From positions 1 through 36,069 of IMG/VR virus record IMGVR_UViG_3300044613_002957: a stretch of DNA of 36,069 bases; one strand, 5' to 3'. The position numbers and the translations under genes are program-made. This stretch comes from a virus. The notes below the pieces were generated by a model. It did no database searches. It saw only the letters and a program-made list of their open reading frames with translations, and had not been told where the DNA came from. Of the stretch, positions 1 to 36,069 are shown one piece after another. Numbering within the stretch: position 1 is the stretch's first letter; each line of letters begins with the position of its first letter.

Positions 1-805
1 GTTCGCCGTAGAGGGCGAGGCCGACCCAGTATTCGACTTGGGGCAGCTTGAGCAGCTCGGGCGCTTGCTTCACGGTCGCTTGGTAGGCCGTGTTGAGCGC
101 GGTGCCTTTGGTGAAGATGTCGGGGAATAACGACTTGGCGGCATTGACTGCCGGCTGGCGTTGCGCAAGCCATTGCTGGCGCGCAGGGGCGTAAGTTGTG
201 AGGACATCGTCTGCCTTGATAAGGTAGTTTTTTACCTCGTCAGAATCGACGTAGACCTCGGTGCCGTCTGGTCGTTTGACCGTGGCGCCGTCCGTATTAC
301 GGAGCGCCCAGCGTCGCACTTCCTGCGCGCTTTTGACCTTGGCCTCGAGCGCTTCCTGCGTATCGACATCAGCCAGCGGGTTGTCCGCGGTCGGCTGAAG
401 GACGGGGCGGCTGGCTTCGTTGACCTGCGCCTCTAGTTCGGCGAGCCTGGTCTTGGCCGCGCTGTATTCGGTCTCCAGCGTCTGAGCCTTTTCGAGGGCT
501 TCTTTTTTCTGGGCCGTCAGCTTGTCGATCCGCTTTTGGACTTTCTCCTGCGGAACCGGGGCGTCGTCGTCTTCGGACTCTTCGTCCTCGGACTCCTTGG
601 CATCTTCATCTTCGGATTCCTCCGCGGGCTTTTCGGCCTCGGATTCATCCGACTCGTCATTGTCAGAGAGCTTTTCTTCTTCGGCGTCGGTCTTTTGATC
701 AGCCGCTTCCGGTGCTGGTTGATCCAGTCCGACTAGCGCTTCGCTGATCGACATAACGTCGAAATCTTCCACCTCTGCGGCCGGAGCCGCGTCATCTGTC
801 GCCAT
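1..805 (-). CDS. Scaffold-like acidic coiled-coil virion protein, C-terminus cut by window edge
   Basis: The frame opens at ATG 805 and runs off the left edge after 268 codons, so the C-terminus is missing. Residues about 1-95 are extremely acidic (runs of E, D and S). About 95-130 is a charged helix likely to form a coiled coil (KVQKRIDKLTAQKKEALEKA). The rest is alpha-helical and ends near PQVEYWVGLALYG. This acidic, helical, low-complexity makeup is typical of phage capsid scaffolding or head-assembly proteins; I infer that role from composition and because it follows the terminase block in transcription order. A GAGAGG ribosome site lies about 10 nt before the ATG, and a promoter lies at 901-928. 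Capsid and portal genes are expected beyond the edge. Confidence 0.65.
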   Translation of the reverse strand, partial: MATDDAAPAAEVEDFDVMSISEALVGLDQPAPEAADQKTDAEEEKLSDNDESDESEAEKPAEESEDEDAKESEDEESEDDDAPVPQEKVQKRIDKLTAQKKEALEKAQTLETEYSAAKTRLAELEAQVNEASRPVLQPTADNPLADVDTQEALEAKVKSAQEVRRWALRNTDGATVKRPDGTEVYVDSDEVKNYLIKADDVLTTYAPARQQWLAQRQPAVNAAKSLFPDIFTKGTALNTAYQATVKQAPELLKLPQVEYWVGLALYGE

Positions 806-900
806 GAGCTTAAACCTCTCAAGTAGGAACCAGGATGTACGTCATCCAGACCGATCAAACCTCGCGTGCCATGAGGGCACTACTCCACTTTGATACTACT

Positions 901-928
901 AGTATAACGACTGCTGGACAAATGTCCA
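901..928 (-). promoter_or_regulatory. Promoter for the scaffold/head operon
   Basis: On the minus strand, TGGACA (928-923) and TATACT (906-901) are separated by 16 nt, a near-consensus sigma70-type promoter. Transcription would start about 90 nt before ATG 805. The -35 box lies inside the perfect palindrome at 913-930, so a protein bound there would block the promoter. Confidence 0.6.
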
Positions 929-930
929 GC
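913..930. repeat. 18-bp perfect palindrome over the -35 box (operator candidate)
   Basis: GCTGGACA-AA-TGTCCAGC is a perfect inverted repeat (8-bp arms). Its GGAC-N4-GTCC core has the geometry of a dimeric repressor site, similar in layout to Gram-positive LexA boxes (GAAC-N4-GTTC) but different in bases. Position over the -35 element supports an operator. It could also form a hairpin followed by T-rich DNA on the plus strand, but no plus-strand gene ends here. Confidence 0.55.
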
Positions 931-1032
931 ATTCTTTTTGCAGGACGATATCGTTGTGCGATACTTCGATTGTGTCGCCGGGAGACATTTGGCAGGTGTG
1001 GCGTGGATAGGATCGGCTATAGTTCTGCACAA

Positions 1033-1102
1033 GTGATGACACTTTGCGTCACCTTCTGTTCGGTGTTTTTGTGACACAAAAACAACCTGCAATTTGTGTC
1101 AC
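1033..1102. repeat. Cluster of GTGACAC-type half-sites and palindromes
   Basis: GTTTTTGTG-A-CACAAAAAC at 1065-1083 is a perfect 19-bp palindrome. GTGACACAAA (1071-1080) also pairs with TTTGTGTCAC (1093-1102) across 12 nt, and an imperfect TGACAC...GCGTCA pair lies at 1036-1051. There are therefore about four copies of the same half-site in 70 bp, typical of a multi-site operator or of alternative RNA hairpins. Confidence 0.5.
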
Positions 1103-1138
1103 GGCGCGTTACAAAGAAGGGGTTGTTTCTATAACGGC

Positions 1139-1217
1139 GTTCCCGAGCGGGTATACGCCAAAAGCGGCTACAGAGGCGCCGCCCATTTGTCGTCCCGCAA
1201 GGGTATAGATCGGGAAC
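1139..1217. repeat. Long interrupted stem (possible structured RNA)
   Basis: GTTCCCGA (1139-1146) pairs with TCGGGAAC (1210-1217), and the adjacent GCGGG (1147-1151) pairs with CCCGC (1194-1198). Both inner flanks carry GGTATA. If transcribed from the minus strand this is a 79-nt two-tier stem-loop. Function unknown. Confidence 0.35.
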
Positions 1218-1225
1218 ATGGCCTT

Positions 1226-1244
1226 ACACTAAGCCGGTTAGTGT
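1226..1244. repeat. 19-bp operator-like palindrome
   Basis: ACACTAA-GCCGG-TTAGTGT has perfect 7-bp arms and a 5-bp centre, the size of a typical HTH-dimer binding site. No T tract follows on either strand, so a terminator is unlikely. Confidence 0.4.
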
Positions 1245-1299
1245 TGCGGGATGTTTGCTTTGGCGGCGGCAGGTGAACCCTTGCTTCATTTATGGCCGA

Positions 1300-1322
1300 T
1301 AGTTCAAACGTGGCTTGAACTA
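1300..1322 (-). repeat. Hairpin just downstream of the 1334-1618 gene
   Basis: TAGTTCAA-ACGTGGC-TTGAACTA has perfect 8-bp arms. On the minus strand it begins 12 bp after the stop codon of the preceding gene, where an operon terminator would sit, but no T tract follows. It may be a weak terminator, a processing site or an operator. Confidence 0.35.
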
Positions 1323-1333
1323 CGGCGCAAAAA

Positions 1334-1618
1334 CTACTCCAAGCGCGAGGCTTCGGTGCGGCGTTGCTCGAGGGTGTCCCAGAGTTCCTGCAGCGCGTTG
1401 AGCTGGCCGGCGGCGTGGGCGAGGTAGCCGGGTTCCTTGGCGGTGGCCATGGTGGCAACCAAGGTGCTGGCGTCGGCCAGGCGGTCCTGCAGCTCAAGCA
1501 TCACGGCCAAGTAGGCGCCGGGGGCTTGGTCGCGGGAGAAGGCGAGGGCGCCCTCGCGGTCGAAGTCTTCGTTGACGGTGTAGAGGTCAGCGGGGATGGT
1601 TTTGGTTTTTGTGAACAT
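1334..1618 (-). CDS. Hypothetical phage protein, helical, 94 residues
   Basis: The frame starts at ATG 1618 and is followed by the non-coding region. The protein is acidic and mostly helical (for example ELQDRLADASTLVATMATA), with no recognisable motif and no membrane segment. It is the last of five small genes after the terminase. The preceding ribosome site is weak (ACACCTT), and 28 bp separate it from the gene upstream, so coupling is looser here than for its neighbours. I do not recognise the family. Confidence 0.7.
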   Translation of the reverse strand: MFTKTKTIPADLYTVNEDFDREGALAFSRDQAPGAYLAVMLELQDRLADASTLVATMATAKEPGYLAHAAGQLNALQELWDTLEQRRTEASRLE

Positions 1619-1646
1619 AAGGTGTTTGCTGTTTGCGAATGGCGAA

Positions 1647-1856
1647 TTAGCCGCGGCGCATGACGATAATCTCTAGGGCATGAATGGCGTTCTGCAGGTG
1701 CGGGCCGCATTCTCGGCAGATGGGACCGTAGTGGGTGTCGTGGCCGTGGATGTCTTGGATGCGCACCGGCTTGGCACAGATGCCGCAGCGCGGGATGTCA
1801 CTGCCGCGGCGTTGCGGGCGCAGGCGGCTGGGCGGGGCTGGCGGTGCCTGAGTCAT
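1647..1856 (-). CDS. Small zinc-ribbon protein
   Basis: A 69-residue protein with a basic, proline-rich N-terminus (about 1-20), followed by CGIC at about 25-28 and CREC at about 48-51, the spacing of a four-cysteine zinc ribbon. His residues lie between the pairs. ATG 1856 overlaps the upstream stop as ATGA, so translation is coupled. Small treble-clef or zinc-ribbon proteins are common in phage early operons and may bind nucleic acid or host proteins; the target is unknown. Confidence 0.75.
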   Translation of the reverse strand: MTQAPPAPPSRLRPQRRGSDIPRCGICAKPVRIQDIHGHDTHYGPICRECGPHLQNAIHALEIIVMRRG

Positions 1857-2038
1857 TTGCGGAAGCCTCCAAATATCTGAGAAAACATATCGGCTCCGGT
1901 GTTGAGACCGCTGTGCTCTTTTGCGGCGCTGTAGCCGTCGTTGAATCCTGCATCGTAGACGCGCTCAAAGAATCTGCGCAGTCCCGCGCCGGTAAAATGA
2001 GGGTCTTCGGCGATGTATGCGCGGAGGGATTCGCTCAT
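1853..2038 (-). CDS. Hypothetical 61-residue protein
   Basis: Starts at ATG 2038 in an ATGA overlap with the preceding gene and overlaps the next by the same arrangement. The text includes FERVYDAGFNDGYSAAKEH, a pattern often seen in small phage proteins whose helix ends in an aromatic DGY turn. No motif of known function; soluble and slightly acidic. Confidence 0.7.
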   Translation of the reverse strand: MSESLRAYIAEDPHFTGAGLRRFFERVYDAGFNDGYSAAKEHSGLNTGADMFSQIFGGFRK

Positions 2039-2388
2039 TCTCGCCCCTCCATGCGCCCAAGCACCTCAGTCTCCCCAATAGTGATTCCCCCCTGCCTCAT
2101 CCCCCGCTTCACCGCCGCGCTAATCTCATGCAGCGCATGGAGCATATTACCCCGCTGGCGCGATAGCTCCCAATAGTTCTCGTTGGAACTGGCCTTGAGC
2201 TTGGCGATCTCTCGGCGCGCCTCCTCAAGCTCCCTCCTGATTTCGGTGTTGGTCGCGCACGTTTGTTGGAGGGCTGCTAAAGCCTCGTTGAGCTTCCGTT
2301 CAACCTTCCGCGCATCCTCAATGGGCACATAGCCAGTTGGTCCATCGTAGTAAAGCTCGGCAGCGTCGATTTCGGGGGTGTCGCTCAT
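2035..2388 (-). CDS. Coiled-coil hypothetical protein
   Basis: 117 residues from ATG 2388 (ATGA overlap with the upstream gene). The centre (about 28-80) is a heptad-rich charged helix (RKVERKLNEALAALQQ, then RRELEEAREIAKLK-like text), probably a coiled coil. The C-terminal third contains a short glycine-rich patch (GGITIGETEVLG). Together with the next gene it forms a pair of coiled-coil proteins translated in tandem and may partner it. Function unknown. Confidence 0.7.
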   Translation of the reverse strand: MSDTPEIDAAELYYDGPTGYVPIEDARKVERKLNEALAALQQTCATNTEIRRELEEARREIAKLKASSNENYWELSRQRGNMLHALHEISAAVKRGMRQGGITIGETEVLGRMEGRE

Positions 2389-2978
2389 TTCGATTTAGCT
2401 TCCTTAAACATTGCTCGCGCCTGCTCCAGAACCGTCCAGTTAATCTCTGATGTGTCGGGTATGTGCGCCAACAAAGACTCGGCATAAACCAGCAACCTTG
2501 CGGAGCATTCACGCCATTGGTCGCGCTTTTTTCGCAACACGCACATGGGGCGACTGCAGGAGTCTCCGCAACTGTGGATCGTGGAGGCTTGGAGGTCGTC
2601 GATAAGCCTGTTTCGCTCCCGCTTTAGTTCACAAACTTGTTTGTGTTTAATTCTGGCGTTTTCACACGCATCTTTCCATTTGCTATGCCAATAATCCTGT
2701 GCAGCTTGGATCTCGCAAAGTCGTGTTTCGGTCTCTTTGCGAGAACGCTCCCGCTGATCGATGGCTTCGTTGGCGAAATCCAACTCGATCTGCAGTTCCT
2801 CGACCTTGCGCTGCAGGGTGTTAATTTCCTCTCTGACGAGGCATTTGTCTGACCTGTAGACGAGTTGTTCTGGTTCGTCTGCGTAGCCGTAGCTCCCGCA
2901 GGTAAACCAAATACGCGCTGTGGTTCCGTCCAGTTCTGGTGATTCTTGCGGCGAACCGCATTTCGGGCAGGTGTTCAT
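2385..2978 (-). CDS. Zinc-motif plus coiled-coil protein
   Basis: The chosen start, ATG 2978, has a strong AAGGAG site 7 nt upstream; an upstream GTG at 3050 would add 24 residues without such a site. Residues 1-30 begin CPKCGSP and include a further FTCGSYG, resembling a degenerate zinc ribbon. Residues about 45-130 form a long charged coiled coil. A second cysteine cluster (CGDSCSRPMCVLRKK) follows. Length 197 residues. It is the first gene after terL and is translated separately from it. I do not recognise a family; DNA or packaging-complex binding is only a guess. Confidence 0.7.
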   Translation of the reverse strand: MNTCPKCGSPQESPELDGTTARIWFTCGSYGYADEPEQLVYRSDKCLVREEINTLQRKVEELQIELDFANEAIDQRERSRKETETRLCEIQAAQDYWHSKWKDACENARIKHKQVCELKRERNRLIDDLQASTIHSCGDSCSRPMCVLRKKRDQWRECSARLLVYAESLLAHIPDTSEINWTVLEQARAMFKEAKSK

Positions 2979-3060
2979 CAGTATCTCCTTTGCAGGGTCT
3001 TGGTTGTTTGCGTGGTGATCGTCTTCTTTGAAGGTCGGGTAAAACGCCACGCAAAGCGCA

Positions 3061-4683
3061 TCAGTAGCTGCCTCCTCCGCGGCTGCGCAGGATGTCGCCC
3101 TCGACGTTGATGGCGTCGGAGAGGCAAACGTAACGAAGCAAATCTACAAAATCCTTTGTCGCCCCTTTTTTTCCGTCTGCCGCGGTGTAGGTCTGCAGGC
3201 AGTAAATGAGGTTCTTGCAGTTCTCGCTGATGTAGAGCTTCGGCTGATTGCGGGAGTCCACCGGTTTTTCCGGGTTGTAGCTAAGGGCATCATTGATCAT
3301 GCTCACGCCTTCATCAATGGAATCGCCCGGAGTTGCCGTGAAGAGCATGCCGAGGTCGGCCATCTCGTCGATGAGGGTCGTTGGGGATTCCTTGCCGAGG
3401 GTGCGGGCGTTGCCGTAGCGCGAATCCATCCATCTCTCAAAGACTTCCTCGCCGCCTTCGACGCGGAGGATTTCGTCTTTGTAGCGTTCCAAGCCGAAGC
3501 CGAAGTCTTGCTGCGCGGGTCCGGGCTTGCCGTCGAGCTTCTTGCCATCGGGCAGCGCCCACTCGCCGGCATAACCAATGCCTTCGATGTAGGAAGTTTG
3601 GTCTGGCCACTCGCGGTAGACCACAATGCGGCCGGACGTATCGTGAACCGTCCAAATCATCGCCCAGTTTTTGCCGCTCGCCGGATCGACCCAATGGTAG
3701 CGGGTGCCGTTCGGGACATCCGATGCGCGGATGACGTGGACCTTGGGATTGAACAGGGGGAAGCGGCCGCTAATGGCTTTGGTCGGGACGCCGTAGGCTC
3801 GGCAGAGGATTTTTTCTTTGGTTTCGCTTTGCAGCTCTTTCTTCATGCGGGACCAGCCTGCCCAGGGATTGCTTTGGGTGTGGAAGTAGAGAATTGGCCG
3901 ACCCTTCGGATTGATCTGCTCGATGGGAACTTTGTCGTAGCCAGAGACCTCGCCCTTGTCGTTCTTGAGCGGCAGCAGCTCGGCGTCCGTATCGGTGACG
4001 GTCTTGGCGCCAGATAAGTAGTCGGCCACAGTCGGCGACCAGCCTTCGACCGGCGTGAAAGTCACGGCGAGCTTGCCGTTGCGGTCAACGAGGCGGAACC
4101 GGAGCGTTTCGAGGACATCAAGCGGGACCAGCTCGTCTGCCCAAGCAAAATCAATCTCGCCGCCCTCCAGGGTAGACGGATCTTGCGCATAATTTCGGAA
4201 GATGCAGATTGATTGGTTGGGCGCAACGAATTTGGCCTCGGTGAATCCGCCCTTAACGCTGTAGGTGATGTTGGTGACCTGTCCCTTGCGCGCGTTTTTC
4301 CACTCCGGTGGGACATATTTCCAGACGCGCGGCTGCTGCAGCTCAATACTGTTCGGCGCCGTGGTCTGGAAGCACCAGACAACGGCACCGGGCTTGGAAT
4401 ACATGATTTTAAGCGCCTCTTTCGCCGCCCACTCCGTCTTTCCCGAGCGGTTGCCGCCGAGAACCAAGATCTCGCGGTGCTTTTCCAGCAATTCGGACGC
4501 GCGCTTCCACACCGGCGGGATGTAGCCATAGCGGAACGGGTCTGATGCCTCGCGGGCGATCAGTTCTTCGCGTGTTTTGAGATATTTCCAGCCTCCGTCG
4601 GCGCCCAGCTTCTCGAGCAGGTCAAGATCCACCTGCATTACAGGGTGCGGTGTGGGCTTGAAGCGTGTCTGGTGCTCGTTCAC
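3061..4683 (-). CDS. terL: Large terminase subunit (packaging ATPase/nuclease)
   Basis: 540 residues, a normal TerL length. Residues 76-83 are GGNRSGKT, the Walker A loop. IDFAWADE at 177-184 is Walker B with catalytic Glu, and TFTP near 208 fits the coupling motif. The C-terminal half (WVDPASGKNWA near 323 and later acidic residues) matches the RNase H-fold nuclease. The enzyme translocates DNA into the prohead and cuts it into genome lengths. Start is GTG 4683 with no clear ribosome site; ATG at 4638 is an alternative. A large hairpin lies immediately upstream. The small subunit is not adjacent; the HTH protein at 13104-13700 is a candidate. Confidence 0.95.
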   Translation of the reverse strand: MNEHQTRFKPTPHPVMQVDLDLLEKLGADGGWKYLKTREELIAREASDPFRYGYIPPVWKRASELLEKHREILVLGGNRSGKTEWAAKEALKIMYSKPGAVVWCFQTTAPNSIELQQPRVWKYVPPEWKNARKGQVTNITYSVKGGFTEAKFVAPNQSICIFRNYAQDPSTLEGGEIDFAWADELVPLDVLETLRFRLVDRNGKLAVTFTPVEGWSPTVADYLSGAKTVTDTDAELLPLKNDKGEVSGYDKVPIEQINPKGRPILYFHTQSNPWAGWSRMKKELQSETKEKILCRAYGVPTKAISGRFPLFNPKVHVIRASDVPNGTRYHWVDPASGKNWAMIWTVHDTSGRIVVYREWPDQTSYIEGIGYAGEWALPDGKKLDGKPGPAQQDFGFGLERYKDEILRVEGGEEVFERWMDSRYGNARTLGKESPTTLIDEMADLGMLFTATPGDSIDEGVSMINDALSYNPEKPVDSRNQPKLYISENCKNLIYCLQTYTAADGKKGATKDFVDLLRYVCLSDAINVEGDILRSRGGGSY

Positions 4684-4693
4684 GGAAATAAAA

Positions 4694-4760
4694 TGGGCGC
4701 TGGCTGGTTGACGCTCGGGCCCTCCCCAGGGCCGATTTTGTTAAGCCGTGCCAGCGCCCA
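4694..4760 (-). terminator. Large stem-loop before terL (terminator or regulatory RNA)
   Basis: TGGGCGCTGGC (4694-4704) is perfectly complementary to GCCAGCGCCCA (4750-4760). Between them GGCCCT-CCCC-AGGGCC (4718-4733) makes an inner hairpin. On the minus strand the outer stem is followed by ATTTTATTTCC and then the terL start codon, so it looks like an intrinsic terminator with an unusually large, structured loop. It overlaps the stop codon of the upstream gene and may limit read-through into terL. Confidence 0.55.
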
Positions 4761-4953
4761 AATTCTTGATGTCCATCGTGGGATTCTCCAAAACGACGAA
4801 CTGATCGCTGCGCATGTAGCGCGTCTCGCCGGTGTCCTCGAGGATCACGGCGTAGATGTTGTTGAAATAGGCTCCCTGCGATTCCACATACCACACCGAG
4901 CCGAGACCGAGCGGGGTCTTGACGGGAACGGGGCGGGCGAATTCGTGGATCAT
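4741..4953 (-). CDS. Hypothetical beta-rich protein upstream of terL
   Basis: 70 residues from ATG 4953. The predicted chain is beta-rich (LGSVWYVESQG, then YAVILEDTGETRYMRSDQ), suggesting a small SH3- or KOW-like barrel, though I cannot assign a family. A GTG at 5007 in the same frame would add 18 residues encoded by an AT-rich repeat-like stretch (GAAATCTCAAATTTCAAATC), which I think is leader DNA. The stop codon lies in the stem of the large hairpin before terL. Confidence 0.7.
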   Translation of the reverse strand: MIHEFARPVPVKTPLGLGSVWYVESQGAYFNNIYAVILEDTGETRYMRSDQFVVLENPTMDIKNLGAGTA

Positions 4954-4975
4954 TGGAGATTTGAAATTTGAGATT

Positions 4976-5185
4976 TCAGAAAGTGAGACAGGGCTGGGCG
5001 ATACCACATCGGGCTGAACCTGGCCGCACAGATGTTATGTCTGCCGCTTTCAGCACCCTGCCAAAAGATGTGCAGGCGCCCCACTCGTCTCGCTCGGTGG
5101 AGCTGGGCATCCCGGAGATGGTCCGCGGCGTCACACCACATGAACGCCGGCGAGAACCCGCTTGAGCCTGCAACTTGAAAGTCAT
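4976..5185 (-). CDS. Doubtful small ORF, 69 residues
   Basis: ATG 5185 overlaps the upstream stop as ATGA, which favours this frame. The protein (basic, Ser/Arg-rich, four cysteines) has no recognisable feature, and a second minus-strand frame (4950-5141) is equally protein-like, so a frameshift or decayed gene is possible. Only the coupling to its neighbour supports it. Confidence 0.4.
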   Translation of the reverse strand: MTFKLQAQAGSRRRSCGVTPRTISGMPSSTERDEWGACTSFGRVLKAADITSVRPGSARCGIAQPCLTF

Positions 5186-5361
5186 TTCGATTGTTTGCGC
5201 TTGCGCGCGGCGAAGGCGGCGGCGAGGGCGGGCAAATTATTGCTGGCGCGGTCGCGGCCGACTTCGTTGTAAAGTTTGATAGCCTGCTTGAGCTTGGCCT
5301 TGATCTCTGGCGTGTCGGTCGGATGACTCGTCAGGTCGTACATGTCGCGGGGCTTAGTCAT
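5182..5361 (-). CDS. Small basic helical protein, 59 residues
   Basis: From ATG 5361 to TGA 5182, overlapping both neighbours by a few bases. The N-terminal part (about 1-18) is followed by an amphipathic helix (EIKAKLKQAIKLYNEVG) and an alanine-rich basic tail (AAFAARKRKQSK). Soluble, possibly nucleic-acid binding from the lysine/arginine tail. No family recognised. The ribosome site is GGAGG a few bases upstream, inside the preceding gene. Confidence 0.65.
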   Translation of the reverse strand: MTKPRDMYDLTSHPTDTPEIKAKLKQAIKLYNEVGRDRASNNLPALAAAFAARKRKQSK

Positions 5362-5509
5362 AAATGGTTACCCTCCATAGCCCGATTTGAGCCACCGCAT
5401 AGCCCAACCAAATCAGACTATGCCAGTAGCGGTGTTGGATGAGGCCGAGGTCGATGGCGACGGCGAAATAGATGAAGCCGACCAAGGCAATAAGGATGCC
5501 GGAGGTCAT
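5354..5509 (-). CDS. Small membrane protein, 51 residues
   Basis: ATG 5509 overlaps the previous stop (ATGA). Residues about 4-22 (GILIALVGFIYFAVAIDLG) form a clear transmembrane helix, and a second hydrophobic stretch (WLGYAVAQIGLW) could dip into or cross the membrane. It is the first of four consecutive tiny membrane proteins (5354-6174), interrupted only by a metallopeptidase-like gene. A role in host membrane takeover or superinfection exclusion is possible but unproven. Confidence 0.65.
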   Translation of the reverse strand: MTSGILIALVGFIYFAVAIDLGLIQHRYWHSLIWLGYAVAQIGLWRVTIYD

Positions 5510-5628
5510 TCTGCATCCTCCTCGCGTCCGCAGCGGATCGCCCAGATGAACATAAAGCCATAGGCGGCGAGGGCGCCGATAAGCATGCCTGCGGCGAGGC
5601 CGATGAGGATGTAGCCGGCGGCGGTCAC
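5506..5628 (-). CDS. Small single-pass membrane protein, GTG start
   Basis: 40 residues. The start is GTG 5628, overlapping the upstream TGA as GTGA. Residues about 5-29 (GYILIGLAAGMLIGALAAYG plus FMFIW) form one long glycine/alanine-rich transmembrane helix with GxxxG-like spacing, followed by a charged tail RCGREEDAE. The short length and small-residue helix suggest an oligomerising membrane peptide. Coupled start and stop positions on both sides support a real gene. Confidence 0.6.
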   Translation of the reverse strand: MTAAGYILIGLAAGMLIGALAAYGFMFIWAIRCGREEDAE

Positions 5629-5873
5629 TCGTGGACGCGCCTCCATTTGTCTTTCCACATCGACCTCGCCATCGTGGCGGACTTCTCGGCGACTGCTTCT
5701 TCGCTCATGTCGGGGCAGACATGGTGCAGCAGCTCATGCAGAACTGTGTCTAGCTCGTCCGCGCCGGATTGACGCGGGTCGATGTAGACTTTGCCGTCGC
5801 CCATAGTCATGCCGTCCGCTTTTTCGCGGCCGAGCTTCTTACGGACGATGGCGATGGTTCTGCGCGGGGGCAT
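5625..5873 (-). CDS. Miniature HExxH metallopeptidase-like protein
   Basis: 82 residues from ATG 5873, whose ATG overlaps the preceding TAA (TAATG). Residues 44-50 read VLHELLH, the HExxH zinc-binding and catalytic signature, followed by acidic residues (SEEAVAEK) that could supply a third ligand. The N-terminus (about 1-32) has KVYIDPRQ before the motif, as in small SprT/ImmA-like minimal peptidases. Such short stand-alone versions occur in phages; the substrate is unknown. It sits between membrane-protein genes, so cleavage of a membrane or regulatory partner is conceivable. Confidence 0.75.
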   Translation of the reverse strand: MPPRRTIAIVRKKLGREKADGMTMGDGKVYIDPRQSGADELDTVLHELLHHVCPDMSEEAVAEKSATMARSMWKDKWRRVHE

Positions 5874-6031
5874 TAGATGAAAAACTTCCACGCCTCCCGC
5901 AGCACCACTGCCAAAAACAGTAGCGAGCCGACAAAGAACGTGATTGAGATGGCAAAAAAGCCGACCACAACTAACGAGCCGAGCGCGCACATAGCCCACT
6001 CTTCGACTTTGCTGAGGTTTCCGTTGGGCAT
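5873..6031 (-). CDS. Small membrane protein, paralogue A
   Basis: 52 residues. ATG 6031 overlaps the preceding stop (TAATG). After a short polar N-terminus, residues about 16-42 (GSLVVVGFFAISITFFVGSL and onward) are strongly hydrophobic, with a cationic end (REAWKFFI). It aligns along its length with the next gene upstream: both share GS-VV-GFF-IS-FFV-S-L-V-L-EA. The two genes are a tandem duplication. Confidence 0.7.
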   Translation of the reverse strand: MPNGNLSKVEEWAMCALGSLVVVGFFAISITFFVGSLLFLAVVLREAWKFFI

Positions 6032-6174
6032 TAGAACAGGAATCTTGAGGCCTCTTTAAGCACCGCCCCGCATAAGAGAACGGAGTTAACAAAGAACGCG
6101 AATGAGATTGTGAAAAAACCCATCACGACTGTTGAACCGAACGCAATGGCTGCTAGGTCTTCGATTGTGTTCAT
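6031..6174 (-). CDS. Small membrane protein, paralogue B
   Basis: 47 residues from ATG 6174, with GAGG 8 nt before the start. Residues about 13-38 (GSTVVMGFFTISFAFFVNSV and onward) form the membrane helix, ending in KEASRFLF. It is the homologous upstream partner of the gene at 5873-6031. Retention of both copies with diverged termini suggests they work together, for example as a hetero-oligomer. Confidence 0.7.
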   Translation of the reverse strand: MNTIEDLAAIAFGSTVVMGFFTISFAFFVNSVLLCGAVLKEASRFLF

Positions 6175-6189
6175 TTGCAATGCCTCGAT

Positions 6190-6480
6190 CTAGGCGGCTT
6201 GTCTGGCGTCGCACTCGGCACCGCAGGCGGCGTATCCGGCGACATCGATCCAGTTGTCATGCTTGGCGGCGTGCGCTTGGCGGGCGATCTTTACCAGGAT
6301 CATCAGCGCGGCGATGTCGGATGCCGTGACCAAGACCTGCGCGCCGTTGGTGCGCGACAGGTAGCTGCTGAACATCTCGGCCTGCGTCCCGAAGTCATCC
6401 GCGGGCGAGCCGTAGTCCTCGTTGCGCGCTCCGCAGACGGCGGACGATGCGGCGTCTAGTGTTTGCTTGGCGGTTTGCAT
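6190..6480 (-). CDS. DUF6378-like phage protein
   Basis: 96 residues from ATG 6480 (TAATG overlap with the nuclease upstream). The text RNEDYGSPADDF near 20-31 and the C-terminal HDNWIDVAGYAACG are the two conserved blocks of a widespread phage/prophage family annotated DUF6378. An internal helix (IAALMILVKIAR) precedes the second block. The family usually sits among phage replication and recombination genes, as here, and its biochemical role is not established. Family assignment is from memory of the motifs. Confidence 0.75.
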   Translation of the reverse strand: MQTAKQTLDAASSAVCGARNEDYGSPADDFGTQAEMFSSYLSRTNGAQVLVTASDIAALMILVKIARQAHAAKHDNWIDVAGYAACGAECDARQAA

Positions 6481-7247
6481 TAGGCGGCTTTCTTGAGCAT
6501 TAATTGCGCGTAGTGCAGCGCGAGGCGCGCTTGGAAGACCTTCCAGAACGGCTCGGCGCTGAACATCCAGGCGACTTCAAAGTCATCTGGCGACTCTTTG
6601 CCGATGCGGACGATGCCGCGGCGCTGGACCTTCATGTCTGGGCGGTTCTCGTTCCAGAGTTGTTCGTAGCCGGCGAGCTGGACTTTGTGCGCGCCGACAA
6701 TGGCTTTGCTCGTCTTCCAATCCAACAAGACGATTTTGCCGTCACGGTCGCGGGACGGTGCATCGATGGTTCCGCCGAAGAGATACTCCTCGGAGACAAG
6801 CTGCACCTCCGGCTCAATAACGGTGAGACCTTCGTCATCCCACCAGCGCTTGAAGTTGTTGAAGGCGATGGTCGCTTTCTCAATGTCCGCGGAGCTGAAC
6901 TCGGAGAGGTCGGCAACGTGGTTGTGGAGAAAACACTCAATGAGGAAGTGGGCGATGGTGCCGATGTCGGCGGCCTTGTCGCGCACCTTGCGGTAATCCT
7001 GGCCGTCCATGCCGAGCTTCCACGCCCAGTGGATGAGGCCGCTGCTGTCCTCGCCGATCTTGGCGATGGTGCTGGCGCCGGGAACGTCGGTGCCGTCTTT
7101 CAGCGGATACTTCTGGTGTGCGCGGGTCTTCTCGAGGCGGACGATTTTGCGTCCGTCCTCGGTGAAGCGATCCGGCGCCGCGGGCTTGGCGGCGCGTGCC
7201 GCCTTGCCCTTGGTGCTGGGTTTGCGTGTGGTGTTTTTCGCTGGCAT
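6480..7247 (-). CDS. RecB/Cas4-like PD-(D/E)XK exonuclease
   Basis: 255 residues from ATG 7247; longer upstream frames are in a low-complexity overlap with the SSB gene. After a basic Lys/Ala-rich tail (1-26) comes a nuclease core: H100 in IGTIAHFLIE, GGTID (158-162), LLDWKTS (174-180, catalytic D and K) and QLAGY (190-194). These are the RecB-family motifs of phage exonucleases that resect double-stranded ends for single-strand annealing. Its place between DUF6378-like and SSB genes fits a recombination module. No beta/RecT annealase is recognised nearby, so the SSB may serve that role. Confidence 0.85.
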   Translation of the reverse strand: MPAKNTTRKPSTKGKAARAAKPAAPDRFTEDGRKIVRLEKTRAHQKYPLKDGTDVPGASTIAKIGEDSSGLIHWAWKLGMDGQDYRKVRDKAADIGTIAHFLIECFLHNHVADLSEFSSADIEKATIAFNNFKRWWDDEGLTVIEPEVQLVSEEYLFGGTIDAPSRDRDGKIVLLDWKTSKAIVGAHKVQLAGYEQLWNENRPDMKVQRRGIVRIGKESPDDFEVAWMFSAEPFWKVFQARLALHYAQLMLKKAA

Positions 7248-7252
7248 GAGAG

Positions 7253-7825
7253 TTACCAGCTGATCTCTTCGTCGTCGGTGCCGGTCTTGGCTGCGGCGGG
7301 CTTGGCTTCTGAAACGTCGAAGCCGTAGCTGGCAGCGCTGCCGCCGTCGCCCCAAGTGACGAGGTCATGCACCATGACAGCCTTGGGCTGCAGTGTGATG
7401 CCGGCGCCGAGCGTGCCCGTGTACCAGCAGTAAGGCACGACTGCGACTTGGATTTTGCTGCCGCCGCCGACATTATCGGTGATGATGTCGCCAGAGGCGT
7501 TGAAGAGCTTCGGCGCGCGGCTATACGTCTCGCCGGCTTTGTCTTTGCCCACGGCTTTGACCTTGAGCTTCAACTGGACGAGACCGTCATTGTCTTCCCA
7601 CGGAGCTGCGTGGAGCTTGAGCTTGTCTTTTTTCAGCTCGGCTTTTTTCTCGGCGACGAACGCGGAGAAAAGCTCCTCAGCTTGCTTGATGAACGGTTCG
7701 GCTTCCTCGGCGGTTAGCTCGAGGTTGACTTTGAACACTCCCACGTCGTCGAACTTGGTGTCGGGACGGTTGAGGTGAGGATAGCGGGCGATGCCCACGG
7801 GTGTGGTTAGGGTTTTGTTTGGCAT
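7253..7825 (-). CDS. ssDNA-binding protein, T7 gp2.5/DUF2815-like
   Basis: 190 residues from ATG 7825. The N-terminal part (TPVGIARYPHLNRPDTKFDD) and the following beta strands match the DUF2815/gp2.5 OB-fold family of phage ssDNA-binding proteins. The chain ends TGTDDEEISW, an acidic tail with a terminal aromatic residue, exactly the kind of tail gp2.5 uses to contact helicase and polymerase. It would coat single strands during replication and promote annealing during recombination. Neighbours are a Holliday-junction nuclease and a RecB-like nuclease. Confidence 0.85.
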   Translation of the reverse strand: MPNKTLTTPVGIARYPHLNRPDTKFDDVGVFKVNLELTAEEAEPFIKQAEELFSAFVAEKKAELKKDKLKLHAAPWEDNDGLVQLKLKVKAVGKDKAGETYSRAPKLFNASGDIITDNVGGGSKIQVAVVPYCWYTGTLGAGITLQPKAVMVHDLVTWGDGGSAASYGFDVSEAKPAAAKTGTDDEEISW

Positions 7826-7826
7826 G

Positions 7827-8216
7827 TTATGCGTTGGTTGGTTGTGTTTTTGGTTGGACAGGAAAATCGGAATGACGCATGAGGGCGCAGAAGTCGCGCA
7901 GCGTGAGGGTGACGAGCGTGTCGCTGTGGTCGCGGCGGTGGACGACCGCGGAGTATTTGTATTTGCCTAGGCCGAGGTCTTTGTTGGCATCGCGCCGCGC
8001 TTGGCAGATGGCCGCATCAAGATCCAGACGCGCGCGGCCATGGCGCTTGCACTCAAGGTGCCAATCCGGCAAGCAGGGCACGATCACGTCGGGCGCACTG
8101 ATCCCCCAAGATCCTTGGCTGACTTGCGCGCCCCGCTTGGCCGGAAATCCTTCGGCGGTCAATGCCTTGGCAACTTCGCGCTCAAAGCTGGCGCCTTTCT
8201 GGCGGGAGTTGATCAT
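7827..8216 (-). CDS. Hjc-like Holliday-junction resolvase / PD-(D/E)XK nuclease
   Basis: 129 residues from ATG 8216, which overlaps the helicase stop (ATGA). The start INSRQKGASFEREVAKAL gives E12/E14, followed by APDVIV (D43) and HLECKR (E55, K57). These form the E...D...ExK active site and order seen in archaeal Hjc-type and phage Holliday-junction nucleases. It likely resolves branched replication or recombination intermediates before packaging. The C-terminal half is less conserved. An upstream in-frame GTG adds five residues but lies inside dnaB. Confidence 0.8.
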   Translation of the reverse strand: MINSRQKGASFEREVAKALTAEGFPAKRGAQVSQGSWGISAPDVIVPCLPDWHLECKRHGRARLDLDAAICQARRDANKDLGLGKYKYSAVVHRRDHSDTLVTLTLRDFCALMRHSDFPVQPKTQPTNA

Positions 8217-9619
8217 TCGTTCAGCGCCTCCCATAATTTCGGCGATGGTGCGTAGACCGAGCCGTCGCTGTCGCTGGTGCGGCCAACTGGTGCGGTGCCT
8301 TCAAAGCGGGTGAGCGAGGGACGCCATGTGAGGTTGAGCGTGCCGGTGCGGCCGGCGCGGTGCTTGGCGACGATCAGCTCGGCGTCTTGGACTTCCGGTT
8401 CCTCGTCTTGGACGGCGTAGTAGGCGGGGCGATGGATCAAGCAAACGATGTCGCTGTCTTGCTCGATGCTGCCGGATTCGCGGAGGTCGCTAAGTTTTGG
8501 GCGGTTGTCGCTGCGGTTTTCCGCTTGGCGGTTGACCTGGGCGGCGGCGACGACCGGAATGCCGAGTTCCATGCTCATGGCTTTGAGGCCGCGGGAGACG
8601 AAGCCAACTTCGTTTTCGCGGCTTTGGGCGCCGGAATGCGAGACAAGCTGCAGGTAGTCCACGAAGATGCACTTGACGCCCCAGCGGCGGACGGCGAGAC
8701 GGGCGCGGCCGCGGATGTCCAAGAGGGTGAGGCCGCCGCGGTCGTCAACGTAGAGGGGTTCGTTGCTGAATTGCGTGGCGGCGTCGAAAATCCTGTGCTT
8801 GATCGATGCGGTCAAAAATCCGTTCCGAATGATCTCGGTGTTGGTCTCGGCGCGGCCGAGGACCACGCGCGCGGCCAGCTCGGTGGCGGGCATTTCGAGG
8901 CTGAAGTAGACAACCGGGACGCCGCGGCGGGCCATGTTGTCGGCCATGTTGAGCATGAGCGCGCTCTTACCCATGGCGGGGCGACCGGCAATGATAGTGA
9001 GCTGGCCTCCGCGGAGGCCGCCGGTGACTTGGTCCAGATCGCGGATGCCGGTCTGCAGGCCGAGCTTTTTGCCGCCGGCCATGAGGCTCTCTAGCTCTTC
9101 GAGGAGGCCTGGGACGATGGCGCTGGGCGGGCGCATGCTGTCGGTGGCGGTGGTGAGGGAAAGACTGAGGACGGACTCGCCGGCTTGCTGGAGGACGCTG
9201 TCGGCATCGGCGGCCATGTCCTGAGCGGCGACTTGCATGGCGACCGATGCGTCAATGATGCGGCGGCGGGCGTGGAGGTCGCGGAGGGTTTGCGCGTGGT
9301 ATTCGACTGCGGCACTGCCTCCGGCGTAGTCGCCGAGCATCTCGGTGAGGGCACCGGCGCCGCCAACGAAGTTGAGCTTGTGCTGCGCGTCGATGCGCTG
9401 CGTCACGGCGATGACGTTGGGCGTGCCGCCTTCACCGCGGACCTCGGCGATGGTCTCGTAGATGAGGCGATGCGCGGGCGTGTAGAAAAGATCGGCGTGG
9501 ATGCCGGAGACTTCGTCGCAAAGTTTCGGGTCGGCCATGAGCGAACCGAGGACGGTGCGCTCGGTGGCGGGGCTTTGTGGGACGGTGCGTTTCATTTTAG
9601 GCGGCGCCTCCGTCGTCAT
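8213..9619 (-). CDS. dnaB: Replicative DNA helicase, DnaB family
   Basis: 468 residues. The N-terminal domain (about 15-120) matches DnaB_N (ERTVLGSLMAD). The RecA-like motor has Walker A GRPAMGKS at 212-219, Walker B CIFVDYLQL at 317-325, and the RQAENR...DLRESGSIEQD block near 364-388 with sensor and arginine-finger residues. It unwinds the phage fork as a hexamer, loaded by the O-like protein at 11297-12133. ATG 9619 has GGAG 4 nt upstream and overlaps the preceding stop; ATG 9595 (MKRTVPQS) is an alternative directly after the stop of a small membrane ORF. Confidence 0.95.
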   Translation of the reverse strand: MTTEAPPKMKRTVPQSPATERTVLGSLMADPKLCDEVSGIHADLFYTPAHRLIYETIAEVRGEGGTPNVIAVTQRIDAQHKLNFVGGAGALTEMLGDYAGGSAAVEYHAQTLRDLHARRRIIDASVAMQVAAQDMAADADSVLQQAGESVLSLSLTTATDSMRPPSAIVPGLLEELESLMAGGKKLGLQTGIRDLDQVTGGLRGGQLTIIAGRPAMGKSALMLNMADNMARRGVPVVYFSLEMPATELAARVVLGRAETNTEIIRNGFLTASIKHRIFDAATQFSNEPLYVDDRGGLTLLDIRGRARLAVRRWGVKCIFVDYLQLVSHSGAQSRENEVGFVSRGLKAMSMELGIPVVAAAQVNRQAENRSDNRPKLSDLRESGSIEQDSDIVCLIHRPAYYAVQDEEPEVQDAELIVAKHRAGRTGTLNLTWRPSLTRFEGTAPVGRTSDSDGSVYAPSPKLWEALNE

Positions 9620-9692
9620 TGTTCTCCAAGATCACTATGACAATGAACGTCAGAACGATCAGCGCGAGGTAGGTCAGAATAAGCGCGTTCAT
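9597..9692 (-). CDS. Putative 31-residue membrane peptide overlapping dnaB start
   Basis: ATG 9692 is preceded by a very strong purine site (GGAAGGAAG, 4 nt away). The product is an almost uninterrupted hydrophobic helix (LILTYLALIVLTFIVIVILE) plus a short acidic tail NNDDGGAA, and TAA 9597 lies 1 nt before ATG 9595 of the helicase. It is in a different frame from the 9616-9831 gene. The ribosome site and clear membrane helix argue that it is translated; there is no homology support. Confidence 0.5.
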   Translation of the reverse strand: MNALILTYLALIVLTFIVIVILENNDDGGAA

Positions 9693-9831
9693 TTTCTTCC
9701 TTCCTGCGGGCAAGCTGCGCGCGGCGACGTTCCCAGCGGTCGCAGGCTGCATCGACTAAGCGAAATGATTCTTCTAACCATGGGGTGATGTGGTGTTCGG
9801 GCGGTGGTGGCGGTTGGTGCTCAGTGGCCAT
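9616..9831 (-). CDS. Hypothetical 71-residue protein before dnaB
   Basis: From ATG 9831 to TGA 9616, which overlaps the helicase ATG. The N-terminus is proline/histidine-rich (EHQPPPPPEHH), then a charged helix (LVDAACDRWERRRAQLARRK). The last 30 residues are low complexity and share DNA with the 9597-9692 membrane ORF, so only one of the two frames may be selected in that part. It is the first gene after the decamer-repeat cluster at 9861-9893. Function unknown. Confidence 0.55.
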   Translation of the reverse strand: MATEHQPPPPPEHHITPWLEESFRLVDAACDRWERRRAQLARRKEENERAYSDLPRADRSDVHCHSDLGEQ

Positions 9832-9860
9832 GACGTTTTACGGCTTTCTGTCGTGGCGTG

Positions 9861-9893
9861 ATCTGTAGGCAAATGTTGGCATGTGTTGGCATG
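9861..9893. promoter_or_regulatory. Decamer-repeat cluster 1, before the helicase operon
   Basis: TGTAGGCAAA, TGTTGGCATG and TGTTGGCATG follow one another with exactly 10-bp spacing (TGT at 9864, 9874, 9884). The cluster fills the 66-bp gap between the stop at 9898 and ATG 9831. The same decamer recurs at 16093-16260 and 16591-16650. Position and register suggest a regulator binding side by side on one DNA face to control transcription of dnaB and downstream genes. Confidence 0.65.
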
Positions 9894-9897
9894 GGAA

Positions 9898-10158
9898 TCA
9901 AGGGTTTTTTGGGAGGATGGGCCATTTTTTTAGGTGGCCGAAATCGCGGGGTTCGGTCACGGAAGTCACCTTGCCGCACACGCCGCAACGGTCTTCGTGC
10001 CAGGTCGAGACGTGGCCCCTGGGCATGCCGCGGCCGTGGGCTTCGCCGCAGGGGCGGCAGATCCAGGTGGGGTAAGCCGGCGTGAAGATCTCGTCGTAGT
10101 TGGCCCGGTAGCGGTCGCCGTTGACCGGCCGCGGTTGGTCACCCTTGCCGGCGCTCAT
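9898..10158 (-). CDS. Zinc-binding phage protein with GKGDQPRPVN signature
   Basis: 86 residues from ATG 10158, overlapping the next gene's stop. The N-terminal MSAGKGDQPRPVNGDRYRAN is a hallmark of a widespread small phage protein family (GKGDxPRPV followed by YDEIF). Further on, CRPC (about 34-37), HGR/H residues and CGVCGK (about 58-63) form a zinc ribbon. Family members sit in early operons of many phages and prophages; their role is not known to me. It ends just before the decamer cluster. Confidence 0.75.
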   Translation of the reverse strand: MSAGKGDQPRPVNGDRYRANYDEIFTPAYPTWICRPCGEAHGRGMPRGHVSTWHEDRCGVCGKVTSVTEPRDFGHLKKWPILPKNP

Positions 10159-10364
10159 CGGATGCCGGTGGCCTCTTCGATGGCGTCATGCGCCTCGTTG
10201 GCGACTTCGTTGGACGGCTTGACGCAGCGGTTGATGACGCGGATGAGGCGATTGTTGGAGCGGATCAGCTCGCGGACCTGCGACTCCAGCGAGGCGGTGT
10301 TGTCCGCGAAGTTGGAGCCGAAGCCGACCGAGCCGACAACCAGGTCAGGGATGATCGTGCTCAT
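10155..10364 (-). CDS. Hypothetical helical protein, 69 residues
   Basis: The start is ATG 10364, in an ATGA overlap with the preceding stop; an upstream start at 10460 would overlap the previous gene by about 100 bp. Two helices are evident (ASLESQVRELIRSNNRLIRV and SNEVANEAHDAIEEATG). The first has leucine/isoleucine heptads that could dimerise. No membrane segment and no known motif. Confidence 0.65.
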   Translation of the reverse strand: MSTIIPDLVVGSVGFGSNFADNTASLESQVRELIRSNNRLIRVINRCVKPSNEVANEAHDAIEEATGIR

Positions 10365-10558
10365 TTGCGCGCCCTCCGTTTGCCGCGGCCGAAGATGAAG
10401 CCGGAGTTGCGGAACGATGGCTGGGTGATCAAACCGCGCTTGGCGAGGAAGCGGTCGCACGCTGCGTTGATCGACGTGGCCTCAAGCATGAGCCGGCCAA
10501 ACAGCGGGCCAGTGGGTTCATATTCGAGGGCTAGGGTTTTGCCGTTGTGCAGGGTCAT
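10361..10558 (-). CDS. Small basic protein, 65 residues
   Basis: ATG 10558 overlaps the upstream TGA. The chain starts MTLHNGKTLALEYEP, includes helix INAACDRFLAKRG, and ends in a strongly basic tail FGRGKRRARK, suggesting nucleic-acid contact. No family recognised. It is translationally coupled on both sides, so it belongs to the same polycistronic block as the replication genes. Confidence 0.65.
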   Translation of the reverse strand: MTLHNGKTLALEYEPTGPLFGRLMLEATSINAACDRFLAKRGLITQPSFRNSGFIFGRGKRRARK

Positions 10559-10731
10559 TTGCTGCGGGCCTCCTCAAGTTCGGTGGCGAGTTGGCGGACG
10601 AGGGCGCGCAGGGCCATAATGGTGGCGATGCTTTCGTCGGCGATCTGCTCGACGTATTCGACGTTGATGTTGAGGTTGGTTTTCGGCGCCTTGGGGGCGC
10701 TCGCCTTTTTGGTGCCTTTGGCGGTTTTCAT
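10555..10731 (-). CDS. Small Lys-rich coiled-coil protein
   Basis: 58 residues from ATG 10731; a TTG at 10746 is possible but less likely. A Lys/Ala/Pro-rich N-terminus (MKTAKGTKKASAPKAPK) precedes VEYVEQIADESIATIMAL and a helical C-terminus. No good ribosome site is visible. A 91-bp gap separates it from the nuclease gene upstream, so it may begin a sub-operon. Confidence 0.6.
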   Translation of the reverse strand: MKTAKGTKKASAPKAPKTNLNINVEYVEQIADESIATIMALRALVRQLATELEEARSK

Positions 10732-10822
10732 AAAATTACTGGTCAAATGTACAGTTGGGGGTCGGACATTGGCTGTCTTAGGTGTTAATAGAAAATCGAT
10801 AACTTAGGGGGGGGGCAATCAA
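10732..10822. other. Short intergenic gap with a G9 run
   Basis: A 91-bp gap in the left-arm operon. It contains nine consecutive G residues (10807-10815), prone to length variation, and an AT-rich stretch with ATCGAT. I see no convincing promoter boxes at proper spacing. Confidence 0.4.
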
Positions 10823-11293
10823 TTATTGGGTTTGGGTTAATGATTCTGCGACGGTGTTAAGCAAATCCCAGTTACCGGGCTTCCGGTGCTTGTTTGGGTC
10901 GTAGCGGACGCTGACTCGGTTGCTGATGTCGTCGAATGTCCAGAAGACAAATTGATTGAGGTCGGGTAGGTAGGCGGCGAGCACGTCGAAGTCGTGGATC
11001 TCGTAGGGGCGGGCTTTCAGTCCGCCGGTGGCGCGCTTGACGGAGACGTGGTAGGCGCCGCGATCGAGGGTGGCGGTCTTGACTTGGACGGCGATCGGGC
11101 GGACGCCGGCGCGGGTCAACATCACGTCGGTGGTCTGGGCGTGGCCGAAGGGCGTGAAGATCTCCCAGTCGTGAACTTGGGCGCCGACAATGAAGAGGGA
11201 TTCGGAGATCTCTCCTTTGCGGCAGGCGGATAGGACGGTGCCTCCGGTGATGGGGGCGTGGATGCCGTCTTCGAGGGCGAATAGGGTGCTCAT
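10823..11293 (-). CDS. PD-(D/E)XK nuclease, group I intron-endonuclease-like
   Basis: 156 residues from ATG 11293. The order DWEIFTPFGHAQTTDVML (acidic D), then PIAVQVKTA (the Q-x-K of the active site) and a beta-strand block FDVLAAYLPDLNQFVFW matches the PD-(D/E)XK family related to I-Ssp6803I and to other small phage nucleases (PF11645-like). It could be a free-standing homing nuclease or a recombination nuclease; there is no intron around it. It directly follows the O-like gene, 3 bp after its stop. Family placement is from motif memory. Confidence 0.75.
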   Translation of the reverse strand: MSTLFALEDGIHAPITGGTVLSACRKGEISESLFIVGAQVHDWEIFTPFGHAQTTDVMLTRAGVRPIAVQVKTATLDRGAYHVSVKRATGGLKARPYEIHDFDVLAAYLPDLNQFVFWTFDDISNRVSVRYDPNKHRKPGNWDLLNTVAESLTQTQ

Positions 11294-11296
11294 GGG

Positions 11297-12133
11297 CTAG
11301 GCTGCGTTTTCTTTGGCGAACTGTTCGCGCATCTCGGCGAGGGAGCGCTCGAGGGCGGTTTGTTTGGGTTGGCCTTGCACAGGCAAAGGGATCGGCTGGC
11401 GCTGTTGGCGCAGCTTCTGCAGCTCGTCGGGGAAGACGACGCCGGAGTAGTTGTTGACGATGGCGCGTTCCATCTTCTCGACCGCATCGCGCTCGTTGAA
11501 CTCGGCTAATTGCTTGAGGAGTCGGCGGGCGCCAATCTCGGTAAGGGGCGACCGCTTCTGGCGCTTGTGTTCAATCAGATCAACCCAGACCGCAGCGAAC
11601 CCTGGGCCGTGAGGCAGGGGCAAGGACGCTGGGTCGAATTTGGGAGCGGTGGCGCGTTTGGGTTTCGGGGCTTCCTTTTCCGAAGAAGAGGGTAGCGAAG
11701 GCGATGAAATCGCCGGAGCGGGCGCGTCAGCGCCTTTATTACGTTCCTTTATGTTCCTTATTGTTGGGGTCTCATTCTGACACCACTTGGGTCTCATTCT
11801 GACACTACTTGGGTCTCTTTCTGAGACCGGTCTCATTCTGAGACCCATCTCGGCGGACACACCGGGGATCTTCCAAATCGATGCCTCGGCGCCGTCTCCG
11901 GCCAGCTTGCGGTGGCCCTTTTCGACCATGATCAGCTCGCCGCGGTCTTGCAGGCGGCGAAGGCAGCGGGCGACCGTGGCGCGGGCGAGGCGGGTCTTTT
12001 CCTCGAGCTTGCCCCATGAACCGAAGCAGTTGCCCGCCTCGTCGGCAAAGTCGGCCAAGGCCAGCAGGACAAGCCGGTCGGCACCTTCCGCGGGCGACTG
12101 GGTCCAGACGTAGTTGGTGGCGGCTACGCTCAT
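11297..12133 (-). CDS. O-like replication initiation protein, winged helix
   Basis: 278 residues from ATG 12133 (ATGA overlap). Residues about 8-75 (WTQSPAEGADRLVLLALADF, then SWGKLEEKTRLARATVARCL) form a winged-helix DNA-binding domain of the phage O/DnaD-type initiator class. A Lys/Pro/Ser-rich linker (about 130-175) leads to a helical C-terminal domain (about 180-278) that would contact DnaB. As in lambda O, its own gene carries iterons (11767-11846) between the two domains. It therefore likely recognises the origin in its coding DNA and loads the DnaB at 8213-9619. Confidence 0.85.
   Translation of the reverse strand: MSVAATNYVWTQSPAEGADRLVLLALADFADEAGNCFGSWGKLEEKTRLARATVARCLRRLQDRGELIMVEKGHRKLAGDGAEASIWKIPGVSAEMGLRMRPVSERDPSSVRMRPKWCQNETPTIRNIKERNKGADAPAPAISSPSLPSSSEKEAPKPKRATAPKFDPASLPLPHGPGFAAVWVDLIEHKRQKRSPLTEIGARRLLKQLAEFNERDAVEKMERAIVNNYSGVVFPDELQKLRQQRQPIPLPVQGQPKQTALERSLAEMREQFAKENAA
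11735..11846. other. Putative lambda-like replication origin (iterons plus AT-rich region)
   Basis: Four palindromic iterons lie head to tail: two near-identical 22-bp units (11767-11788, 11789-11810), then two 18-bp units (11811-11828, 11829-11846). Their shared core is GGTCTCATTCTGAGACC or a one-sided variant ending TGACAC. The last unit is a perfect 7-bp-arm inverted repeat. Directly beside them, 11735-11766 is AT-rich with repeated GTTCCTTTAT/GTTCCTTATT, the expected unwinding element. The layout copies lambda ori inside gene O. Confidence 0.75.
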
Positions 12134-12531
12134 CGGCGCCACCGGTTGCGGCGGATGCCGTCGCGGTTCTCAAAGACGAGGCGACCTTCAGCGTCGGCTT
12201 TGACGTAAACGCACTTGATGCGCTCGCCGGCCGACCAGTCCGCGGCGTTTTGCACTGAGCAGATCACCGGCTCGCTCCAGTCTGGCACCGAGACGTAGAG
12301 CAGGCGGGTGTTGGGGATCTTCTTGGGGAGAACTGCGCCGGTCACTTGGTCGCCGGGTTGATAGCCGACCTGTTTGGCGACAGTTTCGGCGAGCTGCTGG
12401 TCAGTGACTGGGGAGGCTTTGAGGGTGGCTTCTGGGGTTGGCTTGGCGGGTTCCGCGGCGGCAACCTGGGCGGGCTGACTGATGGATTGACCGATTGCTG
12501 ACTTTGCTTTGGTGAGGATGTCTTTGATCAT
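12130..12531 (-). CDS. Hypothetical protein with beta-rich C-terminal domain
   Basis: 133 residues from ATG 12531, overlapping neighbours at both ends by 4 bp. Residues 1-50 are alanine/proline-rich and low complexity. From about 55 the chain is a mixed fold (VGYQPGDQVTGAVLPKKIP, LLYVSVPDWSEPVICSV, IKCVYVKADAEGRLVF) that looks like a small beta barrel, possibly OB-like. Its position just before the O-like gene suggests a replication accessory role, but I recognise no family. Confidence 0.7.
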   Translation of the reverse strand: MIKDILTKAKSAIGQSISQPAQVAAAEPAKPTPEATLKASPVTDQQLAETVAKQVGYQPGDQVTGAVLPKKIPNTRLLYVSVPDWSEPVICSVQNAADWSAGERIKCVYVKADAEGRLVFENRDGIRRNRWRR

Positions 12532-12941
12532 GCTGCTAGTTGCTCCTGTTGGATTTGCTGGTGTTGTTGTGCCTCGGGCTTTTGGGCCGCGATTTCCAAA
12601 TACTCGGCGACCTCATTGAGCATCGGATCGCCGTTGTGATTGATGACGGTTGTGCGTCCGTCAAAAGACCAATGAATCCAAGGCCGGTCGTGCCACTTGT
12701 CTGGCCGGCACCTGCCAATCTCAATGAGCGCGTTGCCGCCGTCCCAACAGATAATGCCATCCGGTATCTGGCGCCCCTTGCGGCCAGAGTTCAGCGTTCC
12801 CATAAGGGCATGGGTGAACATCTCGTCGATGCTCCCGCCGACCCTCATGTCTTCCCACACCTGTTGCAGCGTGTAGATGGCCCAAGGGATGAGGTTAATC
12901 ATCGCCTCATGCAGTGGTCCGCCGTCTTTGCCGTAGCTCAT
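12528..12941 (-). CDS. Hypothetical protein, 137 residues
   Basis: From ATG 12941; the stop overlaps the next ATG. Tryptophan- and His-rich central region (DKWHDRPWIHWSFDGRTTV) with GGNALIEIG before it, and a glutamine-rich tail (QQHQQIQQEQLAA). The Trp/His density suggests a compact globular domain. There is no ribosome site of note, only an AT-rich upstream stretch (TTTATAAAAAA). No family assigned. Confidence 0.65.
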   Translation of the reverse strand: MSYGKDGGPLHEAMINLIPWAIYTLQQVWEDMRVGGSIDEMFTHALMGTLNSGRKGRQIPDGIICWDGGNALIEIGRCRPDKWHDRPWIHWSFDGRTTVINHNGDPMLNEVAEYLEIAAQKPEAQQHQQIQQEQLAA

Positions 12942-12951
12942 GGTCGTGTTT

Positions 12952-13107
12952 TTATAAAAAATTTCGGAAGGCGCTATCGGTGGGGGGTATTAGAGAAATT
13001 GATAACGACAGACCCCCTCCTCCCCTCCATAACCGAACCCAATAACTCTCATGTGCAGCAGCTCTACTCTGTTGTCGCATTAACGACTTGGTCGGTTTGC
13101 GGCTCAT
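12952..13107 (-). CDS. Doubtful small ORF, 51 residues
   Basis: ATG 13107 overlaps the upstream stop as ATGA, and the ORF fills most of the gap between two genes. The first 25 residues (MSRKPTKSLMRQQSRAAAHE) are basic and credible. The remainder is glycine- and serine-rich and derives from G-rich DNA, less protein-like. It could be a short real peptide or leader DNA of the next gene. Confidence 0.35.
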   Translation of the reverse strand: MSRKPTKSLMRQQSRAAAHESYWVRLWRGGGGLSLSISLIPPTDSAFRNFL

Positions 13108-13700
13108 CTCTCGCTTTCCTCTGTAGAGCCAGTCTCAATCTCAATAGCAGGAGCTGGCAGTGCAGCGGCCTTTTGCGCCTCGCGTCCTTCTGAGCCGACC
13201 GATAAATCCACCCGTTCCGCCGTCACATCGATCACCTGCTCGCTCCTCAGCCCGCGCACGAAGCTATTCCAAGAGTCAGCCGCCGGAGCCATCACATGCT
13301 CCACACGCTGCGTTGCGCCACCGGCCAGCAGTTCAGATTTCTCTGTTGCAACCGCAGACATGATAGTGAGTTCGTGACTCTTCATGTCGGGTATCCTCTC
13401 AAAGAGTTCCGCGGTCCCAACGGCGGCCAAGGTCTTCCAGTTCTTCGACGTAATTTCCCGCGCGCGTTCCAACAGCTCCGGCCTGTTGCGTATCAGCGCC
13501 ATGATCGTGTGGTACGACGTGTTGAACGCGCGGCACATCTCGCGGATCGACATGCCGGCCATATGCGCTGCGGCGATCTTCTCAGCCTTCGCTTCGGGCA
13601 CCTCGAGGCCGGTTGAGCGGCCCACATGCACCGGAGCAATCTCTGGCTCCGGCTTGGCTGCTTTCTTTTTGGGTTTAGATGTCGTCCGCGGTCTTGCCAT
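13104..13700 (-). CDS. HTH DNA-binding protein, candidate small terminase
   Basis: 198 residues from ATG 13700. A basic tail (MARPRTTSKPKKKAAKPEP) precedes a homeodomain-like helix-turn-helix at about 39-72 (KIAAAHMAGMSIREMCRAFN then SYHTIMALIRNRPEL). A long helical region (about 73-130) and an acidic tail ending TGSTEESER follow. This order, HTH, oligomerising helices, acidic C-terminus, resembles phage small terminase subunits, but the gene is more than 8 kb from terL and sits with replication genes, so a transcription regulator is an equal alternative. The role is inferred from architecture only. Confidence 0.6.
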   Translation of the reverse strand: MARPRTTSKPKKKAAKPEPEIAPVHVGRSTGLEVPEAKAEKIAAAHMAGMSIREMCRAFNTSYHTIMALIRNRPELLERAREITSKNWKTLAAVGTAELFERIPDMKSHELTIMSAVATEKSELLAGGATQRVEHVMAPAADSWNSFVRGLRSEQVIDVTAERVDLSVGSEGREAQKAAALPAPAIEIETGSTEESER

Positions 13701-13702
13701 GG

Positions 13703-13972
13703 TCAGGAAATCAAAACGCCTCTGCGGGGCATTTCGTGAATTGCCCTCTCTGTAAAATTCTCCCTCAGGTAGCGGGTCACATTCGCCATCACCCTCTGAG
13801 CGTCAGCCTTGCCGCCGATGACCTTAAAGATGACCAGATGCCCGCCACAAATAGCCCAGGCGCAGCGCGTCAGCTTCAACCCGGAGCGCAGGTATTTGGA
13901 CGCCGCACCGATGCGCGACTGGATGCGCCACTCGTTGTGTGCGACCGGCCAGGCGCAGAGGAGAGGCGCCAT
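13703..13972 (-). CDS. Hypothetical protein, 89 residues
   Basis: Start ATG 13972 is 2 nt after the previous stop and has CGGAGG upstream; a longer frame would overlap that gene. It contains several cysteine/tryptophan pairs (LLCAWPVAHNEW, RCAWAICGGHLVIFKVIGG). The beta-rich core followed by a basic helix (RVMANVTRYLRENF) suggests a small mixed alpha/beta domain. No family recognised. Confidence 0.65.
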   Translation of the reverse strand: MAPLLCAWPVAHNEWRIQSRIGAASKYLRSGLKLTRCAWAICGGHLVIFKVIGGKADAQRVMANVTRYLRENFTERAIHEMPRRGVLIS

Positions 13973-13974
13973 CT

Positions 13975-14154
13975 TCAAGCCGCCAACCTCCGCTGCAGGA
14001 TGTGCTTGGCCCACCAGTCGATTCCCTTGGTCAGGTGGTAGCGGCCGCAATACTTACACTCGTAGACGGTCATCATCGGCTGACAACGACGCGCCTCTGC
14101 CGCGGTGTGAAACCGCCGCTTACGTCCGCACGCTCGCCACTGCTTGAAGGTCAT
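13975..14154 (-). CDS. Small zinc-ribbon protein
   Basis: 59 residues. ATG 14154 overlaps the upstream TGA; a GTG one codon earlier is possible. It begins with a basic motif (TFKQWRACGRKRRF), followed by YECKYCGRYHLT, giving Cys-x2-Cys with nearby His as one zinc-ligand pair. The pattern KRxF...A...C...YxCxxCGxYH is common among very small phage zinc proteins and among host 'YxCxxCgxwHl' domains. Probably nucleic-acid binding. Confidence 0.7.
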   Translation of the reverse strand: MTFKQWRACGRKRRFHTAAEARRCQPMMTVYECKYCGRYHLTKGIDWWAKHILQRRLAA

Positions 14155-14321
14155 CACCTCGAGCGCTTCCTCCAGATGCGTTCAGCGACAGCCAACATGG
14201 CAGCCGCCGGCAAACACGGCCGCTCGCCGTGATACACCTTGGCGCCAGTTTTCTCGTTGTCCCGGGCGGCGAGCCATTGGGTGACGAGGTCAATGTCGGA
14301 TTTGCTGTAGGTAAGGATCAT
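14154..14321 (-). CDS. Small hypothetical protein, 55 residues
   Basis: From ATG 14321 to TGA 14154, the stop overlapping the next ATG. Sequence MILTYSKSDIDLVTQWLAAR begins with two helices, then KVYHGERPCLPAAAMLAVAE and a basic end RIWRKRSR. ATG lies only 4 nt after the T tract of the terminator at 14326-14365, with no room for a ribosome site, so translation here would need read-through transcripts or leaderless initiation. Confidence 0.6.
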   Translation of the reverse strand: MILTYSKSDIDLVTQWLAARDNEKTGAKVYHGERPCLPAAAMLAVAERIWRKRSR

Positions 14322-14325
14322 CTGC

Positions 14326-14365
14326 AAAAAAGTGTTGCGGGGCGGTTCATTGAGCCGCCCCGCAA
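14326..14365 (-). terminator. Intrinsic terminator after the ParB-like gene
   Basis: On the minus strand TTGCGGGGCGG pairs perfectly with CCGCCCCGCAA (11 bp, 9-nt loop), followed by CACTTTTTTG. It begins 5 bp after the stop of the ParB-like gene. Downstream replication genes would be transcribed only by read-through, antitermination or another promoter. Confidence 0.85.
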
Positions 14366-14369
14366 TTAA

Positions 14370-15170
14370 CTATTGAGCAATGGGGAATTGCTCGGGCGTC
14401 TTACCCTCGGTGCGGTAGATCAGTTGCCGCAGCATTTTGCCGGTGCGCCGGGCGTTCCACGTCTTGATAAACAGCGCCATGATGTATTCCTGCTTCAACT
14501 TGGCCTTGCTGATCGCGTTATTCATCAACCTCTCCCGCAGCATGTAGACACCGTCGTCAGGCGACAGATTGTGGCCGCCAATGATGTCGGCCATAAATTG
14601 ATCCGCCTGATCAGCGTCAATTTGGCTGAACAAATAATGGCATGCGGCCACAACAGAGCCTGGCGCAAGGCGCGTCCGGTTTTTTGAGCCATGAACCGAC
14701 TCGCGCACGCGGGGATATTTATTAAGCGCTTGCTCCACTTCAATGTTGGTGAACGAGATCTTGCTCAAAATGCGACCGGTCATGTATCGCTCCACCAACG
14801 CCAATGTGGCGGCCAGTAGGGCCGTATTGATTTCGCCGCGCACAGACAGCGTGTCGGACGCCGTGCGCTTTTTGCCAACATCTTTGGTGTCGAAAACATC
14901 TGAATCGACGCCGCTGACGACTAGCGTCTCAAAACTGCATCCGCTTTCTACGCAAGCGGCCAGCCGGTGCTGTCCGTCGATGAGGCGCGATCCGTTAAGG
15001 CAAATCGTGTCTCCGTTTACTTTCCACCGGCCGAGCTTCATTTCACGCGAAAGGTGTTCGACGTGTGACTTGCGCAGCGGGCGGTTGTGGGTATTGAGGT
15101 CTAGCATGCGCCGAGCGACCTCGGGCGTGATGACCTGTTGTTTAACAGTTATTGGGTGTGTTGTTGTCAT
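14370..15170 (-). CDS. ParB/sulfiredoxin-fold protein with DGQHRL motif
   Basis: 266 residues from ATG 15170; a longer start at 15224 would add a Lys/His-rich leader. RLIDGQHRLAAC at about 62-73 is the ParB/Srx-fold signature, preceded by VARRMLDLNTHNRPL and SREMKLGRWKVNGD. Such phage ParB-like proteins have been linked to nuclease or regulatory functions, but the full CTP-binding ParB architecture is not visible, and the C-terminal half (about 110-266) is helical and unrecognised. It ends at a strong terminator. The start is preceded by AACACACC, not by a Shine-Dalgarno site. Confidence 0.75.
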   Translation of the reverse strand: MTTTHPITVKQQVITPEVARRMLDLNTHNRPLRKSHVEHLSREMKLGRWKVNGDTICLNGSRLIDGQHRLAACVESGCSFETLVVSGVDSDVFDTKDVGKKRTASDTLSVRGEINTALLAATLALVERYMTGRILSKISFTNIEVEQALNKYPRVRESVHGSKNRTRLAPGSVVAACHYLFSQIDADQADQFMADIIGGHNLSPDDGVYMLRERLMNNAISKAKLKQEYIMALFIKTWNARRTGKMLRQLIYRTEGKTPEQFPIAQ

Positions 15171-15226
15171 GGTGTGTTGTTGTTTGTGTTTGTGGTTACG
15201 AAAAAATTTCAAAAGTTTGATCATGG

Positions 15227-15445
15227 CTACCAAGCGCTCCAGTGATGCCCGCAGACTCGATCCGCCTCGTAGTCCAAGCGTTTCTCCGCTTCCCACTCGG
15301 CGTCTTCCTCCGGTGTGCGATGCGCGTAGGGATCGTGCGGCACGCCGTAAGCCTTGCCGCAGTCATCCGCGTCACGCTCCTCGATGTCCGCCTCGCGGCC
15401 CTCATCGCAGCAACGGTCGTCCGGGTCTCCGAGTTCGTAGCTCAT
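15227..15445 (-). CDS. Small very acidic protein
   Basis: 72 residues from ATG 15445 (ATGA overlap). Almost a third of residues are Asp/Glu (DPDDRCCDEGREADIEER, EEDAEWEAEKRLDYEAD), with a C-terminal CGHHWSAW. Extremely acidic small phage proteins often mimic DNA and inhibit nucleases or DNA-binding host proteins; that is only a compositional suggestion here. Neighbours are other small early genes. Confidence 0.65.
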   Translation of the reverse strand: MSYELGDPDDRCCDEGREADIEERDADDCGKAYGVPHDPYAHRTPEEDAEWEAEKRLDYEADRVCGHHWSAW

Positions 15446-15783
15446 TGCTCACCTCCGAGTTGATAACTGCGCTTGTCCCAGTCTTTCTTTGTCTTGCAAT
15501 ACGCCCACAGCGCCTGGTGCATCTCGCCGTTGGCCGCATCGATGGCTTTCTTGTTGGTTAGCGTGGCGATGTCGGGGAAGGAGCCGGCGAGGAGTTCGCA
15601 CAGGCGGCGCGCCTCGTTGCGCTCTTTGATGAGCTTGAGCATCGGCGATTCAAGCTGCGGCAGCGAAGCGGCCAGCGCCTCAACCACCGGAATGACGGCG
15701 TCCGCGGGTCCGAGGCATTCGGGATCTCCGCATTCGCACAGCGCTTCCGGGTGATACGGACGGTCGATGTTGAGGTCGATCAT
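15442..15783 (-). CDS. Hypothetical early protein, 113 residues
   Basis: From ATG 15783 to a TGA overlapping the next gene. The N-terminal CECGDPECLGP offers Cys ligands but no complete zinc site. Helices follow: AVIPVVEALAASLPQL, then MLKLIKERNEARRLCELLAG and NKKAIDAANGEMHQALWAYC. Soluble, helical. No family recognised. Third gene of the leftward early operon. Confidence 0.65.
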   Translation of the reverse strand: MIDLNIDRPYHPEALCECGDPECLGPADAVIPVVEALAASLPQLESPMLKLIKERNEARRLCELLAGSFPDIATLTNKKAIDAANGEMHQALWAYCKTKKDWDKRSYQLGGEQ

Positions 15784-15899
15784 CGCGCGCCTCCGATCTT
15801 GTTAATGATTTCCAGTGCAACGAACGTGCCGACCGCGAGAGCAACCACCGTGCAGAACACCGGATCGGTGAGATAGCTGAGAACTTCGAGCGCGCTCAT
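15780..15899 (-). CDS. Small membrane protein, 39 residues
   Basis: ATG 15899 follows directly on the TAA of the HTH gene (TAAATG), and its TGA overlaps the next ATG. Residues about 11-31 (DPVFCTVVALAVGTFVALEI) form a transmembrane helix, with a short polar end NKIGGAR. Early-expressed single-pass phage peptides often alter host membrane or block superinfection. No homologue recognised. Confidence 0.6.
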   Translation of the reverse strand: MSALEVLSYLTDPVFCTVVALAVGTFVALEIINKIGGAR

Positions 15900-16088
15900 T
15901 TAGTTTCCTCCCGTTGTGTTCGCCGAGATGAACTTGGCGAGTTGCATGGCAGGTATCCGGCGCGTGCGTTGCCCAAAGGCAATGCTCGGCAGCCGGCCGT
16001 CGATGACCCATTTGCGGGCCGTGGCGTAGCTCACGCGCAGGGCCAAAGCCGCATCGCGGATCGTGAGCAGTTGTGGTGTGTTTGTCAT
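15900..16088 (-). CDS. Excisionase/AlpA-like HTH protein
   Basis: 62 residues from ATG 16088. LLTIRDAALALRVSYATARK then WVIDGRLPSIAFGQRTRRIP is the winged/MerR-type HTH_17 pattern found in excisionases and AlpA regulators: a 'TixDAA-lgVs-aTvrkWi-dGrLp...R-iri' block followed by a short C-terminus. First gene of the leftward operon. It may be the excision directionality factor for the integrase at 18516-19616, or an early regulator. Two decamer repeats end 7 nt before its start codon, so it is probably controlled by whatever binds there. Confidence 0.8.
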   Translation of the reverse strand: MTNTPQLLTIRDAALALRVSYATARKWVIDGRLPSIAFGQRTRRIPAMQLAKFISANTTGGN

Positions 16089-16092
16089 AGAA

Positions 16093-16112
16093 AGTGTAGG
16101 CATCTGTAGGCA
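16093..16112. promoter_or_regulatory. Decamer-repeat cluster 2, in the leader of the HTH gene
   Basis: TGTAGGCATC and TGTAGGCACA, with TGT at 16095 and 16105, exactly 10 bp apart. They lie 7-24 bp before ATG 16088 on the minus strand and so cover the ribosome-binding region or early transcript. A bound protein would act as a roadblock or promoter blocker. Confidence 0.6.
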
Positions 16113-16180
16113 CACAAGGCACGACGATGCGCAGGGCGGCAGGCGATCAGTGCGAGGTGGGCTTGCATTGATTTCGCTAA

Positions 16181-16260
16181 AGATGCCTACACATGCCCAC
16201 AGGTGCAAGCATTATTTTTCCGCCATGGGGAATTCACCCCAATTGACAATTGTAGGCAAC
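16181..16260. promoter_or_regulatory. Divergent control region with decamer cluster 3 and TTGACA
   Basis: AGATGCCTAC, ACATGCCCAC and AGGTGCAAGC follow at 10-bp steps from 16181 to 16210. Further on, TGGGG-AATTCA-CCCCA (16226-16241) is an inverted repeat, CAATTG occurs twice around TTGACA (16243-16248), and a single TTGTAGGCAA copy follows. TTGACA is a good -35 box for the plus-strand gene at 16281, although I see no convincing -10 at 17 bp. This is the likely lysis-lysogeny switch region. Confidence 0.6.
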
Positions 16261-16280
16261 CGTTGGAGTCTGTTTGCGCT

Positions 16281-16541
16281 ATGAACACCACACCCACAGC
16301 AAAACGACTTGTCGGCTCACGCAGGTCGGTCTTTGCCAACATCAGCGACCAGGCACACGCTCGGCTGCAGCGGAGGGCGCCGGCGGCGCATCTCACCGCG
16401 GCCAAATACACCGGCGTGGCCCTCGAGTTCTACATGGAGCTGGAGGAAGCCTTCGGTGGCCCCATGACCGAGCAGTTCCGGTCGATGATCCTGCGCAACG
16501 TAGGCGGGATGGCCGCCAAGCTGGAAAAAGCCCTCAAGTAA
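16281..16541 (+). CDS. Ribbon-helix-helix-like putative repressor
   Basis: 86 residues from ATG 16281. RRSVFANISDQAHARLQRRA reads as a beta strand plus first helix, and LTAAKYTGVALEFYMELEEA as the second helix of a ribbon-helix-helix fold of the Arc/CopG kind; a basic N-terminal arm (TPTAKRLVGSRR) precedes it. RHH dimers bind short repeats side by side in helical register, which is what the decamer clusters at 16181-16260 and 16571-16650 around this gene provide. It is first in the plus-strand cassette, opposite the HTH gene, the place where a lysogeny repressor is expected. The assignment is inference from pattern, not homology. Confidence 0.55.
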   Translation: MNTTPTAKRLVGSRRSVFANISDQAHARLQRRAPAAHLTAAKYTGVALEFYMELEEAFGGPMTEQFRSMILRNVGGMAAKLEKALK

Positions 16542-16570
16542 CCCGCTGATTTACAGAGGGAAGTAACTAT

Positions 16571-16650
16571 TTTGCAAAATATTGCAAATATTGCTTGCAG
16601 ATGCCTACAGATGCTATATGGTGCTTACAGATGCCAACAGCATCTACACA
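16571..16650. promoter_or_regulatory. Decamer-repeat cluster 5, before the second plus-strand gene
   Basis: From 16591, units TTGCTTGCAG, ATGCCTACAG, ATGCTATATG, GTGCTTACAG, ATGCCAACAG follow in strict 10-bp register, with TGC at 16592, 16602, 16612, 16622 and 16632. Two upstream copies (TTTGCAAAAT, ATTGCAAATA) carry TGC one base out of phase. A possible promoter overlaps the array: TTGCTT (16591-16596), 18 nt, TATATG (16615-16620). Occupied repeats would silence it. Confidence 0.65.
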
Positions 16651-16654
16651 CCAC

Positions 16655-16843
16655 ATGAAATACACCACACGTCGCAACAAAGTCCGCAGCAGCATCGCGG
16701 TCTTCAACTACACCGGCAGTGACTACGTCATTGTCCGCGGCATCGGCGGCACCGAGATCCTCGGTCGCTACAAAACACTGCGCGAGGCGTCCGAAGCGTG
16801 CAGCAAATACAATCAGCAGTTGGCTAAGGAGCTTGGGGTTTAA
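16655..16843 (+). CDS. Small hypothetical protein, 62 residues
   Basis: ATG 16655 follows the motif CACACCAC instead of a Shine-Dalgarno site. MKYTTRRNKVRSSIAVFNYT is a basic strand pair, continuing DYVIVRGIGGTEILGRYKTL and then a helix (REASEACSKYNQQLAKELG). The beta-rich start with a C-terminal helix resembles small dimeric alpha/beta modules, but no family is recognised. Directly downstream of decamer cluster 5, so the best candidate for tight control by it. Confidence 0.65.
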   Translation: MKYTTRRNKVRSSIAVFNYTGSDYVIVRGIGGTEILGRYKTLREASEACSKYNQQLAKELGV

Positions 16844-16844
16844 C

Positions 16845-17042
16845 ATGAACGCGCAACACACCACACATGAGCAAGCGCTCCAAATAATCATTAGCGCGGT
16901 CCGTGAAAACAACCTCGCCGGCAGGTATTCGTTTGACGGTTTAGACAGTTCTGAAATTGGCGCCTACAACCGCTATCTGATGTTCGGCAAAAACGACGAG
17001 GCTTTTCCCGATCCCGAAACCTGGTCGAGCATCGTTGACTAG
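16845..17042 (+). CDS. Small hypothetical protein, 65 residues
   Basis: ATG 16845 begins 1 nt after the preceding stop. Residues include HTTHEQALQIIISAVREN (helix) and SSEIGAYNRYLMFGKNDEAF. Inside its 5' end a second ATG (16867) follows CACACCACAC and opens a six-codon frame MSKRSK in another frame; this may be chance or a short regulatory peptide. Acidic, soluble; function unknown. Confidence 0.6.
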   Translation: MNAQHTTHEQALQIIISAVRENNLAGRYSFDGLDSSEIGAYNRYLMFGKNDEAFPDPETWSSIVD

Positions 17043-17086
17043 TCACAACCAGCCCGCTGTTCGATCCGGCGGGCCAGCACACCACA

Positions 17087-17338
17087 ATGAAAATCCAAAA
17101 CGCCATCAACAAGCTGCAAAAAAACGGGTTTGCCGTTGCAACACAAGACGACCGTTTCTTCACCGCGTCGAAGCAGGGACTTCGGCGCGTCGTCGAGTTC
17201 AGCCGTAACGGCCGCAGCGACGAAGCAACGTGCATCGGCACCCGCCCGATTAACGACCACAGCGATCCTCTCGCCGACTACTGCGCAACATTTTTTTGCG
17301 ACAGTCTCGCCAAAGCAATTCGTTCAGCCGCCAACTAA
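17087..17338 (+). CDS. Small hypothetical protein, 83 residues
   Basis: From ATG 17087, again preceded by CACACCACA. A helix (KIQNAINKLQKNGFAVATQD) is followed by beta text (RFFTASKQGLRRVVEFSRNG), then a patch with Cys (ATCIGTRP) and a final helix (SLAKAIRSAAN). The alpha-beta arrangement suggests a compact domain of unknown role. A small hairpin (GCCCGC...GCGGGC, 17052-17073) lies in the gap upstream and could tune expression. Confidence 0.65.
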   Translation: MKIQNAINKLQKNGFAVATQDDRFFTASKQGLRRVVEFSRNGRSDEATCIGTRPINDHSDPLADYCATFFCDSLAKAIRSAAN

Positions 17339-17339
17339 C

Positions 17340-17516
17340 ATGAACATCCACGCCATCGCCCAGTCCGCCGCCACATTCAACGCGGACCACGACTACGATG
17401 TCGGCGCCGCGCTCAAGCTCACCGAGCTGATCATCACGCACGCCCACATGGTGCAGCTTGCGCGCAAAGAAGCCGCCGACCCGCAGCTTTCGCTACCCTT
17501 GGAGGTCGCCCAGTGA
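17340..17516 (+). CDS. Small helical protein, 58 residues
   Basis: ATG 17340 directly follows the preceding TAA by 1 nt, and its TGA overlaps the GTG start of the lipoprotein gene. MNIHAIAQSAATFNADHDYD is followed by a helix (VGAALKLTELIITHAHMVQL) and an acidic end. All-helical, soluble; no family recognised. Confidence 0.6.
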   Translation: MNIHAIAQSAATFNADHDYDVGAALKLTELIITHAHMVQLARKEAADPQLSLPLEVAQ

Positions 17517-17890
17517 GACCGCTCGCCATCCTCGCCGTGCTCCTCACCGGCTGCGCCACCGATCCGGTGCCCGACCGCTACCGCACCGCCGAGCCGGTCG
17601 TCACCGTGCAGGTCGCCACGCTGCCACCCGGCGCGCTCGTCTACCTCAACGCCGAATACATCGGCACCTCGCCAGTCACCGTCAAGCTGGTCGCCGATCA
17701 GTTCGGCAAATGGAAGCAGGACAGCATCATCCGCGCCGTAGTGCCACACGACTCGGTTGCATTCGAGGAGATGGTGTATCCGAGCGGCTACCGAGTTCCG
17801 TCCCGCGTCCTGCTGCGCGTCCCTGGGTACACGCATTGGTACAGCGCCACCCAGCCCAAGCCACCGCAACCGCTTGCCGTTAACCCTTGA
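17513..17890 (+). CDS. PEGA-domain outer lipoprotein
   Basis: 125 residues. GTG 17513 overlaps the preceding TGA. MRPLAILAVLLTGCATDP is a classical lipoprotein signal with lipobox LLTGC (Cys14). Residues about 35-60 (VATLPPGALVYLNAEYIGTS then PVTVKL) match the PEGA repeat consensus ('PxGAxVyVnGxyiGtTP'), a surface and cell-wall-associated beta module. The C-terminal part adds RVPSRVLLRVPGYTHWY. A lipoprotein expressed from the plus-strand cassette of a temperate phage is a good candidate for lysogenic conversion or superinfection exclusion at the cell envelope, which is inference from position. Confidence 0.8.
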   Translation: MRPLAILAVLLTGCATDPVPDRYRTAEPVVTVQVATLPPGALVYLNAEYIGTSPVTVKLVADQFGKWKQDSIIRAVVPHDSVAFEEMVYPSGYRVPSRVLLRVPGYTHWYSATQPKPPQPLAVNP

Positions 17891-17923
17891 AACTTTCACC
17901 CAACCCAAACACAAACACACCAC

Positions 17924-18304
17924 ATGAAATCCAAAACAGCACAGCAGCGCTTTGATGACATCGAAGCCATCATCGCCAAGATTACGCCACAGCGCACCGC
18001 CTTAATCGCGCTTTCTAAACAACTCGCAGCAGCGTCCAACCTGACGCACGAAAAAGTCCTCAACGCAGTCTTCAGCCGCAACTTCACGGCCAGCCACATG
18101 AAGGACTGGTGGGGTGAGCGCCGCGAGGGCATCTTGCGCCGCTTCCAAGAAGAAGACGCCTACAACGCCGTAGCCGCCAAGCTGACCGCAGAGGAGCGCA
18201 AGCTACTTGGAATCCGCGAGCCAGTCAGTCGCCGGCCCAAGAAGAAACCGGCCAAGAAAGCAGGGACCGACTATTCGCATCAATACCGCTTCACCCAGCA
18301 ATGA
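17924..18304 (+). CDS. Hypothetical protein with basic C-terminus
   Basis: 126 residues from ATG 17924, preceded by CACACCAC. N-terminal helices (RFDDIEAIIAKITPQRTALI, ALSKQLAAASNLTHEKVLNA) lead to SHMKDWWGERREGILRRFQE, then VSRRPKKKPAKKAG, a Lys-rich tail, ending YSHQYRFTQQ. DNA or RNA binding is likely given the basic stretch, but no known fold is recognised. Its stop overlaps the next start (ATGA). Confidence 0.65.
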   Translation: MKSKTAQQRFDDIEAIIAKITPQRTALIALSKQLAAASNLTHEKVLNAVFSRNFTASHMKDWWGERREGILRRFQEEDAYNAVAAKLTAEERKLLGIREPVSRRPKKKPAKKAGTDYSHQYRFTQQ

Positions 18305-18525
18305 CCCGCCACGACTACTTCGCCACCGGCACCTTCCCATGGTCTGGCCTACGCCTCGCCGGCCGCCGCTTCGACAGCCCCGAGCTGTTCGCCATGATGC
18401 GCCGGCAGTGCCTTAGCGACAACTGCGTGCGGCATGCCTGCGCCGACCTCGACGTGCTGCCATTCGCCGAGGAAGTTGCGGGGATTGAGCAGCACATTCT
18501 CCGCAGGGAAGCGGCTTACTGCTGA
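18301..18525 (+). CDS. Last plus-strand gene, hypothetical, 74 residues
   Basis: ATG 18301 overlaps the preceding TGA. Contains DYFATGTFPWSGLRLAGRRF and two cysteines in the middle (LSDNCVRHACADLDVLP), ending IEQHILRREAAYC. Its 3' end overlaps the 3' end of the integrase gene on the other strand by 10 bp, a convergent arrangement with no terminator between them. Function unknown. Confidence 0.6.
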   Translation: MTRHDYFATGTFPWSGLRLAGRRFDSPELFAMMRRQCLSDNCVRHACADLDVLPFAEEVAGIEQHILRREAAYC

Positions 18526-19616
18526 TCCCAAACGGACGCCACGTCCACCTCGCGGTCGTATACGGCGTACCAAGTCGAGGTCGTGGTCGGCGAGCTGTGC
18601 CCCAGCATGTGCTGCGCCACGCTGATCTTGCCGGTCGCGTTGAGGATATCCGACCCAGCCTGCCGCCGCAGCTCGTAGGCGGCCGTTCGACGATCCGGCA
18701 GGAACTCGCGGACGAACGCATTGTAGATCCGCTCCATGAAATACTTCCGGCGCCCGGGCGTCTTGCCCTCCACTATGTAATCGTCCGCGGCAAGCAGCTC
18801 TGCGGCCATCCACTCTGGGATCGACATCGCGCGGCCCCGCTTACTGCCGGTCTTGAGCGTCACGCCGTCGCGCTCGATGACCACCATGACAAACTTGCCG
18901 TTGCGTTCTTCAATCCACTCCCGCCGGCAGAGCCAGCATTCCTTGGGTGTCATGCCGAGATAGCGGGTCAGTAGGAACGCCCGCCGGATCGATGGGGAAC
19001 GCTGCTTGCTGGCATTATCCATGTTGCTAAGTATCGCCGGCGAGATCCGCTCAAAGGTGGGTGAGGGCGCCCGCATGCCCTTGGTCGTCTTGGCAAACTT
19101 CTCCAGCGACTCCGGTAACGGAAAGCCCTCCCAGTCCAGCGCATGACAAAACACGGCGCGCGACGACACTAACACACCGCGCAGCGTGTAGACGCTGCCC
19201 TTCCATTCCGCGAGATACTTGGCCACCAGCGCCGGCGTCAGCACACTCAGCGGCTTGGCGCGCACCTGCTCGTTGGTCCCGCCCAGCGTGGCCCGCAGTA
19301 ACCGCAACAGACGATTGACATTGCTCTGTCTGCTGTCGATCTTGCTCACCTTCAAATAATGGTCAATCGCCTCACCAATCGACTTGGACGTGGCCCGCTG
19401 CGAGTGCGCTTGCAGCGCCGCCAGACCCTCGCGTCCGGCATCGACCAAGATGCCCTTGGCCTTCTCCTTGGCCATAACGAGGTCGCGCAGGCCGGTGGAA
19501 ATGCGAAGTCGCTTCTTGGTGTGCGGGTGCCGGAATTCAAACTGCCAGCGCGGCGAGTCGTTGGTTTGGTAGAGCTTGCCGGTCAGACCGGCCGCCGTGA
19601 TCTTGTGCGTGTCCAT
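18516..19616 (-). CDS. int: Tyrosine integrase with Arg I replaced by Thr
   Basis: 366 residues from ATG 19616; a TTG at 19664 extends the frame but overlaps arm repeats of attP. An arm-binding-like N-terminus (about 12-60: LYQTNDSPRWQFEFRHPHTK) and core-binding domain (about 75-170) precede the catalytic domain. There LRRQAGSD supplies Arg II (R317), HMLGHSS the His (H340) and TWYAVY the tyrosine (Y350 or Y353), with Lys candidates at 256/259. The first box reads YLGMTPKEC, where GxR is expected, so Arg I appears to be Thr223. It should recombine attP beside it with a tRNA-Phe gene, if active. Confidence 0.9.
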   Translation of the reverse strand: MDTHKITAAGLTGKLYQTNDSPRWQFEFRHPHTKKRLRISTGLRDLVMAKEKAKGILVDAGREGLAALQAHSQRATSKSIGEAIDHYLKVSKIDSRQSNVNRLLRLLRATLGGTNEQVRAKPLSVLTPALVAKYLAEWKGSVYTLRGVLVSSRAVFCHALDWEGFPLPESLEKFAKTTKGMRAPSPTFERISPAILSNMDNASKQRSPSIRRAFLLTRYLGMTPKECWLCRREWIEERNGKFVMVVIERDGVTLKTGSKRGRAMSIPEWMAAELLAADDYIVEGKTPGRRKYFMERIYNAFVREFLPDRRTAAYELRRQAGSDILNATGKISVAQHMLGHSSPTTTSTWYAVYDREVDVASVWDQQ

Positions 19617-19667
19617 GGAGCCACCAATAGCACGGCCATCAAACCCTGCCAAGGTGTCTGGCAAAAG

Positions 19668-19690
19668 TTGGCGCAGAGTCTGACAAAAAA
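19668..19690 (+). repeat. Arm-type repeat, left copy
   Basis: Imperfect 23-bp direct repeat with the copy at 19833-19855 (three mismatches). Its core is GAGTCTGACAAAAAA. Both copies have the same orientation and flank the tRNA-derived core. Confidence 0.7.
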
Positions 19691-19764
19691 TGCGTCAAAC
19701 CAGGTGCAATCAAATAGCACCAAATCACAAACTTTGCTCTGTTCATCAGAGAAAACAGGGATTC

Positions 19765-19803
19765 GGCTAGGTAGCTCAGTTGGCAGAGCAGAGGACTGAA
19801 AAT
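19765..19803 (+). other. 5' half of a tRNA-Phe gene (att core)
   Basis: GGCTAGG (acceptor strand), TA, GCTC-AGTTGGCA-GAGC (D arm), A, GAGGA and CTGAAAA (anticodon stem and loop, anticodon GAA), then T. Identity to tRNA-Phe stops at the 3' side of the anticodon loop: the following bases neither complete the anticodon stem nor pair with the acceptor. It is therefore a fragment acting as integration core. Crossover in the anticodon loop would rebuild the gene from the phage-borne 5' half and the host 3' half. Confidence 0.85.
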
Positions 19804-19832
19804 GCCCCGCCTTACTGCGTCCGATTGCCACT

Positions 19833-19855
19833 CTGGCGCATAGTCTGGCAAAAAA
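19833..19855 (+). repeat. Arm-type repeat, right copy
   Basis: Right-hand copy of the 23-bp repeat (TAGTCTGGCAAAAAA at its end). It overlaps the T tract of the late-operon terminator, so the same DNA serves integrase binding and, on the other strand, termination. Confidence 0.7.
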
Positions 19856-19877
19856 AGGGCCAGCCGTAGCTGACCCT
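19849..19877 (-). terminator. Strong intrinsic terminator of the late operon
   Basis: On the minus strand AGGGTCAGC and GCTGGCCCT form a 9-bp stem (one G-U pair) closing the loop TACG, i.e. a C(UACG)G tetraloop of the very stable UNCG class, followed by a T6 run. It lies 28 bp after the stop of the giant virion gene and protects the attP and integrase region from late transcription. Confidence 0.9.
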
Positions 19878-19905
19878 TAGTCTCTTTCTGGACGTGCCAG
19901 ATGAG

Positions 19906-22900
19906 CTATAAATCTTCCAGTCCTTCCGGCGCCGGTTCCGCGGGCTTGCTCATCGCCTTGCGCCGGCGTTCGAGCTTCGGACGCATCACGCGGCTGGCCT
20001 TGGTCATGTCCTTTTGGAACTCCTCGGCCAGATCCCTCATCCGCGCCTCAACGGATTCAAGCTGACGTAAACGCTTTCGGTATCGATCCCGAGCTTTTTC
20101 TGCTCTTCGAGCGACAGCTTTGTTACCGGATAGTTTGGCGTCGCGCCCTTCTGCAAAAGCTCGCGAATCTTGGCGCTTCGCTCCTGTAATAGTTTCGATT
20201 TCTCTTGCGGTGTCATTTAATAGTCCTTTCTTTGCTTTGTTAATCTCGTCTGCGTAGCTTGGTCTTTCAAGGTAAATTGACGAGAAATCTCGGTCTATGA
20301 CGCTCGCCGTTGTAGTATCGCCGACAGCCGTGTCGGAGATTTGTTTGAGCAGCGCCGGATCAATAGGCACCGGCCCTTGTTCAGTAAACCGCGGGACCAC
20401 GTCCACCACCACGCCGTTAGGCCGGATCGACACATTGGCCTCGTAGCCGGCCGCCGAAAGATCTTTGGCCATGCTGCCGAGGAAGTCCGTGTCAACCCGC
20501 CCGCGGAAGAATGCGGAATAGGATGTCGGCGCCTGTCCCGGCTTAGGGCTTAAAAAGCTCGATGCCGCCTGCGCTTCCTGCCGGTAATACTTACCAAGGA
20601 TCGCCAAGAATGCCGGACGATATTGCTCCGGCACCGAGCCGAGAGGGATGCGCAGGTTGGCGCCAAAGTCTCCCTTGAACGTGCCATAGCCAAACTCGAT
20701 GCGAGTGATCTCGGCCTTCTCGTCAAACACTCGCGCCAGCTCGGTGACCAACGACGGCGCCTTTTTACCGTTACCCAAATCCTTGCGCTTGGTGAGCGCG
20801 TTCATGTGCCTAGCGATCACCGTCTCGGCGTCTTTGATATTGCCCTTAATGCCCAGCGTCCTGCTCTCTTCGTAATTGCGCAGAAACTCGTCGCCGGCCT
20901 TGGTCAGCTTGGTCACGATTTCCATTGTCTGGAATGTGTCGCGCATGAACTCCTTAGTTGTCGGCGCCAAAATGTCCGTGACCCGCGGATCGCTCAATAC
21001 GGCGTCGTCGAAGATCGGCAGCCCGGTCGCCGGGTCGGACGCCACCGTGACACCACCAGCGCGCAGCTCGTCGGCGGCTCGCTTGAACGCCACCGCGTAA
21101 GCATCGCCATCGAAAGCCTGTGCCGCGGACACGTTCTTATTGCGTGCCATCTCCAACTCGGCGCGGTGCTGCACCCAGCTCAGTGCTTGCAATTGATGCG
21201 CCTCGAAAGCGCCCATCGACTTGTCCGCCTGCCCGCTATTAATCGTGTCGCGCAGCTTATTGTAGAACCGCGACACCGCCTCGTACATGACCGGGAACTC
21301 GCCGAAGACTTTGTCCGGCACACCGAAGCTCGAGGCCACCTGCCGGTCGTTGGTGGTGAGCGGCGGATCGTCGGACAGCCCAGCGAGGAAACGAAACGTC
21401 CCGCCGAAGCTGCCAATCTTGCGCTGCTCTTCGCGACCGAATGTGCCGAGCAATGCATCCGAAACGCCCTTGGGCACAACGGCCGGCGTCTGCGCAGGCG
21501 ACTCGCGGAAGTCTTCCGACAAAAACGAGATCGCCAATTTTGCGTTGTAGTTCGGATCGGCCAACGGACTTGTCGCGGCCACGGTGTCCATGACCTTCGG
21601 CGACTGCCCGCGTTGCGCCATGCCGGGGAACGAAATGACCATCGCTTCCGCGGAAGTTTCATACCAAAAACGATCCATCAACGGCAGGTTGCCCACCGCG
21701 CGCCAGTGCGCTTCATTCGGAGGCACCATGTTGAATCCGCGGGCGCGCATCTCGTCGAGCGCGCGCTGCGCCGCGGGGCCAGTCTCGGCCACCGCTTCGC
21801 GCCACGCTTGATCAAGATCAGACTGTTTGATGAATAGATTGCCGGTCGGCTTGGACAAATCGTGCTGCAAGTAGGGCCGGCCATCCGGCGCCAACACCGG
21901 GCGCCCCGGCGTCTTGTTGCCGACGAACCGCTGCTCGGGCGGGATGACGGCCTTGATGTCTTCGATACTCCGCGCGTAAGCATCCTTCGGCGCGTTGGGA
22001 TCAATAAGAATTGGCGCCGCTTCCTGAGCATCCCGCGGCAACGCCGCACCCTCTGCCGGTCGCTCGTTCGGCACTGGGAACTCGCGGCGATACTCGGCAT
22101 CCGCGGCGCGGAAGCTGGCGGCGTCGGCGCCCTGCCAGTTGGTTGCGTTGCTGTAGCCGCGGCGCGCGGCCTGCTGGTTCAAGTAAGCGCTCTTGCGGTC
22201 AGCGTCGAATTGGCGCCACTCGTCAAGCGACATCACACCCACCTCGCGCGGCAGGGCGTTGGTGTTGATCTTGTGGTAGTGCGGGAAGTAGCCGGTGCCA
22301 AAGGGATCGGCGTAGTTGAGCCGGTCGAAGCGGAAGGTGCGGATGCTGCCCTTAGGGTTCAGATCGCCGTAGAGCGGATTGGCTGCCTTCTGCGTGGGCG
22401 TGCCAGTGCCGAGCAGTCCGTTGAGCAGGTTCTTTTTCTGCGCTCCGAGGTTGGTCTCGCCGGGCAGTCCGTCTTCGTGATTCTTGAGCAGCACCTTGAG
22501 GCCGGCTTCGACGTCTTTCACGTTGTTGTTGAACTCCGGCAACTCTCCGCGGTCCACCGCGCGGATCGCCGCGGCGCGGAAGGCATCAAGATCGATGACC
22601 TTGGCCAGCAGGTGGTTCTTGTCCGAGAGCTGCCATCCGAAAGGCACCACCTCGCGGGTGATCGCCTCGACGTTGCCTAGGTTGCTCACCTTGTAACTGC
22701 CGCTCGCTCCGGTGCCGATGGCGTTGTACGAAACGCGGTAGCTTTGCCCGGTGCGGCGACCCGCTTCAAACTCGCGCGCCTTGGTCCGCAGCCACTGCGG
22801 CACCTGCACGAAGTTGTCGAACTGCAGCGGAAGATTAGGCCCGCCGACTTCCACGCGGTTGCCCACCTTGCGGGCGCCCCACTCGGCACTATGCACCGGC

Positions 22901-25770
22901 ACTAGGCGTGTGCGCGTGTTGATCGACTTGAGCGTTGCCGCCCGCGCCTTCTCCTGCGTGTTGACCTGCTGCTGCGACTTCGGCATCGGGTTGCCGTTGG
23001 CGTCCAAGATAAAAATGTCGTTCTCCACCACCGCGCCGTTTTGATACACGCGATTGTGCGGGCTGCGCGCCGCCTCGCTGGCCTTGCCGGTCGGCGCCAC
23101 CTTCGTGCCGCGCTTTTTCGGCGCCGAGTCGCGCTCCATGCCGACCAGGTAGCGCTCAAATTGTTTCGTATAGTTGGTCACCGCTCGGCGCATCTCTGGC
23201 GTGTCAAACAGCGGATTCTCCTCGAAAACCCGGTTCGGCGTTTCCAGCCGGCCGTTGCCGCGGAACTTCGCACCCATCATGTCAAAGAGTCCGCTGGCCG
23301 CACCGAGCATACCGGCAAGCGGCCCGCCCTCGCGCATACGTCGGAAGTCGATACCTCCCGACAGCCCGGAGAATGTCTCCGCGGCGATCTCATCCCGCGC
23401 CCAGTCCCACTCCATATTGCCCTCGGCGAGGTCGCGTTGATTCTTGTCCTCGATGCGCTCGTCGATCATGCGCTGCCGCATCTGCGGATCTTCCCAGCGC
23501 GCCCGCACGATGTCCTCCGGCGAAGCGCCATTGGCCACCCGCTGCATCTCCGCATCGGTCAGCACCTCCGGCTTGATGCCGGTCACGCCCGCCTCGACTT
23601 CGCGCGCCATGATGCTGGCCAAATACTCGCGCCCGCGGGCCTGCACACCGTCTTGGCCATACTGCACGTTGACCTGGTTGCGCATGTTGTTTTTGATCTC
23701 GCCGCCCAGGATGTCGCTCTTGAGGATGGCGTGACCGATTTCGTGGCCGGCCACATCGCCCGAGGCGAGTTGATCGATGTCGAGGAAGATGCGCGGGCGA
23801 TTGCCGTCCGAAGCATCGACAAAAAGCCCCTTGGTGGTTTCACGGCTAGCCGCCGGCATGGCAAGGTTGGCCGCGTAGTCCCGCGCCGACAGCGGCACCC
23901 AGTCCACCTTGGTGGATACCACGCCCTGCATAGCAGCGTAGCGGGCCAATGTTTCGTGCGGCAGTTGGGAGAAGTAGGCTGCGTCACCGCCCGCCGCGTC
24001 CACGTCGGCCAGCATGCGCGCGATGTCCGCGTCGATCATCTGCGTGCGACGCGCCAAGGGTCCGCCGATCAATCCGCCCGCGGCGCCCATTGTGGCGATG
24101 GCGCCAAAAATCTGCGACTGCTGGTCCTCCGGCGCAATCAAAGCAAACGGCGAGGCCACCGCGGCGCCCGCTAGTCCGCCAGACACGGCGTCATCCGCCA
24201 GCCGGAACGCCTGCGTCACGCCCGTGTTGTCGAGCGCCCCCAATGTCTTGCGCGCCCGCAGCGACATGCCCTCGTTCTGCGAAGCCCTCTTGAGCGAGCT
24301 TTCCGGTCCCGAAAAGAATCCGCGCATTGCCTCGCGGTAGCGACCGGGGATCGCCGCATCGTCCGCCAGTCTAGACGCCGAGTCCGCGCGAAATACGCCC
24401 ACGCCGCCCACGCCCATTTCCTTCACGACCATTTGGCCCGACTGTGCCGCAGACTCCACGCCGCGCAGGATGCCGCCGCTTTTACGCACCGCCGGCAGCA
24501 CCGCCGCCGCGAGGGCGATACCCTTGGCCACGTCATTGTTCTGCGAAAATCCCAGCGCCCCCGAGCCAAGCGCCACACCGAAGGACGCCTTGGCCAGACG
24601 GTCGCTCGTCAGGCCGGCGCGCATCAGCCGGTCTTGCAGGTTTTCAGCTTTGGTCGCCGCCCAGCCCGCGCTCTTGGCCACGCCACCCAGCGGCTTGTCA
24701 GCGAGAATGGAGATGCGCCGCAGTGCCCGCAGCTTGGAAAGCCCGCCCGCTCCCATCGGCAAAATGGCCAACGGGTCCAGCGCCAGCATGCCGAAGGTCG
24801 CCAGGCCCTCGTCCACCTTCGAGTCATCGATGCCGTAAGCGCGCTTCGTCACCGACTCCGCGGTGATCTGCGACGGCTGGCCACCGACCGTCCTGGGGCC
24901 GAAAATTCTTCCCGTCTCGATTGGGTCGTTGCCCATCGTAATATTGCCGATGCCGAGAAACTCCTGCTCCAGCGCCCGGTTGCGCACGAAGCGGTCGTAA
25001 GCCGTCTTGCGATCCTCTTGCGCCTGCGCGGCGGTCTCCTCCGGCGTTCTGTCATAAAGACCAGCCGCACGAGCCTCGTGAAACGCTTGCTCAAGGATTG
25101 CCTCATCCTGCTGCGCGTTGCCGGTGAACTTGTTCTCCGCGGCGAGCTGCTGCCGGATTTTGTCATTGATCGCCGCGCTGCGGCGGATGTCGCTGCTACT
25201 GTCCGCGTAGACATCGCCCGCGTAATTAATAATCTCAGCCAGCCCCACGCCCGAGCGCCGCGCGCCCTCGGCCAAGCTATGCACCATCGTGTCGTACGCC
25301 GGCCCAAACCCGCGGAACACGAAGTCACCAGGCAGCTTGCCCAGACTCCAAACCACGCCGCCCAACGCGCTGGCAATCGACCCGGCGCCTTGGAAAAAGC
25401 CATTCACAGCGTTGGACCGCGCCGCCCGCTTTTGATCCCAAGAATCCCACTCGTTGAACGTCGGGATGTAAGACGGGTCGCGCACCGTCTGGTCTTCCAG
25501 CTCCTCCATCTCCCAGTCTGAGAGTGGACGCTGCTCCTGCTCCGGTAGCTGCGGCGCCGCGGGATCGGTCGCCCGGCCAAATGATGTCTGCTGCAGTGCC
25601 GTGCCGGTGCCGCTGCGCATTTCCGCGGACTCCACCTGCGCGTCCGAGAGCGGCTCCTCGCGCGGCACGCCGGCCACGGTGCCCCAGAATGACTCTGACG
25701 CCTGCGCCTGCTGCTCGAGGGCGTTCATCTCCTCGTCAGTAAGTGGGCGTGTTATCGCTGTGGTAGCCAT
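19906..25770 (-). CDS. Giant polyvalent-type virion protein with metallopeptidase motif
   Basis: 1954 residues from ATG 25770. Low-complexity acidic N-terminus (1-100). Glycine/alanine-rich hydrophobic segments occur near 125-145, 395-430 and 530-575 and may insert in membrane. GDVAGHEIGHAIL at about 671-683 contains HEIGH (676-680), a zinc-metallopeptidase site. The rest is a long series of unrecognised helical domains ending in a basic coiled coil (RKRLRQLESVEARMRDLAEE). Very large proteins carrying a peptidase at the end of podophage virion operons are usually ejected with the DNA and belong to the 'polyvalent protein' type. It is the last gene of the operon, replacing the T7 gp15/gp16 position. 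Confidence 0.85.
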   Translation of the reverse strand: MATTAITRPLTDEEMNALEQQAQASESFWGTVAGVPREEPLSDAQVESAEMRSGTGTALQQTSFGRATDPAAPQLPEQEQRPLSDWEMEELEDQTVRDPSYIPTFNEWDSWDQKRAARSNAVNGFFQGAGSIASALGGVVWSLGKLPGDFVFRGFGPAYDTMVHSLAEGARRSGVGLAEIINYAGDVYADSSSDIRRSAAINDKIRQQLAAENKFTGNAQQDEAILEQAFHEARAAGLYDRTPEETAAQAQEDRKTAYDRFVRNRALEQEFLGIGNITMGNDPIETGRIFGPRTVGGQPSQITAESVTKRAYGIDDSKVDEGLATFGMLALDPLAILPMGAGGLSKLRALRRISILADKPLGGVAKSAGWAATKAENLQDRLMRAGLTSDRLAKASFGVALGSGALGFSQNNDVAKGIALAAAVLPAVRKSGGILRGVESAAQSGQMVVKEMGVGGVGVFRADSASRLADDAAIPGRYREAMRGFFSGPESSLKRASQNEGMSLRARKTLGALDNTGVTQAFRLADDAVSGGLAGAAVASPFALIAPEDQQSQIFGAIATMGAAGGLIGGPLARRTQMIDADIARMLADVDAAGGDAAYFSQLPHETLARYAAMQGVVSTKVDWVPLSARDYAANLAMPAASRETTKGLFVDASDGNRPRIFLDIDQLASGDVAGHEIGHAILKSDILGGEIKNNMRNQVNVQYGQDGVQARGREYLASIMAREVEAGVTGIKPEVLTDAEMQRVANGASPEDIVRARWEDPQMRQRMIDERIEDKNQRDLAEGNMEWDWARDEIAAETFSGLSGGIDFRRMREGGPLAGMLGAASGLFDMMGAKFRGNGRLETPNRVFEENPLFDTPEMRRAVTNYTKQFERYLVGMERDSAPKKRGTKVAPTGKASEAARSPHNRVYQNGAVVENDIFILDANGNPMPKSQQQVNTQEKARAATLKSINTRTRLVPVHSAEWGARKVGNRVEVGGPNLPLQFDNFVQVPQWLRTKAREFEAGRRTGQSYRVSYNAIGTGASGSYKVSNLGNVEAITREVVPFGWQLSDKNHLLAKVIDLDAFRAAAIRAVDRGELPEFNNNVKDVEAGLKVLLKNHEDGLPGETNLGAQKKNLLNGLLGTGTPTQKAANPLYGDLNPKGSIRTFRFDRLNYADPFGTGYFPHYHKINTNALPREVGVMSLDEWRQFDADRKSAYLNQQAARRGYSNATNWQGADAASFRAADAEYRREFPVPNERPAEGAALPRDAQEAAPILIDPNAPKDAYARSIEDIKAVIPPEQRFVGNKTPGRPVLAPDGRPYLQHDLSKPTGNLFIKQSDLDQAWREAVAETGPAAQRALDEMRARGFNMVPPNEAHWRAVGNLPLMDRFWYETSAEAMVISFPGMAQRGQSPKVMDTVAATSPLADPNYNAKLAISFLSEDFRESPAQTPAVVPKGVSDALLGTFGREEQRKIGSFGGTFRFLAGLSDDPPLTTNDRQVASSFGVPDKVFGEFPVMYEAVSRFYNKLRDTINSGQADKSMGAFEAHQLQALSWVQHRAELEMARNKNVSAAQAFDGDAYAVAFKRAADELRAGGVTVASDPATGLPIFDDAVLSDPRVTDILAPTTKEFMRDTFQTMEIVTKLTKAGDEFLRNYEESRTLGIKGNIKDAETVIARHMNALTKRKDLGNGKKAPSLVTELARVFDEKAEITRIEFGYGTFKGDFGANLRIPLGSVPEQYRPAFLAILGKYYRQEAQAASSFLSPKPGQAPTSYSAFFRGRVDTDFLGSMAKDLSAAGYEANVSIRPNGVVVDVVPRFTEQGPVPIDPALLKQISDTAVGDTTTASVIDRDFSSIYLERPSYADEINKAKKGLLNDTAREIETITGAKRQDSRAFAEGRDAKLSGNKAVARRAEKARDRYRKRLRQLESVEARMRDLAEEFQKDMTKASRVMRPKLERRRKAMSKPAEPAPEGLEDL

Positions 25771-26801
25771 CCGTCAGGAGTTCTGACCCAGGTTTGATTG
25801 CCGACTTTTTTGGTTTGCTGCGGCGCGGCCTGTCCGCCAGTAGACGCTGCCGGAGCATTGCTCCCGGTCGTGTCATCGCTTTCGCTCGGCAACGCTTGGT
25901 TGGTCGCCGGGTTCACTACCGCCTTGTCTGCCGCTTTCAGCATGTCGCGCTTTTCCGACAAGTATTGCTCGTATACTTCCCAATGCTGCCTAGAGCCTGG
26001 CACCAACGTGCGCAAATATTTCAATTCGTCTTGCGAAATCGGGCGCAAATATTTGGTCATGTCCAAGACATCGATATTAATCAATCGGTCTAGCTTTGCT
26101 CGCTTGGCTTGCATCTTGGGATTAAATGCAGCGTCGTACATCCCGCCGACCGTTCCGTCGAATGGCCCGACCAAGCTGGCGTAGTCTTTGTCTTTTAGAA
26201 CTTCTTCAATATTTTTAAGCGTTGCCTGCCGGCGGATTTTAAAGTCGTTCTGGACGGCCTCGCGCTCGGCAATTTTCGACTTACGATCTGCAAGCTGCGC
26301 CTGCTTGAGCGGGTCTTCCCTCTGCATTGCAACCCTGTCCTGCTTTTGCCGGAACTCATCAGCCAGCCGCGCGGCCTCCGAGGCAGGCACCTTCTTCATG
26401 TTCTTGATATTTTCGTAGACGTAGCGCGACTGGGGATCGAGGGAGTTGTAAATATTGCGCGCCTCGTCGGTTTGGCCTGCGGCATGGAGCTGTGCGATTT
26501 GTTGGAACGGCTCAAAGTTAAAATGCACGCCCTTGGCCGGGACGCTCATCGTGGCACGGCGCACCTCGGCGGGCACCTCCTCCGGCGCTTGATCGGTCAT
26601 CCCGCCAAACTCCGTCAGCGGGACAGGGTTGCCCTGTGCGTCGCGCACTGGCGGAAGGGTTTCGTCATCGGATGCTCCGAGTGAATTATTAACGCTAGTT
26701 TGGCTAGGGGTCATAGGGTCTTTGGTAGGTAGTGCCGGCTCAACCACCATGCCGTCCGGTGGCTGGGTTAGCGGATAACGCTGGTCGCGGCGGCGACTCA
26801 T
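25752..26801 (-). CDS. Internal virion / ejection protein candidate
   Basis: 349 residues from ATG 26801, overlapping its neighbours by 4 and 19 bp. The N-terminus is Pro/Asp/Thr-rich and disordered (1-85). Long charged helices follow (about 120-210: SRYVYENIKNMKKVPASEAA, RKSKIAEREAVQNDFKIRRQ), then another helical part and a Ser/Ala/Gln-rich linker to a conserved-looking end (QTWVRTPDGWLP). No enzyme motif. Position between two other internal-protein-like genes suggests a virion core component. Confidence 0.7.
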   Translation of the reverse strand: MSRRRDQRYPLTQPPDGMVVEPALPTKDPMTPSQTSVNNSLGASDDETLPPVRDAQGNPVPLTEFGGMTDQAPEEVPAEVRRATMSVPAKGVHFNFEPFQQIAQLHAAGQTDEARNIYNSLDPQSRYVYENIKNMKKVPASEAARLADEFRQKQDRVAMQREDPLKQAQLADRKSKIAEREAVQNDFKIRRQATLKNIEEVLKDKDYASLVGPFDGTVGGMYDAAFNPKMQAKRAKLDRLINIDVLDMTKYLRPISQDELKYLRTLVPGSRQHWEVYEQYLSEKRDMLKAADKAVVNPATNQALPSESDDTTGSNAPAASTGGQAAPQQTKKVGNQTWVRTPDGWLPQR

Positions 26802-27277
26802 CGATTGCCGAAGGTGGGCAACAACGTGCCGTCAAAGCTCGCGCCCTCTTCGGCGAGGGTGTTGGCGTTTTTGATATTCTGTTGGGCAAGCGGAGCATTC
26901 TGCTGAATCTGCTGCCCAGCCATGCGCGTCTGATTGTTCATGCCTGCAATACCCAGTTGTGAAATCGCCCCGAGGTTGTCGAGAATGCTCATGGAGGCCA
27001 GCCGGCGCGTGCGCGGGTCCATGCCCTCAAGGGCAGAGGAAATCTTTTTCATGCCGGGATACATCTGGCCGATGGCGTTGATGGCATCGAAAGCCGAGTC
27101 CGCCTGGGCGTTGGCCTGACTGACGTTGCCGACCATTCCGCCGATGGACGCCAGCGCCCCGCCAATATCCTGGCCGAGCTGTCCCATCGTCTGGGCGTTG
27201 GTTTGCGCGGCGCCCATCATGCCTTGGGCGATGATGCGTCCGCTTTGGTCGTTCTCTGTCGGGTTATAAGCAAACAT
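26798..27277 (-). CDS. Internal virion protein candidate, Gly/Ala/Gln-rich
   Basis: 159 residues from ATG 27277, with GGAG 10 nt upstream. Rich in Gly, Ala, Gln, Asn and Met (GRIIAQGMMGAAQTNAQTMG, IGGALASIGGMVGNVSQANA), then helices with QQNAPLAQQNIKNANTLAEE. Such low-complexity, amphipathic proteins are typical of the ejected core proteins of podoviruses that line the channel through the cell envelope. Stop overlaps the next ATG. Confidence 0.7.
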   Translation of the reverse strand: MFAYNPTENDQSGRIIAQGMMGAAQTNAQTMGQLGQDIGGALASIGGMVGNVSQANAQADSAFDAINAIGQMYPGMKKISSALEGMDPRTRRLASMSILDNLGAISQLGIAGMNNQTRMAGQQIQQNAPLAQQNIKNANTLAEEGASFDGTLLPTFGNR

Positions 27278-27299
27278 AGTTTTGTTCTCCTTCTCGTTG

Positions 27300-28109
27300 T
27301 TAAGCTGCTTCCGCCCGCAGGTAGCTGGGGCGTTCTTTTTGTGACCATCTGAGCTGATCGCTCACATTGCTCACCAATTGGCCAAGCCGTGGACACAGCA
27401 CCTCGGCGGGTCCGTCCTTGGCCATGCACGCCGTGCAGGCGCTGACATAGTCCGGGTTGTCACCTTTGTCCTCCCGCTCCTGCCATGACTCGCCGACCTT
27501 CTCGTAGCGTCCATGGTGGATGGGCAAATTGTTCTCCTCGATGTAGCGCCACACGTCCTCATCGGTGAAGAGACGGATCGGGAAGACGAGGCTGGCGCTG
27601 TCCAGATTGCGCGCCACATCGGTGCGGATCGTGATGTCGCCGTAGACCGCATCGCTGTCGCTCGCCTTGTGGCCATGAAACATCGCATCCCACGGCCAGT
27701 TGAACGTGCCGGTCGGCCGCTGGTAGATGTCCGCAAGTCCGCAGACAAAGTCCTCGCCGTCCTTCGGGGCGCGGATACCGGTCGGCAGCATATTGTAGCG
27801 GGCGCCGATCTGGTAGTATCCGGCGATCTCCACCTCGCCGCCGCCGTCCTGCACCATCGTGGCCGAGGGCGGGAAATCATAGACCCGCAGTCCGTAGTGC
27901 TGAATCACCGCATCGGCGAACCGATACTTGTGCGGCTGCCACGGCTCGCGGTGAAACACCACCGGCAGGTCGTCCCGATGCCGCCGCACCAAGTCCAGCA
28001 CCACCATGCTATCCTTGCCGAAAGAGCAGGCGATGCACGGATTGCCAAACTCAGCGAGCGACTGCTCGATGAGCCGGTGCGCGTAGGAGACTTTGTCTTC
28101 GTAGGTCAT
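27300..28109 (-). CDS. PAPS-reductase-family PP-loop protein (DndC/CysH-like)
   Basis: 269 residues. ATG 28109 overlaps the preceding stop (TAATG). SFGKDS at 29-34 is the PP-loop that binds ATP or PAPS in adenosine-nucleotide alpha hydrolases. The following strand-helix text (MVVLDLVRRHRDDLPVVFHR) fits the Rossmann-like core. Cysteines C225, C228 and C239 (SACTACMAKDGPAEVLCP) could bind an iron-sulfur cluster or thiol. The usual CysH ending ECGxH is absent. Possible roles are sulfur mobilisation, DNA phosphorothioation (DndC-like) or nucleotide modification; which one is unknown. It lies, oddly, in the middle of the virion operon. Confidence 0.8.
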   Translation of the reverse strand: MTYEDKVSYAHRLIEQSLAEFGNPCIACSFGKDSMVVLDLVRRHRDDLPVVFHREPWQPHKYRFADAVIQHYGLRVYDFPPSATMVQDGGGEVEIAGYYQIGARYNMLPTGIRAPKDGEDFVCGLADIYQRPTGTFNWPWDAMFHGHKASDSDAVYGDITIRTDVARNLDSASLVFPIRLFTDEDVWRYIEENNLPIHHGRYEKVGESWQEREDKGDNPDYVSACTACMAKDGPAEVLCPRLGQLVSNVSDQLRWSQKERPSYLRAEAA

Positions 28110-28975
28110 TAGAAAGAAGCCGCCGCGATTCCGGTAGCCACACCGCCACCGATCCCGCCAAACATGCCCATCATGCCCGCGTTTTGCGAGGCACCGGCCT
28201 GCATTGCTGCGGCCTGCATGGCGGCGTTGTTGTTCTGCCAAGAGTTAAACATTGAGCCCTGGAGATTCCGGTTGAAGGATTCGACGTTGCCCGCCTGGTT
28301 GACGGCATTGTTGAACGTGTTGCCGATCAGTTGCGTGCCTTGTCCCATGGTCGCTTGGCCCAGGCCGAAGGCCGGGTTGAGTCCGCGGGCGAAGGGGTCG
28401 AGGGCGCCGTAGCCTTCGGCCAGGGTGATCCGGCGGCCGCGCCGGGCGAGGTCGAGCTGGTTGGCGCCGAGGGCGAATTGACGGCGCTGGTCGAGACGCT
28501 GCTGCGACATGGCATCCCGGTTGAGAATCTCCGCGGCCGACGATCCGGCGCTGGTGCCGAGACCGCGGGCGGCGAAGGCGCCGCGGGCGGATTGCTGCGC
28601 CGCCCGCTCCTGCTCCGGCGAGAGAGAACGTCCCAGCATTAGCTCCTCTTGAGCCTGACGCTGGATCTCCGCCTCGATGGCGCTGGGGGCGCTGGCCGCT
28701 TGCAGCTCCTGGTCCATCACGCCGCGGGTCCGGGCGAGGTATTGATTATCCAACTCCCCGGCCACCTGGCGGGCCGTGCCCAGCTGCATGGCCGTCATCT
28801 TCGGATACAGACGCTCGAGCGAACGCTCTTGCTCCTGCATCTGCTGAATGGCCGACCGCGTCGCCGCGGCATACATCTTGTCGTAGTCGATTGGTGCCGG
28901 CGCCGGGGGCTGCGCGACATTGTAAGTCGTGCCTCCTCCGCCACCGCCGAAAATACTACTTATTGCATTGCCCAT
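28109..28975 (-). CDS. Internal virion / tail-associated protein
   Basis: 288 residues, ATG 28975 with an excellent GGAGG site 7 nt upstream. It starts MGNAISSIFGGGGGG, then long helices (MYAAATRSAIQQMQEQERSL, SAIEAEIQRQAQEELMLGRS) and an alanine/methionine/glycine-rich C-terminus (GAMMGMFGGIGGGVATG-like) that is amphipathic or membrane-active. Glycine-tract start plus coiled coil plus hydrophobic end is the composition of podophage ejection proteins (gp14-like). Neighbours support a virion core role. Confidence 0.75.
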   Translation of the reverse strand: MGNAISSIFGGGGGGTTYNVAQPPAPAPIDYDKMYAAATRSAIQQMQEQERSLERLYPKMTAMQLGTARQVAGELDNQYLARTRGVMDQELQAASAPSAIEAEIQRQAQEELMLGRSLSPEQERAAQQSARGAFAARGLGTSAGSSAAEILNRDAMSQQRLDQRRQFALGANQLDLARRGRRITLAEGYGALDPFARGLNPAFGLGQATMGQGTQLIGNTFNNAVNQAGNVESFNRNLQGSMFNSWQNNNAAMQAAAMQAGASQNAGMMGMFGGIGGGVATGIAAASF

Positions 28976-28976
28976 A

Positions 28977-29327
28977 TTATTTCCTCCTCGTTGCTTTAGT
29001 TAATTTATCCCAGTCGTAAACCCTCACGCGCTTGTCCTTGCTCCCGCGAAACCATGACACCCAAGGCTGCGGATGCGGGAACACGCGCATAAACTCCCCG
29101 CAAGCATTTGCGTGGCCAGTAGAAGCAGCCAGAGTGACGTGCCAGCAGTTGCTTTCGCCTTGCTCAAATCGTTGCTCCTCCGCGTTCCACCGCACAGCGC
29201 GAGCCAGCATGAAGCATTGCGGCGATGACCACACATAGCCCGCCGACAGATGCTCGCCGACTGCTTCCCAGAAGTCTTGCGTGCTGTGGTTGTCCCACCA
29301 GTGTTTTGCCTTTTGCCATGGAAGCAT
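28977..29327 (-). CDS. Conserved-looking phage protein, 116 residues
   Basis: ATG 29327 overlaps the stop of the fibre gene (TAATG). Aromatic-rich, with HWWDNHSTQDFWEAVGEHLS, SSPQCFMLARAVRW and HVTLAASTGHANACGEFMRV; the last part resembles a small alpha/beta acyltransferase-like core, but motif evidence is weak. Proteins of this size next to fibre and internal-protein genes are common in podophages. Function not assigned. Confidence 0.65.
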   Translation of the reverse strand: MLPWQKAKHWWDNHSTQDFWEAVGEHLSAGYVWSSPQCFMLARAVRWNAEEQRFEQGESNCWHVTLAASTGHANACGEFMRVFPHPQPWVSWFRGSKDKRVRVYDWDKLTKATRRK

Positions 29328-29977
29328 TAGCTGGCTTTGATTTCGGTGAGCTTGATCCAGCTTGCAACGGTGCCGCCAAAAACAGCCGAGCCATCCCCTC
29401 CTCCGTTCACATAATAGCCGTTGCCTGTTGAATCGTATCCAGCACGGATTTTGTATGTCGTTGAGGAGGTTGTGCTCGGTGAATCTTGAAACGTCAGTCC
29501 GAGCGGAGCCCCAGCAACGCCCGTGGCCGAAACAAACGTGGTGGCCAAGGCGTCGGCTCCAGACCCCTTAAAGAGTGACATTACTATTGTGCCAGCGCCA
29601 GCCATTGAGCCATTCAGCCGCGCTTCTACGAAAACCCTGTTTGTAGAGGAAGATGGCGTTATAGATGCCGTTAGCACTTCAATCCCCTCTGAGCTTTGCG
29701 GCTTTGTGTTGTCTGCCGGAATTGTGTATGGCGCTCCGACTGTTGTTTGTGACGTTGTTTGCGAGTAGACGGTTTGCACCGTCATTCCGTCTGCAAGTTT
29801 GGGCCCCGTGACAGCGCCCGAGTTTATCTTCGCGGTTTCCACAGCGTTGCTAGCGAGTTTTGCGGCCGTCACCTCATTGTCAGCGACAACGACAGTCGGT
29901 GCGGCAGCGCTGTTGAGTTTCGCGGGTGTGACAGTCTCGCCTGATGTCCATGTGTATCCTTGAGTCACTGTTGCCAT
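29327..29977 (-). CDS. Tail fibre / receptor-binding protein
   Basis: 216 residues from ATG 29977, with AGGA 9 nt upstream. N-terminal half has short repeats TAAKLASNAVETAKINSGAV typical of the trimeric fibre shaft, and the C-terminal half is beta-rich, Ser/Thr/Gly-rich (STTYKIRAGYDSTGNGYYVN) as in fibre tips. It likely mediates attachment to the host surface. The receptor is unknown, and the variable C-terminus is where host range would be set. Confidence 0.75.
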   Translation of the reverse strand: MATVTQGYTWTSGETVTPAKLNSAAAPTVVVADNEVTAAKLASNAVETAKINSGAVTGPKLADGMTVQTVYSQTTSQTTVGAPYTIPADNTKPQSSEGIEVLTASITPSSSTNRVFVEARLNGSMAGAGTIVMSLFKGSGADALATTFVSATGVAGAPLGLTFQDSPSTTSSTTYKIRAGYDSTGNGYYVNGGGDGSAVFGGTVASWIKLTEIKAS

Positions 29978-30094
29978 GATTGTTTTCCTTTGTTGTTAGG
30001 CTGCGGTTTGGCTTCGCTTCGCTTCAGCCTGTCTCGCTGCGCTCGGCTCAGTTGCCATTGGAGTAGTTGAGAGTTGAGGGTTTAGAGTTGAGGG
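29978..30094. other. Intergenic region with heptamer repeats
   Basis: 117 bp between the nozzle and fibre genes. At 30066-30100 GTTGAGA, GTTGAGG, GTTTAGA, GTTGAGG, GTTAGGC run in a strict 7-bp period. Next to it is GGCTTCGCTTCGCTTCAGCC. A 20-codon frame (29996-30058, minus strand) can be read but has no ribosome site. The heptamers resemble dispersed intergenic repeats of some bacterial chromosomes. Confidence 0.5.
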
Positions 30095-32236
30095 TTAGGC
30101 GGCGTTGCGGGTTTCCGTAGGCGTCATGCTTTGGAGCGCCGCTTCGATGCTCACGTTGCGGATCTCGGGGCGTTCGGCGGTGGTCTCGAACATTAGCTCG
30201 GCGGCGTGGGCTTTGCGGCGGATCGGCTGCTTGAGCGTGTAGTCTTCGGCGAGGCCGCTGTCGTTGGTTTGTCCCGGCACCAAGGTGATCTCGGCGTCGG
30301 GGTTGATAAGATTAGCTTTGACCACAATGCTGCCGTCGTCCGGCAGAACCACATCGGCGAGGCTGCGGAGGAATCGCTTGCTGCTCATGGTCTGCATGTT
30401 GTAGCGGCGGGTCTTGATCGTGCCGGTGACTTGAGATTGCAGGCTGCCGCTTGGCTCGTCGTCCTTGCCGTTGGCGTTCTCATCGAGGAGATACAGCTTG
30501 CCGGTGCGGCGGACGTTGAAGATGCGGCCGACGTTGCTGTAGGTGCCGACGACCAAGGCGTCCACGCCGATGCCATAAACGTCGCGGCTTTCCCATTGGT
30601 CATTGAGGGCCGACCAAGTGACGACCAGATCGTTGGTGTCGTCCGGCGAGTCGAGCGTCGGGACGGCGAGGATGTAGCGGTTGGAATGCCAGATGCCAAA
30701 GGCGCGTTGCACCTTGCTCTGGTCGATGCGCTCAAAGAGGTCGGCGACCGGATCACTGAGCGGCTTGGTGTCGCCGCGCAACTTGAGGTCGAGCTGGGTG
30801 TCGAGACGGTAGACTCCGGCGTCTGAGAGGAAGAAGACGAAGCGACCGGCGGTCACGATGCTGTTGCGGGCACTGCACCCGATCTCGTCGGTGACGAGTT
30901 CCAGCTTCGCCACGGCGGTGTCGATGGCGAAGTCGCTGCCATTGGTCGCAGGGAATTGCGCCAAGGTCGCCAGCCAGATGCTCTTGCGGCAGAAGACCAG
31001 CGCCGCGCCTTCGGCCCATGGATGCACGGCCATGACAAAGTCTCCGCCACCGGCGCCGGTGCGGAAGGACTGCCAGAATGGATCGTAAAGGTCGGCATCA
31101 AGGTAGTCGGAGATGGCCACTTGGTCGCGGCCGTCAGGGATGATGAGGCGGTTCTGGATGTAGCTCGCCCAGCCGACCGAGCGCATACGCTTGTAGGTCG
31201 GACCTTCGGCGGGCACACCGCCCGCAGCGCGGACGAAGCTGCCGCTGCCGGTCCAGTAGATCGGCGGCTTGACGCGGCGGACTCGGATATTGGCAACGGC
31301 GGTCGTGGCGGTGCCGCTCGGCACGGTGATCTCAAAGGAGTTGGTATTTACGTTGGTCGCCAGAATGTCGAACTCATGGCCGTCGAAGGCGGCGACCGTG
31401 CTCCCCTCGATGCGGACCCGCTGACCGGCACTTAGACCGTGCGTGTTGACGTTGACCGTTGCCGTGGTGGACGAAACCGTGATCCCGCTGGCGTTGGTGA
31501 ACTGCTGCTTGAAAGTTGTGGCCGGATCAATCGGTGCTTCGCGCAGGATATAGAGGCGGTCGTAGGCTTGGACGATGCTCACGCTGTCCTGCGGATCAAT
31601 CGTCTCGTCCGGCGAGCTGGGATAGCCAACCGTGACAACGGTGTCGGTCGGCGAGGTGTTGCGCCAGAGGTAGGCGCTGTCGGGTCCAGCCATGACGACG
31701 TATTCGTTCGCGTTGTCGTAGTTGCGGCTGGCGAAGACTCCGGCGCCGAAGATGCCGCCGCTGTAGGTGGTCTTGACGAGCGGCCCCGCGTTGGCCAGCA
31801 GTGTGCCGGTGGCGTTGGCCGCCGGGGTGCTGGTCATGGTGTAGGTAAAGGTGCTGCCGCTGGCGCCCGCAATGGCGAAGTCGCCGTTGTAGAACGTGGC
31901 GTCCGCTCCGGTCGCGCCGCGAATGTTGACGGTCTGGCCGTTGGTGTAGCCATGGGCGGCGGCCGTGGTCACGGTGGCGGTCGTGCTGCTGAAGGTGATC
32001 GTGTTGATCGCCCGGTCCACGGCGAGGTTGAAGGAAAGTGTGAGCGGTTCGTCCGCCGTGGAGATGGCATCGGCGAGACGCTTGGCGCCTTTGCGGGTCT
32101 GCGCCGTGCCGCGCTCGAGGCGCATGTTGACGCTGTCTTGGAGCATTCCGGCGGGCAAGGTCAGCGGGTTCAAGCGGCTGGCGAAGCCGATGAAGCCGTT
32201 GTCGCCGTCGCGTTGGACTGGAGATTCTAATGCCAT
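30095..32236 (-). CDS. Tail tubular B-like nozzle protein
   Basis: 713 residues from ATG 32236. The N-terminal GFIGFASRLNPLTLPAGMLQ and SVNMRLERGTAQTRKGAKRL match the start of podophage tail tubular protein B and related nozzle/stabilisation proteins ('...NVdYrrGvv.krKG...'). The remainder is beta-rich with several WESRDVYG-like and KLYLLDENANG blocks. It forms the lower tail tube that contacts the receptor-binding parts. No ribosome site is seen, and the start overlaps the stop of a short REP-encoded frame (TAATG), so it may be coupled to it. Confidence 0.85.
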   Translation of the reverse strand: MALESPVQRDGDNGFIGFASRLNPLTLPAGMLQDSVNMRLERGTAQTRKGAKRLADAISTADEPLTLSFNLAVDRAINTITFSSTTATVTTAAAHGYTNGQTVNIRGATGADATFYNGDFAIAGASGSTFTYTMTSTPAANATGTLLANAGPLVKTTYSGGIFGAGVFASRNYDNANEYVVMAGPDSAYLWRNTSPTDTVVTVGYPSSPDETIDPQDSVSIVQAYDRLYILREAPIDPATTFKQQFTNASGITVSSTTATVNVNTHGLSAGQRVRIEGSTVAAFDGHEFDILATNVNTNSFEITVPSGTATTAVANIRVRRVKPPIYWTGSGSFVRAAGGVPAEGPTYKRMRSVGWASYIQNRLIIPDGRDQVAISDYLDADLYDPFWQSFRTGAGGGDFVMAVHPWAEGAALVFCRKSIWLATLAQFPATNGSDFAIDTAVAKLELVTDEIGCSARNSIVTAGRFVFFLSDAGVYRLDTQLDLKLRGDTKPLSDPVADLFERIDQSKVQRAFGIWHSNRYILAVPTLDSPDDTNDLVVTWSALNDQWESRDVYGIGVDALVVGTYSNVGRIFNVRRTGKLYLLDENANGKDDEPSGSLQSQVTGTIKTRRYNMQTMSSKRFLRSLADVVLPDDGSIVVKANLINPDAEITLVPGQTNDSGLAEDYTLKQPIRRKAHAAELMFETTAERPEIRNVSIEAALQSMTPTETRNAA

Positions 32237-32246
32237 TAGAGGATAG

Positions 32247-32340
32247 GGCTGAGACTTGAGTGTGAGACTTGAGTGATATTGCTCCGGCGGTCATAGACCG
32301 CCGCTACAGCATTACTCAGGTTTCCAGTTTCGAGTTTCAT
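32247..32340. repeat. REP-like composite element, copy 1
   Basis: Direct repeat GAGACTTGAGTG twice, then a hairpin CGGCGGTC-ATA-GACCGCCG (32285-32303), then TTACTCAGGTTTC...GTTTCAT. The outer flanks are roughly inverted copies of each other. The same layout occurs at 33045-33140 with a different hairpin. On the minus strand it opens a 34-codon frame (ATG 32340) that ends by TAATG overlap with the nozzle gene. Confidence 0.75.
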
Positions 32341-32342
32341 AC

Positions 32343-32930
32343 TTAGTTCAACGCGGCTTTGAGCCGGGTCTTAAAGCGGGCGGCGTCGCCGGGGGAGATG
32401 TCGGTTTTGCGGGTTGGGGCGACTTGTTGGTGGGTGAGGACGAGGTTTAGGGGGATGTTCCACTTCTTCATGCGGGGGACGAGGTATTCTAGGGCGCTGT
32501 TCATGGCGGCTTCGCCGAGGGGGTCTTCGTAGGTGTTGCCTTCCCAGGCGACGCCGAGGGACCAGCTATTCAGGTCGGGGCGGCCGTGCCAGTTGCTGCG
32601 GCCGGCGTGCCAGCAGCGGTCGGTGTCGCTTCCGAAGACGGTGCGGCGGCCGTCTCTGGCGATGAGGACGTGGTAGCTCACTTTAGCGGCGGGGTTGGTG
32701 ATCCAGGCGCAGCTGCCGTGGTAGCTGCCGTCCGAGTGATGCAGGACGATGGCTTCCGGTTTGATGCGGTGGGCTTGTTTGTTCGGCGTGTTCAGCCGGC
32801 GCTCGTCGTAGGTCGTCAGCGGTGGCTCGACGGTGAAGCTCGTTGTGGATGCGGAGGGCAAATTCGGCGAGTCCGGCGCTGGGGTAGCGTCGGATTTCTT
32901 GCCAAAGATTCTCTTGAGCCAGGTCCACAT
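32343..32930 (-). CDS. N-acetylmuramoyl-L-alanine amidase (T7 lysozyme-like endolysin)
   Basis: 195 residues from ATG 32930. N-terminal helix and disordered linker (1-55), then an Amidase_2/PGRP domain: AIVLHHSDGSY (H64/H65 zinc ligand), SYHVLIARDG (Y86 region), SDTDRCWHAGRSNW, SWSLGVAWEGN and LVLTHQQVAPTRKTDISPG (H167, D177). The zinc amidase cleaves the bond between muramic acid and L-alanine. It lies after two holin-like genes and a small lipoprotein, forming a lysis cassette. Confidence 0.9.
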   Translation of the reverse strand: MWTWLKRIFGKKSDATPAPDSPNLPSASTTSFTVEPPLTTYDERRLNTPNKQAHRIKPEAIVLHHSDGSYHGSCAWITNPAAKVSYHVLIARDGRRTVFGSDTDRCWHAGRSNWHGRPDLNSWSLGVAWEGNTYEDPLGEAAMNSALEYLVPRMKKWNIPLNLVLTHQQVAPTRKTDISPGDAARFKTRLKAALN

Positions 32931-32933
32931 GGG

Positions 32934-33140
32934 TTATTTCGCGTGACCCTTGGGCGGGGGATTGACGGTGACGGTGGCTTGTTGACGCACGAAGTCGTAG
33001 CCGACGGTGACGCAGCTCGTTGTCGCCAGAGCGACAACGCAGAGGGCTGAGACTTGAGTTAGAGACTTGAGTGAAGGGCAGCGGCGGGTCCGGAGGCCCC
33101 GCCCTACCTTGTTACTCAGGTTTCGCGCTTCAGGTTTCAT
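32934..33140 (-). CDS. Small lipoprotein, spanin-like candidate
   Basis: 68 residues from ATG 33140. The segment VSALCVVALATTSC ends in a lipobox-like Cys43, giving a short mature part VTVGYDFVRQQATVTVNPPP. A tiny proline-containing lipoprotein beside an amidase suggests an outer-membrane spanin. Caution: the first 32 codons are entirely REP-like element 2, and the hydrophobic core is encoded by a perfect hairpin (33018-33039), so the signal may be produced by repeat DNA or the true start may differ. Stop lies 3 bp before the amidase start. Confidence 0.5.
   Translation of the reverse strand: MKPEARNLSNKVGRGLRTRRCPSLKSLTQVSALCVVALATTSCVTVGYDFVRQQATVTVNPPPKGHAK
33018..33039. repeat. Perfect 9-bp hairpin inside the lipoprotein gene
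   Basis: CGTTGTCGC-CAGA-GCGACAACG is a perfect stem with tetraloop, located directly beside REP-like element 2. It encodes the hydrophobic core of the signal peptide in the minus-strand frame. Confidence 0.6.
33045..33140. repeat. REP-like composite element, copy 2
   Basis: Same flanks as copy 1 (GGCTGAGACTTGAGT... and ...TTACTCAGGTTTC...GTTTCAT) but a different central hairpin, GGCGGG...CCCGCC (33083-33103) with inner TCCGGA. Both copies read on the minus strand as MKxExxNLSNxV... frames. Two related elements about 800 bp apart bracket the amidase and lipoprotein region. Confidence 0.75.
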
Positions 33141-33148
33141 CCTTTGTT

Positions 33149-33322
33149 TTACAGGCGTGCGGTGCCGTCTTTCGCTACCACTAATCCCCATGCAGCCATG
33201 AGACTGGCGGCAATGAGGCCGATGTCAGGGATAGTGCCGGTGGCAAGGAATTCCTTCGCGCCAGTCGCCAAGGCGATGAGGGCGGTGAGGATTCCGATGG
33301 TCGTTGTTTTCCAGTTACGCAT
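33149..33322 (-). CDS. Holin-like membrane protein
   Basis: 57 residues from ATG 33322, with AAGGAG about 10 nt upstream. MRNWKTTTIGILTALIALAT begins with a short positive stretch and first helix; a second hydrophobic segment (IGLIAASLMAAWGLVV) follows, ending AKDGTARL. The pattern 'NWKTT...G...A...GLxxAKD' is common in small phage holins with two membrane helices. It would permit the amidase to reach the wall. First of two membrane proteins in the cassette. Confidence 0.7.
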   Translation of the reverse strand: MRNWKTTTIGILTALIALATGAKEFLATGTIPDIGLIAASLMAAWGLVVAKDGTARL

Positions 33323-33326
33323 AGTT

Positions 33327-33530
33327 TTATTTCTCCTTCATTTTTCTCCGAACATCGTGCAGCACGCTAATGAGCGTTGCCACGCCGACGCAAAATCCGA
33401 CAAGCAGGCCCGCGATGCGCAGGCTGGTTTCCAAATGGGGTAACATAGAAAATACAGACGAACCGATGGACGTAACGGTGCCGACAACACCCTTCTCGGT
33501 CGTCGTCATGTGATAGTGCCACGAGGTCAT
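33327..33530 (-). CDS. Second holin-like membrane protein
   Basis: 67 residues, ATG 33530 overlapping the preceding TGA. One strong transmembrane helix (LRIAGLLVGFCVGVATLISV) lies after a polar N-terminus, and the C-terminus is basic (HDVRRKMKEK). Size and single helix resemble T7-type holin gp17.5 (also 67 residues). Two holin-like genes in tandem may act as holin and antiholin or one may be a helper. Confidence 0.6.
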   Translation of the reverse strand: MTSWHYHMTTTEKGVVGTVTSIGSSVFSMLPHLETSLRIAGLLVGFCVGVATLISVLHDVRRKMKEK

Positions 33531-33802
33531 AGCCACACCCTCCGCTGCTGCGCTGGCGTGACAGCGTAGTCCGCCGCCGGATCTGGCCGGTCGTCGGTCA
33601 CGCGCAGATTGAGGTGCCAGCCGTCGAGGAGCGTGCTGACCGGATTCTCGGGGTCGCTGTTGTCTACGTCTGCCAGCACGCCCACCGGATCAAGCGCATA
33701 GCCCTCGCCGCTGGTCTTCCATCCGTTCTCGGCATCATAGTAATCGGCCAGCGCGGTTTTCGCCGTGGCTTCGTCGGGGAATTTATACAAGTAGTCCGTC
33801 AT
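33527..33802 (-). CDS. Small phage virion-region protein, 91 residues
   Basis: From ATG 33802 to an overlapping TGA. YLYKFPDEATAKTALADYYD followed by an alpha/beta body with PVGVLADVDNSDPENPVSTL and GWHLNLRVTDD; the 'GWHxNLR' end is a recurring pattern of small proteins encoded just after phage tail fibre genes. Function unknown. It links the tail gene to the lysis cassette. Confidence 0.65.
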   Translation of the reverse strand: MTDYLYKFPDEATAKTALADYYDAENGWKTSGEGYALDPVGVLADVDNSDPENPVSTLLDGWHLNLRVTDDRPDPAADYAVTPAQQRRVWL

Positions 33803-33806
33803 AGCT

Positions 33807-35102
33807 TTAGGTTGTTAGCTGCTGGAGTAGCGTGTCGGAAAGACGCTTGGGCCAGTAGGCCAACTTGCGGATGTGGCCAGTAAGGATTCCCGAGTTTGTG
33901 CGCCTGCCTATTTCCATCTGGGATAGCCCTGTGGGCATATCGCCAAGCGAGTCGGTGCTTGCGGTTGATCCGTTTACGCTAAAGGCAAAGTCGTTTTGCT
34001 TGTAGGCACCAATCAGCTTGTAGACGGTGCCACTAACCGGCGCGGAACCGAGAGTGAACGCTGCTTGATTGACTCCACCTACGCGGACTCTTGTGTTAAG
34101 GCCAGCAATTCCATAGCGGTGGTCAAGCTGTTCGTTTTGTGTTGTGTTATTAATGGCCAACACCGTGCTGTCGAACGCTACAGAGGCCGCACTTGTCTCT
34201 GAAAACACAGTGGATTCCGTTCCATTGTAAAACGAACTAATCGGCGTAACGACCGCACTATCCGCTGCGCGTGTGGCGGCGGCGGTGGTCGTCGGGATGT
34301 AGCTGGTGGGGAATAGTCCAGCCTCAAGCTGTGCGCCCCAGACGTAGACGCCTGCTCCAGTGATACCAGTTACCGCCTCTGCTGCGGTGTCGTCAGAACT
34401 GTCTACAAGGACAATCTTGGGGCGAACTGTTGTAAATAAGTTGCCGGATGAAGTTAGTGAGCAGCGATACCATCCGTTGCCCGCGGCGGTAATAGTTGCT
34501 GTTCCGAGAACAGTAGAAGCAACCGTCCCTGTTAAAAGATTGAAAGTTGCAATGCCATACTGCGAAACAACTCCAACTCCGGTAGAAAAATGCAGCATGG
34601 CCATTGGCCATCCGTTTATGGGCTTTAGATATGCACTAAAGGTGTATTCAGTTCCGCTAACAATGGCGATGTCATTCAATGGGCGGAGCCGCCGAGAGAT
34701 TTGCGTGTCGTCTGAACAAGTAAAAGCGCCAACCGACAACGTGCCGTCGAGTCCTGTTTGCGTGGAGTCCACCGCAAGTGCAGAGCTTGCCGTGGCAACC
34801 CACCCTTGCGAAAAGTCTTGGCTGTAGAGATGAAGGTTGCTCCGGCTTTCTTCGATAAGCAGCCCGCGTGACGCTCCGTTGGCCGGATCGTGGTCGAAGC
34901 GCGGCGTGTTGTTGGTCGCCGTCTGCAAGACACCATTGGCATCAAAGTAGGTCGCGCCGCTCGCCCGCGTGAAGGTGATGGCGGGGCCGGTGCCGTGGTC
35001 GAGGGTCTTCAGCGCGGCGAAGTCACGCTGGAAGGACGGCAGATCCGTCTCGTAGATCAGCTCGCGGTTGCCGATGAGGCCGCTGGAGAATCCTTGGATC
35101 AT
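33807..35102 (-). CDS. Tail protein with lectin/LamG-like domain
   Basis: 431 residues. The start is ATG 35102 (ATGA overlap); an upstream frame extends into the preceding gene. SFQRDFAALKTLDHGTGPAI then TFTRASGATYFDANGVLQTA and PRFDHDPANGASRGLLIEES is the signature N-terminus of phage carbohydrate-binding (concanavalin A-like) tail proteins. A CBM-like domain follows (about 130-250), then a LamG-type C-terminal domain (HRYGIAGLNTRVRVGGVNQA, TDSLGDMPTGLSQMEIGRRT). Likely surface glycan binding or host recognition. Confidence 0.8.
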   Translation of the reverse strand: MIQGFSSGLIGNRELIYETDLPSFQRDFAALKTLDHGTGPAITFTRASGATYFDANGVLQTATNNTPRFDHDPANGASRGLLIEESRSNLHLYSQDFSQGWVATASSALAVDSTQTGLDGTLSVGAFTCSDDTQISRRLRPLNDIAIVSGTEYTFSAYLKPINGWPMAMLHFSTGVGVVSQYGIATFNLLTGTVASTVLGTATITAAGNGWYRCSLTSSGNLFTTVRPKIVLVDSSDDTAAEAVTGITGAGVYVWGAQLEAGLFPTSYIPTTTAAATRAADSAVVTPISSFYNGTESTVFSETSAASVAFDSTVLAINNTTQNEQLDHRYGIAGLNTRVRVGGVNQAAFTLGSAPVSGTVYKLIGAYKQNDFAFSVNGSTASTDSLGDMPTGLSQMEIGRRTNSGILTGHIRKLAYWPKRLSDTLLQQLTT

Positions 35103-35356
35103 TTGCGGTAGGCGATGACGCTGCCACTGTGCAGGTCGATGGCGGTGAAGAGACCGAAGATGGTCAGCCCGGCGGGCACCGTGATGGCGCTGCCGAGCAG
35201 TGTGTTGGCGAGGCCCGAGACGTTGCCGGTCAGGGTGCTGAACTTGGTGTCGGTCACGGCTTGGATTGCGGCCCACTCGCCGGTGTAGAGGGCGGTGTCG
35301 CCGATGTATTGAGCGCCGGATTGGCTGTTGGTGATGCGTGCGTTAGGGAATCCCAT
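35099..35356 (-). CDS. Small virion protein, 85 residues
   Basis: ATG 35356, stop overlapping the tail gene start. NSQSGAQYIGDTALYTGEWA, FSTLTGNVSGLANTLLG and ITVPAGLTIFGLFTAIDLHS suggest a beta-rich small structural protein with a strand-loop pattern, often seen between tail adaptor and tail fibre genes. No enzyme motif; probably a tail or head-tail interface component. Confidence 0.7.
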   Translation of the reverse strand: MGFPNARITNSQSGAQYIGDTALYTGEWAAIQAVTDTKFSTLTGNVSGLANTLLGSAITVPAGLTIFGLFTAIDLHSGSVIAYRK

Positions 35357-35368
35357 AGTGTTGGTTGG

Positions 35369-35986
35369 TTAGTATTGGTTGACGCGGGCGGTCCACATGG
35401 AGGGTTGGCCCTGCTGGAAATAGTATTTGTCGCGCTGCGAGATCAGCTCGGACTCGGCGAGCTGTTCCATGGCGAGTGCTTTGTCGGTCTGTCCGTCCTC
35501 TTGGAGCAAATCTGCACTCAGCATCAGGCCGACTGCTTTGGCGATGACGGCGGGCACTGTCGCGGCGAGGTTGCTTGCGCTGTATTCGGTCGGGCGCACG
35601 CGGTAGTTGACCCAGACGGTGGTTGGCAGGTCGGTGCTTTGCGGGAAGCGCACATTGTCGCCGAGTAGCGTGTAGCCGATGGCGCGGGGCGCAACGTGGG
35701 TTGCGGGGTTGTCGCGCAGGACGCTAAAGACTTCGCCCATGGCAGTCTCGCCGCTCTGCTCGTAGGGAATATAATAGCCGTTGGTCTCGTCGCCTTCGAC
35801 GGTGCGTTCTTCGACGCGCATGAGTTCCGGCCAGTCGGCCCACTCCCAGCAATCCGCAATGCGCTCGTTGGCAGCGGCGACCATCATGGTGCGGGCGCCG
35901 GATGGGATGGCGTCGATGGTGCTGGCGTCGTTGCCGACACGCTGCCATGCCCTCAAGAGGATAGACTGTAAGGTAACTGTGCGCAT
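35369..35986 (-). CDS. Tail tubular A-like head-tail adaptor
   Basis: 205 residues; ATG 35986 overlaps the preceding TAA (TAATG). Helical N-terminus (VTLQSILLRAWQRVGNDAST, AAANERIADCWEWADWPELM), central beta domain (PRAIGYTLLGDNVRFPQSTD, TVWVNYRVRPTEYS) and a helical end (DLLQEDGQTDKALAMEQLAE). Length, helix-beta-helix order and position before tail genes match tail tubular protein A/gp11-type adaptors that join the portal to the nozzle. Motif support is moderate. Confidence 0.75.
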   Translation of the reverse strand: MRTVTLQSILLRAWQRVGNDASTIDAIPSGARTMMVAAANERIADCWEWADWPELMRVEERTVEGDETNGYYIPYEQSGETAMGEVFSVLRDNPATHVAPRAIGYTLLGDNVRFPQSTDLPTTVWVNYRVRPTEYSASNLAATVPAVIAKAVGLMLSADLLQEDGQTDKALAMEQLAESELISQRDKYYFQQGQPSMWTARVNQY

Positions 35987-36069
35987 TAGCTGTTGAGTGC
36001 GTTCATGGCCGACTGGACGGCGGCTTCGAAGGTGCTGGGCGGCTGCGGCCAGTCGTTGCGGGGGCTTGG
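35986..36069 (-). CDS. Partial gene, C-terminus only
   Basis: The last 27 codons of a gene entering from the right edge (reading PSPRNDWPQPPSTFEAAVQS, then AMNALNS and TAA). The stop overlaps the adaptor start, so the two are coupled. By position it should be a head or portal-region gene. Too short to identify. Confidence 0.6.
   Translation of the reverse strand, partial: PSPRNDWPQPPSTFEAAVQSAMNALNS

Follow-up and report, generated by a model that had tools for sequence, protein, structure and literature searches.

Heptad-armed REP elements at late-gene junctions of a tailed phage and their in-frame occurrence in phage and Verrucomicrobiota genes

Palindromic repeats read in frame are known above all from Rickettsia chromosomes. 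The Rickettsia palindromic elements (RPEs) are repeats of ~100-150 bp that stand in frame in unrelated protein genes and encode a conserved peptide (PMC10969869, PMC3733652). GTAG REPs and BIMEs have been described in an arrangement with a RAYT gene, the REPtron, and Opitutus terrae (Verrucomicrobia) is reported to be rich in GTAG repeats; intragenic REPs are known as well, and the word phage is absent from the text of that paper (PMC3733652). In cluster K mycobacteriophages, the ESAS are imperfect inverted repeats with a variable spacer directly 5' of start codons, located in the non-structural half of the genes, with a proposed role in translation initiation and without being translated (PMC3203893). 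In Beggiatoaceae, the 7-nt unit TAACTGA forms direct repeats scattered over intergenic regions (PMC4679880).

Here we describe elements from a complete IMG/VR virus record of 36,069 bases, referred to below as the window, and from its relatives. Like RPEs, they are short palindromic repeats in frame in unrelated protein genes, a likeness judged by their behaviour; unlike RPEs, they are located in phages and Verrucomicrobiota, have arms of 7-nt units around an exchangeable REP core and form bridging mini-ORFs with stop/start overlap. With GTAG REPs, BIMEs and REPtrons they share the GTAG followed by a palindrome, the dispersal, the head-to-head doublets and a Y1_Tnp gene adjoining one of these, but the phage REP sits within heptad arms, at gene junctions and in frame. 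Imperfect inverted repeats around a variable middle near phage start codons are also a trait of ESAS; however, the ESAS spacer is mostly 4-13 bp long and adjoins a 13-bp SAS (GGGATAGGAGCCC), for which the window gave 0 matches with ≤2 mismatches, and identity with SAS/ESAS is thereby ruled out. The Beggiatoaceae repeats differ in unit and organisms and do not form inverted arms around a REP core. The heptad arms, the exchangeable cores, the phage location and the bridging ORFs set the elements apart from RPEs and REPs, and among open-access papers we found no description of REPs or of such in-frame elements in phages.

Two related elements in the late region of the phage

Genes for a terminase, a DnaB helicase, an O-like initiator, an exonuclease, an integrase and tail proteins were recognised in the window, which comes from a tailed and probably temperate phage; no transposase was recognised in its 36,069 bases. 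A phosphoadenosine phosphosulfate reductase-like gene (27300-28241, PHROG 424) may be an auxiliary metabolic gene. Within the O-like replication initiator gene (11297-12142), a 22-nt repeat (GGGTCTCATTCTGACACCACTT) stands in about three copies at 11767-11851; these are likely to be origin iterons by comparison with lambda.

Table 1. Repeat elements and neighbouring genes in the window
Feature	Positions	Strand	Basis or remark
Third junction cassette, 20-aa ORF MATEPSAARQAEAKRSQTAA	29996..30058	-	Repeat GAGCCGAGCGNAGCGAGACAGGCTGAAGCG... common to 15 viral contigs
Tail-associated gene 3' of copy 1	30095..32236	-	Weak tail fibre/virion structural matches (PHROGs)
Copy 1, entire element	32236..32345	-	
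Copy 1, 34-codon ORF MKLETGNLSNAVAAVYDRRSNITQVSHSSLSPIL with stop	32236..32340	-	Translation; empty-site comparison
Copy 1, right arm TCACTCAAGTCTCACACTCAAGTCTCAGCCCT	32245..32276	-	Arm comparison
Copy 1, core, GTAG-REP hairpin TGTAGCGGCGGTCTATGACCGCCGGAGCA	32281..32310	-	Exact 23-mer scattered over Verrucomicrobiota genomes
Copy 1, left (upstream) arm	32312..32345	-	GAAACTC GAAACTG GAAACCT GAGTAA
Endolysin (amidase)	32343..32930	-	PHROG 1794, 833
Lipoprotein-like gene, 68 aa	32934..33140	-	n-region encoded by copy 2
Copy 2, entire element	33043..33148	-	ATG at 33140 starts lipoprotein-like gene
Copy 2, right arm TCACTCAAGTCTCTAACTCAAGTCTCAGCCCT	33043..33074	-	Arm comparison
Copy 2, core, GTAG-REP hairpin GGTAGGGCGGGGCCTCCGGACCCGCCGCTGCCC	33076..33107	-	Nine copies (≤1 mismatch) in G003
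Copy 2, left arm	33112..33148	-	Heptad TGA to CGA (ACC TGA to GCG CGA), frame stays open
Small membrane protein, 57 aa, holin-like	33149..33322	-	Position and character, without family match

As the initial annotation had noticed, two related elements of ~104 nt share their flanks and differ in their hairpins (Table 1). They are 75% identical over their length, matching each other with E values of 6e-13 and 4e-12 in a search within the record, and the arms are nearly alike (94% over 32 nt, 81% over 37 nt). The arms, 32-37 nt long, are composed of 7-nt units. Read on the minus strand, which is the coding one, the left arm is GAAACYT-GAAACYT-GAAACCT-GAGTAA; the right arm, TCACTCAAGTCTC-NN-ACTCAAGTCTC-AGCCCT, inverts it imperfectly. 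The pattern of the family is that of imperfectly inverted heptad arms (GAAACYT...GAGTRA / TCACTCAAGTCTC...) flanking an exchangeable hairpin. Copy 1 has TAA or CTAA on each side, which stop-codon selection could also yield, and we found no clean rule of target-site duplication and no cognate transposase for the arms. The template strand folds with -51.7 and -58.1 kcal/mol (z -7.3, -6.5) and the mRNA strand with -33.5 and -36.2 kcal/mol (z -4.2, -2.1); this asymmetry stems from the arm mismatches, which are A/C in the mRNA but G/T in the template. Between 31900 and 33500 no intrinsic terminator (GC hairpin plus T run) was present, with a mean of 1.9 in shuffled sequences; no sigma-70 promoter was found at the element region, and the elements match no RNA family in Rfam.

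The proposal that the two copies bracket the lysis genes applies in part: copy 1 follows the endolysin gene, and copy 2 stands between the holin-like gene and the lipoprotein-like gene. The latter might encode an o-spanin-like protein, judged from its position and proline-rich end. PHROGs gave no family match for the lipoprotein, the holin-like protein or the 107-aa protein discussed below.

Both copies are open on the minus strand, as had been pointed out, and they are read in different ways. The ATG of copy 1 lies 2 nt after the endolysin stop, and the stop of its ORF overlaps the next start as TAATG; the overlap had been noted correctly, whereas the naming of the next gene as a nozzle was not borne out by its matches. 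When 80 endolysin relatives were compared, many of those lacking copy 1 had an endolysin stop directly overlapping the start of the next gene (AACTAATGGCATTAGA), while the filled site, AACTAA-GT-ATG(element)CTCTAATGGCATTAGA, is present in the record and in phage loci L007, L019 and L020. Compared with its empty relatives, the insert retains the stop/start overlap by means of its 34-codon ORF. At locus L130 the endolysin itself terminates in a remnant of the right arm.

Copy 2 encodes the start of the 68-aa protein (MKPEARNLSNKVGRGLRTRRCPSLKSLTQVSALCVVALATTSC...). Between the copy-2 ATG and the hydrophobic part there is no further in-frame start codon (ATG, GTG or TTG), and the gene must therefore start in or before the element. 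In all relatives long enough to score, the element-bearing lipoprotein gene is in frame (29/29): six have full copies, 22 have lost 12 and 18 nt, and the remaining one has lost the 12 nt only. Relatives without the element have other signal peptides. The claim that copy 2 supplies a lipoprotein N-terminus is upheld by this comparison, although the lipobox of the record's own protein, ATTSC, is weak.

Sites, cores and reading frame in related phages

Exact-pattern scans located the same arms in ~37 IMG/VR contigs, where they mark at least nine different gene junctions with at least six different cores; the orientation towards the downstream gene is constant at the phage junctions where it was read. 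Different cores occur at one and the same junction, as the initial annotation had supposed in calling them exchangeable. Loci L246 and L275 have arms and site in common and contain either GTAGCGGCGCCGTCCCCGGCGCCG or GTAGCGGCGGTCTATGACCGCCGG as core; the two differ in length by 15 nt and the frame is kept. Three different cores are found at one junction in L008, L026 and L038, and the junction 5' of the MNPNV gene contains core 1 in L038 and L009 and core 2 in L006 and L010. In a count over 92 phage loci, GTAG-plus-hairpin sites amounted to 0.52% compared with 0.04-0.23% for most control tetramers and 0.73% for TAGG, which overlaps GTAGG; we give this excess little weight because the sites are few and the strict definition misses core 2.

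The canonical heptad frame, ATG AAA CYT GAA ACY TGA, is closed. At five junctions where the element carries the ATG, the TGA has been lost by different changes (ACT GGA, ACC GGA, GCG CGA, GCA CGA), whereas elements with CTG in place of ATG keep the TGA in that frame; one ATG element, in L023 and its relatives, is the exception and is closed. At the junctions in L008, L025, L026 and L023 the element is present untranslated, and coding is therefore not its sole state. The C-terminal tails of the 107-aa phage protein, available from 30 loci, are mostly in-frame mosaics of REPs and heptads in which the GTA of GTAG is usually read as valine; the tail in L250 has three REPs, and the outer relatives L265-L269, L273 and L274 have short tails. 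The stop/start overlap at the end of this gene is present at 29 of the 30 loci. Single ORFs would often be open by chance (23-51% of shuffles, with a product of about 0.008 over the five sites), and as openness at one site is weak evidence, we place the weight on the frame being kept over deletions, swaps and sites. Taken at the level of sequence, these patterns support the view that the elements are read through as coding sequence.

Other repeats occupy the same kind of position. The third junction cassette of the window is preceded by CTCAACT heptads (30065-30096, minus strand); a single one of the 213 genomes from the order treated below contains its 20-aa repeat, and a peptide resembling its ORF forms an in-frame tail in L247. 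Close relatives carry the unrelated heptad families CAACTGC, TCAACYC, TCTTAGT, TCACTCG and CTTCCCAC at the same junctions (L085-L161 after the endolysin, others elsewhere), mostly G-poor directly 5' of the start codon. A second arm type, TTCAGTG...CAACTGAAAAC, stands 5' of the lipoprotein with or without the hairpin GGTCGCCGCGGCGACC (L006, L090 and L094 versus L007, L019 and L091), and this hairpin is elsewhere the core of a GAAACYT element.

Related repeats in Verrucomicrobiota chromosomes

Hairpins similar to those of the phage had been proposed to be scattered over Verrucomicrobiota genomes. They are, but in a minority: 6 of 145 genomes contain core 1 (GTAGCGGCGGTCTNNGACCGCCG), in 150, 68, 31, 12, 5 and 4 copies, which often form head-to-head doublets; the reversed pattern gave 0 matches. 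Core 2 is present in nine copies (≤1 mismatch) in G003, which belongs to these six and is a MAG titled Chthoniobacter flavus. In both cores GTAG stands at the foot of an imperfect palindrome (GTAGCGGCGGTCTATGACCGCCG and GTAGGGCGGGGCCTCCGGACCCGCCG). Y1_Tnp (PF01797) genes are found in all six core-1 genomes, and the search for an IS200-like REP transposase, which the initial annotation had suggested, led to a Y1/RAYT-type gene, assigned by its Y1_Tnp domain, 61 nt from a core-1 doublet (G003:C11:41541-41807). By the sequence features tested, both cores count as host-type REPs.

In 12 of the 145 genomes we detected the heptad arm, (GARACYT)3; G136, a single-contig chromosome of 4.15 Mb, gave 78 pattern matches and also contains a long tandem GAGACCT array (G136:C1:2187349-2187441). 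Complete arm-core-arm elements are rare in chromosomes (1/241 in the phylum sample, 6/213 in the order). Chromosomal arm elements adjoin gcpE, the GMP synthase gene and other housekeeping genes, and with the chromosomal heptads they led us to drop the notion that the arms are strictly phage-specific. The 3' end of gcpE (ispG) is occupied by an arm element in two Verrucomicrobiota MAGs (L057:3532-3586 and L066:1959-2013), which suggests an old or repeated insertion site.

Some chromosomal copies are also read in frame. PurL of G136 contains heptads (PDPQVSGFRSQVS) as a 13-residue insertion relative to solved PurL, and in-frame heptads occur in a short-chain dehydrogenase (SDR) of the same genome, by comparison with a solved homologue, and in two other ORFs. 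A topoisomerase VI-B from a MAG carries a complete element in a linker (KNLKPETGNLSKKEGTSESETQVSGFRSQVSYL) that is absent from the solved homologue. The chromosomal in-frame peptide matches the phage frame. Among unrelated proteins, the repeat is thus in frame in the lipoprotein, the tail of the 107-aa protein and topoisomerase VI-B (whole element), and as heptad arms only in PurL and the SDR. Together with the stop-free arms, the in-frame deletions and the frame kept through core exchange, these chromosomal heptads agree with the RPE-like behaviour that had been suggested for the phage elements.

Endolysin relatives with 47-50% identity are encoded in three genomes of the order. The phage host is likely to belong in or near the order of these genomes, as the hairpins had been taken to indicate; it is not proven, since the assignment rests on common repeats and on endolysin relatives.

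Possible origins of the cassettes and what they may mean

We think it probable that composite cassettes, made of heptad arms and an exchangeable REP core, enter and are swapped at the junctions of tightly packed late genes in this phage group, and that the insertions which keep the frame survive. The cassettes might move by recombination on the repeated units, which the phage exonuclease could serve, or might be seeded by RAYT activity of the host. At translationally coupled junctions, only insertions that leave translation continuous would persist. Such insertions could become a bridging mini-ORF terminating on the next start codon, as in copy 1, a new N-terminus, as in copy 2, or an added C-terminal stretch on the upstream protein.

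The two similar copies 800 nt apart might have arisen by simple duplication within the phage, but this is ruled out for practical purposes by their different cores, by the at least nine sites in other phages and by the chromosomal relatives; the initial annotation had named local duplication, or a lack of dispersed relatives in chromosomes, as what would speak against its view, and we found neither. It is also rather improbable that purely neutral or selfish host repeats happen to be open by chance: REPs and heptads are indeed abundant in some genomes of the host group and REPs can lie within genes (PMC3733652), but neither the systematic disappearance of the heptad TGA from elements that carry an ATG nor the frame kept in 29/29 and 29/30 cases fits this view. 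Somewhat less doubtful, though still unlikely, is a selected regulatory element that is kept for its RNA or DNA structure, as an mRNA stabiliser, an RNase III site or an ESAS-like translation-initiation leader, with the open frame as a side effect. The strong strand-asymmetric folding, the constant orientation at the phage junctions seen and the G-poor, pyrimidine-rich right arm directly 5' of the start codon would suit such a role. However, related phages with the same genes often have no element or unrelated heptads at these places, the arms decay at the lipoprotein while the frame is kept, and Rfam match, terminator and promoter are all absent.

The strongest rival starts from recombination. 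Boundary sequences have been proposed for mosaic phages, and the heptads and hairpins at gene borders might provide homology for the exchange of modules between phages, coding being merely tolerated. The gene after the endolysin varies among relatives, often with a heptad cassette before it, and several unrelated heptad families occupy the same junctions; on the other hand, many of the exchanges of downstream genes are here inseparable from shared ancestry. We regard recombination joints as a possibility of limited probability, which could hold together with the entry and swapping of cassettes that we favour. Regulatory structure, recombination joint and neutral repeat are not mutually exclusive.

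If cassettes do enter and are swapped at late-gene junctions, their three fates would keep supplying new protein ends, a role that has also been proposed for RPEs. More tentatively, we speculate that the phage group maintains junction cassettes of host REPs and heptads as a frame-preserving exchange system that renews N- and C-terminal ends with the coupling unbroken; if true, lysis and virion proteins would gain new ends in this way. The common REPs tie these phages to the Verrucomicrobiota host group. The path from repeat DNA to new protein has so far been hard to follow because such events are old and seldom happen. With dozens of close phage relatives, the same junctions can be compared empty, filled, swapped and decayed, a natural series in which to test how non-coding repeat DNA is converted into protein ends.
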